Below, one piece after another: positions 1 to 46,344 of a stretch of DNA of 46,344 bases (its first letter is position 1; every line of letters starts with the position of its first letter). The position numbers and the translations under genes were made by a program. Below the pieces are notes generated by a model. The model saw only the letters and a program-made list of their open reading frames with translations, was not told the origin of the DNA and did not search any database. The DNA comes from Gemmatales bacterium (GTDB lineage Bacteria; Planctomycetota; Planctomycetia; Gemmatales; HRBIN36): NCBI GenBank assembly GCA_025055835.1, contig JANWWR010000020.1, positions 1-46,344 of the forward strand, given 5' to 3'.

Positions 1-56
1 TGCATGGCGTCGCCCCGGGCGGCGCGGGGAGATCGAAAACCTGGTTGGAGGGACGA

Positions 57-257
57 ATGGCACTGAAGATGCGGTTACGAGCTAACGAAAGCATTGAACA
101 GGCAGTCCGTCGTTTCAAGAAACTCCTGGAACGCAGCGGCATTCCGAAGGAATTGCGGAAGCACGAGTATTACGAGAAACCCAGCGAAGCCCGCCGTCGG
201 GCCAAACTCCGCAAGCTGAAAGCGGCTCGACGCAAGCAGGCCGCCAATGGCCGATGA
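57..257 (+). CDS. rpsU: 30S ribosomal protein S21
   Basis: Small-subunit ribosomal protein of 66 residues, the usual size for bS21. The N-terminal part ([20 protein letters not shown]) carries the family pattern of a short strand followed by a basic helix, and the C-terminal half is very rich in Lys and Arg, as expected for binding 16S rRNA near the anti-Shine-Dalgarno region. The frame could open at a TTG at 45, but I chose the ATG at 57 because a GGAGG at 47-51 lies five bases before it. It is the first gene of a same-strand run with a DUF493 gene 23 bases downstream. The upstream promoter is mostly outside the window. The identification is confident. Confidence 0.93.
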
Positions 258-280
258 TGCCGGCCTGAACGAGTACCAGA

Positions 281-565
281 GTGACCTACGCCAGCGCACG
301 CGATCTGCTGAACCGCACGCATCTGTTTCCCGGTCCTTACACGATCAAGGCGATCGGTCTGACCGTTGACGACTTCGTCGGACGCATCGTCCGCGCCGCC
401 GAGGGGGCACTGGCCCGCCAGGCGGACGTCCAGTTTTCCGTGCGGTCCACTCCCAATGGCCTCCACGTCGCCGTTACCTTGAACCTCCAGGTCGTGGACG
501 CCGACGAAGTCATCCGTGTGTACCAAGCCTTGCAAGTGGTTCAAGGACTGCGCGTCCTGTTGTGA
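281..565 (+). CDS. DUF493 (YbeD-like) family protein
   Basis: A 94-residue protein resembling the DUF493/YbeD family, a small alpha-beta fold similar to ACT regulatory domains whose role is largely unknown. The pattern FPGPYTIKAIG near residues 16-26, then DDFV, and a C-terminal strand with DADEVIRVYQALQVVQGLRVLL fits that family. The start is a GTG at 281: an in-frame TGA lies at 266-268 and no other start codon falls between the two. It sits between rpsU and a small unknown gene and is probably co-transcribed with them. The family assignment is fairly firm; the function is not known. Confidence 0.75.
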   Translation: MTYASARDLLNRTHLFPGPYTIKAIGLTVDDFVGRIVRAAEGALARQADVQFSVRSTPNGLHVAVTLNLQVVDADEVIRVYQALQVVQGLRVLL

Positions 566-587
566 TCTGTGATCCAGATCCTCAGCC

Positions 588-884
588 ATGAGCGAACGCG
601 ACTACACGCCGTACCAGTTGAAGGTCATCGAGCGGTACTACCGCAACCAGCCAACCTTGCTGCGGCAAAGGCTCGCGGATCTGGTCGGTGAGCTGTTCCT
701 CGCCGACGATAAGAAGAAAGCCCGGCTGTGGAAGCGGGTCGAAGCGATTTTGCGGACCTTGCAGGTGCCGGAATCCCGCATCGTCCATCTGCTTCAACGT
801 CAGGATCCGCAACTTCTTGCCGGGTTGGTCAAGGAACTTGAAAGCGGCGACGTCGGCAAGCAGCAGCGGCCTCGCTCCGGGTGA
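588..884 (+). CDS. Small conserved-looking protein of unknown function
   Basis: A 98-residue, strongly charged and predicted all-helical protein that I do not recognise. It begins with ATG at 588 and contains a YTPYQLKVIERYYRNQ segment near the start and a run of basic residues (DDKKKARLWKRVE) around positions 40-53. There is no signal peptide, membrane segment or cysteine. Its stop codon overlaps the GTG start of the downstream sigma factor by four bases (GTGA), which suggests translational coupling and supports it as a real gene. A role linked to the sigma factor or to ribosome function is only inference from position. Confidence 0.7.
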   Translation: MSERDYTPYQLKVIERYYRNQPTLLRQRLADLVGELFLADDKKKARLWKRVEAILRTLQVPESRIVHLLQRQDPQLLAGLVKELESGDVGKQQRPRSG

Positions 885-1546
885 ATTCAGACGTCATGAT
901 GGTGGAACCAACCTCGCCGGAACAGAAAGTCCCCGACCAGGGACTGCCTCCCCTTGCCCCTCCTGCTTTGCCGGATGCCGCTCAGCATCCCGAGGTGCCC
1001 TCTCCCGAAGAAATTGTTCGAGTTTACGGTCCCAAGGTGTATAATTTGGCACGGCGAATCCTTGGCAGCGATGCCGACGCCGAGGACGTAACGCAGGACG
1101 TTCTTTTGAAAGTCATCGAATCGTTGCACCAGTTTCGCGGCGAAGCGGCCCTGGGAACCTGGCTGCACCGGATCACGGTGAACGCTGCCTTGGCTTACCG
1201 GAAGAAACGGGCCAGGCAGGAGGAAACCGAAACGACCACCTCCAAAGAGCCGTTGGAGACGTTTGCGGAGCAAAGGGGTCACGGCAAACTGTCTGACACG
1301 CTCACCGGCAGGCCAGAAGGCGAGATCCTAAGCCAGGAAGCCCAGCAGTTGATTGAAAAGGCCATCGCGGAACTGCCGGAAAACTACCGCGTCGTGTATG
1401 TTTTGGCAGACGTGGAAGGGTTGTCCAACGCCGAGATTGCCGAGATCCTCGGCCTCAATGTTCCTGGTGTGAAAAGCCGACTGCATCGTGCTCGGCTCAT
1501 GATGCGGCAAAAGTTGCAACCCTATTTCGAGGAATTGAATCCATGA
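881..1546 (+). CDS. ECF-type RNA polymerase sigma factor (RpoE-like)
   Basis: A 221-residue sigma-70 factor of the extracytoplasmic-function group. An acidic, Pro-rich leader (about residues 1-45) precedes region 2, with the core-binding and -10 recognition helices ([20 protein letters not shown], then [21 protein letters not shown]). A variable linker leads to region 4, where [23 protein letters not shown] and the helix [12 protein letters not shown] form the -35-binding helix-turn-helix. The GTG at 881 overlaps the previous stop; an ATG at 896 is an alternative start. The last four bases overlap the start of a zinc-finger anti-sigma gene, the usual pairing for release on a signal. The target genes cannot be read from the sequence; the downstream sugar-acid dehydratase and esterase are candidates by position only. 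Confidence 0.92.
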
Positions 1547-1785
1547 TTACGTGTCAAGAGGTCAGCGACTGGCTGCTCGACTATTTGTCCGGCGAGTTGA
1601 GCGAAAACGACCGACGTGCCGTGGATCATCACCTCGGGTCCTGTCCGGCTTGCGTATCCTTTGTCCATTCCTATCGGATGACCATCTCTCTGAGCCGAAG
1701 ATTGGCCGCTCAGCCGACGCCGCCGGAGCTGATCGAACGCATCCAGGTCCGCTTCACCCAGGCAGGCCACCTGGGCCGAATGTGA
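1543..1785 (+). CDS. Zinc-finger anti-sigma factor (zf-HC2 type)
   Basis: An 80-residue protein carrying the anti-sigma zinc motif H30-x3-C34-x2-C37, with Cys4 near the N-terminus as a likely fourth ligand. This is the ZAS/zf-HC2 pattern that binds ECF sigma factors and blocks RNA polymerase binding. It has no membrane segment, so it is probably a soluble sensor such as the redox-responsive RsrA type rather than a transmembrane anti-sigma factor; that reading is inference. The ATG at 1543 overlaps the sigma stop (ATGA), so synthesis of the pair is probably coupled. The sequence ends soon after the zinc domain, shorter than many relatives. Confidence 0.87.
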
Positions 1786-1841
1786 ACGGGATCGGGCTGG
1801 TCCCAGCCAACAAAAGTCCTCTGCGATGCTGGAGACGCGGC

Positions 1842-3803
1842 ATGAGTTCCCAGGCTGATCTCCTTGACTCGCAAATCGACTACGACATTCCGACTTCTTC
1901 CCCCGGACCAGCCGGGACCTTGCCTTTCACACCGGAGCAGCTTCTCAACTCACCGAGTGGCAATCTGTTCGGGTGGAGCCAGAACGTCGGCATGGGCTGG
2001 AGCCCGAACGAATTGCTCGGCCCCGAGTTCGTGATTCTGAGCACCCAAGGCGGGATTCGGGAACCGGACGGCAGGCCGCTGGCGCTTGGCTATCACACCG
2101 GTCATTTTGAAGTCGGTCTGCTCATGCGGGCTGCTGCCGAGGAACTGCGATCCCAAGGCTGCATCCCGTTCGCCGGTTTCGTCACCGATCCATGCGACGG
2201 TCGCACCCAAGGCACGACCGGCATGTTCGACAGCCTGCCGTACCGCAACGACGCAGCCATCGTGCTTCGCCGTCTGATCCGTTCCCTGCCCACGGCCAAG
2301 GGGGTGCTGGGCGTAGCCACCTGCGACAAGGGCCTGCCAGCGATGATGATGGCATTGGCTGGCAGCAGCCACCTTCCCATCGCGCTGGTGCCCGGCGGCG
2401 TGACTCTGCCTCCGACCGAGGGTGAGGATGCCGGTAAGGTGCAGACCATCGGGGCACGCTTTGCCCACGGGGAAATCACGCTGGAAAAGGCGTCGGAACT
2501 TGGTTGTCGAGCCTGTGCCACGCCGGGTGGCGGATGCCAGTTCCTCGGGACAGCGGCCACCTCGCAAGTCGTCGGCGAAGCCCTGGGCCTCACGGTGCCC
2601 CATGCGGCCTTGGCTCCATCCGGCCAACCGATCTGGCTGGACATGGCTCGCCGCACCGCTCGCGCCCTGCTCCGGCTCCACGAACGGAAACTGAACGGCA
2701 AAGCGATCCTCACGCCCCAGGCCGTCCGCAATGCCATGACCGTCCACGCCGCTTTCGGAGGCTCCACCAATCTTGTCCTGCACATCCCGGCGATAGCTCA
2801 TGCTGCTGGTCTGCCTCGACCCACCGTGGACGACTGGGCGGACATCAACCGCAGAACGCCGCGTCTCGTGGACGCCCTGCCCAACGGACCCGTCGGCCAT
2901 CCGACCATCCGCGTCTTCCTGGCCGGTGGCGTGCCGGAGGTCATGCTGCATCTGCGCGACCTGGGACTGCTTGACGAGTCGTGCCTGACCATCACCGGCG
3001 AACCGCTGGGCAAGATTCTCGATTGGTGGCAAACCAGCGAACGCCGCAAGAGAGTTCGCGAACGGCTCTACGAGGCCGACGGAATCGACCCGGATGACGT
3101 CATCATGCCGCCAGCTCGGGCCAAGCAGCGCGGCCTGACCAGCACCGTGACATTTCCCCGCGGCAATCTGGCCCCGCAAGGGTCGGTCATCAAGAGTACC
3201 GCCATTGATCCCAGCGTGGTCGATCCCGATGGCGTGTATCGCAAGATCGGCCCGGCCCGCGTCTTCACCACGGAACGGGCCGCCGTGGCAGCGATCAAGA
3301 GTCGTGGGCCGGATCGCGTTCAGCCTGGTTCCGTGATCGTGCTCATTTGCCGCGGACCACTGGGCACCGGCATGGAGGAAGTCTACCAGGTCACCAGTGC
3401 CCTGCGGCATCTAAGCTTCGGCAAGCACATTGCGGTGATAACAGATGCACGCTTTTCCGGCGTTTCGACGGGGGCCTGCATCGGACATGTCGCTCCGGAA
3501 GCGTTGGCCGGCGGTCCCATCGGCAAGGTGCTGGACGGCGACCTGATTGAAATCATCATCGACCGCAATAGGTTGGAAGGCAGCGTGAATCTGGTTGGTT
3601 GCGGGGAAAGGATCTTCGGTGCGGAAGAAGGAACCCGCGTCTTGGCCGAACGGCCTCCCCGACCCGATCTGGCTCCCGATCCCGATCTGCCCGCAGATAC
3701 CCGTCTGTGGGCCTTGCTCCAGCAAGCCAGCGGCGGTATCTGGGGCGGATGCGTGTACGACCTTGATTTGCTGGCCGAACGGCTACGCATCATTCGCCCC
3801 TGA
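1842..3803 (+). CDS. IlvD/Edd-family sugar-acid dehydratase, YjhG/YagF (D-xylonate dehydratase) type
   Basis: A 653-residue Fe-S dehydratase that matches, from memory, E. coli YjhG/YagF (about 655 residues) along its whole length, including GDLFG/NAGMGWSP-like and [20 protein letters not shown] segments. These enzymes remove water from D-xylonate to give 2-keto-3-deoxy-D-xylonate. Candidate cluster ligands are C118 (DPCDG), C161 (TCDKG) and C232 (GGGCQ). Late family motifs [16 protein letters not shown] and [10 protein letters not shown] are intact. I chose ATG 1842 because GGAGA at 1831-1835 is well spaced; the open frame upstream only reads through the anti-sigma gene. No xylose dehydrogenase or keto-deoxy-sugar-acid enzyme is adjacent, so another aldonate could be the substrate. 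Confidence 0.88.
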
Positions 3804-3840
3804 TCTCTCTCGCTTTCTCCCCTGCTTTGCACTCGGCCGA

Positions 3841-3869
3841 TTGACCACATCGGTCGCCTCGCTTACGCT
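3841..3869 (+). promoter_or_regulatory. Possible weak promoter before the alpha/beta hydrolase
   Basis: TTGACC at 3841-3846 and TACGCT at 3864-3869 are separated by 17 bases and lie about 40 bases before the ATG at 3909. The -35 match is good (5 of 6) and the -10 match is poor (3 of 6). It is the best sigma-70-like candidate in this 105-base gap. Confidence 0.25.
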
Positions 3870-3908
3870 GTTCCACGTCGCCGACCCGACGGATTCGGAG
3901 AACCCGCC

Positions 3909-6005
3909 ATGCGACGACTTGCTTCTGCGTTCCTGTCCGTGTTTTCGCTTGTCGGTCTGGCCTTGGCCGCTGAGGACGTGACCCGTGTTGTGCAGCCTCC
4001 CGCAACGCTGGACGACATCCGAATCAAGAAGCCGTTTCATGTGGACAACCCGTTTCCCTTCGAGCCGCGTTTTCCGGATCGCCAGAGCTGGGAACGCCGA
4101 GCCGAGGAACTGCGAACCCAAGTGCTAGTCGCCAACGGACTATGGCCAATGCCTCCCAGGGCGCCGCTGAATCCCGTCATTCACGGCAAGATCGAGCGGG
4201 ACGGCTACACCGTGGAGAAGGTCTATTTCGCCAGTCTGCCGGGTCATTATGTGACGGGAAATCTTTATCGGCCCAAGGGCATGCCGGGCAAGCGGCCAGG
4301 GGTGCTGTGTCCGCACGGTCACTGGGCCAACGGTCGCCTCTTCGAACGCAGCGAAGCCGAGGCCAAGAAGGAAATCGAATCCGGGGCGGAAAAGACGATG
4401 GAGGGGGCACGCTATCCCCTGCAAGCGCGTTGTGCCATGCTGGCCCGCATGGGCTGCGTGGTCTTCATGTACGACATGGTCGGCTACGCGGACAGCACCA
4501 AGATTCCGCACACGCAAGGTTTCGCCGACGCCGAGGCTGAACTACGCCTTCAAAGCTTCATGGGCTTGCAGACGTGGAACAGCATCCGGGCCTTGGATTT
4601 CTTGACCAGTCTGGACGAAGTGGACCCGCAGCGAATCGGCGTCACCGGAGCCAGTGGCGGCGGAACGCAAACGTTCATCCTGTGCGCCATCGATCCCCGG
4701 CCTGCCGCGTCGTTTCCCGCGGTGATGGTCTCGACGGCCATGCAGGGCGGATGCATCTGCGAAAACTGCTCGCTGCTTCGCATCGGCACGAACAACATCG
4801 AACTGGCCGCGTTGTTCGCTCCCAAGCCGCAAGCCATGACCGGAGCCAATGACTGGACCGTGGACATCGAACGCAAGGGCTTGCCGGAGCTGAAGCGCAT
4901 CTACGGCCTGTACAACGCTGCCGATCGCGTCGAAGCCAAGTACTTTCCCTTTCCGCACAACTACAACCAGCCCTCGCGGGAGATGATGTACAACTGGTTC
5001 AACCGACACCTGCAACTTGGCTTCCCCGAACCTGTCGTGGAACAACCCTTCGTGCCGATTGCTCCAAAGGACCTGCGGGTGTTTGACGCCGAGCATCCCC
5101 TGCCCGCCGATGCCGCCGACGCCGCCACGCTACGCCAATATCTGACCCGTACCTCGGATGCACAGTTGAGGGAGTTGGCGAAGCAACCCGCCGAATATCG
5201 CCGAGTCGTCGGAGCGGCTCTCCGGGCGATGGTCGTGGATCGCATGCCGGAAACCGATGCCGTCAAGATCGTCTCGCAGCGAGAAATCACCGCGAACGGG
5301 TACAAGGTGCGGCAGGTCCTGCTGACGCGGGAGGGGACACAGGAATATGTCCCGACGCTTGCCATCCTCCCCGAGAATTGGCAGGGCGGCGTGACGGTCG
5401 TCACAAAGGCCAAGGGGAAAGCCGCTCTGTTCGAGGAATCGGGCCAACCCGGCACTCTGCTTCGGAAGCTCCTGGAAGCTGGCAAGGCTGTCGTCGCTCC
5501 GGACGTGTATCTCACCGGCGAGTTCTTTGCTCCGGATCAGGAGCCGAAACTGCCCCCGCTGGAGCAAAAATACCATCGCAACGTGCCCTTCGCCGGATAT
5601 ACCTACGGCTACAACCGAACGGTCCTGGCCAACCGGGTGCGGGATACCTTGACGACCTTGGCCTATGCCCGCCAGTTGAATCAGGGCAAAGCCGTGGATT
5701 TGCTCGCCGCTGGTGATGCCGCCGTTTGGGCTTTCCTGGCCCGGCTACTGGCCGGCGATGCCGTCGGTACAGCCGTTCTGGATTTGAAAGGGTTCGACTT
5801 CGATCAGGTGAAGCGGCCCGAGGACGCCATGATGCTTCCCGGCGCGCTGAAGTACGGCGGCATCCACGGACTGCTGCCGTTGTGCCCGGCTTCTGGTACG
5901 GTTGTGTACGGTGTACCCAAGGGCGAACCGCTCGTGCCGGTTATGTTCCCACTACATCGGGAAAGCGTCGGTGAGGAACGCCTGCTTGCCGAGGTATTGA
6001 AGTGA
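3909..6005 (+). CDS. Exported two-domain alpha/beta hydrolase (acetyl-xylan-esterase-like)
   Basis: A 698-residue protein with a signal peptide (MRRLASAFLSVFSLVGLALA, cut after about residue 20). The first half is an alpha/beta hydrolase of the large esterase type: nucleophile elbow GASGGG with S249, probable acid D315 (GANDW) and His H350 (FPHNYNQPSREMMYNW). Segments such as VTGNLYRP and RPGVLCPHGH fit the oxyanion-hole side of the fold. The second half (about residues 430-698) again looks like a hydrolase fold, but where an elbow is expected it reads AAGDAAVWA, with no Ser. It follows the sugar-acid dehydratase by 105 bases, so a role in removing esters from plant polysaccharide is plausible. 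The substrate is not shown by the sequence. Confidence 0.75.
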   Translation: MRRLASAFLSVFSLVGLALAAEDVTRVVQPPATLDDIRIKKPFHVDNPFPFEPRFPDRQSWERRAEELRTQVLVANGLWPMPPRAPLNPVIHGKIERDGYTVEKVYFASLPGHYVTGNLYRPKGMPGKRPGVLCPHGHWANGRLFERSEAEAKKEIESGAEKTMEGARYPLQARCAMLARMGCVVFMYDMVGYADSTKIPHTQGFADAEAELRLQSFMGLQTWNSIRALDFLTSLDEVDPQRIGVTGASGGGTQTFILCAIDPRPAASFPAVMVSTAMQGGCICENCSLLRIGTNNIELAALFAPKPQAMTGANDWTVDIERKGLPELKRIYGLYNAADRVEAKYFPFPHNYNQPSREMMYNWFNRHLQLGFPEPVVEQPFVPIAPKDLRVFDAEHPLPADAADAATLRQYLTRTSDAQLRELAKQPAEYRRVVGAALRAMVVDRMPETDAVKIVSQREITANGYKVRQVLLTREGTQEYVPTLAILPENWQGGVTVVTKAKGKAALFEESGQPGTLLRKLLEAGKAVVAPDVYLTGEFFAPDQEPKLPPLEQKYHRNVPFAGYTYGYNRTVLANRVRDTLTTLAYARQLNQGKAVDLLAAGDAAVWAFLARLLAGDAVGTAVLDLKGFDFDQVKRPEDAMMLPGALKYGGIHGLLPLCPASGTVVYGVPKGEPLVPVMFPLHRESVGEERLLAEVLK

Positions 6006-6035
6006 CTTTCGACCAGGCTTTACCGCGCAGCAATG

Positions 6036-7133
6036 CTATTGGCCTGATTTCTCCTCCGTCTGATCGGGAGGCTCTTGCTCCGGAGAAGCTCCTTCGCCTC
6101 CTTGCTGCTGCTCGGGCTGCTTGGGTCGGGTAAATGACAAGCCCGTGTCAGCCTTGCCCTTTCGAACGCCGGAGATGATGTCTGAACCTTGCGCGACAGG
6201 GTTGATCTCCGTAAAGATGGACGATTCGCCGGTTGAGAGGCGGCTCGCTTCCCGAAGAATGCCCGACTGGCTGATGCCAGACGCCCCCGGAGTGCGTCGG
6301 CCGAAGTCGTCTTCGTCGAAGATCGACTCGCTTTCCGGTTGACCCGCTCCGGCAGCAGGGGCTTGGCCTTCACCTTCGTACATGCGGTCAAGATCGTCTG
6401 GCGAAAGCATTTCGCCGGGACCAGCAAGCATGGTGTCCTTCCCACCACCCGGGGCCTGGCGAAGCTGAGTTTCCTGACCGAAGGGCTGGATCTGCACTTG
6501 AGCCGTGGGTTCCGCCGCTGCCTCGCTGACCACCGGCTCCTCGGCCGCTTCGGTGACGACCCCGGCTTCCTCTCCGCCTGTACCGCCGATGCCCGCGTAG
6601 GATTCTTCGGTCACGTCGGTCGCCTTCAGAAACTCTTCGACCGCGGAGGTGCCGGAGTAGGACAAGGCGAAGATGCCGAAGCAGATGGGCAACAGGGCGG
6701 TCAGCACGAGAATGACGCCGGACAGGATCGGTGTCGGGCCGAGCGGATGTGGATCCTGGCCTTGGAGAATCAGCACGAAGATGCCGATGAGCAAAGCCGT
6801 GCCGCCGATCAACCCGGCGAGCAAAGACAGTTGCAAGGTCCGCAGACCGAATCGGCTCCGCCGAGCCACCCGCCACGTCACGAAAAGTCCAAAAACGACG
6901 ATGAACCCAGCCACCGAGAACAGCAACATCCAGCCGAGATTGGCCAAGTCGGCCTTGGGCACGTCGGGGAACAGTGTGCCGGAGGCGTTCAAAGCCATCG
7001 GCCACAGTGACGCCAGGGCCAGCAACCCCGTGGCGATGCTGAGCCACAAAGCTGCCAACGTGCTGGTGACTTCCGGCGGCAGTCGCTGCGGTGAGGGGAT
7101 TACAGCGGGAAATGTCGTCTCAGCAGTGCTCAT
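6036..7133 (-). CDS. Four-TM membrane protein with acidic disordered tail, unknown function
   Basis: A 365-residue protein I do not recognise. It has four predicted membrane segments in its first half: about residues 24-48 (LAALWLSIATGLLALASLW), 63-90 (WMLLFSVAGFIVVFGLFV), 99-126 (LLAGLIGGTALLIGIFVLIL) and 134-160 (SGVILVLTALLPICFGIFAL). The remaining 200 residues are rich in Glu, Gly, Gln and Pro, of low complexity and probably cytoplasmic and disordered. A GAGG lies nine bases before the ATG at 7133. It is convergent with the hydrolase (30-base gap) and 218 bases from the PIG-L gene on the same strand. The coding call rests on its length, start site and membrane topology. Confidence 0.7.
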   Translation of the reverse strand: MSTAETTFPAVIPSPQRLPPEVTSTLAALWLSIATGLLALASLWPMALNASGTLFPDVPKADLANLGWMLLFSVAGFIVVFGLFVTWRVARRSRFGLRTLQLSLLAGLIGGTALLIGIFVLILQGQDPHPLGPTPILSGVILVLTALLPICFGIFALSYSGTSAVEEFLKATDVTEESYAGIGGTGGEEAGVVTEAAEEPVVSEAAAEPTAQVQIQPFGQETQLRQAPGGGKDTMLAGPGEMLSPDDLDRMYEGEGQAPAAGAGQPESESIFDEDDFGRRTPGASGISQSGILREASRLSTGESSIFTEINPVAQGSDIISGVRKGKADTGLSFTRPKQPEQQQGGEGASPEQEPPDQTEEKSGQ

Positions 7134-7207
7134 CGTCGCTGGCCTCGAAATGTTGTAACCGCCCTCCCTATTCCGTCCCGAAAACGAGAGGGGTAATGGT
7201 CAGGATG

Positions 7208-7272
7208 CGGTTATCTCCATTAACCGTCACCGCACGCCGATCTGTCAAGGAAACTTGACGAGGTCCGCCTCG
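7208..7272. other. Cluster of three short stem-loops in the intergenic region
   Basis: Three perfect inverted repeats lie close together in the 218-base gap between the PIG-L gene and the four-TM gene. They are CGGTTA/TAACCG (7208-7213 with 7221-7226, 7-base loop), GTCAAG/CTTGAC around a GAAA loop (7244-7259), and CGAGG/CCTCG around TCCG (7259-7272). On the minus strand this would be the 3' end of PIG-L or the leader of the membrane-protein gene. There is no convincing U-tract. The rest of the gap holds nothing I can identify. Confidence 0.35.
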
Positions 7273-7351
7273 TTTCCCTCCTCGGCACGCCTCCGCTTGA
7301 CGCCTTGTCCGGCATGATCGCTAGAACCCGACCTTTCCTGTTGCCGGAATA

Positions 7352-8158
7352 TCACCGGCCTGAAAATGGCGGGAACAGGCGGTTTTTCGCTGCTTCATCC
7401 AGCGGAGAACCGTATTCGCACGCCTCAAACATTTCCAGATACCGCACTTTCGGACCGATGCGGTCCCGATACCGATCAGCCCGTCGTTCGAGGCGGTCGA
7501 GCACTTGCCGGGCCAGCCAGGCTTTGCGTTCTTCGTCCGTCGTCGGTACCTGATCGGCGATGCCGCGGTTGTATGGCAGCCATTCGTAAAACTGAGAAGC
7601 GTGGCAGTGCAGCATGTCCACGATCTGATGGACGACTTCATCCACGGCTACGAAAACGGTCGGTTCAAACGGATACGGCTTGCGAAAGTCGTCGGGCAGA
7701 TAGGCGATGACCGGATCGCTGGCCAAGTGGGGCACTTCCGGCACGACGGCGGGCACCGTGACCAGGTAAGCGGCGTCCTGAACGAGTTGGCTGACGGCAC
7801 GATGATCGGGATGGTAATCGCAGGGCCGATGCGTCAGAACCAAGTCTGGTTGAAACTCCCTCAGGAGGCGAATCATCCGCCAGCGGTTTTCCAAGGTGGG
7901 CTGAAGCTTCCCATCCGGCAAATCGAGGATTTCGTAAGTGCCTCCGATGACGGCGGCAGCGGACTCGGCTTCGGCACGGCGTCGGGCGGCCAGTTCCGGA
8001 CCCCGCATTCGAAAATGTCCCGCGTCACCGTTGGTGAAGCTCACCATCTTGACCGTATGACCCGCCCGCCGGTACAGTGCAGCCAAGCCTCCAGCGTAAT
8101 ACTCGGCATCGTCCGGGTGCGCTCCGACGATCAACAACCGCAGCGGCTCGCCAACCAT
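7352..8158 (-). CDS. PIG-L family N-deacetylase
   Basis: A 268-residue enzyme of the LmbE/PIG-L zinc deacetylase family, which removes acetyl groups from N-acetylglucosamine-type substrates (for example MshB, BshB and GPI-anchor PIG-L). The zinc motif is AHPDD (H14, D16, D17) and the second metal/catalytic motif is HPDH (H116-H119). The core pattern VGAHPDDAEYYAGGLAALY is typical of the family. The open frame extends upstream to 8401, but that part runs into the divergent gene; the ATG at 8158 directly precedes the conserved first strand and has a GGGGAAGG behind it. No signal peptide is present. The physiological substrate cannot be told from the sequence; bacillithiol-type or cell-surface sugar synthesis are options. 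Confidence 0.88.
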   Translation of the reverse strand: MVGEPLRLLIVGAHPDDAEYYAGGLAALYRRAGHTVKMVSFTNGDAGHFRMRGPELAARRRAEAESAAAVIGGTYEILDLPDGKLQPTLENRWRMIRLLREFQPDLVLTHRPCDYHPDHRAVSQLVQDAAYLVTVPAVVPEVPHLASDPVIAYLPDDFRKPYPFEPTVFVAVDEVVHQIVDMLHCHASQFYEWLPYNRGIADQVPTTDEERKAWLARQVLDRLERRADRYRDRIGPKVRYLEMFEACEYGSPLDEAAKNRLFPPFSGR

Positions 8159-8194
8159 GACCAATACCTTCCCCTGCCCCTCGCCGTTCCACCA

Positions 8195-8200
8195 TATACT
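8195..8200 (+). promoter_or_regulatory. Possible -10 element for the giant fusion gene
   Basis: TATACT (5 of 6 to consensus) lies 29 bases before the ATG at 8229, in the 70-base gap between divergent genes. No good -35 is seen at 16-18 bases. A GAGGA at about 8214-8218 is the likely ribosome binding site. Confidence 0.35.
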
Positions 8201-8228
8201 TTCGCGGAATTGTAGAGGAACCCAAGCG

Positions 8229-11200
8229 ATGACCGCAAGCAATCTCCGTTTGCTTTGCCACAGGGCTGTCGCCATCGCTGCCTGGATGTTGGCCGCGACC
8301 TGTTTTCTCGGAACGGCCTCGCCGACAATCGCCGCTTCAGAAACTCGTGCAAACGACGAAGCAACGCTATATCCCGTCGGACTCAGCCGAACCGATGTCA
8401 CGCCGAACTACCCGGTGCGACTGAGCGGATTCGGTTTCCGCCGCACGGAATCCGAGGGCGTCACGCAGCGTATTTGGGTCAAAGCGTTGGCCATCGGCTC
8501 GGACGACGACGGCCCCCTCGTGGTCCTTGCGGTGGACAATCTTTTCGTCCCGCTGTGGATGACAGAGGAACTGGCTCAACGATTGGCGAAAAAAGCCAGG
8601 ATCCATCGGGATCGGTTGGCCGTCACGGCGACGCATACGCACACTGCCCCGGTTCTCAAAGGCACGGTGCCGACGCTCTTCGGCATGCCGCTGCCCGCCG
8701 ATCAACAGGAACGCGTTGATCGCTATTCCGCGGAACTGCTGGACAAGATGGAACAAACTGCCCTGGCCGCCTTAGCGGATCGACGCCCGGCGAAGCTGAC
8801 CTGGGGTATCGGCAGGGTATCCTTCGCCGTCAATCGCCGCACGCAGGGCGGTCCGGTGGATCACGACCTGCCCGTGATGGTGATTCGCTCGCCGGACCAT
8901 GCCATTCGCGGCATCTGGGTCAACTACGCCTGCCATTGCGTGACCCTGTCCAACAACAAGATTTCTGGAGACTGGGCCGGTTACGCCCAAGAGGCCATCG
9001 AAGACGACCATCCGGGAGCCATCGCCCTCGTCTCCATCGGCTGCGGCGCGGACGCCAATCCGAGTTCTGGCGTAACCGGCGACAAGGTCGAGATCGCCGC
9101 TCGGCAGGGTCGGGAAATCGCCGACGAAGTCAAGCGGCTGGTGGGAGGCTTCCTTACACCCCTGTCCGGCCAACTGCGGGCCGCTCGGAAAGTTTTTGAG
9201 CTTCCGCTCGACGAGCCGCCGTCCAAGGCCGAACTCGAAGAGCGAGCCAAGCGTCAAGACCACACCGGCTACCACGCCCGTTATCAGCTTGACAAGTTGA
9301 ACCGCGGTGAGGCGCTTCCCAAGACCATTCCCTACTCGGTTCAGGTGTGGGCGTTCGGCGACAAACTCGCCTGCGTGTTTCTGCCCGGCGAAGTGGTCGT
9401 GGATTACGCCCTGCGGCTGAAAAAGGAACTCGACGGCACACGGCTCTGGATCAATGCGTACAGCAACGATTGCCCCTGCTACATCCCCTCAGAACGCATT
9501 CTCCGGGAAGGCGGCTACGAAGGCGGGGGTGCCATGATCTACTACGGTCTGCCGACTCGTCTCAAACCCGGGCTGGAACAACCGATCCTTGATGCCGTCA
9601 AGGAACTAACTGGACCGGGTTTTCTGCCGCGGTTCGACGGAAACAAAACGCAAGGCACCCGACCTCTGCCACCGCAACAGTCCGCATTGACCCTGACGAC
9701 ACCTCGCCAATTGCACGTCGAACTGGTCGCCTCAGAGCCTCTTGTGCAGAGTCCGGTCGCCATCGATTGGGGACCGGATGGACGGCTCTACGTCGCTGAG
9801 ATGCTCGATTACCCTGAGGGCCTGGACGGAGCTTATCGGCCTGGCGGTCGCATCCGCGTTCTGCATGACCTCGACGGCGACGGCCGATACGACCGAGCCG
9901 ACGTCTTCGCCGACGGTATCCCTTTCCCTACTGGCGTCCTGGCCTACCGGGACGGGGTCCTTGTCTGCGCCGCTCCAGACATCCTTTACCTGGCCGACAC
10001 CGACAATGACGGACGGGCCGAGGTGCGTTTGAAACTCTACAGCGGCTTCGGCACGGAGAACTATCAGGCCCGTGTCAACAGTCTGGAGTACGGCCTCGAC
10101 GGATGGATTTACGGATCATGCGGCATGTTTGGCGGAACGATTGCCTGCACGTCGCTGGATGGCAAGCACCGTCGTACCGTGGCCTTGGGCGACCGCGACT
10201 TTCGCATCCGGCCAGAAACCGGAGAGTTGGAACCGGCCAGCGGTCGGACGCAGCAGGGCCGGGTCCGGGACGATTGGGGCCACTGGTTCGGCTGTGATAA
10301 CAGCACCTTGCTCGTTCACTATCCGCTCGATGAGCACTATCTTCGTCGAAACCCACACGTCAAAACCCGTTCGCATCGGGTTTACGTGCCCGGCTACCAG
10401 AACTCTCACCGGCTGTTTCCGGCCATCGGTCATCAGCAGCTTTTCGCCCTCTCCGGTCCACCTCGAACGGTGACGGCTGCCTGCGGTCTGGGAATCTACC
10501 GCGACGATCTGCTCGGTCCCCAGTACCGCGGCAATGCTTTCATCTGCGAACCAGTCAACCATCTGGTTCATCGCGAGGTGATGAGTCCGCGAGGCAGCAC
10601 GTTCACCAGTCGCCGAGCGGAAGAGGAAAGCCAAAGCGAATTCCTGACCTCGACCGATCCGTGGTTCCGTCCCGTGCAAGTCCGCACCGGGCCGGACGGG
10701 GCCTTGTGGATCGTGGACATGTATCGCTTCCTCATTGAACATCCGCGCTGGATCCCTCCCGCCGACCTGGAAAAACTCGATGCCCGGGCAGGAAGCACGT
10801 TCGGCCGCATCTATCGGATTGTCCCGCGGGAAGGAAAGCCACGTCCGGTGCCGAAACTGGATCGCATGTCAGCGCCCCAGCTGGTTGAAGCGCTGGACAC
10901 GCCCAACGGCTGGCAGCGGGACATGGTTACGCATCGGCTGTTGCTGCTGCCCAAGGAATCGCTGCGATCCCTGCAACCGCCCCTGCAACGGCTGGCCATC
11001 GAGGCCCAGCGACCTGAAACCCGCCTGGCAGCTTTGTGCGTGCTCGATCAGGCCCGGCTTCTTGGAGCGGAGGTCGTTCAACGGTCCTTGACCGATGCCG
11101 ATGCCCGGGTCCGTCGGCATGCGGTTCGGCTCGCACCGCTTTACCTCCGCTCAGCCGAGGAACTGCGAACCCTTTGGAATCTGGTGGACGAGCTCGATCC

Positions 11201-13448
11201 ACACGTTCGCCTGGAACTCGCCTGTGCCTTGGGCGGCGTTTCCGAACCGAGAGCCGCGGAGGTGCTGGTCGCACTGATCCGGCCTGGTACGGACGCCATC
11301 TTCGCTGACGCCTGGCTGAGCAGCCTCAACAAGGACAACTGCGTTCCGATCCTGAGATCGCTGACGACACGCCTACGCAGCGGAGAGATGTTGCCAATGC
11401 GATCAATCCTCATCGGCACGACGGCGACGTTGTTGCGGACGCAAAGCCAGGAAGCGGTCACACCTCTTTTGGCGGAAGCGCTTCGTCCGGACAAGGAGAC
11501 AGCAGCGTTCGCCGGCTGGCAATGGGACGTGCTTGCTGGCGTTTTGGACGTAACGGCATCCCACGTGGAAAAGCAACCGTGGAAGCCAGGCGACGATCTG
11601 CACTCACTCGTGCAGAAAATGCTGAGGCACGCCCATGAGCGAGTCGCCGATCCCGCTTGTGCGGAATACGAGAAAGTCCGATTTCTCCAGTATCTCGGCC
11701 ACGATGAGGCCCACCGCGAGGAAGATTTGAAGCTGCTCGCCAGCCTGCTCAGCCCGGATCAGTCGCCGGCCGTCCAGCAGACCGCCCTGCGAGTGATGAG
11801 CCGAATTCCCGATGATCGCATCGCTGGCATCGTGCTGGCCGATTGGCCTAACCGAACGCCGGGCACCAAGGCAGCATGTTTAGACCTGCTTCTGAGTCGC
11901 CCGAAATGGGTCAAGGAGTTGATTGCCGCTCTGGTTTCAGGCAAGGTTTCGGTCAACGATCTTGATGCGACACGCCGTCAGATCCTCCTCGACCATCCCG
12001 ACGCCGAGGTGCGTTCGACGGCAGCTCGGATTTTCAGCGGACCTAGCTCGGCAGATCGTGCCAAGGTGCTTGCGGAATATCGGCCAGCAGCGGCGACTTT
12101 GGGCAATGCCGTCGAAGGCAAACGCCTGTTTGCGAAGCACTGCTCAGGCTGTCATCGTCTGGAGAATGTCGGGCACAGCGTTGGTCCTGATCTGGCTGCC
12201 GTCGCCTCGAAACCTCCCGAATACTTGCTCCAGGAAATCCTCGATCCCAATCGCAACGTGGACACACGGTACACGATCAACCGCATCCTGCTGAAGGACG
12301 GTCGCATCGTTTCCGGTTTGTTGGCCTCCGAGAATGCCGCCACGCTGACGCTTCGCGCTCAAGAAGGCCGGGAAGAGGTCGTACTCCGATCCGAAATTGA
12401 ACAGTTGCAAGGCACCGGCCGATCGCTGATGCCGGAAGGTTTCGAGAAAGAATTGTCGCCACGTGCCATGTCCGACCTGCTTGCTTACTTGGCCAGTGCG
12501 GTCCCCTCGCCGGAGGCGGTTTCGGACAGTTCCCCGAAACCACCGTCGAAGCCGCATGAGAATGTCCTCAAGGCCAAGCCGTCTGCCGCCGACAACGGCA
12601 CCGAGCCGAATCGCCAAGAACCTGGAGCTGGCAAAAAAGTCGATCCCAAATCCGTCGCTGCCCAGCTACTCGACGACTCGCTTCCCTCAGCCGTCCGACA
12701 GGGCCTCGCTGCTCGCCACGCGGATCAGGCTGCCGAGATCATCGCGGCCATGACCGCCGATCTTGGCGCAGACGCTAAGGAGGAATACCGCCGCATTCCG
12801 TGGATCTGGCGGGTCGCCGTCAATGCCGGCAGGAAGAACGAAGATGGCGTGCTGATTCGGCTCTTCGAAGTGGCACTGCCGGAGAAGAACGGCAAACTTC
12901 GTGACTGGCAGGCAGTCGTGCTCGGCGGCGGCATCGTCCACGGACTTAGCCTCGAAGGATTGTGGCCCAAGACGAGAATTGCCGAACTGCTCAAGAATCG
13001 TCCCGACCTGGCCGCCCGTTGGCAGCAGGCCCTGGACCAGGCTTCCAGCATGGCCGACGACGAAAAGGTGCCGACGGGAACCCGGTACGATGCCCTGCGG
13101 ATGATCGCGATGGAGACGTGGGAACGCCGCGGGAAGCAGTTGTTGAAGTATCTGCAAAAAGGCATCCACGAGGAAGTGCAGAGCGGAGCGGTCAGCGGAC
13201 TGGCCGACATGCAGACCCCCGAAGTCGCCGAGCCGCTTGCCCAGGCGATCAGCTATCTGCCGCCAGACAACCGCCGCCTCGCCCTCGACGCTCTCATCCG
13301 TTCAACGGATCGCGTCAAGGTCTTGCTTGATTATCTGGAGAACGGGAAGATCGAAAAAAGCTGGCTGAGCAACGAGCAGATTCGCAAGCTCAAGCGGGTA
13401 GAGGATGCGGCATTGAAACAGCGGGTCGAGCGCTTGTTCGGCTCGTGA
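8229..13448 (+). CDS. Exported fusion: ceramidase-like domain, propeller dehydrogenase, HEAT-like helices and cytochrome c domain
   Basis: A 1739-residue protein. After an N-terminal hydrophobic segment (about residues 12-36, a signal peptide) comes a neutral/alkaline ceramidase-like domain (about 45-470) with GLSRTDVTP, the H136/H138 pair in THTHTAP and ACHCVTL. From about residue 490 to 880 is a beta-propeller of the Pirellula/Verrucomicrobium dehydrogenase type (TIGR02604-like), with WGPDGRLYVAEMLDYPEG, DLDGDGRYD and TDNDGRAE. HEAT-like helices run to about 1290, followed by a TIGR02603-like heme domain with C1305-x2-C1308-H1309. A Pro-rich linker leads to a last helical region (about 1480-1739). 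I placed the start at ATG 8229; the frame upstream overlaps the divergent gene. It probably acts outside the cytoplasmic membrane in an oxidation tied to electron transfer; the substrate is unknown. Confidence 0.85.
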   Translation: MTASNLRLLCHRAVAIAAWMLAATCFLGTASPTIAASETRANDEATLYPVGLSRTDVTPNYPVRLSGFGFRRTESEGVTQRIWVKALAIGSDDDGPLVVLAVDNLFVPLWMTEELAQRLAKKARIHRDRLAVTATHTHTAPVLKGTVPTLFGMPLPADQQERVDRYSAELLDKMEQTALAALADRRPAKLTWGIGRVSFAVNRRTQGGPVDHDLPVMVIRSPDHAIRGIWVNYACHCVTLSNNKISGDWAGYAQEAIEDDHPGAIALVSIGCGADANPSSGVTGDKVEIAARQGREIADEVKRLVGGFLTPLSGQLRAARKVFELPLDEPPSKAELEERAKRQDHTGYHARYQLDKLNRGEALPKTIPYSVQVWAFGDKLACVFLPGEVVVDYALRLKKELDGTRLWINAYSNDCPCYIPSERILREGGYEGGGAMIYYGLPTRLKPGLEQPILDAVKELTGPGFLPRFDGNKTQGTRPLPPQQSALTLTTPRQLHVELVASEPLVQSPVAIDWGPDGRLYVAEMLDYPEGLDGAYRPGGRIRVLHDLDGDGRYDRADVFADGIPFPTGVLAYRDGVLVCAAPDILYLADTDNDGRAEVRLKLYSGFGTENYQARVNSLEYGLDGWIYGSCGMFGGTIACTSLDGKHRRTVALGDRDFRIRPETGELEPASGRTQQGRVRDDWGHWFGCDNSTLLVHYPLDEHYLRRNPHVKTRSHRVYVPGYQNSHRLFPAIGHQQLFALSGPPRTVTAACGLGIYRDDLLGPQYRGNAFICEPVNHLVHREVMSPRGSTFTSRRAEEESQSEFLTSTDPWFRPVQVRTGPDGALWIVDMYRFLIEHPRWIPPADLEKLDARAGSTFGRIYRIVPREGKPRPVPKLDRMSAPQLVEALDTPNGWQRDMVTHRLLLLPKESLRSLQPPLQRLAIEAQRPETRLAALCVLDQARLLGAEVVQRSLTDADARVRRHAVRLAPLYLRSAEELRTLWNLVDELDPHVRLELACALGGVSEPRAAEVLVALIRPGTDAIFADAWLSSLNKDNCVPILRSLTTRLRSGEMLPMRSILIGTTATLLRTQSQEAVTPLLAEALRPDKETAAFAGWQWDVLAGVLDVTASHVEKQPWKPGDDLHSLVQKMLRHAHERVADPACAEYEKVRFLQYLGHDEAHREEDLKLLASLLSPDQSPAVQQTALRVMSRIPDDRIAGIVLADWPNRTPGTKAACLDLLLSRPKWVKELIAALVSGKVSVNDLDATRRQILLDHPDAEVRSTAARIFSGPSSADRAKVLAEYRPAAATLGNAVEGKRLFAKHCSGCHRLENVGHSVGPDLAAVASKPPEYLLQEILDPNRNVDTRYTINRILLKDGRIVSGLLASENAATLTLRAQEGREEVVLRSEIEQLQGTGRSLMPEGFEKELSPRAMSDLLAYLASAVPSPEAVSDSSPKPPSKPHENVLKAKPSAADNGTEPNRQEPGAGKKVDPKSVAAQLLDDSLPSAVRQGLAARHADQAAEIIAAMTADLGADAKEEYRRIPWIWRVAVNAGRKNEDGVLIRLFEVALPEKNGKLRDWQAVVLGGGIVHGLSLEGLWPKTRIAELLKNRPDLAARWQQALDQASSMADDEKVPTGTRYDALRMIAMETWERRGKQLLKYLQKGIHEEVQSGAVSGLADMQTPEVAEPLAQAISYLPPDNRRLALDALIRSTDRVKVLLDYLENGKIEKSWLSNEQIRKLKRVEDAALKQRVERLFGS

Positions 13449-13454
13449 CCGGCT

Positions 13455-14360
13455 TTAAGGCGCGATCTCTTTGCCTTGCAGGACTTCGATGTGGCCGTTG
13501 CGGGCCACGGCGAATTTGAAATCCGTCCTGGCCGTGCAGGCGGCCCCGGTCTGCCCTTGCGTGTTCAGAGCGATGAAGGCGACCCGGGCCGGATGCACGC
13601 CCCGTCGCGCCGCCGTGGCGTTGACCTTGCGAACGGCCAGTTCACAGGCCTCCTGAGGCGACCGCCCGGCCCGCATCGCCTCCACGATGGTCAAGCTGCC
13701 AGCGATGCGAATTATCTCCTCGCCGACGCCGGTTCCACCCGCCGCTCCCGCCGTGTTGTCCACGTAGAGACCGTGGCCAATCAACGGCGAATCGCCGACC
13801 CGGCCCGGCAGCTTGTGAGCCAGGCCCGATGTCGTGCAGACGCCGCCAAGGTTGCCTTCCTTGTCCAGACAAAGCACCGTGACCGTGTCGTGACTCGTGT
13901 AGTCGTCGTCCGGCGGAGCCGGTTGCACACTGTCCCGGCGACCGCGGCCCGGCTTGCTCTTTTCCCACTGTTCCAGACTCTTTGGCGTCAGCAGATTTTC
14001 CAGAGGAAAGCCCTGCTGAAGGGCGAAGAGTTTCGCTCCTTCGCCAACCAGCAAAATGTGCGGCGTCTTCTCCATCACCCGCCGAGCCAAGGCAGCGACG
14101 TGACGAATGTTTTCGACCCCCGCCACGGCTCCGCAATTGAGTGTCCGCCCATCCATGACGCAGGCATCCAGTGACACGGTGCCAATGCTGTTGGGCAGGC
14201 CGGCATAGCCGACGGAGTTGACTTCGGGATCGTCCTCGACAGCCTGAGCGCCGGCCAGAGCAGCGTCCAACGCTGACGCACCTTTGCGCAGCAGGTCGTC
14301 GGCGACGGTGACTGCCGTTTTCCCGAAAACCCAAGTGGCGATGGCGACGGGTTCTGCCAT
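13455..14360 (-). CDS. Ntn-hydrolase asparaginase (glycosylasparaginase / isoaspartyl peptidase type)
   Basis: A 301-residue member of the asparaginase-2 family, which self-cleaves to expose a catalytic threonine and then hydrolyses N4-(GlcNAc)-Asn, isoaspartyl peptides or asparagine. The cleavage site is H157-D158|T159 in SHDTVTVL, followed by the family segments GNLGGVCTTSG, GRVGDSPLIGHGLYVDN and GAAGGTGVGEEI. The N-terminal VEDDPEVNSVGYAGLPN is the usual substrate-side segment of glycosylasparaginases. The protein has no signal peptide, so it is probably cytoplasmic and may repair or recycle damaged peptides. AAGGAG lies eight bases before the ATG at 14360. It is 80 bases downstream of pgk on the same strand. 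Which amide it cuts is not decidable here. Confidence 0.87.
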   Translation of the reverse strand: MAEPVAIATWVFGKTAVTVADDLLRKGASALDAALAGAQAVEDDPEVNSVGYAGLPNSIGTVSLDACVMDGRTLNCGAVAGVENIRHVAALARRVMEKTPHILLVGEGAKLFALQQGFPLENLLTPKSLEQWEKSKPGRGRRDSVQPAPPDDDYTSHDTVTVLCLDKEGNLGGVCTTSGLAHKLPGRVGDSPLIGHGLYVDNTAGAAGGTGVGEEIIRIAGSLTIVEAMRAGRSPQEACELAVRKVNATAARRGVHPARVAFIALNTQGQTGAACTARTDFKFAVARNGHIEVLQGKEIAP

Positions 14361-14440
14361 GCGGTTGGCTCCTTGATCGCGTTGGGTGCACCGGAATGCT
14401 GACGCTTTCCGCTCGCCTCGATTGCCTGAATGCCGGGAGT

Positions 14441-15646
14441 TTATGGTTTCCGCTCATCGGCGTCGTCGAGCACGCTCAGGGCCTTGAAGGGCGTGCCCTC
14501 GACATACTCCAGAAACGCTCCCCCGCCGGTGGAGACGTGCGTCATCTTGTTGTCGAGGCCGAACGCTTCCACCGCCTCGGCTGTCTCACCGCCGCCCACT
14601 ACGGTGATAGCCGAAGATCCAGCCATCGCCTCGGCAATCGCTCGGGTTCCCCGGCTGAAGGGTTCGTCCTCAAACTTGCCCATCGGCCCGTTCCAGACGA
14701 CCATTTTCGCCTGACCAATGATGTCGGCGTATTGTGCGATGGTCTTTGGTCCGATGTCCACGGCGATCCAACCGTCAGGGATTGGCCCTTCGACGATTTT
14801 GGTCGCAGCCGAGGCGTCCAGCCGATCCGCGATGAGATGATCCACCGGCAGCGTGATTTTGCCTTGCCCCAGGCTCAGCAGTTCCCTGGCAACATCGAGC
14901 TTATCCGCCTCCACCCGCGAATTGCCGATGGACTGGCCGAGCGCCTGCATGAACGTGTACGTCATCGCTCCGCCGATAAGGACTCGGTCCACGCGCTCGA
15001 GCAGTCTTTTGATGAAGCCGATCTTGTCCGAGACCTTGGCCCCGCCGAGCACCCCGACGAATGGCCGGGCCGGTGCCGTCAGCAGCCGTTCCAGGATTTC
15101 CAGCTCCTTCGCCACAAGGAAGCCGACGACTCGCGGCTTGCCGGTCATGAGCTTGGGCACGGCGTACATGGAAGCGTCCGTGCGATGGCAGGTGCCGAAG
15201 GCATCGTTGACGTACACATCGCCGATTTTGGCCAATTCTGCCGCGAACGCTTCGTCACCCTTCTGTTCTCCGGGATGAAAGCGAAGGTTTTCCAGAAGAA
15301 TCACCGAGCCAGGCGAAGCGGTTTGCACGGCAGCGGTGACTTCAGGACCGACGACCTGATCAAGCTTTTTCACAGGCTTTCCAAGGAGTTCCGAGAGCCG
15401 CTGCCCAACCCGGTCCATGCGGTAAATGGCGTCCTGCTTCGGATCGCCCTTGGGCCGACCAAGGTGGCTCATGCAGATGGCCACGGCCCCGGCGTCGAGG
15501 ACGTGGCGGATCGTCGGCAAGGCGGCTCGGATGCGGCGGTCGTTGCTGATGCTGCCGTCGTCGTTGAGCGGTACGTTGAAATCGACACGGATCAGGACCC
15601 GCTTGCCGCTCAGGTCGTTCAGATCACGGAGGGTTTTCTTGGCCAT
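14441..15646 (-). CDS. pgk: Phosphoglycerate kinase
   Basis: A 401-residue phosphoglycerate kinase, which transfers phosphate from 1,3-bisphosphoglycerate to ADP in glycolysis. The N-terminal signature RVLIRVDFNVPL, the substrate loop SHLGRPKG, the basic GTCHRTDAS segment, the hinge VVGFLVAKELEIL and the C-terminal nucleotide-binding GGGETAEAVEAFG and HVSTGGGAFLEYVEG are all present. The length is normal. A GAGG lies nine bases before the ATG at 15646. It follows gapA by 39 bases on the same strand, so the two consecutive glycolytic steps are probably co-transcribed. Confidence 0.96.
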   Translation of the reverse strand: MAKKTLRDLNDLSGKRVLIRVDFNVPLNDDGSISNDRRIRAALPTIRHVLDAGAVAICMSHLGRPKGDPKQDAIYRMDRVGQRLSELLGKPVKKLDQVVGPEVTAAVQTASPGSVILLENLRFHPGEQKGDEAFAAELAKIGDVYVNDAFGTCHRTDASMYAVPKLMTGKPRVVGFLVAKELEILERLLTAPARPFVGVLGGAKVSDKIGFIKRLLERVDRVLIGGAMTYTFMQALGQSIGNSRVEADKLDVARELLSLGQGKITLPVDHLIADRLDASAATKIVEGPIPDGWIAVDIGPKTIAQYADIIGQAKMVVWNGPMGKFEDEPFSRGTRAIAEAMAGSSAITVVGGGETAEAVEAFGLDNKMTHVSTGGGAFLEYVEGTPFKALSVLDDADERKP

Positions 15647-15685
15647 GATCCGCTTCCTCAGGTAACCATTTCCCCATGGCAGGCA

Positions 15686-16786
<1,101 letters not shown>

Positions 16787-16880
16787 CTAACGATGGCGTA
16801 GCCCAAGACGAATAGTCGCTCCCGACGGCCCGACACCACGGCTGTTCCGGCGGAGTCATGGCGGCAACTATCGCTGTTTG

Positions 16881-16886
16881 TATGAT
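16881..16886 (+). promoter_or_regulatory. Possible -10 element for mdh
   Basis: TATGAT (5 of 6) lies about 40 bases before the mdh ATG in the divergent gap-mdh region. A perfect TTGACA at 16899-16904 is downstream of it and too close to the start codon to serve as its -35. Confidence 0.3.
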
Positions 16887-16926
16887 GATCCACGCAGTTT
16901 GACAACGAAGCCAAGGACCCCACGCC

Positions 16927-17916
16927 ATGAGCAGCCCCATCCGCATTGCCGTCACTGGTGCCGCTGGTCAAGTCGCCTACGCCCTGTTGCCTCGCCTGGC
17001 CTCGGGAGAGGTCTTCGGTCCCCAACGCAAAGTTATTCTGCACCTGTTGGAAATTCCGCAGGCCATGCAGGCTTTGGAAGGCGTGGCGATGGAACTGGAA
17101 GATTGCAGCTTCCCCACCCTGGCCGGCATGGTTCTGACCGACGATCCGAACGTCGCCTTCGACGGTGTTAATTGGGCCTTGCTGGTCGGCTCCTTCCCCC
17201 GCAAAGAGGGCATGGAACGCAAGGAATTGCTGGGCATTAACGGAAAGATCTTTGTTGACCAGGGCAGAGCGTTGGCGGCCAAGGCGGCCAGTGATGTCCG
17301 CATCCTGGTTGTCGGCAACCCGTGTAACACGAACTGCCTCGTGGCCTACCACAACGGTCGGGACATTCCCGCCGAGCGCTGGACGGCCATGACTCGCCTC
17401 GATCACAACCGGGCACGCAGCGCCTTGGCCAAAAAAGCCGGCGTGCCCAACGAGGCCGTCACAAACGTTACCATCTGGGGCAACCACAGCAACACGCAAT
17501 ATCCCGACTTCACCAATGCCCGCATCCATGGCAAGCCAGCGGTGGAAGTGATCGGTGACCGAATCTGGCTGGAGCAGACGTTCGTGCCGATGGTGCAGAC
17601 CCGCGGAGCAGCCATCATCAAGGCCCGCAAACTGAGTTCCGCCATGTCTGCGGCCCACGCTGCCCTGGACCACGTCAAAAGCTGGATCGAACCCACGCCG
17701 GCGGGGGATTGGGTCAGCGCTGCTGTCGTGTCCAGGGGCGAATACGGCGTGCCGCCCGGCCTGGTGTTCAGCTATCCTGTTCGCAATCCCGGCGACGGCT
17801 CGCTGCGGGTCGTCGAGGGCCTGCAACTGGACGCCTTCGGCAAGGAGCGCTTCGCCATCACCTTGCGGGAACTCGAAGAGGAACGGGACGCAGTCCGCGA
17901 TCTGCTTCCGTCGTGA
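16927..17916 (+). CDS. mdh: Malate dehydrogenase
   Basis: A 329-residue NAD-dependent malate dehydrogenase of the cytosolic/type-2 class, which interconverts malate and oxaloacetate. The dinucleotide loop is [12 protein letters not shown], the active-site helix carries LDHNRA (D159, R162), and the catalytic His is H187 in [13 protein letters not shown]. The segments [12 protein letters not shown] and [18 protein letters not shown] match the family. The length is normal. The ATG at 16927 was chosen because the dinucleotide fold begins within ten residues of it. It is divergent from gap, so glycolysis and TCA-cycle genes share an intergenic region. Confidence 0.95.
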
Positions 17917-17947
17917 ATCGCCAATTCAAGGAATCAATTCACTGACC

Positions 17948-17965
17948 GTGTTCGGAACGCTTTTT
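17948..17965 (+). terminator. Possible weak intrinsic terminator after mdh
   Basis: A short stem (GTGTT with AACGC, one G-U pair, three-base loop) is followed directly by five T residues, about 30 bases past the mdh stop. The stem is short, so it may be a weak terminator or chance. Confidence 0.3.
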
Positions 17966-18056
17966 GCTGTGCGATCCGAGGCGGTGTCCGTACATTGACG
18001 CCGACTGCGTTTTGGTCGCAGCGTTTGTGACATTAGTGGTGCTGAGATTCGGATCC

Positions 18057-19643
18057 ATGCCTCAAGGTTATCTCTGCCTCGTCCTTCACGCCCATTTGCC
18101 GTTCGTCCGTCATCCCGAGTACGACGACTTCCTCGAAGAGGACTGGTTCTACGAAGCGATCACGGAAACCTACATTCCGCTTCTGGAAATGTTCGAGGGG
18201 CTGGAGCGGGACGGGGTCGATTGGCGGCTGACCATGTCGGTCACGCCGACGCTGGCGGCGATGTTTGCCGATCCGCTTCTGCAATACCGCTACGTCCGCC
18301 ATATCGACAATCTGATCGCTCTGGCAAACAAGGAACTGCATCGCACCCGCTGGCAGCCGGAGTTTCACGTCCTCGCCCAGATGTACCACGACCGCTTCCT
18401 CCGCTGCCGGGAAGTGTTCGTCAACAAGTACAGCTACAACCTGCTCAACGGCTTTCGCCGCTTCTTCGATGCGGGCAAACTGGAACTCATCACCTGTGCC
18501 GCGACGCACGGCTTTTTGCCGCTCATGACCATCAACTGGGACGCGGTGCGTGCCCAGATCGAGATCGGCTGTCGAGAATTTGAGCGGCACTTCGGCCGAC
18601 GACCGCGTGGCATCTGGCTTCCCGAATGCGGCTACACTCCCGGCGTGGAAAAGTATCTGGAGGCCGCCGGTATCCGCTATTTCTTCACCGACACCCACGG
18701 CGTTCTCTTCGCAGATCCGAGGCCGAAGTACGGCGTGTATGCTCCGATCATTTGCCCCGGCACCAATGTCGCCGCCTGCGGTCGGGACACCGAGTCGTCC
18801 AAGCAGGTCTGGAGCGCCATCGAGGGCTACCCCGGCGACTACAACTATCGGGAGTTCTACCGCGACGTCGGCTTCGACCTCGAATACGACTATATCCGGC
18901 CGCATCTGCACTCGACCGGCATCCGCAGCAACCTCGGGATCAAGTATTACAAGATCACCGGACGCACGGAGCACAAGCTGCCCTACGTCCGCGAGGCTGC
19001 GTTGGAAAAAGCGGCAGAGCACGCTGGCAATTTCATGTTCAACCGTGAAAAGCAAGCGGAGTGGCTCTACGGCGTCATGGGAGGGCGACCGCCGCTCATC
19101 ATTGCGCCCTACGACGCCGAACTGTTCGGCCACTGGTGGTTCGAGGGGCCGGAATGGCTCAATTACCTGCTCCGCAAAATCTGCTACGATCAGCAGACCA
19201 TCAAAACCATTACCGTGCCGGAGTATCTGGAGGCTCATCGGCATATCCAGATCAGCCAGCCGTCGTTTTCCAGCTGGGGCTACAAAGGCTATTGCGAAGT
19301 CTGGCTGGAAGGCTCCAACGACTGGATTTACCGCCACCTGCATGAAGGGGCCAACCGCATGGTGGAGCTGGCCCGTCGCTATCCCGACGCCGACGGCTTG
19401 CGTCGCCGGGCTTTAAACCAGATGGCCCGTGAACTTTTGCTGGCCCAATCGAGCGACTGGGCCTTCATCATGAAGACCGGCACGATGGTCGAATACGCCG
19501 TGGAGCGGACGCGCGTCCACGTCCTCAATCTGAACCATCTTTACGACCAGATTCGCAATAACACCATTGATGAGCCGTGGCTGAATGTTATCGAAGCCCG
19601 GCACAACATTTTCCCGGACATGGATTATCGGGTGTACGCCTGA
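18057..19643 (+). CDS. GH57 family 1,4-alpha-glucan branching enzyme
   Basis: A 528-residue glycoside hydrolase family 57 protein. Recognisable GH57 blocks are LVLHAHLPFVRHPE at the start (conserved His pair), WLPECGY with probable nucleophile E190, and IIAPYDAELFGHWWFEGP with probable acid/base D353. The two catalytic positions are close to those of the Thermococcus branching enzyme (E183 and D354, from memory). Such enzymes cut alpha-1,4 chains and rejoin them as alpha-1,6 branches during glycogen synthesis. The frame opens upstream at 17964, but ATG 18057 begins the conserved first strand; its ribosome site is weak. The stop TGA is followed at once by the dtd ATG, so the two genes are translationally linked. 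A role as an alpha-amylase is less likely. Confidence 0.88.
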   Translation: MPQGYLCLVLHAHLPFVRHPEYDDFLEEDWFYEAITETYIPLLEMFEGLERDGVDWRLTMSVTPTLAAMFADPLLQYRYVRHIDNLIALANKELHRTRWQPEFHVLAQMYHDRFLRCREVFVNKYSYNLLNGFRRFFDAGKLELITCAATHGFLPLMTINWDAVRAQIEIGCREFERHFGRRPRGIWLPECGYTPGVEKYLEAAGIRYFFTDTHGVLFADPRPKYGVYAPIICPGTNVAACGRDTESSKQVWSAIEGYPGDYNYREFYRDVGFDLEYDYIRPHLHSTGIRSNLGIKYYKITGRTEHKLPYVREAALEKAAEHAGNFMFNREKQAEWLYGVMGGRPPLIIAPYDAELFGHWWFEGPEWLNYLLRKICYDQQTIKTITVPEYLEAHRHIQISQPSFSSWGYKGYCEVWLEGSNDWIYRHLHEGANRMVELARRYPDADGLRRRALNQMARELLLAQSSDWAFIMKTGTMVEYAVERTRVHVLNLNHLYDQIRNNTIDEPWLNVIEARHNIFPDMDYRVYA

Positions 19644-20117
19644 ATGCGAATCGTGCTGCAACGCGTGAGTCGGGCCGAGGTCCGCATCGGCGGCGAGGTT
19701 GTCGGCCGCATCGGTCGTGGACTGCTGGTTCTGCTGGGTGTCGCAAGGGGAGACACCGTCGAAGACGCCTGCTGGTTAGCCGAGAAGATCGTGGGCTTAC
19801 GCATCTTCAACGACGACCAAGGAAAGATGAACCGGGACCTCACCGAGGTCAGCGGTTCCGTTTTGGTTGTCAGTCAGTTCACCTTGCACGGCGACTGTCG
19901 CAAGGGCCGTCGGCCCAGCTTCGTCGCCGCCGCACCCCCGGAGACCGCCATTCCGCTGTACGAGGCGTTCATCAACGCCGTCCGCGCGCTCGGGGTGCCG
20001 GTCGAGACCGGACGCTTCGGGGCAATGATGGAAGTGGAACTGGTCAATGACGGCCCGGTGACACTGATCCTCGAGCGTGGAAAAGAGCTTTCAAATATCG
20101 ACCCAGCATCCTCCTGA
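19644..20117 (+). CDS. dtd: D-aminoacyl-tRNA deacylase
   Basis: A 157-residue deacylase that frees tRNAs mischarged with D-amino acids or glycine. The two family signatures are SQFTL (the SQxxT motif, about residue 73) and NDGPVTLIL (the NxGPVT motif, about residue 131), which together form the active site at the dimer interface. The N-terminus [13 protein letters not shown] is typical. The ATG directly follows the stop codon of the GH57 gene. A strong stem-loop follows six bases after its stop. The C-terminus is about ten residues longer than in E. coli. Confidence 0.94.
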
Positions 20118-20122
20118 AAGCA

Positions 20123-20157
20123 CACGACCTGTCGGGAAGCCAACCCGACAGGTCGTG
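20123..20157. terminator. Perfect 14-bp stem-loop between convergent genes
   Basis: CACGACCTGTCGGG (20123-20136) pairs without mismatch with CCCGACAGGTCGTG (20144-20157) around a seven-base loop. It starts six bases after the dtd stop and ends 31 bases before the stop of the minus-strand gene, the position expected for a bidirectional terminator. Neither side has a clear U-tract, so it may instead be a 3'-end stabiliser. Confidence 0.75.
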
Positions 20158-20188
20158 GCATGGTTAGCTCGGTGCTCGGAAAGTCCCA

Positions 20189-22546
20189 TCACTGGATATT
20201 CGGCACGCCAGGCTGTCCGCCGGGCCGATTCTGCTGGCCTCCCTGGTTCGGGTTCTGTTGCTGGTTGCCTCGGCCTTTGTTTTCGATGCTGCTGTCGGTC
20301 AATTGCGACTCGGACAAAGTCAGCGTCTGGAAATTCATGTACTCTCGCCAGGTTTGTTCCAGATCGTTAAGGCGGGAGGGATCGGCCCGATCGGGATTAT
20401 TCGGATCGGCGATCTCGAAGGCTCGAACGAACAGAGCTTCGATCACCTCCGGGGACAAATCCATGTCTCGCGGCAACTGCCCGAGGTCGTTCAAAAACTG
20501 AAGCGTCTGGGGCAGCTTCTGCCGCATCAGGAAGTACATCAAGGCCCACGCTTCCGCTCGGGCTTTCATGCGGAGAATCTCCCGCTCCTCGCCCGTGGCC
20601 TTCTCCGCCGCCTCGAAATTCGCGTCGGTAAGGATTTTCAGGATGGTCGGTTTCTCGAACTTCACCTTCTTGTCGTAGAACGCTCCGCGTTCGAAGGTCA
20701 GCGTCGGCTCCTTCTCCTTTTCCGCTGCCAGGACGCGTTTGAAGAGCCGCAGATAGGTCCAGTGGCCAGCGCCGACGCCGCTGAGGACCGTGGGATAGTC
20801 GAAAGCCGAGGAACTCTTCGGCGTCTCGAAGAAGCTGGCCAGCCCGAAGCGGATGGCATAGGGCACGTGAACGCGCCGCGGCAGGACTTCCGTGGCAGCA
20901 GCCAGCTGCTGGACGCCCTCGAAGGTCAGGGTCGCCAGTTCGCCTTCCTCCTCGGCGGCCTTGACAGCCAGGGCGAGAATCCGCCCACGAGCCAGATCGG
21001 TGGGGGTCAGCGCCTCCGGTCCGGACAAAGCGGACTGAGGAATCCTGCCGGACAGGATGCGATCCAGATCCAGACCGCGTGGACTGACCGACTTCTCGAA
21101 ATCACTGGCAACCATTTGGAACTGCTCGTACTGGCTGTCGAGCCGGTACTTCGACAGGATGGCCACGTTGTCCAAGGACGAATAGAAGCCGTCGTTCACC
21201 ATCGGCAGGGAATCGAAGACCCGGTGCAACATGCGGAACTTTTCCCGGTCTTCCGGCAGGATGACGATCAGCTGCCGCTCCGGCTGCTTGAGCACCCGGC
21301 CCTGAAGCGCGAACCAGTAGAAGTAGGCCGCGTACAGTTTTTCCAGGCGCTTCAGGCGTCGTTCCGCCGCTCGGTCGTCGCGGCTGAGGTGGAGAATGAC
21401 GTAGTGCGGCGAACGGGTTTCTCGGATGTCGCTGCTGACGCCGGGCAGAGTGCGGATGAGATTGATCTGCTCGCTGGGTTCGGCAAGGTTCTTCCGCAGT
21501 TCCTCCCGCACCAGGCGCAGGGCCTCGACTCGCGACTTGGCTGCGGCGTCGAGACTGCGGTTGCTCAGCTCGTCAATGTACTTTTCGAACTCCTTCTGCA
21601 TGTCGAACTTGCCGTCGTCCGCCGCGTAGGTCCAGTGCTGGAGCATCCACTCGGCGAAGCGGAGCGGCTCATCGGCCATCTCTTTCCGTTTGTCGGCCAT
21701 CAGCTTGTCGATCTTAGGGAAGAAGACACGCTGGAGAGCGATTTCGCCGGGAATTGAAGTCGTGGGATCGAGCGGGATGCGGGAACCGTACTTCGTATTG
21801 AGGAAGTATCCGCCGGAGACGTTGTTCCGTTGATTGGGCACGAATTGCACGTCGGCTTCCACCACGGCGACGAACCAAGTGCCCTGAATGGGCTGCGCTT
21901 CCTGCTGGCCCTGCTGACCGCCGAAGCCACCCGGACCGATTCCACCCGGTCCGATCCCACCCGGACCAACGCCGCCCGGCAATCCCGGTCCCACGCCAGG
22001 ACCGCCCGGCCCAAGCCCTGGTCCCCCGATGCCGGCACCCGCCATGCCGAAGCCGCCCGGTCCGATTCCAGGTCCGCCCCGGCCTCCGCCCGGCAGACCC
22101 GGACCACCCGGTCCGCCGATACCGGCACCCGCCATGCCGAAGCCTCCCCGCGGTCCTCCAGGACCGCCGCTTGGACCACCTGGATAGCCCGGTCCCGGTC
22201 CGCCGATGCCTGCACCGGCCATGCCGAAGCCGCCCGGTCCGATTCCGGGTCCGCCGCGCCCTCCACCCGGCCCAAGCCCTGGTCCGCCGATACCGGCACC
22301 AGCCATTCCGAACCCACCGGGGCCGAGTCCCGGTCCCCCGATGCCGGCCCCAGCCATGCCGAAACCGCCGGGTGCTCCTGGACCGGGCAGACCCGGAGCA
22401 CCGGGGCCGAAACCGCCGCCCGGCACGCCGCCTCCTCCGGCAGCTCCACCCTCGCTATTGAGGTTGACGCGGATGATGATGTAATCGGCCGAACTGATGC
22501 TTGTCGCTACCAGTAACGCGGCCCCGATCAAGAAGGCTCGTTTCAT
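20189..22546 (-). CDS. Exported Gly-rich protein with a degenerate DUF1570-like (gluzincin-type) domain
   Basis: A 785-residue protein with a signal peptide (MKRAFLIGAALLVATSISSA). About residues 30-215 are Gly/Pro-rich, with five copies of the 12-residue unit GGFGMAGAGIGG spaced by GPG-type linkers. The rest resembles planctomycete DUF1570 proteins: an ERRLKRLEKLYAAYFYWF helix, then NDGFYSSLDNVAIL, then a helix aligned with the zinc-peptidase site. That site reads F542-E-G-V-Q546 in place of HExxH, and the usual EGLA appears as RFGLASFFE, so the protein is probably not an active protease. The C-terminus is Gln/Asn/Gly-rich. GGAGG lies ten bases before the ATG. A structural or surface role is inference. 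Confidence 0.7.
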   Translation of the reverse strand: MKRAFLIGAALLVATSISSADYIIIRVNLNSEGGAAGGGGVPGGGFGPGAPGLPGPGAPGGFGMAGAGIGGPGLGPGGFGMAGAGIGGPGLGPGGGRGGPGIGPGGFGMAGAGIGGPGPGYPGGPSGGPGGPRGGFGMAGAGIGGPGGPGLPGGGRGGPGIGPGGFGMAGAGIGGPGLGPGGPGVGPGLPGGVGPGGIGPGGIGPGGFGGQQGQQEAQPIQGTWFVAVVEADVQFVPNQRNNVSGGYFLNTKYGSRIPLDPTTSIPGEIALQRVFFPKIDKLMADKRKEMADEPLRFAEWMLQHWTYAADDGKFDMQKEFEKYIDELSNRSLDAAAKSRVEALRLVREELRKNLAEPSEQINLIRTLPGVSSDIRETRSPHYVILHLSRDDRAAERRLKRLEKLYAAYFYWFALQGRVLKQPERQLIVILPEDREKFRMLHRVFDSLPMVNDGFYSSLDNVAILSKYRLDSQYEQFQMVASDFEKSVSPRGLDLDRILSGRIPQSALSGPEALTPTDLARGRILALAVKAAEEEGELATLTFEGVQQLAAATEVLPRRVHVPYAIRFGLASFFETPKSSSAFDYPTVLSGVGAGHWTYLRLFKRVLAAEKEKEPTLTFERGAFYDKKVKFEKPTILKILTDANFEAAEKATGEEREILRMKARAEAWALMYFLMRQKLPQTLQFLNDLGQLPRDMDLSPEVIEALFVRAFEIADPNNPDRADPSRLNDLEQTWREYMNFQTLTLSESQLTDSSIENKGRGNQQQNPNQGGQQNRPGGQPGVPNIQ
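22027..22370 (-). repeat. Five Gly-rich coding repeats (GGFGMAGAGIGG)
   Basis: Five coding copies lie at about 22027-22060, 22111-22146, 22203-22236, 22281-22317 and 22334-22369. The 12-residue peptide unit is the same in all of them, while the codons differ at third positions (for example GCT/GCC, GGG/GGT, ATC context). This points to selection on the peptide rather than recent DNA duplication. Confidence 0.8.
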
Positions 22547-22702
22547 AGAGTTGGTGCCTCCGGCTCCGGCAAGGAGACGTGATTGCTTTCCCTAGGACAG
22601 TCGTCACGAAACCTTTACGTATTGTCATACACCCGATGCGGGAACGCAACGGCAATTGGCATAGAAATGGCAGGAACCTTGGCTGCTTTCAATCCCATTT
22701 AA

Positions 22703-24286
22703 TCACCGTGAGGAAGACGGGGAAGACAGTGCTTCGGGGCGAAGGACTGCTGGTTTGAGCGTCCACGCCTGCCGCTTGGCCAATGCCATCATCGCCGGTG
22801 CTCGATGATTGGGCGGAAAGATGATCCAGGACCACAGCTTCGGATCGTCATCGGCGACGTAATCCGCCGCGGCCAATCGAGCCGGAGGAACGACGATCCT
22901 CTCCGGAATCGGCTTGCCTTCCAGGCGTAGTGCGGAGACTGAGGCCAAGGCTTGCAGGAAGGACTCTGGCGGAACCGCTTTGCTTCCCAGCCAAACGGCA
23001 CTGGGAATCCGTCCGTGCAGGCGAAGGTAGTCGTTGACATCCTCGACGGTACGGAAGAACTGGTCCGAATCCACTTCCATCGGCTCATCGAGCTTCGGAC
23101 CTGGGTCGGGAGGACCATAGGGGGTATCCGGCAGACGAACCTGCACCCGGGCCTGGTTCGGATGGGGACCAGCGAGGTAGTGATTCAGCAGCCAGAAGAT
23201 CTCGCTGGGCGCGAGGGTCCAGTCGCCGTGCCGTTGGAACGTGACCTCGGAGCGGACCGCCTTGGCAACCTGAAGGAGTTCGTCCTGATTGAACACTCGG
23301 CCCCGAGCGGCATCGGCGTACAGGGCGGCAGCTTCGCTGGCCGTGATGAATTGCACGTCGGGAAACCGCTTGATGAAGCGGATGTAGCCCTCGAAGTTGG
23401 CGAAAGCAGCTTCGCTTTCCTCTGGCGTCTTGGCGGGCGGTGGTTTCCACTGGCTGCGTGGCGGATTGGCCCCATGGCGGAAGTTGACGGCGTCCCAGAA
23501 TTCCCGGTGGACGAACTCGCAGGGATGGTAGTAGATGCTGACCACGCCGCCGCCCTCGGCCAGCAGCTGCTCTCGGGCTTTGAGAAAACGATCCTCCGTG
23601 CTCCGCAGATCCGCTTCGCCCCGCAGACTGGTCCGGACATGGTGGGCCAAGCGGTAGAGGGTCAGGACCCCGCAGTAGTAATGCGGCTTGTCGTCGAGCC
23701 GGACGTGGCTCCCGGCATCGAGGTAGATGCGCATGTTCCAGTTCCGCAAGGCCCCGAACGTCTGCGGCGCCCAGGAACTCCCGGGCTGACCGTAGCACGT
23801 CGGCGTCACGCCGAAGATGCGCTTGATATCGTCGATACCGGCTCGATCTCGGCGGTCGAACTCGGCCACGCCTTCATCCCAGCCGAGGTAGGCGAGATAC
23901 AAAGCCGGGGTCGGCTGAACGCTGTGGAAATTCGTGTGGTAGCCGATCTCGTGTTTCTTCAGCGCCTCGATGACATCAAAGCGGCGACGTCGCTCCAGGG
24001 TGCGGGCCTTTTCGCCGACGAGTTTGAAAGTAGCCCGAATGCCTTCCCGGTGCAGCCAGTCAGCCAGGCGCAGAGTAGCGTCATCGTCGGCGGGGAGCAG
24101 ATAATCCTCGGTGTCGAACCATAAGATCACATAGACCTTCGGAGTCATCGAGATCGGCTGACGTGCCGTGGCGGGCTGAGCGGTCGGCGTCTGACCCAGA
24201 CCCAGCGAAGGGAGAAGCGCGAAGGTCAGTAGAGCCAGGATGGCGAACAGACCGCGGAAGCGCGGGCCGGAGTCGTAACTGAACAT
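22703..24286 (-). CDS. Exported polysaccharide-deacetylase-like (NodB-fold) protein
   Basis: A 527-residue protein with an N-terminal hydrophobic signal segment (about residues 12-31) and a NodB-type domain in its first half. VYVILWFDTEDYLLP supplies acidic residues D58, E60 and D61 where NodB enzymes have their DD metal pair. GYHTNFHS supplies H117 and H121 in the H-x3-H spacing of the zinc site. The sequence DWLHREGIRATFKLVGEKA matches the family helix-strand between them. The C-terminal half (about 330-527) is not recognised. AGGGGG lies close to the ATG at 24286. It may deacetylate or sense an extracellular glycan; the substrate is unknown and the motifs are divergent, so activity is not certain. 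Confidence 0.68.
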   Translation of the reverse strand: MFSYDSGPRFRGLFAILALLTFALLPSLGLGQTPTAQPATARQPISMTPKVYVILWFDTEDYLLPADDDATLRLADWLHREGIRATFKLVGEKARTLERRRRFDVIEALKKHEIGYHTNFHSVQPTPALYLAYLGWDEGVAEFDRRDRAGIDDIKRIFGVTPTCYGQPGSSWAPQTFGALRNWNMRIYLDAGSHVRLDDKPHYYCGVLTLYRLAHHVRTSLRGEADLRSTEDRFLKAREQLLAEGGGVVSIYYHPCEFVHREFWDAVNFRHGANPPRSQWKPPPAKTPEESEAAFANFEGYIRFIKRFPDVQFITASEAAALYADAARGRVFNQDELLQVAKAVRSEVTFQRHGDWTLAPSEIFWLLNHYLAGPHPNQARVQVRLPDTPYGPPDPGPKLDEPMEVDSDQFFRTVEDVNDYLRLHGRIPSAVWLGSKAVPPESFLQALASVSALRLEGKPIPERIVVPPARLAAADYVADDDPKLWSWIIFPPNHRAPAMMALAKRQAWTLKPAVLRPEALSSPSSSR

Positions 24287-24442
24287 GGCACCCCCTTGCT
24301 TTTACCCGTCGGAAGGGAATCACTGGTTCTACGTTAAGCGGTTAGGCTCTTTGGGCAGCCATCATAACGGGTGTTTCGAGCCGATGCAGCAGACGGATTT
24401 TGACACGAAACGCGGCGGCCCTAGCGCCGAGGACTTGAGATC

Positions 24443-25648
24443 ATGAAGCTGAAACGCCTGCCGTCGGATTTCGTCGTTGAGGAAGTGACCGAAGTCGAGC
24501 CGGAACCCGCTGGACCGTTCGCGTTTTATCGGCTGGAAAAAGAGGGCTTGGGCACGCCGGAAGCCGTCCAAGCCATCTGCCGCAAATGGAAGCTGCATCC
24601 CCGGGACGTCACTTTTGGCGGACTGAAGGACCGTCACGCCCAGACGACTCAGTACCTGACGATCCGCAATGGACCGGCTCGAGGACTGAGCCAACCGCGT
24701 CTGCGACTCACTTACCTGGGCCGCCGCTCCATCGCCTACGATTCCAAGCAGGTGATCGGCAACCGTTTCCGCATCGTCCTCCGCGATCTCGGTCCGAACA
24801 AGCTGGAACAAAGTCTTCAAGCCCTGGAAGAGGTGGCCCGGGACGGCGTGCCCAACTATTTCGACGACCAGCGATTTGGCTCGGTGGGCAAGAGCCGCCG
24901 CTTCGTTGCCCGCTATCTCATCGATGCCGATTACGAACGGGCCTTGCGACTGGCCCTGGCCGAGCATTACGAATTCGATCCCGCTCCCGTCCGCCACCAG
25001 AAGAATTTGTTGAGGGAGCGTTGGGGCGACTGGCAGAACTTGCGGGAAAAACTGACCGGGGACCTGGGCCGCATCGTCACCTATCTGGCCGACCATCCCA
25101 CAGACTTTCGCGGGGCCTTTGCCCGTCTGCGAGCCGATCTCAAGGGCCTTTACCTGTCGGCGTACCAGAGCTACTTGTGGAACAAACTGCTCTCCCGCTG
25201 GATCGAAAGCCAGTGCCGACTCGATCAACTCCTGACGATCCGATTGCAGCTTGGCCCCGTGCTGGCCTTTCGACATCTCAGCCCCGAGCAGCGAAGCCGT
25301 TTCGACGCCCAGACCTTGCCCCTGCCGTGTGCCCGTCTGACTCTCAGTCCGGATGATCCGATCAAGCCTCTGCTCGACGCCGTGCTTCGAGAGGAAGACC
25401 TGGAACTATCGCAAATCAAGCTGAAGCATTTCCGGGAGCCGTTCTTCTCGAAGGGAGACCGAGCGGTCCTCTTTCATCCGCGCGACCTGACCTGGCACCA
25501 GGAGGCGGACGAAATCTACCGCGGCAAACAGAAATTGACTTTGCAGTTCGTCCTCCCCCGGGGCTGCTATGCGACGATGCTCGTGAAGCGGATTACCGCC
25601 GCTCGGCCATTCGTTGGCGATGATTCCGCGTCGGAAGCTGAGCCGTAA
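24443..25648 (+). CDS. truD: tRNA pseudouridine synthase D
   Basis: A 401-residue TruD-family enzyme, which converts uridine 13 of tRNA to pseudouridine. The catalytic aspartate is D63 in GLKDRHAQTTQ, the family signature. Other TruD segments are MKLKRLPSDFVVEE at the start, NRFRIVLRDL, and VPNYFDDQRFGS near residue 140. Later parts include YLSAYQSYLWNKLLSRW. The length is close to the bacterial norm. It diverges from the deacetylase-like gene and is followed after 68 bases by the S9 peptidase, possibly in one transcript. Confidence 0.94.
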   Translation: MKLKRLPSDFVVEEVTEVEPEPAGPFAFYRLEKEGLGTPEAVQAICRKWKLHPRDVTFGGLKDRHAQTTQYLTIRNGPARGLSQPRLRLTYLGRRSIAYDSKQVIGNRFRIVLRDLGPNKLEQSLQALEEVARDGVPNYFDDQRFGSVGKSRRFVARYLIDADYERALRLALAEHYEFDPAPVRHQKNLLRERWGDWQNLREKLTGDLGRIVTYLADHPTDFRGAFARLRADLKGLYLSAYQSYLWNKLLSRWIESQCRLDQLLTIRLQLGPVLAFRHLSPEQRSRFDAQTLPLPCARLTLSPDDPIKPLLDAVLREEDLELSQIKLKHFREPFFSKGDRAVLFHPRDLTWHQEADEIYRGKQKLTLQFVLPRGCYATMLVKRITAARPFVGDDSASEAEP

Positions 25649-25716
25649 GTGGCGTGCTGAGGAAAAGCCGCTAAACTGCCATCGTCTGACTGGCCTGCTG
25701 GACGAAAGGGCGAGCC

Positions 25717-27855
25717 ATGAACCGATGTGCCGCGTGGACCGTTATGAGCCTGCTTCTGTTGTGCATTCCCGGAGTGGCCATGTCCGCCGACAAGCGATCC
25801 ATGACCATTGACGACCTGTTCCGATTCAAGCGCATCAGCGATCCACAGATCAGCCCGGACGGCAAATGGGTGGTCTATGTCGTCGGCACCGTGGACATGG
25901 ATCGCAACATGATCGTGCAAAACCTCTGGCTGGCGGCTACCGACGGCAAGACCCCGCCGCGCCAGCTCACCACCACGGACAGGCAAGACCGGCATCCCCG
26001 CTGGAGTCCGGATGGCAAACGCATCCTGTTCGAGTCCACCCGCAGCGGCGAGAGCCAACTGTACATCATCGAGTTGGACGGCGGCGAGGCCCGGCAGATT
26101 ACGACCATCGCCACGGGGGCCTCCAACGCCATCTGGTCCCCCGACGGTAAGCACATCGCTTTCGTCTCGGCCGTTTACCCGGAGTTCAGCGAGAAGCCTT
26201 ACAAGGAATCCAACGAGCTGAACAAGAAGAAAATGGAGGAGATCAAGAACAGCCCCGTCAAGGCCCGTATCTTCACCCGGCTCTTCTATCGCCATTGGGA
26301 CAGCTACGTCGAGGACAAGCGGCAGCACCTCTTCGTCATGCCAGCCCCTCCAGAAACCCGAAGCGGAGGCGAGGGCAATTACGAACCCCGCGACGTCACC
26401 CCCGGCGACCGAGACGCCTACCCGACCTCCAGCACCTTCGAGACGGGCGACAACTTCACCTTCTCGCCGGACGGCAAGTATCTGATCTTCACCGCCGTAC
26501 CCAAGGAAAACGAGGCCTGGAGCACGAACTACGATCTTTGCCGGGTCTCCATCGACAACCGATCCACCGACTGGGAGTGTCTGACCAAGGACAACCCCGC
26601 CGCCGACAGCGGGCCGATGTTCTCGCCGGACGGCAAGATGCTCGCCTACCGGGCCCAGAAAAAGCCCGGCTACGAGGCGGATAAGTGGGAGCTTATGGTC
26701 GTCCCCGTAAGCCCAAGTGGTGCCTTCGACGGTAAGCCGGTAAGTCTCACAGCCTCGCTGGATCGCTCGGTGGACGGCTACGTCTGGCTCGGCAATGGCA
26801 AGGCCCTGCTATTGGAGGTGGAGCAGGACGCGAAGACCGCGTTATACCGCGTCGAAGCCGCCACGAGATCTGCCCCGATGGAGTGGGCCACGGGCTTTGG
26901 CACGGTGCAGTCGCTCTCGGCGAATCGGGAGGGGAGCCTGGTAGCCTGCTCCCATGCCACCATGCGCAGACCGCCCGAGGTGGCCGTGCTGCGGCCCGCG
27001 GATCCGCAGAAAAGTCTGACTCTTTTGAGCCATGTCAACGACGGCCTGCTCCAAGAGCTTGATCTGCCCGCGCCGGAATCGGTCCGCGTCCCCACTGCGG
27101 ATGGCAAGACCATGCAAATGTGGATTCTCAAGCCGCCCGGCTTCGATCCGAACAAGAAATGGCCGCTCGCCTACCTGGTTCACGGCGGACCGCAGTCGGC
27201 CTGGCTCGATGGCTGGAGTTGGCGCTGGTGTCCCGAAGTGTGGGCCGCTCAGGGCTACGTCGTCGCCCTGCCGAATCCGCGGGGCAGCACCGGCTTTGGA
27301 CAGCAGTTCGTGGACGAGATCAGCGGCGACTGGGGCGGCAAATGCTTCGAGGATCTGATGAAGGGCGTCGAGTATCTGGAGAGGTTGCCGTACATCGACA
27401 AGGATCGCATGGCCGCCGCCGGGGCTTCCTTCGGCGGGTACATGATGAATTGGTTCCAGGGCAACACGACCAAGTTCAAAACGCTTATCACCCATTGCAG
27501 CGTTTACAACAACGAGAGCATGTACGCCACTACCGACGAGCTTTGGTTCGATGAATGGGACCACGGCGGCAAGCCGCCCTGGGAGAACTTCGAAGCCTAT
27601 CGCAAGCACTCGCCGCACACCAAGGCCAAGAACTTCAAGACGCCCATGCTCATCATCCACAATGACCTGGACTTCCGCTGCCCCGTCAGCGAAGGACACC
27701 AACTCTTCACCACGCTGCAACGACTCGGCGTGCCGTCGAAGTTCATCAACTTCCCGGACGAAGGCCATTGGGTGCTCAAGCCCAAAAACAGCGAGTTCTG
27801 GCACAAGGAGATCTTTGCCTGGCTGAAGAAGTATTGCCCCCCGGGAGGCAAGTGA
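25717..27855 (+). CDS. Exported S9-family prolyl oligopeptidase-type peptidase
   Basis: A 712-residue serine peptidase. A signal peptide (MNRCAAWTVMSLLLLCIPGVAMSA) is followed by an N-terminal propeller with PD40-type repeats (QISPDGKWVVYVVG, PRWSPDGKRILFES, AIWSPDGKHIAFVS, FTFSPDGKYLIFT, MFSPDGKMLAY) over about residues 30-440. The C-terminal hydrolase carries the triad S571 (GASFGG), D652 (NDLDFRCP) and H684 (DEGHWV). Relatives are acylaminoacyl- or dipeptidyl-peptidases that cleave short peptides in the periplasm. The length fits the family. It ends 30 bases from the convergent MBL gene. Confidence 0.92.
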   Translation: MNRCAAWTVMSLLLLCIPGVAMSADKRSMTIDDLFRFKRISDPQISPDGKWVVYVVGTVDMDRNMIVQNLWLAATDGKTPPRQLTTTDRQDRHPRWSPDGKRILFESTRSGESQLYIIELDGGEARQITTIATGASNAIWSPDGKHIAFVSAVYPEFSEKPYKESNELNKKKMEEIKNSPVKARIFTRLFYRHWDSYVEDKRQHLFVMPAPPETRSGGEGNYEPRDVTPGDRDAYPTSSTFETGDNFTFSPDGKYLIFTAVPKENEAWSTNYDLCRVSIDNRSTDWECLTKDNPAADSGPMFSPDGKMLAYRAQKKPGYEADKWELMVVPVSPSGAFDGKPVSLTASLDRSVDGYVWLGNGKALLLEVEQDAKTALYRVEAATRSAPMEWATGFGTVQSLSANREGSLVACSHATMRRPPEVAVLRPADPQKSLTLLSHVNDGLLQELDLPAPESVRVPTADGKTMQMWILKPPGFDPNKKWPLAYLVHGGPQSAWLDGWSWRWCPEVWAAQGYVVALPNPRGSTGFGQQFVDEISGDWGGKCFEDLMKGVEYLERLPYIDKDRMAAAGASFGGYMMNWFQGNTTKFKTLITHCSVYNNESMYATTDELWFDEWDHGGKPPWENFEAYRKHSPHTKAKNFKTPMLIIHNDLDFRCPVSEGHQLFTTLQRLGVPSKFINFPDEGHWVLKPKNSEFWHKEIFAWLKKYCPPGGK

Positions 27856-27885
27856 CGCCCGACAGGCGATCCGGAAACGCGCCGA

Positions 27886-28680
27886 CTACCCGCGGCTGAA
27901 GTCGGGCAAACGGCCGGAGCAGACGTCCTTTTCCCACTCGTCGAGCAAGGGCCAATGGACGGCGCAGGTGCCGAAGTCGGCCATGTACTGATACTGCGAC
28001 AAGCGGTCGATGGCCTTTTGAATGATCGCGTTGTCCCGACGGAAGCAAGGTCCGTGGGAGGGAAGGAGAAACTCCGAGTCGTCAGCGAGGATTCGTTTCA
28101 GCGACCTGATGAAGTCAGGGATGTTGGAGCCGTGATGGGCGTCAATGACTCCCACGCAACTGTCTTTATAGATATTGTCGCCGCAGAAAAGCAGGTTCCC
28201 CATCTTGAAGGCGAGTTGTCCTTCGGTGTGGCCCGGCGTGTGCCACACGGTCAACTTGCGGCTGCCGACGGTGATCACGTCGCCATCCCGCAGCAGGATG
28301 TCCACCTTACACGGAGGCATGGGCAGATCAATGCCCTGAGCCTTGATCTGGGCGAAGGTCAACACGCCGTCTCCGGTTTCCAGCGGTTCGACGGTGGCTG
28401 GATGAGCTGCCACCTTGGTCTTGAGCAACTCCTTGGCCCGGGCGATGCCCTGGACATGATCCGCGTCCGCATGAGTGGCGATGAGCATTTTGCAGGCGGC
28501 GAAGCTGAAGTCCATGCGGCGGATCAGTTCGATGGTCTCCTCGACCGTGTCCAGGTAGCCGACGTCGATGAGGATCCATTCGCTGCCTCCGTCGATGAGG
28601 TAAACATTGACGCCGAGGCGTCGGCCAGCCTGATAGTTCATCTCGATGACGCCGGGAAACAGATATTTGCGGGGCAGCAT
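27886..28680 (-). CDS. Metallo-beta-lactamase-fold hydrolase
   Basis: A 264-residue MBL-fold protein with the first metal motif THADADHVQG (H70, D72, D74, H75). Here the second His of the usual HxHxDH is replaced by Asp. The remaining ligands H151 (HTPGHTEG), D168 (FCGDNIY) and H209 (PSHGP) are present, so a metal site can still form, as in MBL families that use an acidic residue at this place. The fold starts with VNVYLIDGGSEWILIDVGY. No signal peptide is seen. GAGGG lies nine bases before the ATG at 28680. It diverges from hisF across 144 bases. The substrate is unknown; glyoxalase-II-like thioesters are one possibility. Confidence 0.87.
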   Translation of the reverse strand: MLPRKYLFPGVIEMNYQAGRRLGVNVYLIDGGSEWILIDVGYLDTVEETIELIRRMDFSFAACKMLIATHADADHVQGIARAKELLKTKVAAHPATVEPLETGDGVLTFAQIKAQGIDLPMPPCKVDILLRDGDVITVGSRKLTVWHTPGHTEGQLAFKMGNLLFCGDNIYKDSCVGVIDAHHGSNIPDFIRSLKRILADDSEFLLPSHGPCFRRDNAIIQKAIDRLSQYQYMADFGTCAVHWPLLDEWEKDVCSGRLPDFSRG

Positions 28681-28780
28681 GAGCGGAAACCCTCGAAATG
28701 ACTGGCGGTCGAAGCGTTCGGCGGCCCTCCCTGCTTCATCCTAGCCGCCGGGTTCAAGGTCGGACACCGCGAAAATAACA

Positions 28781-28786
28781 TAGAAT
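28781..28786 (+). promoter_or_regulatory. Possible -10 element for hisF
   Basis: TAGAAT (5 of 6) lies about 40 bases before the hisF ATG, in an A-rich patch within the MBL-hisF divergent region. No -35 hexamer of good quality is found at the right distance. Confidence 0.3.
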
Positions 28787-28824
28787 GAGGCTGGCGAGTT
28801 GTACCCGGAGTTGCCAAGGGCCTT

Positions 28825-29607
28825 ATGCTCTGCAAACGGATCATTCCCTGTCTCGACGTGGACCGCGGCCGGGTGGTCAAGGGGATCAATTTCCTCGGCC
28901 TGCGGGATGCCGGCGATCCTGTCGAAATTGCCCGCCGTTACGAAGAGGACGGAGCGGACGAACTCGTCTTCCTCGACATCACCGCCAGCCACGAGGGCCG
29001 GGACATCATGCTCGACGTAGTCCGCCGCGTGTCCGAGGAAATCTTCATGCCGTTCACGGTCGGCGGCGGCATCCGCACCTTGGACGACGCCATTCGCCTG
29101 ATCCAGGCCGGTGCCGAGAAAGTGAGCCTGAACACTTCGGCGGTCAAAACGCCGAACTTGATTTCGCAATGCGCCGCTCGCTTCGGCAGTCAGGCCGTGG
29201 TCGTGAACATCGATCCGCGTCGGGTTCGCAAGAACGGCCGGATCGTCTGGGAAGTTCATATCCACGGCGGCAGGACGCCGACCGGCCTGGAAGCTGTCGC
29301 CTGGGCCAGGGAAGTGGAATCCCGCGGAGCCGGGGAAATTGTGCTAACATCAATGGATGCAGACGGCACGAAAAGCGGTTATGATTTGGAGATGACCCAA
29401 GCCGTGGCGGAAGCGGTGCGGATTCCCGTCGTAGCCAGCGGCGGGGCGGGTCATCCGGAGCACCTGTATCAGGTGCTGACCGCGGGAAAGGCTGATGCCG
29501 CCTTGGCAGCCAGCATCTTTCACTACGGCGAATATCCGGTACCCATGGTGAAGCGGTATTTGGCGGAACGCGGCGTGCCGGTGCGAATCTGTTCGTCAGC
29601 GTCGTAA
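28825..29607 (+). CDS. hisF: Imidazole glycerol phosphate synthase cyclase subunit HisF
   Basis: A 260-residue (beta/alpha)8-barrel enzyme that uses ammonia delivered by HisH to make imidazole glycerol phosphate and AICAR in histidine synthesis. The catalytic aspartates are D11 ([12 protein letters not shown]) and D130 (VVNIDPRR). The phosphate-binding loops [12 protein letters not shown] and [12 protein letters not shown] are intact. The ATG at 28825 starts the first strand. No other his gene is in the window, so the pathway is scattered. It is 28 bases upstream of the PilT-like gene on the same strand. Confidence 0.96.
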
Positions 29608-29635
29608 CCGACTTATTCCAGGAGCAGGACCGACT

Positions 29636-30832
29636 ATGGCCTCCACCATCGCAGAAACCCCGACCACTCCCCAGGAACCCTCCCCGGCTGAGCCTCGCAA
29701 GGAGCCGGAGGTCAACAAGCTCTTCCGCATGGTCATGAAGTACGAGGCGTCCGACCTGCACCTCAAGGTGGGTCAGCCTCCGATGATGCGGCTCAAGGGC
29801 GTGATCCGTCGCATGGAGATGCGGCCGTTGACCCAGGAAGACATGGAGCGGCTGCTCTTCCCGATCATGAGCGAGCGGGCCAAGAAGATCTACTTCGAGA
29901 CCGGCGGCGCGGACTTCGCCCACGTCGTCGGCAACGACGAATGCCGCTTCCGCGTCAACGTCCTCAATCAGCGCGGCCGCATGGGACTGGTTGCCCGGCG
30001 GGTCAACAACGTCGTGCCGTCGTTCGAGAAGCTCGGCCTGTTGATTCCGGAGCAGGAGAAGAACCGCAAGCCCGGCGAACTGCCGACCATCGAAAAGCTC
30101 TGCCACTTCGATCAGGGCATGATCATCCTCGCCGGCGTGACGGGTTCGGGCAAAAGCACGACCATCGCCGCCATGCTCGACTACATCAACGAGCGCGAGG
30201 CCGTACACATCCTCACCATCGAAGACCCGATCGAGTACCTGTTCCAGGACAAGAAAGCCATCGTCAACCAGCGTGAGATCGGCATCGACGTCATCGACTG
30301 GCCGACGGCCTTGAAGCATGCCGTGCGTCAGGACCCGGACGTCATCCTCGTCGGCGAGTTGCGCGACCGGGATTCGTTCGAGTCGGCCATTCACGCCGCC
30401 GAAACGGGCCACCTGGTGTTCGGCACGATTCACGCTTCCAGCGCCTCCTCGACGATCAGCCGTATTCTCGACCTCTTCCCCGCCGACATGCACGGTGCCA
30501 TCCGCCAGGCGCTCATGTTTAATCTTAAGGCAGTCATCTGCCAGAAACTTTTGCCCAGCATCAAACCGGGCAAGCATCGCGTGCCGACGCTGGAGATCAT
30601 GATCGTCAACCCGACGATCCGCGAATTGATCCTGAAGCAGGAAGACAAGAAGATTCAGGACGCCATCCGCATCGGCTATCAGGAAGGCATGATCGACTTC
30701 AACGAGCACCTGCGGCAGTTGGTGGAAGCAGGCGAAATCGACCGGGCGACGGCTCTGGAAGTGGCTCCCAACCCGGAAGCTCTGAAGATGGCCCTGAAGG
30801 GCATCAAGGTCATGCAGCCGGGCATTCTCTGA
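29636..30832 (+). CDS. PilT-type type IV pilus retraction ATPase
   Basis: A 398-residue hexameric ATPase of the PilT group, which powers pilus retraction. An N-terminal Pro/Glu-rich leader (about 1-25) precedes the PAS-like domain (ASDLHLKVGQPPMMRL). The Walker A motif is G167-VTGSGKST, the Asp box is TIEDPIEYLF, the Walker B/signature is RQDPDVILVGELRDRDSF and the His box is GHLVFGTIHASSASST. All catalytic motifs are intact. A pilus system is implied, but no pilin or PilB/PilC gene is nearby. The next gene encodes a divergent, membrane-anchored relative. Confidence 0.92.
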   Translation: MASTIAETPTTPQEPSPAEPRKEPEVNKLFRMVMKYEASDLHLKVGQPPMMRLKGVIRRMEMRPLTQEDMERLLFPIMSERAKKIYFETGGADFAHVVGNDECRFRVNVLNQRGRMGLVARRVNNVVPSFEKLGLLIPEQEKNRKPGELPTIEKLCHFDQGMIILAGVTGSGKSTTIAAMLDYINEREAVHILTIEDPIEYLFQDKKAIVNQREIGIDVIDWPTALKHAVRQDPDVILVGELRDRDSFESAIHAAETGHLVFGTIHASSASSTISRILDLFPADMHGAIRQALMFNLKAVICQKLLPSIKPGKHRVPTLEIMIVNPTIRELILKQEDKKIQDAIRIGYQEGMIDFNEHLRQLVEAGEIDRATALEVAPNPEALKMALKGIKVMQPGIL

Positions 30833-30892
30833 TAGCCGCCAAGGCCGGGGCCGCGGCGGGGTCTTGCTCCCTGGGGCCGAGGGGCGGGAAGC

Positions 30893-32671
30893 GTGGACGG
30901 TTCGGCAATCGTGCAGTTTGGTTCCTTCCCGCCTGGCACGCTGACTGGATTCGCTGAAGTGTGGGCGGCAGACTTCCCCCGCGGACCCGGACTCTATCTC
31001 AACCTTTACAGCGTGGCCGCCGTCCTGGCCGTGTACCTGGCCTGGATTCGCATCTTCGGATGGATGGACCGCGACGCTCGCGCCCACCGACTCAATCGCT
31101 ACGTGTGGAATCAACTCGGTCTGCTCGGCTGCATCCTGGGTTTCCTCGCCTTCTGGGTCGTGCCGTGGTTTGCGTTTGCCTTCGCCGCGTTGCTTCTCCT
31201 GACCGGTACGCCCCTGGTCGCTTATCTGATTCGCCGCAACAGCGTCGTCCCCGACGCCGACCGGCTTTTCACCGAACGCCACCTCCGCGGTCTGCTCAAC
31301 CGTTACTTCCGCACCCGGCTTCGTGTTCCGAAACCCGCACTGACTCACGAAGTCGCTCTGCTCCTTAAACCCGGTGAAGAAAGGAAGGACAGCGGGCCGC
31401 CACGGATTCAAGACGTGGAGAAATCCGCCGGTTACGATCTTGCCTTGCGTATCCTGTGCGAGGCCTACGACCGCGCTGCTCCGATCTTCCAGATCGAACC
31501 CTTGCGGGACCAGGCTCGGATTCGCTTGCGGATCGACGGCGTTTTCCAAGAGCATGAACGTCTTCCGCGCCTGCAAGCCGAATCGGCCCTCCGGGTGTTC
31601 AAGCGCCTGGCGGATTTGAATCTCGATGAACATCGCAAGCCCCAGCATGGGAATTTCGCCGTCGAACTCGACGGTCGGCGAATCGATCTGGACGTGCAAT
31701 CCTCGGGCAATCTGGCTGGCGAGCGGCTGACGGTTCGGATTCGGGATCGCCGTCGCAAATTGCCCTCGTTGGATGATCTTGATCTGCGGGAGAGCCTGGG
31801 CCGCCTTTTGCGGTTTCCAAACGGTCTGCTCGTCATCGCCGGTCCGCCAGACAGCGGCAAAACGACGCTGGGTTACGCCTGCCTGCACGACGTGCTTCGC
31901 CAACAACGTCGGGCAGCGACGGTAGAACGGGACATCGAATACCATCTGGATCACGCTCAGCAGTTCGCCCTTGGAAATGACCCACTCCAAGGAATCGGAG
32001 GAATTCGTCAGCGATTGTTTGGTTCCGAGCCGCCCGAGGTGATCTTGCTCGACGTTCCCCTCGACGAGGCATTGACCGAACAGGTTTACGAGGCGGCGTC
32101 GCATAGCCTGATTCTCCTGATCGTCGAAGCGGAAGATTTGGTTTCCGGGCTGGATGAGCTTCGCAGGGTCGGCTTGTCCTCAGCTCGGCTGGCTAAGAAG
32201 CTTGTAGGCGGCGTCGGGACGCGGCTGATCCGTCTCTTGTGTGCCGAATGCAAGGTGTACTACAAACCGAATCCCGAAGTGCTGCAACGGCTCAATCTGT
32301 CCGCGGATCGCGTGGAGCGGTTGGCACGTCCGCCAGAGGGAGCGGAATTGATCCACGAGGAAGACGGAAGTGTGAAACGGTGTCCAAGCTGCCGGGGCAT
32401 CGGCTTTCGGGGCCGACGCGGATTGTACGAAGTCCTGGCGATGACCGAGCGGCTGCGGGAGGGGCTGCGAGACGATCCGGACGCGGAAAGTCTGCGACAA
32501 CTGGCGATTCTTTCCGGCATGAAGCCGGTGGAGACGGCAGCGCTGGACCTGGTCACGGCGGGGCTGACTTCGGTGGCGGAGATGCTTTCCCTGTTCCACC
32601 ACGACGCCAAACCGATGCCGCTGGCCTTGCCAGCCGACAGCACCCGCATCCCGCAGCCACAACCGGCCTGA
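30893..32671 (+). CDS. Membrane-anchored, divergent GspE/PilB-like ATPase-fold protein
   Basis: A 592-residue protein of the type II/IV secretion ATPase family with an unusual N-terminus: about three membrane segments at residues 32-57 and 72-112. The C-terminal part has an intact Walker A (GPPDSGKTT, K323). The Asp box reads VERDIEYHL rather than VEDPIEY, the Walker B/signature reads PPEVILLDVPLDE rather than DPDVIMVGEIRD, and the usual GHLVLSTLHT His box is missing. A GspE-type zinc motif is kept (C450-x2-C453 and C497-x2-C500). The GTG at 30893 follows a purine-rich stretch. ATP hydrolysis is doubtful, so a scaffold or regulatory role beside PilT is inferred. Confidence 0.75.
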   Translation: MDGSAIVQFGSFPPGTLTGFAEVWAADFPRGPGLYLNLYSVAAVLAVYLAWIRIFGWMDRDARAHRLNRYVWNQLGLLGCILGFLAFWVVPWFAFAFAALLLLTGTPLVAYLIRRNSVVPDADRLFTERHLRGLLNRYFRTRLRVPKPALTHEVALLLKPGEERKDSGPPRIQDVEKSAGYDLALRILCEAYDRAAPIFQIEPLRDQARIRLRIDGVFQEHERLPRLQAESALRVFKRLADLNLDEHRKPQHGNFAVELDGRRIDLDVQSSGNLAGERLTVRIRDRRRKLPSLDDLDLRESLGRLLRFPNGLLVIAGPPDSGKTTLGYACLHDVLRQQRRAATVERDIEYHLDHAQQFALGNDPLQGIGGIRQRLFGSEPPEVILLDVPLDEALTEQVYEAASHSLILLIVEAEDLVSGLDELRRVGLSSARLAKKLVGGVGTRLIRLLCAECKVYYKPNPEVLQRLNLSADRVERLARPPEGAELIHEEDGSVKRCPSCRGIGFRGRRGLYEVLAMTERLREGLRDDPDAESLRQLAILSGMKPVETAALDLVTAGLTSVAEMLSLFHHDAKPMPLALPADSTRIPQPQPA

Positions 32672-32687
32672 CGCGAGGCGATTCGAC

Positions 32688-33368
32688 ATGGGCTATCCTC
32701 CAGTGCTTGAGATTCTGACTCTCGCCTTGATGCTGGCCTTGGGGGTGCTTCAGCAGGAGGAAGGAGCATTCCGAGCCTGGCTGTTGTTCGTCCATGTCTT
32801 GTTCGCTGGCTTCCTGACGTTTGATCTGTTCGAGCCGATGGCACGAGCCTTGGGACAGCTCGGGCCGACCTGGGACTTGTACGCCGACGCCGTGGCGATC
32901 ACCGTCCTCTTTTGTGTCATCGTGCTGGCTTTACGGTGGATCACGGGACGTTTGATGGTTGCCGAGCCGGCTTTGCCCTGGCTGGTACGGCGCTTTGGTG
33001 GATTCGTTCTCGGAGCGGCGACGGGTTACGTCGTGGCGGGCATGCTTCTGTGCATGGTGCAGACCCTGCCTTTGCCCCAGCGGTTCTTGTGGTACGATCC
33101 GGACAATGGAATCGGTCTCGGCTCACCGGATCGCGTCTGGCTGGCGATGATGCACCGGGCCAGCGGCGTCGTCTTCGACCGGCCCCGCGGACAGACCCGG
33201 TGGTTCGACGCCGACGGAAGTTTCATCCTCCGATATGCCCGCTATCGGCGGCTGTCCGCCGACGGCACTCGGATGCAGAACCGCGGCGAGTTCCCGAGCA
33301 TCCTCGAAGTCAAACCGACGTTCGGGGGCTGTGACCGAACCGATCTGCCGGAAAAGCTCAATCCTTAG
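32688..33368 (+). CDS. CvpA-like membrane protein
   Basis: A 226-residue protein with four hydrophobic segments in its first 130 residues: LEILTLALMLALGVL, AWLLFVHVLFAGFLTFDLF, YADAVAITVLFCVIVLAL and FGGFVLGAATGYVVAGMLLCMV. The last segment, with its Gly-rich RRFGGFVLGAATGYVVAGML pattern, resembles the CvpA family. The soluble C-terminus (about 140-226) is not recognised. It begins 16 bases after the GspE-like gene, so it is probably in the same operon, and it ends 9 bases before the convergent glycyl-tRNA synthetase stop. Function is unknown; the family name is a moderate match. Confidence 0.6.
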   Translation: MGYPPVLEILTLALMLALGVLQQEEGAFRAWLLFVHVLFAGFLTFDLFEPMARALGQLGPTWDLYADAVAITVLFCVIVLALRWITGRLMVAEPALPWLVRRFGGFVLGAATGYVVAGMLLCMVQTLPLPQRFLWYDPDNGIGLGSPDRVWLAMMHRASGVVFDRPRGQTRWFDADGSFILRYARYRRLSADGTRMQNRGEFPSILEVKPTFGGCDRTDLPEKLNP

Positions 33369-33377
33369 TCAGCCCAT

Positions 33378-35036
33378 TTAGTCCCGGATACGCTTCCGCA
33401 GTTCGTCGGCTGCCGCGGCGATGGGGATGCGGATTTGCACGCAGTCGTCACGATTGCGCAGGGTGATGGTGCCGTCCTCGGCGGTCTGGCCGTCGATGGT
33501 GAAGCAGTACGGCGTGCCAATCTCGTCTTGCCTTCGATAGCGACGGCCAATCGCGCCGCTGTCGTCGTAGAAGACAGGAAATTCCCGTTTCAGTTCGCGG
33601 TACAACGCCAAGGCCCGTTCCGGCATGCCGTCCTTGTTCACCAGGGGCAGGACGGCGGCTTTGATCGGTGCGAGGCGCGGATGGAAGCGCATCACGACCC
33701 GCTTCTCGCCGCCGATCTCGTCTTCGTCATAGGCTTCGCACAGCACCGCGAGAGTGAAGCGGTCTGCCCCGGCGGACGGCTCGATGACGTGGGGAATGAA
33801 CTGGTATTTCTCGACCTGCTCTTTGGGCGGATTCGATTTCACCCATTCCTTGAACGACGTGAAGCCCAGAGCGGCCTTGTCCCGCTCCCAGGCGGCTTCA
33901 TCGAAATAGCTGAGATCCTTGCCGCTGAACTGCTGATGCTGCGACAGGTCGAAGCAGCCGCGATGGGCCACGCCTTCGAGCTCCTGCGGCTCGTTGGAAA
34001 ACGGAAACAGATACTCGATGTCCGTCGTGCCGATGGAATAGTGGGCCAATTCGTCCTTGCCCTGCTCACGCGGACGCAGCCGTTCCGAGCGGATGCCGAG
34101 CCGGGTGTACCATTCCTTCCGCACATCTCGCCAATAGCGGTACCACTTCATGGACTCGCCCGGATGGCAGAAAAACTCGATTTCCATTTGCTCGAATTCC
34201 CGGCTGCGGAAGGTGAAGTTCCGCGGATTGATTTCGTTGCGGAACGCCTTGCCGATCTGGGCGATGCCGAAGGGCAACTTCACCCGCGAGGAGTCGAGGA
34301 CGTTCTTGAAATTGACGAAGATACCCTGGGCGGTTTCGGGCCGCAGATAGGCCACGGACGAGGCGTCTTCCAGCGCGCCGACGAACGTCTTGAACATCAG
34401 ATTGAAGCTGCGCGGTTCGGTGAGATCACCTTCCCCGCAGGCGGGACATTTGCGGGGCCAGCTCGCCGGGGCTTGCGGCAAGGGGAAGAGCAGGCGGATC
34501 GGCTTGTGCTTGAAAGCCTTCTGCTGGGTCTTGGAGAGGGTGTGGCGTTCGGCTTCGTCGCGGCCGTCGGCTTCCAGGGGCACAACCAGTTTTGGAGAAG
34601 CAACCGCCTGCGAAACGGTTCCCGCTGCCGTGGCGGAAGTGCGGAGTTGTTCCACGACGGCAAGCAGATCGGCCTCGCTGACGCCCTCGGCATCGACGTA
34701 GGCAGCCAGCCAGACCTTGTCGGCCCGGAAACGCTTGCGACATTTCTTGCAATCCACCATCGGATCAGCGAAGCCGCTGACGTGACCGCTCGCCTCCCAA
34801 ACCCGCGGGTTCATGATGATGGCACAATCCACGCCAAGAATGACGACTTCCTCACCGTCGGGACCTGGCGGCGGATTGCGAACCATGTCCTGCCACCAGG
34901 CCTGCTTGATGTTGTTCTTCAGTTCCACACCCAGCGGGCCGTAGTCCCAGAAACCGTTCAAGCCGCCGTAGATTTCGCTCGAAGGAAAGATGAATCCGCG
35001 CCGTTTGCACAGGGAGACGAGCTTGTCCATGTCCAT
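33378..35036 (-). CDS. glyS: Glycyl-tRNA synthetase, dimeric class II type
   Basis: A 552-residue single-chain (alpha2-type) glycyl-tRNA synthetase. The N-terminus LCKRRGFIFPSSEIYGGLNGFWDYGPLG is typical, motif 2 appears as FRNEINPRNFTFRSREFEQMEIEFF, and the anticodon-binding domain is at the C-terminus (LAPIKAAVLPLVNK). It is longer than common bacterial forms of about 460 residues, with an insert after CKKCRKRFRADK (roughly residues 105-195) that ends in a CPACGEGDLTEPRSFNLMF zinc-like segment. GGAGGAG lies nine bases before the ATG at 35036. Only the name is uncertain: the gene is called glyS or glyQS in different lineages. Confidence 0.93.
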   Translation of the reverse strand: MDMDKLVSLCKRRGFIFPSSEIYGGLNGFWDYGPLGVELKNNIKQAWWQDMVRNPPPGPDGEEVVILGVDCAIIMNPRVWEASGHVSGFADPMVDCKKCRKRFRADKVWLAAYVDAEGVSEADLLAVVEQLRTSATAAGTVSQAVASPKLVVPLEADGRDEAERHTLSKTQQKAFKHKPIRLLFPLPQAPASWPRKCPACGEGDLTEPRSFNLMFKTFVGALEDASSVAYLRPETAQGIFVNFKNVLDSSRVKLPFGIAQIGKAFRNEINPRNFTFRSREFEQMEIEFFCHPGESMKWYRYWRDVRKEWYTRLGIRSERLRPREQGKDELAHYSIGTTDIEYLFPFSNEPQELEGVAHRGCFDLSQHQQFSGKDLSYFDEAAWERDKAALGFTSFKEWVKSNPPKEQVEKYQFIPHVIEPSAGADRFTLAVLCEAYDEDEIGGEKRVVMRFHPRLAPIKAAVLPLVNKDGMPERALALYRELKREFPVFYDDSGAIGRRYRRQDEIGTPYCFTIDGQTAEDGTITLRNRDDCVQIRIPIAAAADELRKRIRD

Positions 35037-35186
35037 CTGCCGGGTCTCCTCCGGGTAGCACTCCGTCTGGCTTCCAGGGAGCAGACGGGATCGTGTCTGA
35101 GAGGGCTATGATACGGAGAACCATCCTCGGCGACGTTGAACGAACGGAAGCGGCAAGCCCAGGCAGCCGCGACTCCGCTCCCATCG

Positions 35187-35402
35187 TCACGACGGCAGGC
35201 GGCAGCAGCCTGGACCGCACGGGGGCAGATCGGTCGGACAGGCCGAGTGCGCTCCCGCAGCCACCAAGGGGATGCCGGGCAGACTTAGTTTCCGTTCCGT
35301 CTCCCGGCTCGAACACGCAGGGCATTCGGCCTTTTCATCATGACGTACCAAAGCCTCAAACTGGTTGTGACAGGTTTGGCAGACAAATTCGTACAACGGC
35401 AT
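35187..35402 (-). CDS. FmdB-family zinc-ribbon protein with Cys-rich tail
   Basis: A 71-residue protein. It starts MPLYEFVCQTCHNQFEALV and continues with CPAC, giving the two Cys-x2-Cys pairs (C8/C11 and C27/C30) of the FmdB regulatory zinc ribbon, a family often seen next to other genes but of unclear role. The tail adds five more cysteines (CPTDLPPCGPGCC), which are not part of the basic ribbon. GGGAAG precedes the ATG at 35402. It is 15 bases downstream of the rhomboid gene and probably co-transcribed. Confidence 0.78.
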   Translation of the reverse strand: MPLYEFVCQTCHNQFEALVRHDEKAECPACSSRETERKLSLPGIPLVAAGAHSACPTDLPPCGPGCCRLPS

Positions 35403-35417
35403 GGCTGACTTCCCGAA

Positions 35418-36338
35418 TCAGAACGACTTGCGTTTGCGATACTGTTCGCTGGCTCGGCGAAGGATTTCCCGATCTTCCTCAGTGAGGCTGTCCTTGCCGA
35501 AGCGATTGATTTTGTCCAAGACCGCGTCGGCCTTGGCTTCGAGTTGTTCGTCAATGACCGGTTCCCGCGAAACGGCGACCCGGGCCGGTTCTTCTTCCCG
35601 GTGGATGCGCATCGTGGGCCGGGACCGACGGCTGATCAGTTTCCAGAAACGAGACAAACCTCCGGTCAGTCGCCAACCGAGCTTCTGGTAGGCCAATCCG
35701 AAGGCCGCTCCACCAAGATGAGCGGACACCGCCACGCCGGTTTTCACACCCCGCAGGAACACGAACAGATCACCGACGACGTACAACAGGGTGAACGCCC
35801 ACAGGGGGATCGGCAACACCCACCACAGCAGGATCGTCTTGTGCGGGTAAATCAGAGCGCAGACGACCAGCACCCCCATAATCGCTCCCGATGCGCCCAA
35901 GGCCAGCGTATGGGCACCCAATCCGTGATGCGACCACAACGCGGTCAGGCCCCAGGCGACGTTGCCGATGATGCCGGCCGTCAGATAGAAGGCGAGAAAC
36001 TCCCGCGAGCCGTAGAGGTCTTCAATCAGCGGTCCGAAGAACCACAGGAGCAGCATGTTGAACAGAATGTGCCAGATGCTCAACGGGCTGTGAAGGAAGC
36101 AAGCAGTGACCAACCGCCAGACCTGACCCTGGTAGAAGACCTCCTTCGGCTTCATGGCCAGCCATTCGGAGACAGGCCCGAGACTCCCGTCGTCGTTGGC
36201 GGGGAGCGTGGCCAATTGGATGACGAAGACGGCGGCGTTTATGGCGACGAGGATTTTGCACATCCTTCCACTGTCGGCCCACGCCCTCAGTAGGGAACTC
36301 CCGCTACCGCGATAGTATTCCCGATCGTAGATCCCCAT
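35418..36338 (-). CDS. Rhomboid-family intramembrane serine protease
   Basis: A 306-residue membrane protein with about six TM helices and the rhomboid catalytic dyad: S150 in GASGAI and H207 in SAHLGG, plus the conserved N94 in WHILFNM. Such proteases cut transmembrane helices inside the membrane. The C-terminal 90 residues are charged (ISRRSRPTMRIHREEE...) and cytoplasmic by prediction, and end with DREILRRASEQYRKRKSF, a short helical tail seen in many rhomboid-like proteins. AAGG lies nine bases before the ATG at 36338. A sigma-70-type -10 lies about 65 bases upstream. Confidence 0.92.
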   Translation of the reverse strand: MGIYDREYYRGSGSSLLRAWADSGRMCKILVAINAAVFVIQLATLPANDDGSLGPVSEWLAMKPKEVFYQGQVWRLVTACFLHSPLSIWHILFNMLLLWFFGPLIEDLYGSREFLAFYLTAGIIGNVAWGLTALWSHHGLGAHTLALGASGAIMGVLVVCALIYPHKTILLWWVLPIPLWAFTLLYVVGDLFVFLRGVKTGVAVSAHLGGAAFGLAYQKLGWRLTGGLSRFWKLISRRSRPTMRIHREEEPARVAVSREPVIDEQLEAKADAVLDKINRFGKDSLTEEDREILRRASEQYRKRKSF

Positions 36339-36402
36339 GCCGATTTACCTTGGTTTGTGCATCCTCACCGGAATGTTGAGGCCTCCTCGAATCCTCATCG
36401 GC

Positions 36403-36430
36403 ATTATAAAACGGAAGCGCGCCGCGTCGG
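36403..36430 (-). promoter_or_regulatory. Probable promoter for rhomboid-fmdB
   Basis: A perfect TATAAT on the minus strand (plus coordinates 36403-36408) lies about 65 bases upstream of the rhomboid start. A CCGACG at 36425-36430, 16 bases further upstream, is a weak -35 (3 of 6). The -10 is notable in an otherwise GC-rich gap. Confidence 0.4.
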
Positions 36431-36460
36431 TAGATCAGGCGTCGACGTCGAATCGGCTGC

Positions 36461-39175
36461 CTACTGTTGACGTTTGGCTTGCATGTATGCCATGAGTTCC
36501 GCGAAGGTCCGAAGCGGCACCTGCCCAGACAATGCTTCCTCGCTGAGCTTGGGAAGCGGGCGAGGGGGACGACGGTCCCGTGGTCGGTTTTGAAGGCGTT
36601 TCGGCCGTTGAACCACCGGGGGACTGATCGTTTCCCCGGTCGCTTCCGTCGGCGGAGCGACTGGGGGTTCGGTGGGTTGTTCGGTGTTGATGGCAGCAGG
36701 GGCGGCCTGAGCCTCGACGGGGACGGGTGGATGTCGGCGAGGGCGACGGGAGAGTTTAGCGGGGGGTTGACGGCCTCCGCTTGCTTCACCGGAGGGCTGA
36801 CGCCCTCCGCTCGCCTGATCGGGGGGCTGACGCCCCCCGCTCGCCGAGATACGCCCCCCTCGGCGCGGGGTCCCAGGGGGAATCAATGTCAGCGATACCC
36901 GTTTCCGTTCGCCATCGACGTTCAAGACCCAGACCGTGACAGCGTCGCCCACCGAGACGACTTCATGCGGATTGCGGACGAAGCGATTGGCTAACTGACT
37001 GATATGCACCAGCGCGCTTTCCCGCAAGCCGATGTCCACGAACGCCCCGAAGTCCACGACGTTGACCACCGTGCCCTGCAATTCCATTCCGGGATGCAAA
37101 TCTTCAACACGCGCCTCACCCCGTTTAGGCACGGGTCGAGGCAGGTCGTCCCGCGGATCCTTCCGGGGATGCAGAAGGGCGTTCAGGATTTCGTCCAGCG
37201 CATGCAGGCCAAGGTGCAGCTCCCGTGCGACCTGCTCTTTGGACAAGGCTTCCAGCTTGGCCCGCAGTTCCGGATCGGTGACGCCCCGGCCCAGGGTTTC
37301 GCGGGGATAGTTGAGTTGCTCCATGAGCCAGCGGGCGGCTGGATAGTGTTCGGGATGAATCCAGGTGGCGTCGAGCGGTTCATCGCCCTCCTCGATCCGC
37401 AAGAACCCCGCCGCTTGGAGGAAGACGGCTTCCGTGATGCCGGGCACCTGTTTCAGTTGTTCCCGCGACCGGAAAGGCCCATGCTGTTTGCGATGCTCGA
37501 CGATGGCTCGGGCCGTCAGCGGATTCAGCCCCGAAACGTAACGCAGCAGCCAGAGCGACGCGCGATTGACGTCCACGCCGACCTGGTTGACGCAGGATTC
37601 GATCTCGTCCGAAAGCATTTCCTTGAGCCGTTTGTCTCCGCCGTTGACGGAATACAGGCCGACGCCGAGATGCTGCGGTTCGACTTTGACCCATTCGCTG
37701 AGGGGATCAAGCAGGCGGCGGCCAACGGCAACGGCGCTGCGGACTTCGGAAGATAACTCGGGAAACTCCTCGCGGCCCACCGCGCCGGTGGCGTAGCGCT
37801 GAATCCCCGCGGCATTGACGAAGAAGTAGCCCAGCTCGGGCATGTGCTTGCGGATCAGTTCGAGGACGAGTTGCTCAATGGCGCGGATGCCCGGAGCCTG
37901 AGCCAGGGAGAGAACTTCGACGCCATGTCGGCGGATCAGGTCAGCCATGGACTGGACGAAGGCTTCGGCCAGTTGCGAAGGGGAGTCGGAAGTTGAAACC
38001 GGCGGTGTGGCAGGTGCGGTGTCATCCGAGGAAGCGGGGGTCGGCGAAGCGGAAGAAGCTTCGGAAGCTGTTTCCGCTGGGGGAGGGGGCTGTTTCTTGC
38101 GAACCTCGAAAAACGCCATTTCGCCATGTTCCAGTGGCGTTCCGGAAGCGTCCAGCACGGCGAAGGCGCATCGGCCCCGTCCGGCAGGATGCAGGGCGAG
38201 GACGGCCCGGGCTGGATGGGGCGGCTGGAGCAGCAGCCGATGCAGGTTCTTTGCGAAAATCTCGACGGTCTGCTCCTCAGCCCGTTCGCTGAGATCGCGG
38301 CGGATTTCGGTTTCGAGGGCCGGCAGAATCCCGTCCCGGACGGCGACTTCCAGGCAGGAACGCAGCAGATCGGCATGCGGATGGTCGGTCAGCGGGAGTT
38401 TCTGAGCGGCGGCCTGAATCGCCTGTTGCTGGTCGCATTCCAGCCGGATCACGATCTTCTTTTCTTTTTCGCCCCGTTCCAACGCCAACAGCCGATGCGG
38501 GGGAATCTTGCGGATGGCTTCGGGTTGCGGCAGATGTTTGCGGATTTCCTCGGCCTGTTCGAGCGGAATGCCGTCGGCAATTGCGGCGGTGATGCGGCCC
38601 GTGTCCCAGAAAACCCGGCGAACGGCGTCCCGCACCTCGGGCTGCTCGGTAATCGTTTCGGTCAGCAGAGCGCGAACGCCTTCGAGCACCGCTTCCGGAG
38701 TGTCGAGTCCCTTGTCGGGATTGACCATCGTGGGCAAGAGTTCAGCCAAGCTGGCAGCCACCGGATCGCGCTGCCAGATCGCCTGGGCTAGCGGTTCCAG
38801 GCCCTTCTCCCGCGCTGTGGAAGCTGCACCGGGCTTTTTGGGCTTGAAAGCCAGGAAAAGGTCTTCGAGGCGGTGCAGAGAATCGGCTGAGAGGATGGCC
38901 TTGCGAAGCTCTTCCGTGAGTTTTCCCTTGCCGTGAATGCTCTTGAGGATCGTCTGCTTTCGCTGAGCCAATTGGCGTTGGTGAGCCAGACGACGGCGGA
39001 TCGTCCGCAGCACCGGCTCGGAGAGGTTGCCCGTCTGATCGCGGCGATAACGGGCCAGGAAGGGAACGCTGTGTCCCTCGTCGAGCAGGTGCGCGACGGT
39101 TTCCACTTGCGTTTTGCGGATCTGCAAGTCCTGAGCAATCCGACCCAGATCCCAAGGTACATTAAAATCCTGCAT
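36461..39175 (-). CDS. tex: Tex-family S1 RNA-binding protein with in-frame hairpin repeats
   Basis: A 904-residue Tex/transcription accessory protein. It begins with the helical N-domain (RIAQDLQIRKTQVETVAHLLDEG, then VPFLARYRRDQTGNLSE), followed by a YqgF-like RNase H fold, helix-hairpin-helix motifs (VNRASLWLLRYVSGLNPLTARAIVEHR) and one S1 domain at about residues 692-764 (GTVVNVVDFGAFVDIG). A Pro/Ala/Ser-rich insert sits at about 357-397. After the S1 domain three SGGRQPP-type units occur at about 776-805, encoded by 30-bp palindromic repeats, then a basic Pro-rich tail. ATG 39175 has GGAAAG upstream and fits the family start; the frame upstream of it is unlikely. It binds nucleic acid and is thought to act in transcription; its exact role is unclear. 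Confidence 0.92.
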   Translation of the reverse strand: MQDFNVPWDLGRIAQDLQIRKTQVETVAHLLDEGHSVPFLARYRRDQTGNLSEPVLRTIRRRLAHQRQLAQRKQTILKSIHGKGKLTEELRKAILSADSLHRLEDLFLAFKPKKPGAASTAREKGLEPLAQAIWQRDPVAASLAELLPTMVNPDKGLDTPEAVLEGVRALLTETITEQPEVRDAVRRVFWDTGRITAAIADGIPLEQAEEIRKHLPQPEAIRKIPPHRLLALERGEKEKKIVIRLECDQQQAIQAAAQKLPLTDHPHADLLRSCLEVAVRDGILPALETEIRRDLSERAEEQTVEIFAKNLHRLLLQPPHPARAVLALHPAGRGRCAFAVLDASGTPLEHGEMAFFEVRKKQPPPPAETASEASSASPTPASSDDTAPATPPVSTSDSPSQLAEAFVQSMADLIRRHGVEVLSLAQAPGIRAIEQLVLELIRKHMPELGYFFVNAAGIQRYATGAVGREEFPELSSEVRSAVAVGRRLLDPLSEWVKVEPQHLGVGLYSVNGGDKRLKEMLSDEIESCVNQVGVDVNRASLWLLRYVSGLNPLTARAIVEHRKQHGPFRSREQLKQVPGITEAVFLQAAGFLRIEEGDEPLDATWIHPEHYPAARWLMEQLNYPRETLGRGVTDPELRAKLEALSKEQVARELHLGLHALDEILNALLHPRKDPRDDLPRPVPKRGEARVEDLHPGMELQGTVVNVVDFGAFVDIGLRESALVHISQLANRFVRNPHEVVSVGDAVTVWVLNVDGERKRVSLTLIPPGTPRRGGRISASGGRQPPDQASGGRQPSGEASGGRQPPAKLSRRPRRHPPVPVEAQAAPAAINTEQPTEPPVAPPTEATGETISPPVVQRPKRLQNRPRDRRPPRPLPKLSEEALSGQVPLRTFAELMAYMQAKRQQ
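36761..36850. repeat. Three tandem 30-bp palindromic units inside tex
   Basis: Units begin at 36761, 36791 and 36821 with an exact 30-base period. The second and third contain perfect 7-bp stems around TGAC: GGAGGGC/GCCCTCC at 36791-36808 and GGGGGGC/GCCCCCC at 36821-36838. The first is a degraded copy. The minus-strand reading frame passes through them as repeated SGGRQPP-type residues. The layout looks like REP-type elements. Confidence 0.8.
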
Positions 39176-39293
39176 GACCGTTACTTTCCATGAACTCACG
39201 GTCCGAAGCAGCACTCAAGATTACCCCGACTTGTGAGGCATGCAACCGGATTCCATGCCGAGAGGACGAATTCACGGCGGAAGATCGGCGAGG

Positions 39294-40049
39294 TCAGGCG
39301 GTTGCGCCGGCGGCGGCCAGGACGAAAGCCTCAAAAAGTCGACGCATGGGAGCGTGATTCTCGACCAGTTCTTCCGGGTGCCATTGGACGCCGATGAGGA
39401 AATGCCCATTGACGCTCTCGATGCCCTCGATGAGGCCGTCAGGCGCGAAGGCCGTCGCTTTCAAACCCCGACCGAGAACGCGGATGCCCTGGTGGTGCAT
39501 GCTGTTGACGGGGACCTCGTCGCTGCCGAGGATGCGGCCGAGACGGGAAACCGACTCGACGCGGGCCGGATGCACGATGCGATCCCGGCTCGGCTCTTCG
39601 GGGGTCGGGAAGTAATCGTGTTTGATAGCCCCGGGCAGTTCGGTTTCCAGGTCTTGATAGAGCGTTCCGCCGCAGGCCACGTTGATGATCTGGATGCCCC
39701 GGCAGACGCCGAAGATGGGCTTGTGGTCGGCCAAGGCCCAGCGGAGCAGGGTCAGTTCGGTGGCATCGCGGGGCGGATCGGATCGGCCGCAGACGTGGCG
39801 ACGTGTTTCGGCATAGGCCGACGGATCCACGTCCACGCCGCCGGTGAGAAACAGACCGTCGAGCCGGTCATAGATGCTTCGCAGGGTTTCCGGCTCCTCG
39901 GGCAGAAGCGGAATGATCCAGGGCACGGCCCCGGCAGCGGTCAGGGCGCGGACGTACTTCTGCCCCATGACCCAGGCCAACGGCGTCTGGCCGGGTACTG
40001 CCGCCTGCGTCTGCGTCGCTATGCCGATGATCGGTCGCCGCTGGGCCAT
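39294..40049 (-). CDS. Class I glutamine amidotransferase (gamma-glutamyl-GABA hydrolase / peptidase C26 type)
   Basis: A 251-residue hydrolase of the PuuD-like group, which cleaves gamma-glutamyl bonds such as that of gamma-glutamyl-GABA. The catalytic triad is C116 (GVCRGIQ), H224 and E226 (QWHPEE). The N-terminal IIGIATQTQ and the DGLFLTGGVDVDP segment also match. A GGAGGGA precedes the ATG at 40049. It is 24 bases downstream of the ferritin-like gene, so the two are probably in one operon. The substrate cannot be named with certainty; other gamma-glutamyl amines are possible. Confidence 0.87.
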   Translation of the reverse strand: MAQRRPIIGIATQTQAAVPGQTPLAWVMGQKYVRALTAAGAVPWIIPLLPEEPETLRSIYDRLDGLFLTGGVDVDPSAYAETRRHVCGRSDPPRDATELTLLRWALADHKPIFGVCRGIQIINVACGGTLYQDLETELPGAIKHDYFPTPEEPSRDRIVHPARVESVSRLGRILGSDEVPVNSMHHQGIRVLGRGLKATAFAPDGLIEGIESVNGHFLIGVQWHPEELVENHAPMRRLFEAFVLAAAGATA

Positions 40050-40073
40050 CCGCTTCCCTCCTGCCCCTTGATT

Positions 40074-40532
40074 TTACCCTTTGGTGTACTCTTTCAGATA
40101 GCCCTCGAACTGCTGGCGATGGGCGTCCTCGTCGGCCAGGTTGGAAATGGCCAGTTCCTGGGTCACGTAGTCGTCGCCTTCGGTCATGCGGATGATGGAC
40201 TGATAGTGCTTGATGGCGTCGTCCTCGGCGGCCAGGACGCCGCGAATGACGCCGACGACATCCGTGGGATCCTTTGGCGGCTGAAGCGGGTCCTGGGAGA
40301 ACTTCAGTTCCTTGCTGCCGGGGATGGTTCCGCCCAGTTGCTTGATGCGATTGCCCAGACTCCGGGCATGGGTGAGTTCCTCGTTGATGTCGGCTGCCAG
40401 GGAGGATTTGATCGCCTCGGCCCGGACGCCCTCCAGATGCAGGCTGTTGGCAAGGTAGTTGATGACCGTCTCGACCTCCATCATGTACGCCTTGCGCAGG
40501 GCAGCGATGACTTCTTCACGACTTGCGGCCAT
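40074..40532 (-). CDS. Ferritin-like di-iron protein (bacterioferritin-type)
   Basis: A 152-residue four-helix-bundle protein with a complete di-iron ligand set: E19 (helix 1), E52-x2-H55 (helix 2), E103 (helix 3) and E135-x2-H138 (helix 4). This spacing matches the bacterioferritin/Dps-like ferritin group, which oxidises and stores iron or deals with peroxide. AAAGGA lies eight bases before the ATG at 40532. It has no signal peptide. It lies downstream of the TM-HEAT-TM gene by 49 bases. Whether it forms a cage is not shown by the sequence. Confidence 0.82.
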   Translation of the reverse strand: MAASREEVIAALRKAYMMEVETVINYLANSLHLEGVRAEAIKSSLAADINEELTHARSLGNRIKQLGGTIPGSKELKFSQDPLQPPKDPTDVVGVIRGVLAAEDDAIKHYQSIIRMTEGDDYVTQELAISNLADEDAHRQQFEGYLKEYTKG

Positions 40533-40581
40533 GTGTGGGATTCCTTTCTGTTGTTAAAACTCGTTGCAGACTCCGAGCCGA

Positions 40582-41928
40582 TCACGCAGCGGCTCGACGC
40601 CATCGGGCAAAAACCGCCAGACCGAGCAGCAGCAGGACCGACACCCCGACGCCGACGATCAGTAGCATCTCGCGGGAAGTTCGGGAGCGGACCTGGACGG
40701 CCTCCGGGGTGCCGTCAAGCAGTTTCTGGGCTTCGACCCGGATGGCCACGGTCGGGCTGTCGATCGCCAGCCGCTTCAGATCGGCGACCACGTCGGTTTG
40801 AGCATGAAATACCTCGGGCCGATGCTGCCTCAAATGGTCGAGGTCTTTGATCGCCTTAAGAATCCAGCTGACGGCTACGCCGGGGTTGTCGGCGTACCGT
40901 TGTTTCACCAAAGTTTCCTCATCGAGCGTTTCTCGCACCAGCTCCCAGGGAGTGCGGTCGCTTCCCCGACGTGCCAGGGCCAAGGCGGCATTGTGCCGAA
41001 TCTCCCAGATACCGCGGACGCGATCCTCAGGCCGAAACGGTCGATCCCCTGTCTCGAAGCCCGTGTCCGGAATGTCATCCTGTCCCCGGGTCAACTGCAC
41101 GAGCAGCCGTTCCGTCTCGGGGCCTTCCCAGTTGGCGCAAGCAAGAACGGCGAATTTGCGGGTGATCTCATCCGGGGCCGACGATGCCGCCTCCAGAGCG
41201 GAAACAAGACCTGCCGGAAGCACGGGAACCGAGGTTCTTCCGTCCCGGGAACCGCGTTGGCGAAGGTATTCCAAAGCCAGCCTGGCTCGTTCGGCCCGTT
41301 GCGGATCGGAAGCCCGGGTCGCCTCGTCGAGGTCGCTCAGAATCCGCTCCTGATCTTGCGAAGCCAGGCTGTCGAATTCCTGCACGCGGGAGCCCATGAG
41401 AGCCAGAGCGAAGACGGCATTACGCATGCGTTGTCGGTAGGCTTCGTCGCTGCCGACGCGATCCTGACTGCCAAGCACCATCTGCACCAACAGCGGCAAC
41501 GCCACCGGGGCCTGGAAACTGGCGGCGGCGGAGGGCAGGTAGTATTCGAGCAGAAAGGGTTCCTGGCCGGTCGGATCGGCGACCGTGGGTGGTTTCTTGA
41601 TCTCGTCGGCGAGCAGATCGGCCAGATCGAGGGCGAAATTGACCTTTCCGCGCAGCTCGGCACTTCGGGGCAGGACTTGAGCGAGGTCCTGGGCGGTCTT
41701 GCCGCGCTTCATGCCGCTGGGACTGCGTAAGCCCTGAAGATACTGTTCCGGCGTCTGCGGGCCGCCGCCGACCCAGCCGAAGAACAGGACGATGATCGCG
41801 ACAATGACGGCGACCAGAACGCCGGGAACAATGAACAGTTGGAGGATGAACGTGGCGCTGGGCGGCTCGACCGGCGGCAGAGCGGCGGGATCGGGTTGCG
41901 GCGAGGCCGGAGGGGATTCGTCGGACAT
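40582..41928 (-). CDS. Membrane protein with two TM ends and a HEAT-like middle, unknown function
   Basis: A 448-residue protein. A Pro-rich leader precedes one TM segment (about residues 28-54, TFILQLFIVPGVLVAVIVAIIVLFF region). A long helical middle, with repeats such as RMRNAVFALALMG, ERARLALEYLRQRG and RHNAALALARRG, looks like HEAT repeats. A second TM segment (about 422-440, MLLIVGVGVSVLLLLGLAVF) ends the protein. I took ATG 41928; the frame stays open to 44274 only because it reads through the antisense of three real genes. I do not recognise a more specific family. A scaffold role at the membrane is inference. Confidence 0.7.
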   Translation of the reverse strand: MSDESPPASPQPDPAALPPVEPPSATFILQLFIVPGVLVAVIVAIIVLFFGWVGGGPQTPEQYLQGLRSPSGMKRGKTAQDLAQVLPRSAELRGKVNFALDLADLLADEIKKPPTVADPTGQEPFLLEYYLPSAAASFQAPVALPLLVQMVLGSQDRVGSDEAYRQRMRNAVFALALMGSRVQEFDSLASQDQERILSDLDEATRASDPQRAERARLALEYLRQRGSRDGRTSVPVLPAGLVSALEAASSAPDEITRKFAVLACANWEGPETERLLVQLTRGQDDIPDTGFETGDRPFRPEDRVRGIWEIRHNAALALARRGSDRTPWELVRETLDEETLVKQRYADNPGVAVSWILKAIKDLDHLRQHRPEVFHAQTDVVADLKRLAIDSPTVAIRVEAQKLLDGTPEAVQVRSRTSREMLLIVGVGVSVLLLLGLAVFARWRRAAA

Positions 41929-42024
41929 GGCAAGGCTCGTCTTAGTTATTGGCCACGCTTCAAGGCGGCGTGGACCCTTCTCCTGACGCTTTGGTAATCT
42001 TATGTCTATGGTAGGCCGGTCAAG

Positions 42025-43038
42025 ATGCCGACGACGTCCGGCTGGAATCCCAAAGCCAACCTCAACTGCGCGAGCATGGCCCTGACGCTGGAAGAATACG
42101 CGGAACATTTGGAGAAGCGGCCCGATCTGGCCTGGCCCGCGCCGCCGGAGGTGCAGCCACCCAAGGCCAAGCCCTGTCTCGTTTCCCTGCCGGAAATCCG
42201 GGTCGTGACCTGGAGCGTGTACGGAACGCTGCTGGCTATCAGCGGCGGCGAGTTGTACCTTCAGCATCCGCAGAAGTTCGTCATGGAGTTGGCCCTGGAC
42301 AAGACGCTCCAGGAGTTCAAGATGTGGAAAGCGATGACCCGCAAGCCGGGCCATCCCGCTGCCCAACTCCATCTCATGTACAACAACGCCCTCAGTGATT
42401 TGCAGTTGGTCGCCGGCAATGAACGCCATCCCGATGTGGATGTCGCCAAGGTCTGGGAGAGCATCGTCAAGAAGCTGCTGACCAACGAGTACGTTTTTGA
42501 CACGGGCTTTTACGGTTCGCTGGACGACTACGCCCGCAAGATCGCCTACTTTTTCCACGCCAGCCTTCAGGGGACGGCGTGTTACGAAGGTGCCGCGGAA
42601 ACGCTGCAAGACCTTCAGCGCATCCTCGGCCGACGCGGCGGCTGCATGGGACTGCTGGCCGACGGGCAGTGTTTCACCCCCGTGCAACTGCACCGCGCCC
42701 TGCTGCGGCAGGGTCTGAAGACGAACTGGGAAACGCTTATTCCTAGTCCGCTGCGGGTGCTGTCCTACGAGGTGCGGGCGAAAAAGCCGTCGGAACGGCT
42801 GTTTCGGGAAATGCTGCGACGGCTCAAGGAACGGGGCTATGAGCCGCGGGAGGTGCTGCACGTCGGCAGTCATCTGCTGCATGACGTGGCACCGGCCCGC
42901 AAGCTCGGCATGCGGACCGCTCTGTTCGCCGGGGACAAGGCTTCCCTGCACGCCAACGGTGAACAACTGCGGCAGCCGCAATCGCGCCCCGATGTTCTGC
43001 TCACGGAACTGCCGCAGGTGCTCGAAGTATTCGCCTGA
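42025..43038 (+). CDS. HAD-superfamily protein lacking the catalytic aspartate
   Basis: A 337-residue protein of HAD-hydrolase fold. Motif I reads VTWSVYGTLL, so S64 stands where the phospho-accepting aspartate of FDxxGTL should be. Motif III keeps a lysine (RAKKPSERLF). Motif IV reads VGSHLLHDVAPARKLGM instead of VGDSxxND, losing one of the acidic metal ligands. It is therefore probably not a phosphatase, though binding of a sugar phosphate is possible. ATG 42025 is used; ATG 42076 is an alternative. It is followed 63 bases later by the FabZ-like gene. The fold is confident; the function is unknown. Confidence 0.72.
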   Translation: MPTTSGWNPKANLNCASMALTLEEYAEHLEKRPDLAWPAPPEVQPPKAKPCLVSLPEIRVVTWSVYGTLLAISGGELYLQHPQKFVMELALDKTLQEFKMWKAMTRKPGHPAAQLHLMYNNALSDLQLVAGNERHPDVDVAKVWESIVKKLLTNEYVFDTGFYGSLDDYARKIAYFFHASLQGTACYEGAAETLQDLQRILGRRGGCMGLLADGQCFTPVQLHRALLRQGLKTNWETLIPSPLRVLSYEVRAKKPSERLFREMLRRLKERGYEPREVLHVGSHLLHDVAPARKLGMRTALFAGDKASLHANGEQLRQPQSRPDVLLTELPQVLEVFA

Positions 43039-43101
43039 GGCGGAGTGCCGACCGCCGGCCTTCCGCGGCGGCGCTATCCCAGGCCACGGGAGAACTCGCG
43101 G

Positions 43102-43590
43102 ATGCCACCGACTGCCCTCATCGACGTCCGCCAACTCGATCTCAACAAGGTGCTTGTGGACCTGGAAGGCATCCGCAAGGTCAATCCCCAGCGCTTCGAG
43201 ATGGAGCAGTTGACCGCCATCGTCTATGTCGATCCCGAGCAACATCTGATCGTCGGCTACAAGGACGTGACCGAGCAGGAGTTCTGGTGCCGTGGCCACA
43301 TGCCCGGCTACCCGATCATGCCCGGCGTCATCATCTGCGAGGCCGCCGCCCAGTTGTGTGCCTACTATTGCCGGGTCAACGGCATCCTCGGCGACGGCGA
43401 CTTCATCGCTTTCGGCGGCATGGAAAACGTCCGCTTTCGGGGTCCGGTGCGACCCGGCGACCGTCTCGTGCTGGCTGCCAAGGCCGTCAAAATCCATCGC
43501 CGTCAGGTCCTCTCCGCCGTTCAGGGCTACGTCGGCCAGACGATGGTCTTTCAAGGCGAAATCATCGGGCTGCCGTTTCATCGCGGTTGA
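43102..43590 (+). CDS. FabZ-like 3-hydroxyacyl-ACP dehydratase
   Basis: A 162-residue hotdog-fold protein. It has the FabZ site RGHMPGYPIMPGVIICEAAAQL, with catalytic H66 and E80; Y70 stands where FabZ has His, a change outside the catalytic pair. Dehydratases of this type remove water from 3-hydroxyacyl-ACP in fatty acid synthesis, and the VRFRGPVRPGDRLVLAAK segment is a standard FabZ block. I chose ATG 43102 with GGGAG nine bases before; a GTG at 43045 would add 19 residues of low-quality sequence. It is followed by trmB after three bases, so the genes form a tight cluster. Confidence 0.82.
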   Translation: MPPTALIDVRQLDLNKVLVDLEGIRKVNPQRFEMEQLTAIVYVDPEQHLIVGYKDVTEQEFWCRGHMPGYPIMPGVIICEAAAQLCAYYCRVNGILGDGDFIAFGGMENVRFRGPVRPGDRLVLAAKAVKIHRRQVLSAVQGYVGQTMVFQGEIIGLPFHRG

Positions 43591-43593
43591 AGC

Positions 43594-44271
43594 ATGGGTC
43601 TGCGCCGTCTCAAACGGGTGCCGCTGGAGCAACTCCAGCCCTTCCTCCTCGCCCTGCCTGATGCAGGAGCCGTCTTCGACTGGTCCGCCATCTTCGGCAA
43701 CAAGAACCCCGTGGAACTGGAAGTCGGTTTCGGCAAAGGGGGATTCCTGGTCGCCGCCGCCCAGGCCAGGCCGAACGTGAACTTCGTCGGCATCGAGATC
43801 GAACGGGCCTTGGTCCTCTACGTCGCCGGTCGCATGGTTCGCCGGAAACTCAGCAACGTCCGGCTGCTTCACGGGGACGCCCGGCAGATCGTCGCTCGGC
43901 ATCTGCCCGCCGATTCGCTCCAGGCGATCCACGTCTATTTCCCCGATCCGTGGTGGAAACGCCGCCACCGCAAACGGCGACTGTTCACCGCCGAATTTGC
44001 TCACGCTTGCGTCCGCGCCCTGCAACCAGGAGGCCGACTTCACCTCGCCACCGATGTCGAGGAGTATTTCACGGAGATGTTGACCATTCTGCATGCCATT
44101 CCCGAATTGAAAGTCCTCGAACAAGGCCCGTGGGAAGCATCGTGCCAGGCAAGTCTCGACGTGATAACCAACTTCCAGCGCAAGGCGCTCCAGCAGGGCC
44201 GATCCATCTGGCGAGCGGTTTTTGAGAAGGTTTCCCCCTCGACGGAATCTGGCGAATTGCAATCGAAATGA
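43594..44271 (+). CDS. trmB: tRNA (guanine-N7-)-methyltransferase
   Basis: A 225-residue SAM-dependent methyltransferase that makes m7G46 in tRNA. The SAM motif is VELEVGFGKGGFLVAAA (about residues 41-57), followed by NFVGIEIERALVLY. The family signature FPDPWWKRRHRKRRLF is near residue 115, and GGRLHLATDVEEYFTEM follows. The length is normal. Its ATG lies three bases after the FabZ-like stop. It is convergent with the DUF1501 gene, with a 15-base gap and no visible terminator. Confidence 0.95.
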   Translation: MGLRRLKRVPLEQLQPFLLALPDAGAVFDWSAIFGNKNPVELEVGFGKGGFLVAAAQARPNVNFVGIEIERALVLYVAGRMVRRKLSNVRLLHGDARQIVARHLPADSLQAIHVYFPDPWWKRRHRKRRLFTAEFAHACVRALQPGGRLHLATDVEEYFTEMLTILHAIPELKVLEQGPWEASCQASLDVITNFQRKALQQGRSIWRAVFEKVSPSTESGELQSK

Positions 44272-44286
44272 CACAACCGGTCCGAC

Positions 44287-45630
44287 TCAGCCGAACAGAT
44301 CGAGAAGCGGGTTCCCTCGCACCAGCGGCATCGGCCGGTCGAGTCGGTCGCGGATTTCGAGATGCGGATCGAGACCGAGAGCGAAGGCGATGGTGGCCGT
44401 CAGATCGGCCGGGGAAATCGGCGGCGTCGCCGGATAGGCACCGATCTTGTCGCTGGCTCCGTACACAATGCCCTGACGGACTCCGGCCCCGGCCAGCACG
44501 GCGGAGTAGCATTGCGGCCAATGTTCCCGACCGGCATTGCCCGCCGTGATCTTGGGATGCCGTCCGAACTCGCCGACCCACACGACCAGCGTTTCGTCCA
44601 GCAGTCCGCTTTGGTCCAGGTCTTCCAGCAACGCCGAGAAGCCCTGATCCGCCATCGGCATCAGCCGCTTTTTCAAGGCGTTGAAATTGTCGCCGTGGGT
44701 GTCCCAGAACACGGCCCCGTCGTTGTGCCAGTTGACGCAGACGAGGCGGACCCCGGCTTCAACGAGACGACGGGCCAGAAGACAGGCCTGACCATGCGTA
44801 TTGCGGCCGTAGCGGTCCCGGACGCAGGGCGGTTCCCGATTCAGGTCGAAGGCCCGCACCACGGCGTCGGACAGGAGCAGATCGAAGGCCCGCTGTCGCA
44901 CGGCATCGTAGCCGGACTCGGCGAGGCGGCGGTCCAAAGCCCGCAACAGGTCGTGACGATGGGCTGTCACCGCGGAAGTATCGCTCAGGCCGGCGACGCG
45001 GAAATCGGGCCGGTTGGGGTCGTCGCTGACGAGAAACGGATCGAAGGCATTGCCGAGCCAGCCGGCGTGTTGTCCCGGAGCGGTGCCGCCAGGCGCGGCT
45101 GGGTGGGAGACCTGCCAGGGCATCTGCACGCAGGTCGGCACGCCTCGGGGCGACGGCTTGAGGCGGGCCAGCATCGCTCCGAAGTGCGGATGATCGTTAC
45201 GCGTGGCTGGAGCGGCGTCCGAGTTCGGCGTCGGGGCGACGTGGCCGGTCATGAGGTGATGGACCGGCGAGAGGTGGGCGGGATCGGTATGTCCCATGCT
45301 CCGCACCACGGCGTACCTATGGGCCAGGCGGGCCAGCCGCGGGAAATGCTCGCTGATAATCAGACCGGGAACCGTGGTCGGAATGGGCCGAAATTCTCCT
45401 CGGATTTCCGCCGGTGCCTCCGGTTTCGGATCCCAGGTGTCGATGTGCGACGGACCGCCCCACATGAACAGAAGAATGACCGAACGGGCGCGGGCCGACG
45501 ATTTCGCCCTCGGCTCTGCGGACAGGACGTCGTTCAAAGTCAATCCCGCGACGCCCAGCGCGCCCGCCTGAAGGACGTGGCGACGGGTCATGAGCGTTTT
45601 TTGGAACCCTCGGCAGGCGTTCGCTTGCAT
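44287..45630 (-). CDS. DUF1501 protein with Tat-type signal
   Basis: A 447-residue member of the DUF1501 family, common in planctomycetes and related to the alkaline phosphatase/sulfatase fold. The N-terminus has a twin-arginine motif (TRRHVLQAGALGVAGLTL), so export by Tat is likely. Family segments are ILLFMWGGPSHIDTWDPKPEAPAEIRGEF, RNTHGQACLLARRLVEAGVRLV, TVVWVGEFGRHP-like VVWVGEFGRHPKI, and GREHWPQCYSAVLAGAGV. ATG 45630 has GAGG six bases upstream; a start at 45591 would begin just before RR. A good sigma-70-like promoter lies 45 bases upstream. Relatives are often paired with DUF1549/DUF1553 or cytochrome-domain proteins, which are not beside it here. The function is unknown. Confidence 0.9.
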   Translation of the reverse strand: MQANACRGFQKTLMTRRHVLQAGALGVAGLTLNDVLSAEPRAKSSARARSVILLFMWGGPSHIDTWDPKPEAPAEIRGEFRPIPTTVPGLIISEHFPRLARLAHRYAVVRSMGHTDPAHLSPVHHLMTGHVAPTPNSDAAPATRNDHPHFGAMLARLKPSPRGVPTCVQMPWQVSHPAAPGGTAPGQHAGWLGNAFDPFLVSDDPNRPDFRVAGLSDTSAVTAHRHDLLRALDRRLAESGYDAVRQRAFDLLLSDAVVRAFDLNREPPCVRDRYGRNTHGQACLLARRLVEAGVRLVCVNWHNDGAVFWDTHGDNFNALKKRLMPMADQGFSALLEDLDQSGLLDETLVVWVGEFGRHPKITAGNAGREHWPQCYSAVLAGAGVRQGIVYGASDKIGAYPATPPISPADLTATIAFALGLDPHLEIRDRLDRPMPLVRGNPLLDLFG

Positions 45631-45674
45631 GGTAGGCCTCGCTTCCCGGAAGGTCTTTCTCGGGCGGGGACTGT

Positions 45675-45703
45675 AGCATAAACTACCGGCTTTCCCATGT
45701 AAA
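45675..45703 (-). promoter_or_regulatory. Sigma-70-type promoter for the DUF1501 gene
   Basis: On the minus strand TTTACA (45698-45703, 5 of 6) and TATGCT (45675-45680, 4 of 6) are separated by exactly 17 bases, with the -10 about 45 bases before the start codon at 45630. It is the best complete promoter I see in the window. Confidence 0.55.
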
Positions 45704-45752
45704 GCCGACGCCGAGAAAACCGGGCAGGTCGCGTCGGACCATCGGCCAGATC

Positions 45753-46344
45753 TCAGGACGAGTCCGAGTCGGTCTGATCCTTTGCGTTGAAAGGCCGGAA
45801 GAGGTCGAAGGCCGAGCGCGGAAAGCCTTCGCCGGCTTTCACCGTGTTGCCGTAGAACTCCTCGGCCGAGGCCATCTCGGCGTGCCAGTTCGCCTCCGCC
45901 GGGTCGCTCGGCTCCGCAGACCGCTCGGAGTCCCGTTCCGCCTGCCGCTCCTCAACTGCCTCTGGCCTCTCCGTCTGCTGCCGATTCTTAAGCAGATAGT
46001 TTAAACGCTGAATCAATTCCTCAACCGGCATCGTGATTCGCTTGCCACGCAAACATGCGGCCTCGATGCCGTCCAGCGATTTATCCCGGTGCGTCGCCCG
46101 GCGATGCTCGGCAATCGTCGCCAGGTTCTCATCCCGCGCCTTTAACAACCGCTCCGCGGTGCGCAACAAATGGACCAGCAAACGCTGATCGTCCACTTTG
46201 TCCATGAGTTGAAACGCCTTAAACAGCACGGCTTCATGCTGTTTGTGCGATTTCCATAAGGCGGCAAGATAATCCTCCCGGCTGGCTTCGTCCGCCCAGC
46301 GCTTTTTGATCTGGCGAATGTACAACTGCACCGAGCGTTTGCCG
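45753..46344 (-). CDS. 3' part of an unrecognised gene, running off the window
   Basis: The reading frame is open to the window edge (it reads GKRSVQLYIRQIKKRW before the first listed start), so the true start lies outside. The GTG at 46331 is probably internal. The first visible residues could be the end of a helix-turn-helix recognition helix. Then comes a long helical stretch (about 100 residues, many Lys/Glu/Leu, for example LLVHLLRTAERLLKARDENLATIAEHRR) and a Glu/Arg-rich tail. I do not recognise the family. It has no cysteine cluster or membrane segment. It is upstream of DUF1501 on the same strand, 122 bases away. Confidence 0.55.
   Translation of the reverse strand, partial: GKRSVQLYIRQIKKRWADEASREDYLAALWKSHKQHEAVLFKAFQLMDKVDDQRLLVHLLRTAERLLKARDENLATIAEHRRATHRDKSLDGIEAACLRGKRITMPVEELIQRLNYLLKNRQQTERPEAVEERQAERDSERSAEPSDPAEANWHAEMASAEEFYGNTVKAGEGFPRSAFDLFRPFNAKDQTDSDSS

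Follow-up and report, generated by a model that had tools for sequence, protein, structure and literature searches.

This locus raises the question of whether a single planctomycete protein could both hydrolyse a substrate and oxidise the product. Within the window, the 46,344-nucleotide stretch of Gemmatales bacterium DNA analysed here, one frame on the + strand (8157/8229-13448) stays open for 1763/1739 codons and encodes 1739 aa from a start at 8229, upstream of which lies AGAGGA, a ribosome-site-like stretch. A first-pass annotation had proposed that this frame joins ceramidase-like, propeller, HEAT-like, heme and further helical parts, and Pfam and NCBIfam recover every one of them; the profiles PF04734, TIGR02604 and TIGR02603 all score above their cut-offs. 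The product is an exported, single-heme, multidomain protein in which an enzyme domain is fused to a propeller, to helical repeats and to a heme domain, arranged as follows.

8229..8336, + strand: Sec-type signal peptide, residues 1-36 (...ASPTIAA/SE), judged by eye from the sequence
8343..9638, + strand: neutral-ceramidase-fold zinc hydrolase domain, residues 39-470 (PF04734, profile against the PDB, AF2/Foldseek)
9639..9719, + strand: linker between hydrolase and propeller, residues 471-497 (open frame, kept in orthologues)
9672..10829, + strand: DUF7133/TIGR02604 beta-propeller with DxDxDG acidic loops, residues 482-867 (Pfam/NCBIfam, model, Foldseek)
10866..12083, + strand: HEAT-repeat solenoid 1, residues about 880-1285 (HEAT_2 match; helices in the model)
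12096..12518, + strand: TIGR02603 cytochrome c domain, C1305-x-x-C1308-H1309, predicted distal ligand M1401 (NCBIfam; 7zs0 alignment)
12605..13445, + strand: HEAT solenoid 2, residues about 1460-1739 (orthologue matches to profile positions 525-789)

Such a long composite frame might in principle have arisen by a frameshift or by misassembly where the ceramidase-like part meets the propeller, and the reading frame was therefore followed across the junction at about 9640-9720. It is uninterrupted in the orthologue of a congener, which is 79% identical over residues 32-1739, and is also continuous in single-contig assemblies (e.g. G013, G020, G433, G084, and G129). Because the same order recurs in many independent assemblies, we reject an artefact, the probability of which is negligible, and regard the physical fusion as genuine.

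The N-terminal domain has the fold of a neutral ceramidase. PF04734 matches residues 48-262 (E 2.2e-10), and a profile built from 23 relatives finds the neutral ceramidases of P. aeruginosa (2zws, E 1.5e-22) and human (4wgk, E 5.9e-18) in the PDB. The AlphaFold2 model of the domain (pLDDT 91) superposes on 2zxc/4wgk with TM 0.72-0.73 (Foldseek E about 1e-24), ceramidases being its only convincing structural matches. Residues relevant to catalysis fall at these positions, where the count is that of domains in an 89-domain alignment.

8634..8642, + strand: H136 (predicted Zn ligand, = H97 of 2zws) and H138 (= H99; human H196), by alignment, both 89/89
8835..8840, + strand: R203 (= R160; human R257) and R204 (family-specific), by alignment, both 89/89
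8934..8936, + strand: H236, predicted Zn ligand (= H204), by alignment, 89/89
9039..9062, + strand: GCGADANP motif, residues 271-278, where the ceramidase active-site Ser motif would be expected (inferred placement)
9390..9392, + strand: E388, predicted Zn ligand (= E411), by alignment, 89/89
9480..9518, + strand: Y418 (= Y448, Zn ligand; human Y579) and Y430 (= Y460; human Y591), by alignment, both 89/89

Thus H136, H138, R203, H236, E388, Y418, and Y430 align on H97, H99, R160, H204, E411, Y448, and Y460 of the P. aeruginosa enzyme, among which we take H97, H204, E411, and Y448 to be the zinc ligands. All seven are invariant across the 89 domains, whether these are fused or not, and this holds even for a far clade of upstream genes described below. 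A review of the human enzyme names H196, R257, Y579, and Y591 as critical for catalysis (PMC6952831). Alignment and model therefore bear out the ceramidase-like assignment of the domain, in which the four predicted zinc ligands are joined by three more residues of the catalytic site, and suggest that it is probably an active zinc hydrolase with metal chemistry like that of neutral ceramidase.

It is, on the other hand, probably not a ceramidase. The active-site serine of ceramidases (S274/S354) sits in a GxxSPN-type motif, in place of which the window domain has GCGADANP. No serine dominates columns 270-278 of the 89-domain alignment, where the motif reads GCG[AG]D.NP (the register of the ceramidase serine is inferred here, no alignment spanning it), and no ceramidase was matched by a profile that covered the second half of the hydrolase domain and was meant to place that serine. 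In the human enzyme, Ser354 has been placed as a support of R257 (PMC6952831). The window protein also gives no Pfam match to a C-terminal Ig-like domain; in the fusion the hydrolase domain runs up to the propeller, and most standalone genes stop shortly after it. If the domain were a true neutral ceramidase, and the sphingoid base or amino alcohol that it frees were then oxidised, this would account for the fold and for the zinc-site residues, all of which are common to both. Nevertheless, PF04734 is matched over only the first 231 of its 509 positions, and the missing serine motif and Ig-like domain make true ceramidase activity unlikely, so that we give this reading very little weight. Relative to neutral/alkaline ceramidases (PF04734, EC 3.5.1.23; 2zws, 4wgk), then, the domain shares the fold, the four zinc ligands and the His/Arg/Tyr catalytic residues, but it has a replaced serine motif, no Ig-like domain, an extra invariant Arg (R204), only 16% identity in the structural match, and a redox chassis to which it is fused.

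That chassis is the complete propeller-HEAT-cytochrome unit of the PVC-type heme-binding CxxCH proteins (TIGR02604 plus TIGR02603; DUF7133), from which the window protein differs by its N-terminal zinc hydrolase and by a second, C-terminal HEAT array. PF23500/DUF7133 matches residues 482-867 (E 1.9e-144) and TIGR02604 residues 495-867 (299 bits against a cut-off of 122), and the propeller model has a pLDDT of 88. The heme domain is exactly as first annotated: C1305, C1308, and H1309 form the sole CxxCH of the whole protein, and TIGR02603 matches residues 1292-1423 with 128 bits (cut-off 68). Alignment to Kustd1711 (7zs0) places M1401 on M292, which crystallography identified as the distal heme ligand (PMC11791136), and a His/Met heme c is therefore expected. 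Kustd1711 likewise has a CxxCH and a distal Met in its cytochrome domain, but it is a small diheme cytochrome with neither hydrolase nor propeller fusion. The "further helical region" proves to be the second HEAT array, since the C-terminal stretches of orthologues give a second match to positions 525-789 of the propeller-HEAT-cytochrome profile. Two other chassis proteins were seen in the same genome: a single 1361-aa frame with a CotH kinase domain, DUF7133 and cytochrome c (L126:1687-5769; G000:C113), and a GH2 sugar-binding domain (GH2_N) fused to DUF7133, HEAT and cytochrome c (L128:2193-6116; G000:C18).

Whether the chassis performs an oxidation turns on the propeller, for which "dehydrogenase" is at present a name only. 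It could be a PQQ-dependent sugar dehydrogenase (sGDH/AA12-like) fused to a de-acylase, with PQQ being scavenged. Foldseek does match the propeller model to 3das, a PQQ aldose sugar dehydrogenase (E 5.6e-5), and to sGDH (8re0/1c9u), as middling matches among many to solenoids, and there is a marginal sequence match to 3das (E 0.0012). The similarity to soluble PQQ aldose/glucose dehydrogenases (3das, 1c9u) is thus one of propeller fold. The putative position of the sGDH catalytic His is occupied by A614 here and by A/G/Q/H/L in fused relatives, in a register taken in part from the weak 3das alignment; a PDB search with the L126 propeller, meant to fix that register, returned unrelated weak matches only. 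PF07995 is matched by 3 of 22 relatives and not by the window propeller, which matches DUF7133 only. Moreover, pqqE did not exceed its cut-off in any of the 61 relatives' genomes (best 96 vs 381 bits), nor in any of 14 control genomes, so that this search had no positive control. Taken with the fold similarity, these observations leave a PQQ enzyme improbable.

The same evidence can be read as favouring a hydrolase with an electron-transfer scaffold, in which the zinc domain would be the sole enzyme, the propeller and HEAT arrays would be binding or assembly modules, and the heme would serve an unrelated or partner redox protein. The conserved propeller residues are mostly Asp, Arg, Glu, and Asn, with no conserved His, which agrees with such an arrangement, as do the marginal PQQ-enzyme matches and the lack of pqqE above cut-off. 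Yet a heme domain with no local electron donor is hard to explain, and this one is kept in almost every full-length relative; we consider the scaffold arrangement somewhat less likely than the reading that we prefer. No redox cofactor site other than heme c is visible in the protein and, given this together with the base His and pqqE results, any link from hydrolysis to a following oxidation is so far hypothetical.

A clue to the substrate may come from what else occupies the N-terminal position. The nearest chassis paralogue in the same genome (C102, G000:C102:70748-75526; L119:4749-9527) is 45% identical and carries a CE4/NodB-like deacetylase with FG-GAP repeats fused to DUF7133-HEAT-cytochrome c. 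In this protein and its relatives elsewhere, the CE4-like heads bear the motifs IDD, HTxDH, FRxPCC, and FHPH in the same place as the ceramidase-fold head, although they match Polysacc_deac_1 weakly (E 1e-7 to 5e-4, with two of the four matches under the Pfam cut-off). The two proteins therefore have in common a chassis and a zinc-deacylase-type head in one position, and differ in that the L119 head is CE4-like with FG-GAP repeats, which suggests exchangeable zinc de-acylases on one redox chassis. That two types of zinc de-acylase share this place is our main reason for preferring an acylated glycan or amino sugar as the likely substrate. In Verrucomicrobia, a carbohydrate role has been proposed for planctomycete-specific cytochrome (PSCyt/PSD) proteins of unknown function, and related planctomycete cytochromes carry carbohydrate-binding modules (PMC5615132). 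Those proteins resemble the present one in combining phylum-typical cytochrome domains with variable accessory domains, but a ceramidase-like fusion is mentioned nowhere in that study (PMC5615132).

The link between hydrolase and chassis is also seen outside fused genes. We examined 23 standalone ceramidase-like genes with their flanks, namely L045-L047 and 20 relatives drawn from the unfused matches with the best scores; of these 20, six were adjacent and fourteen were not, a further adjacent gene and six non-adjacent ones being left aside. A DUF7133-cytochrome gene directly adjoins the ceramidase-like gene on the same strand in seven of the 23 (L107, L108, L110, L111, L113, L115, and L046), as against a chance expectation of about 0.15, a rough figure based on per-gene chance with assumed gene counts. 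In L107 and L115 the order is far ceramidase-like gene, ceramidase-like gene, DUF7133 gene; in L097 this far gene comes before a fused gene, as if the second and third genes had joined. A ThuA gene follows one gene set.

The far ceramidase-like genes (L097:11283-12587, L107:5856-7157, L115:8695-10056, and L105:8385-9869) encode about 435-495 aa, lie directly upstream of a ceramidase-like gene or fusion, and keep the zinc-site residues; the one tested gave no Pfam match. A further far gene, from the genome to which the window belongs, adjoins a DUF7133-cytochrome gene on the same strand (G000:C200:6068-10355). Two other ceramidase-like genes, L045:5319-7409 and L047:6893-8977, have about 220 extra C-terminal residues with no Pfam match and stand beside PSCyt2- and DUF1501-type genes.

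On a tree of the hydrolase domain (82 rows, quick method), the state, fused or unfused, must have changed at least four times, and three of these changes are forced by starred branches. Such counts cannot tell fusion from fission; nonetheless, a nine-member fused clade that nests within unfused genes is best read as an independent fusion, and the join probably arose more than once.

The two parts had been described as normally separate, but their combination is not rare. Hydrolase and propeller share one frame in 32 of 392 Planctomycetota genomes from an even draw, spanning 21 genera (30 of 217 in a good-quality subset), and about twenty of sixty relatives show the order hydrolase-propeller-cytochrome in one frame. 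None of 289 Verrucomicrobiota genomes carries the fusion at E 1e-130. One MAG labelled Verrucomicrobiales (L043) does, and as its domain nests inside a planctomycete clade, transfer or misbinning is possible. In this MAG, two ceramidase-like-DUF7133 genes stand in tandem (L043:6896-15317), the first inside the planctomycete clade and the second with LamG between its parts. The combination is thus spread through the phylum, yet uncharacterised: in a text search of 5.39 million open papers, we found no paper on a ceramidase-like and heme-protein combination, and nothing relevant on ceramidase with planctomycetes or PVC heme proteins or on ThuA/3-keto-disaccharide hydrolase with planctomycetes. 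To this extent "undescribed" holds, for a fusion that is widespread in one phylum and recurrently assembled, and that is a variant of planctomycete cytochrome proteins and not a new kind of system.

No gene flanks the fusions consistently; those that recur are few, namely PSCyt2/DUF1549, DUF1501, and kinases, and no sugar-metabolism neighbour is conserved. The window's own neighbours (dihydroxy-acid dehydratase-type, abhydrolase, PIG-L, Asparaginase_2, PGK, and GAPDH) were considered as a functional clue and set aside, none being conserved around fusions. Two of them, a PIG-L de-N-acetylase (7352-8305, - strand) and an Asparaginase_2 family gene (13455-14360, - strand), flank the fusion on the opposite strand, and both are amide hydrolase types.

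The combined hydrolase-oxidase reading with which we began survives in part: the fusion and its intact zinc and heme sites stand, while rarity, ceramidase activity and the identity of the dehydrogenase are unsupported or weaker than proposed. In its place we hypothesize, with a probability of roughly 0.4, a zinc de-acylase head on a chassis that binds, and perhaps oxidises, its product. The N-terminal hydrolase would cut the amide or ester bond that holds an acyl group on a polar substrate, for which an N-acylated amino sugar or glycan fragment is our best guess. The acidic-loop propeller and HEAT arrays may then act as a chassis to which the de-acylated product, or its polymer, binds and, if the propeller oxidises that product, the respiratory chain would receive the electrons by way of the His/Met heme c domain. 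Swapping zinc-hydrolase heads (ceramidase-fold and CE4-type) would pair one redox unit with different de-acylating heads. A stronger version, and one that we think rather unlikely, is that planctomycetes in general plug either of these zinc de-acylase types onto one propeller-HEAT-cytochrome c chassis, thereby coupling the extracytoplasmic de-acylation of a glycan or amino sugar directly to oxidation of the exposed unit by the propeller, through an unrecognised cofactor, with electrons passing to heme c.

Planctomycetes carry large families of such heme proteins of unknown role (PMC5615132). The zinc hydrolase head, being fused to one of them and strictly conserved, provides a concrete enzymatic handle on them. 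Of the new facts, three are of most use: the invariance of the zinc site, the occurrence of hydrolase and chassis as paired genes, and the swapping of one zinc de-acylase head for another. More generally, if the released product reduces the heme, these proteins would show how a major environmental phylum can use polymers by combined hydrolysis and oxidation.
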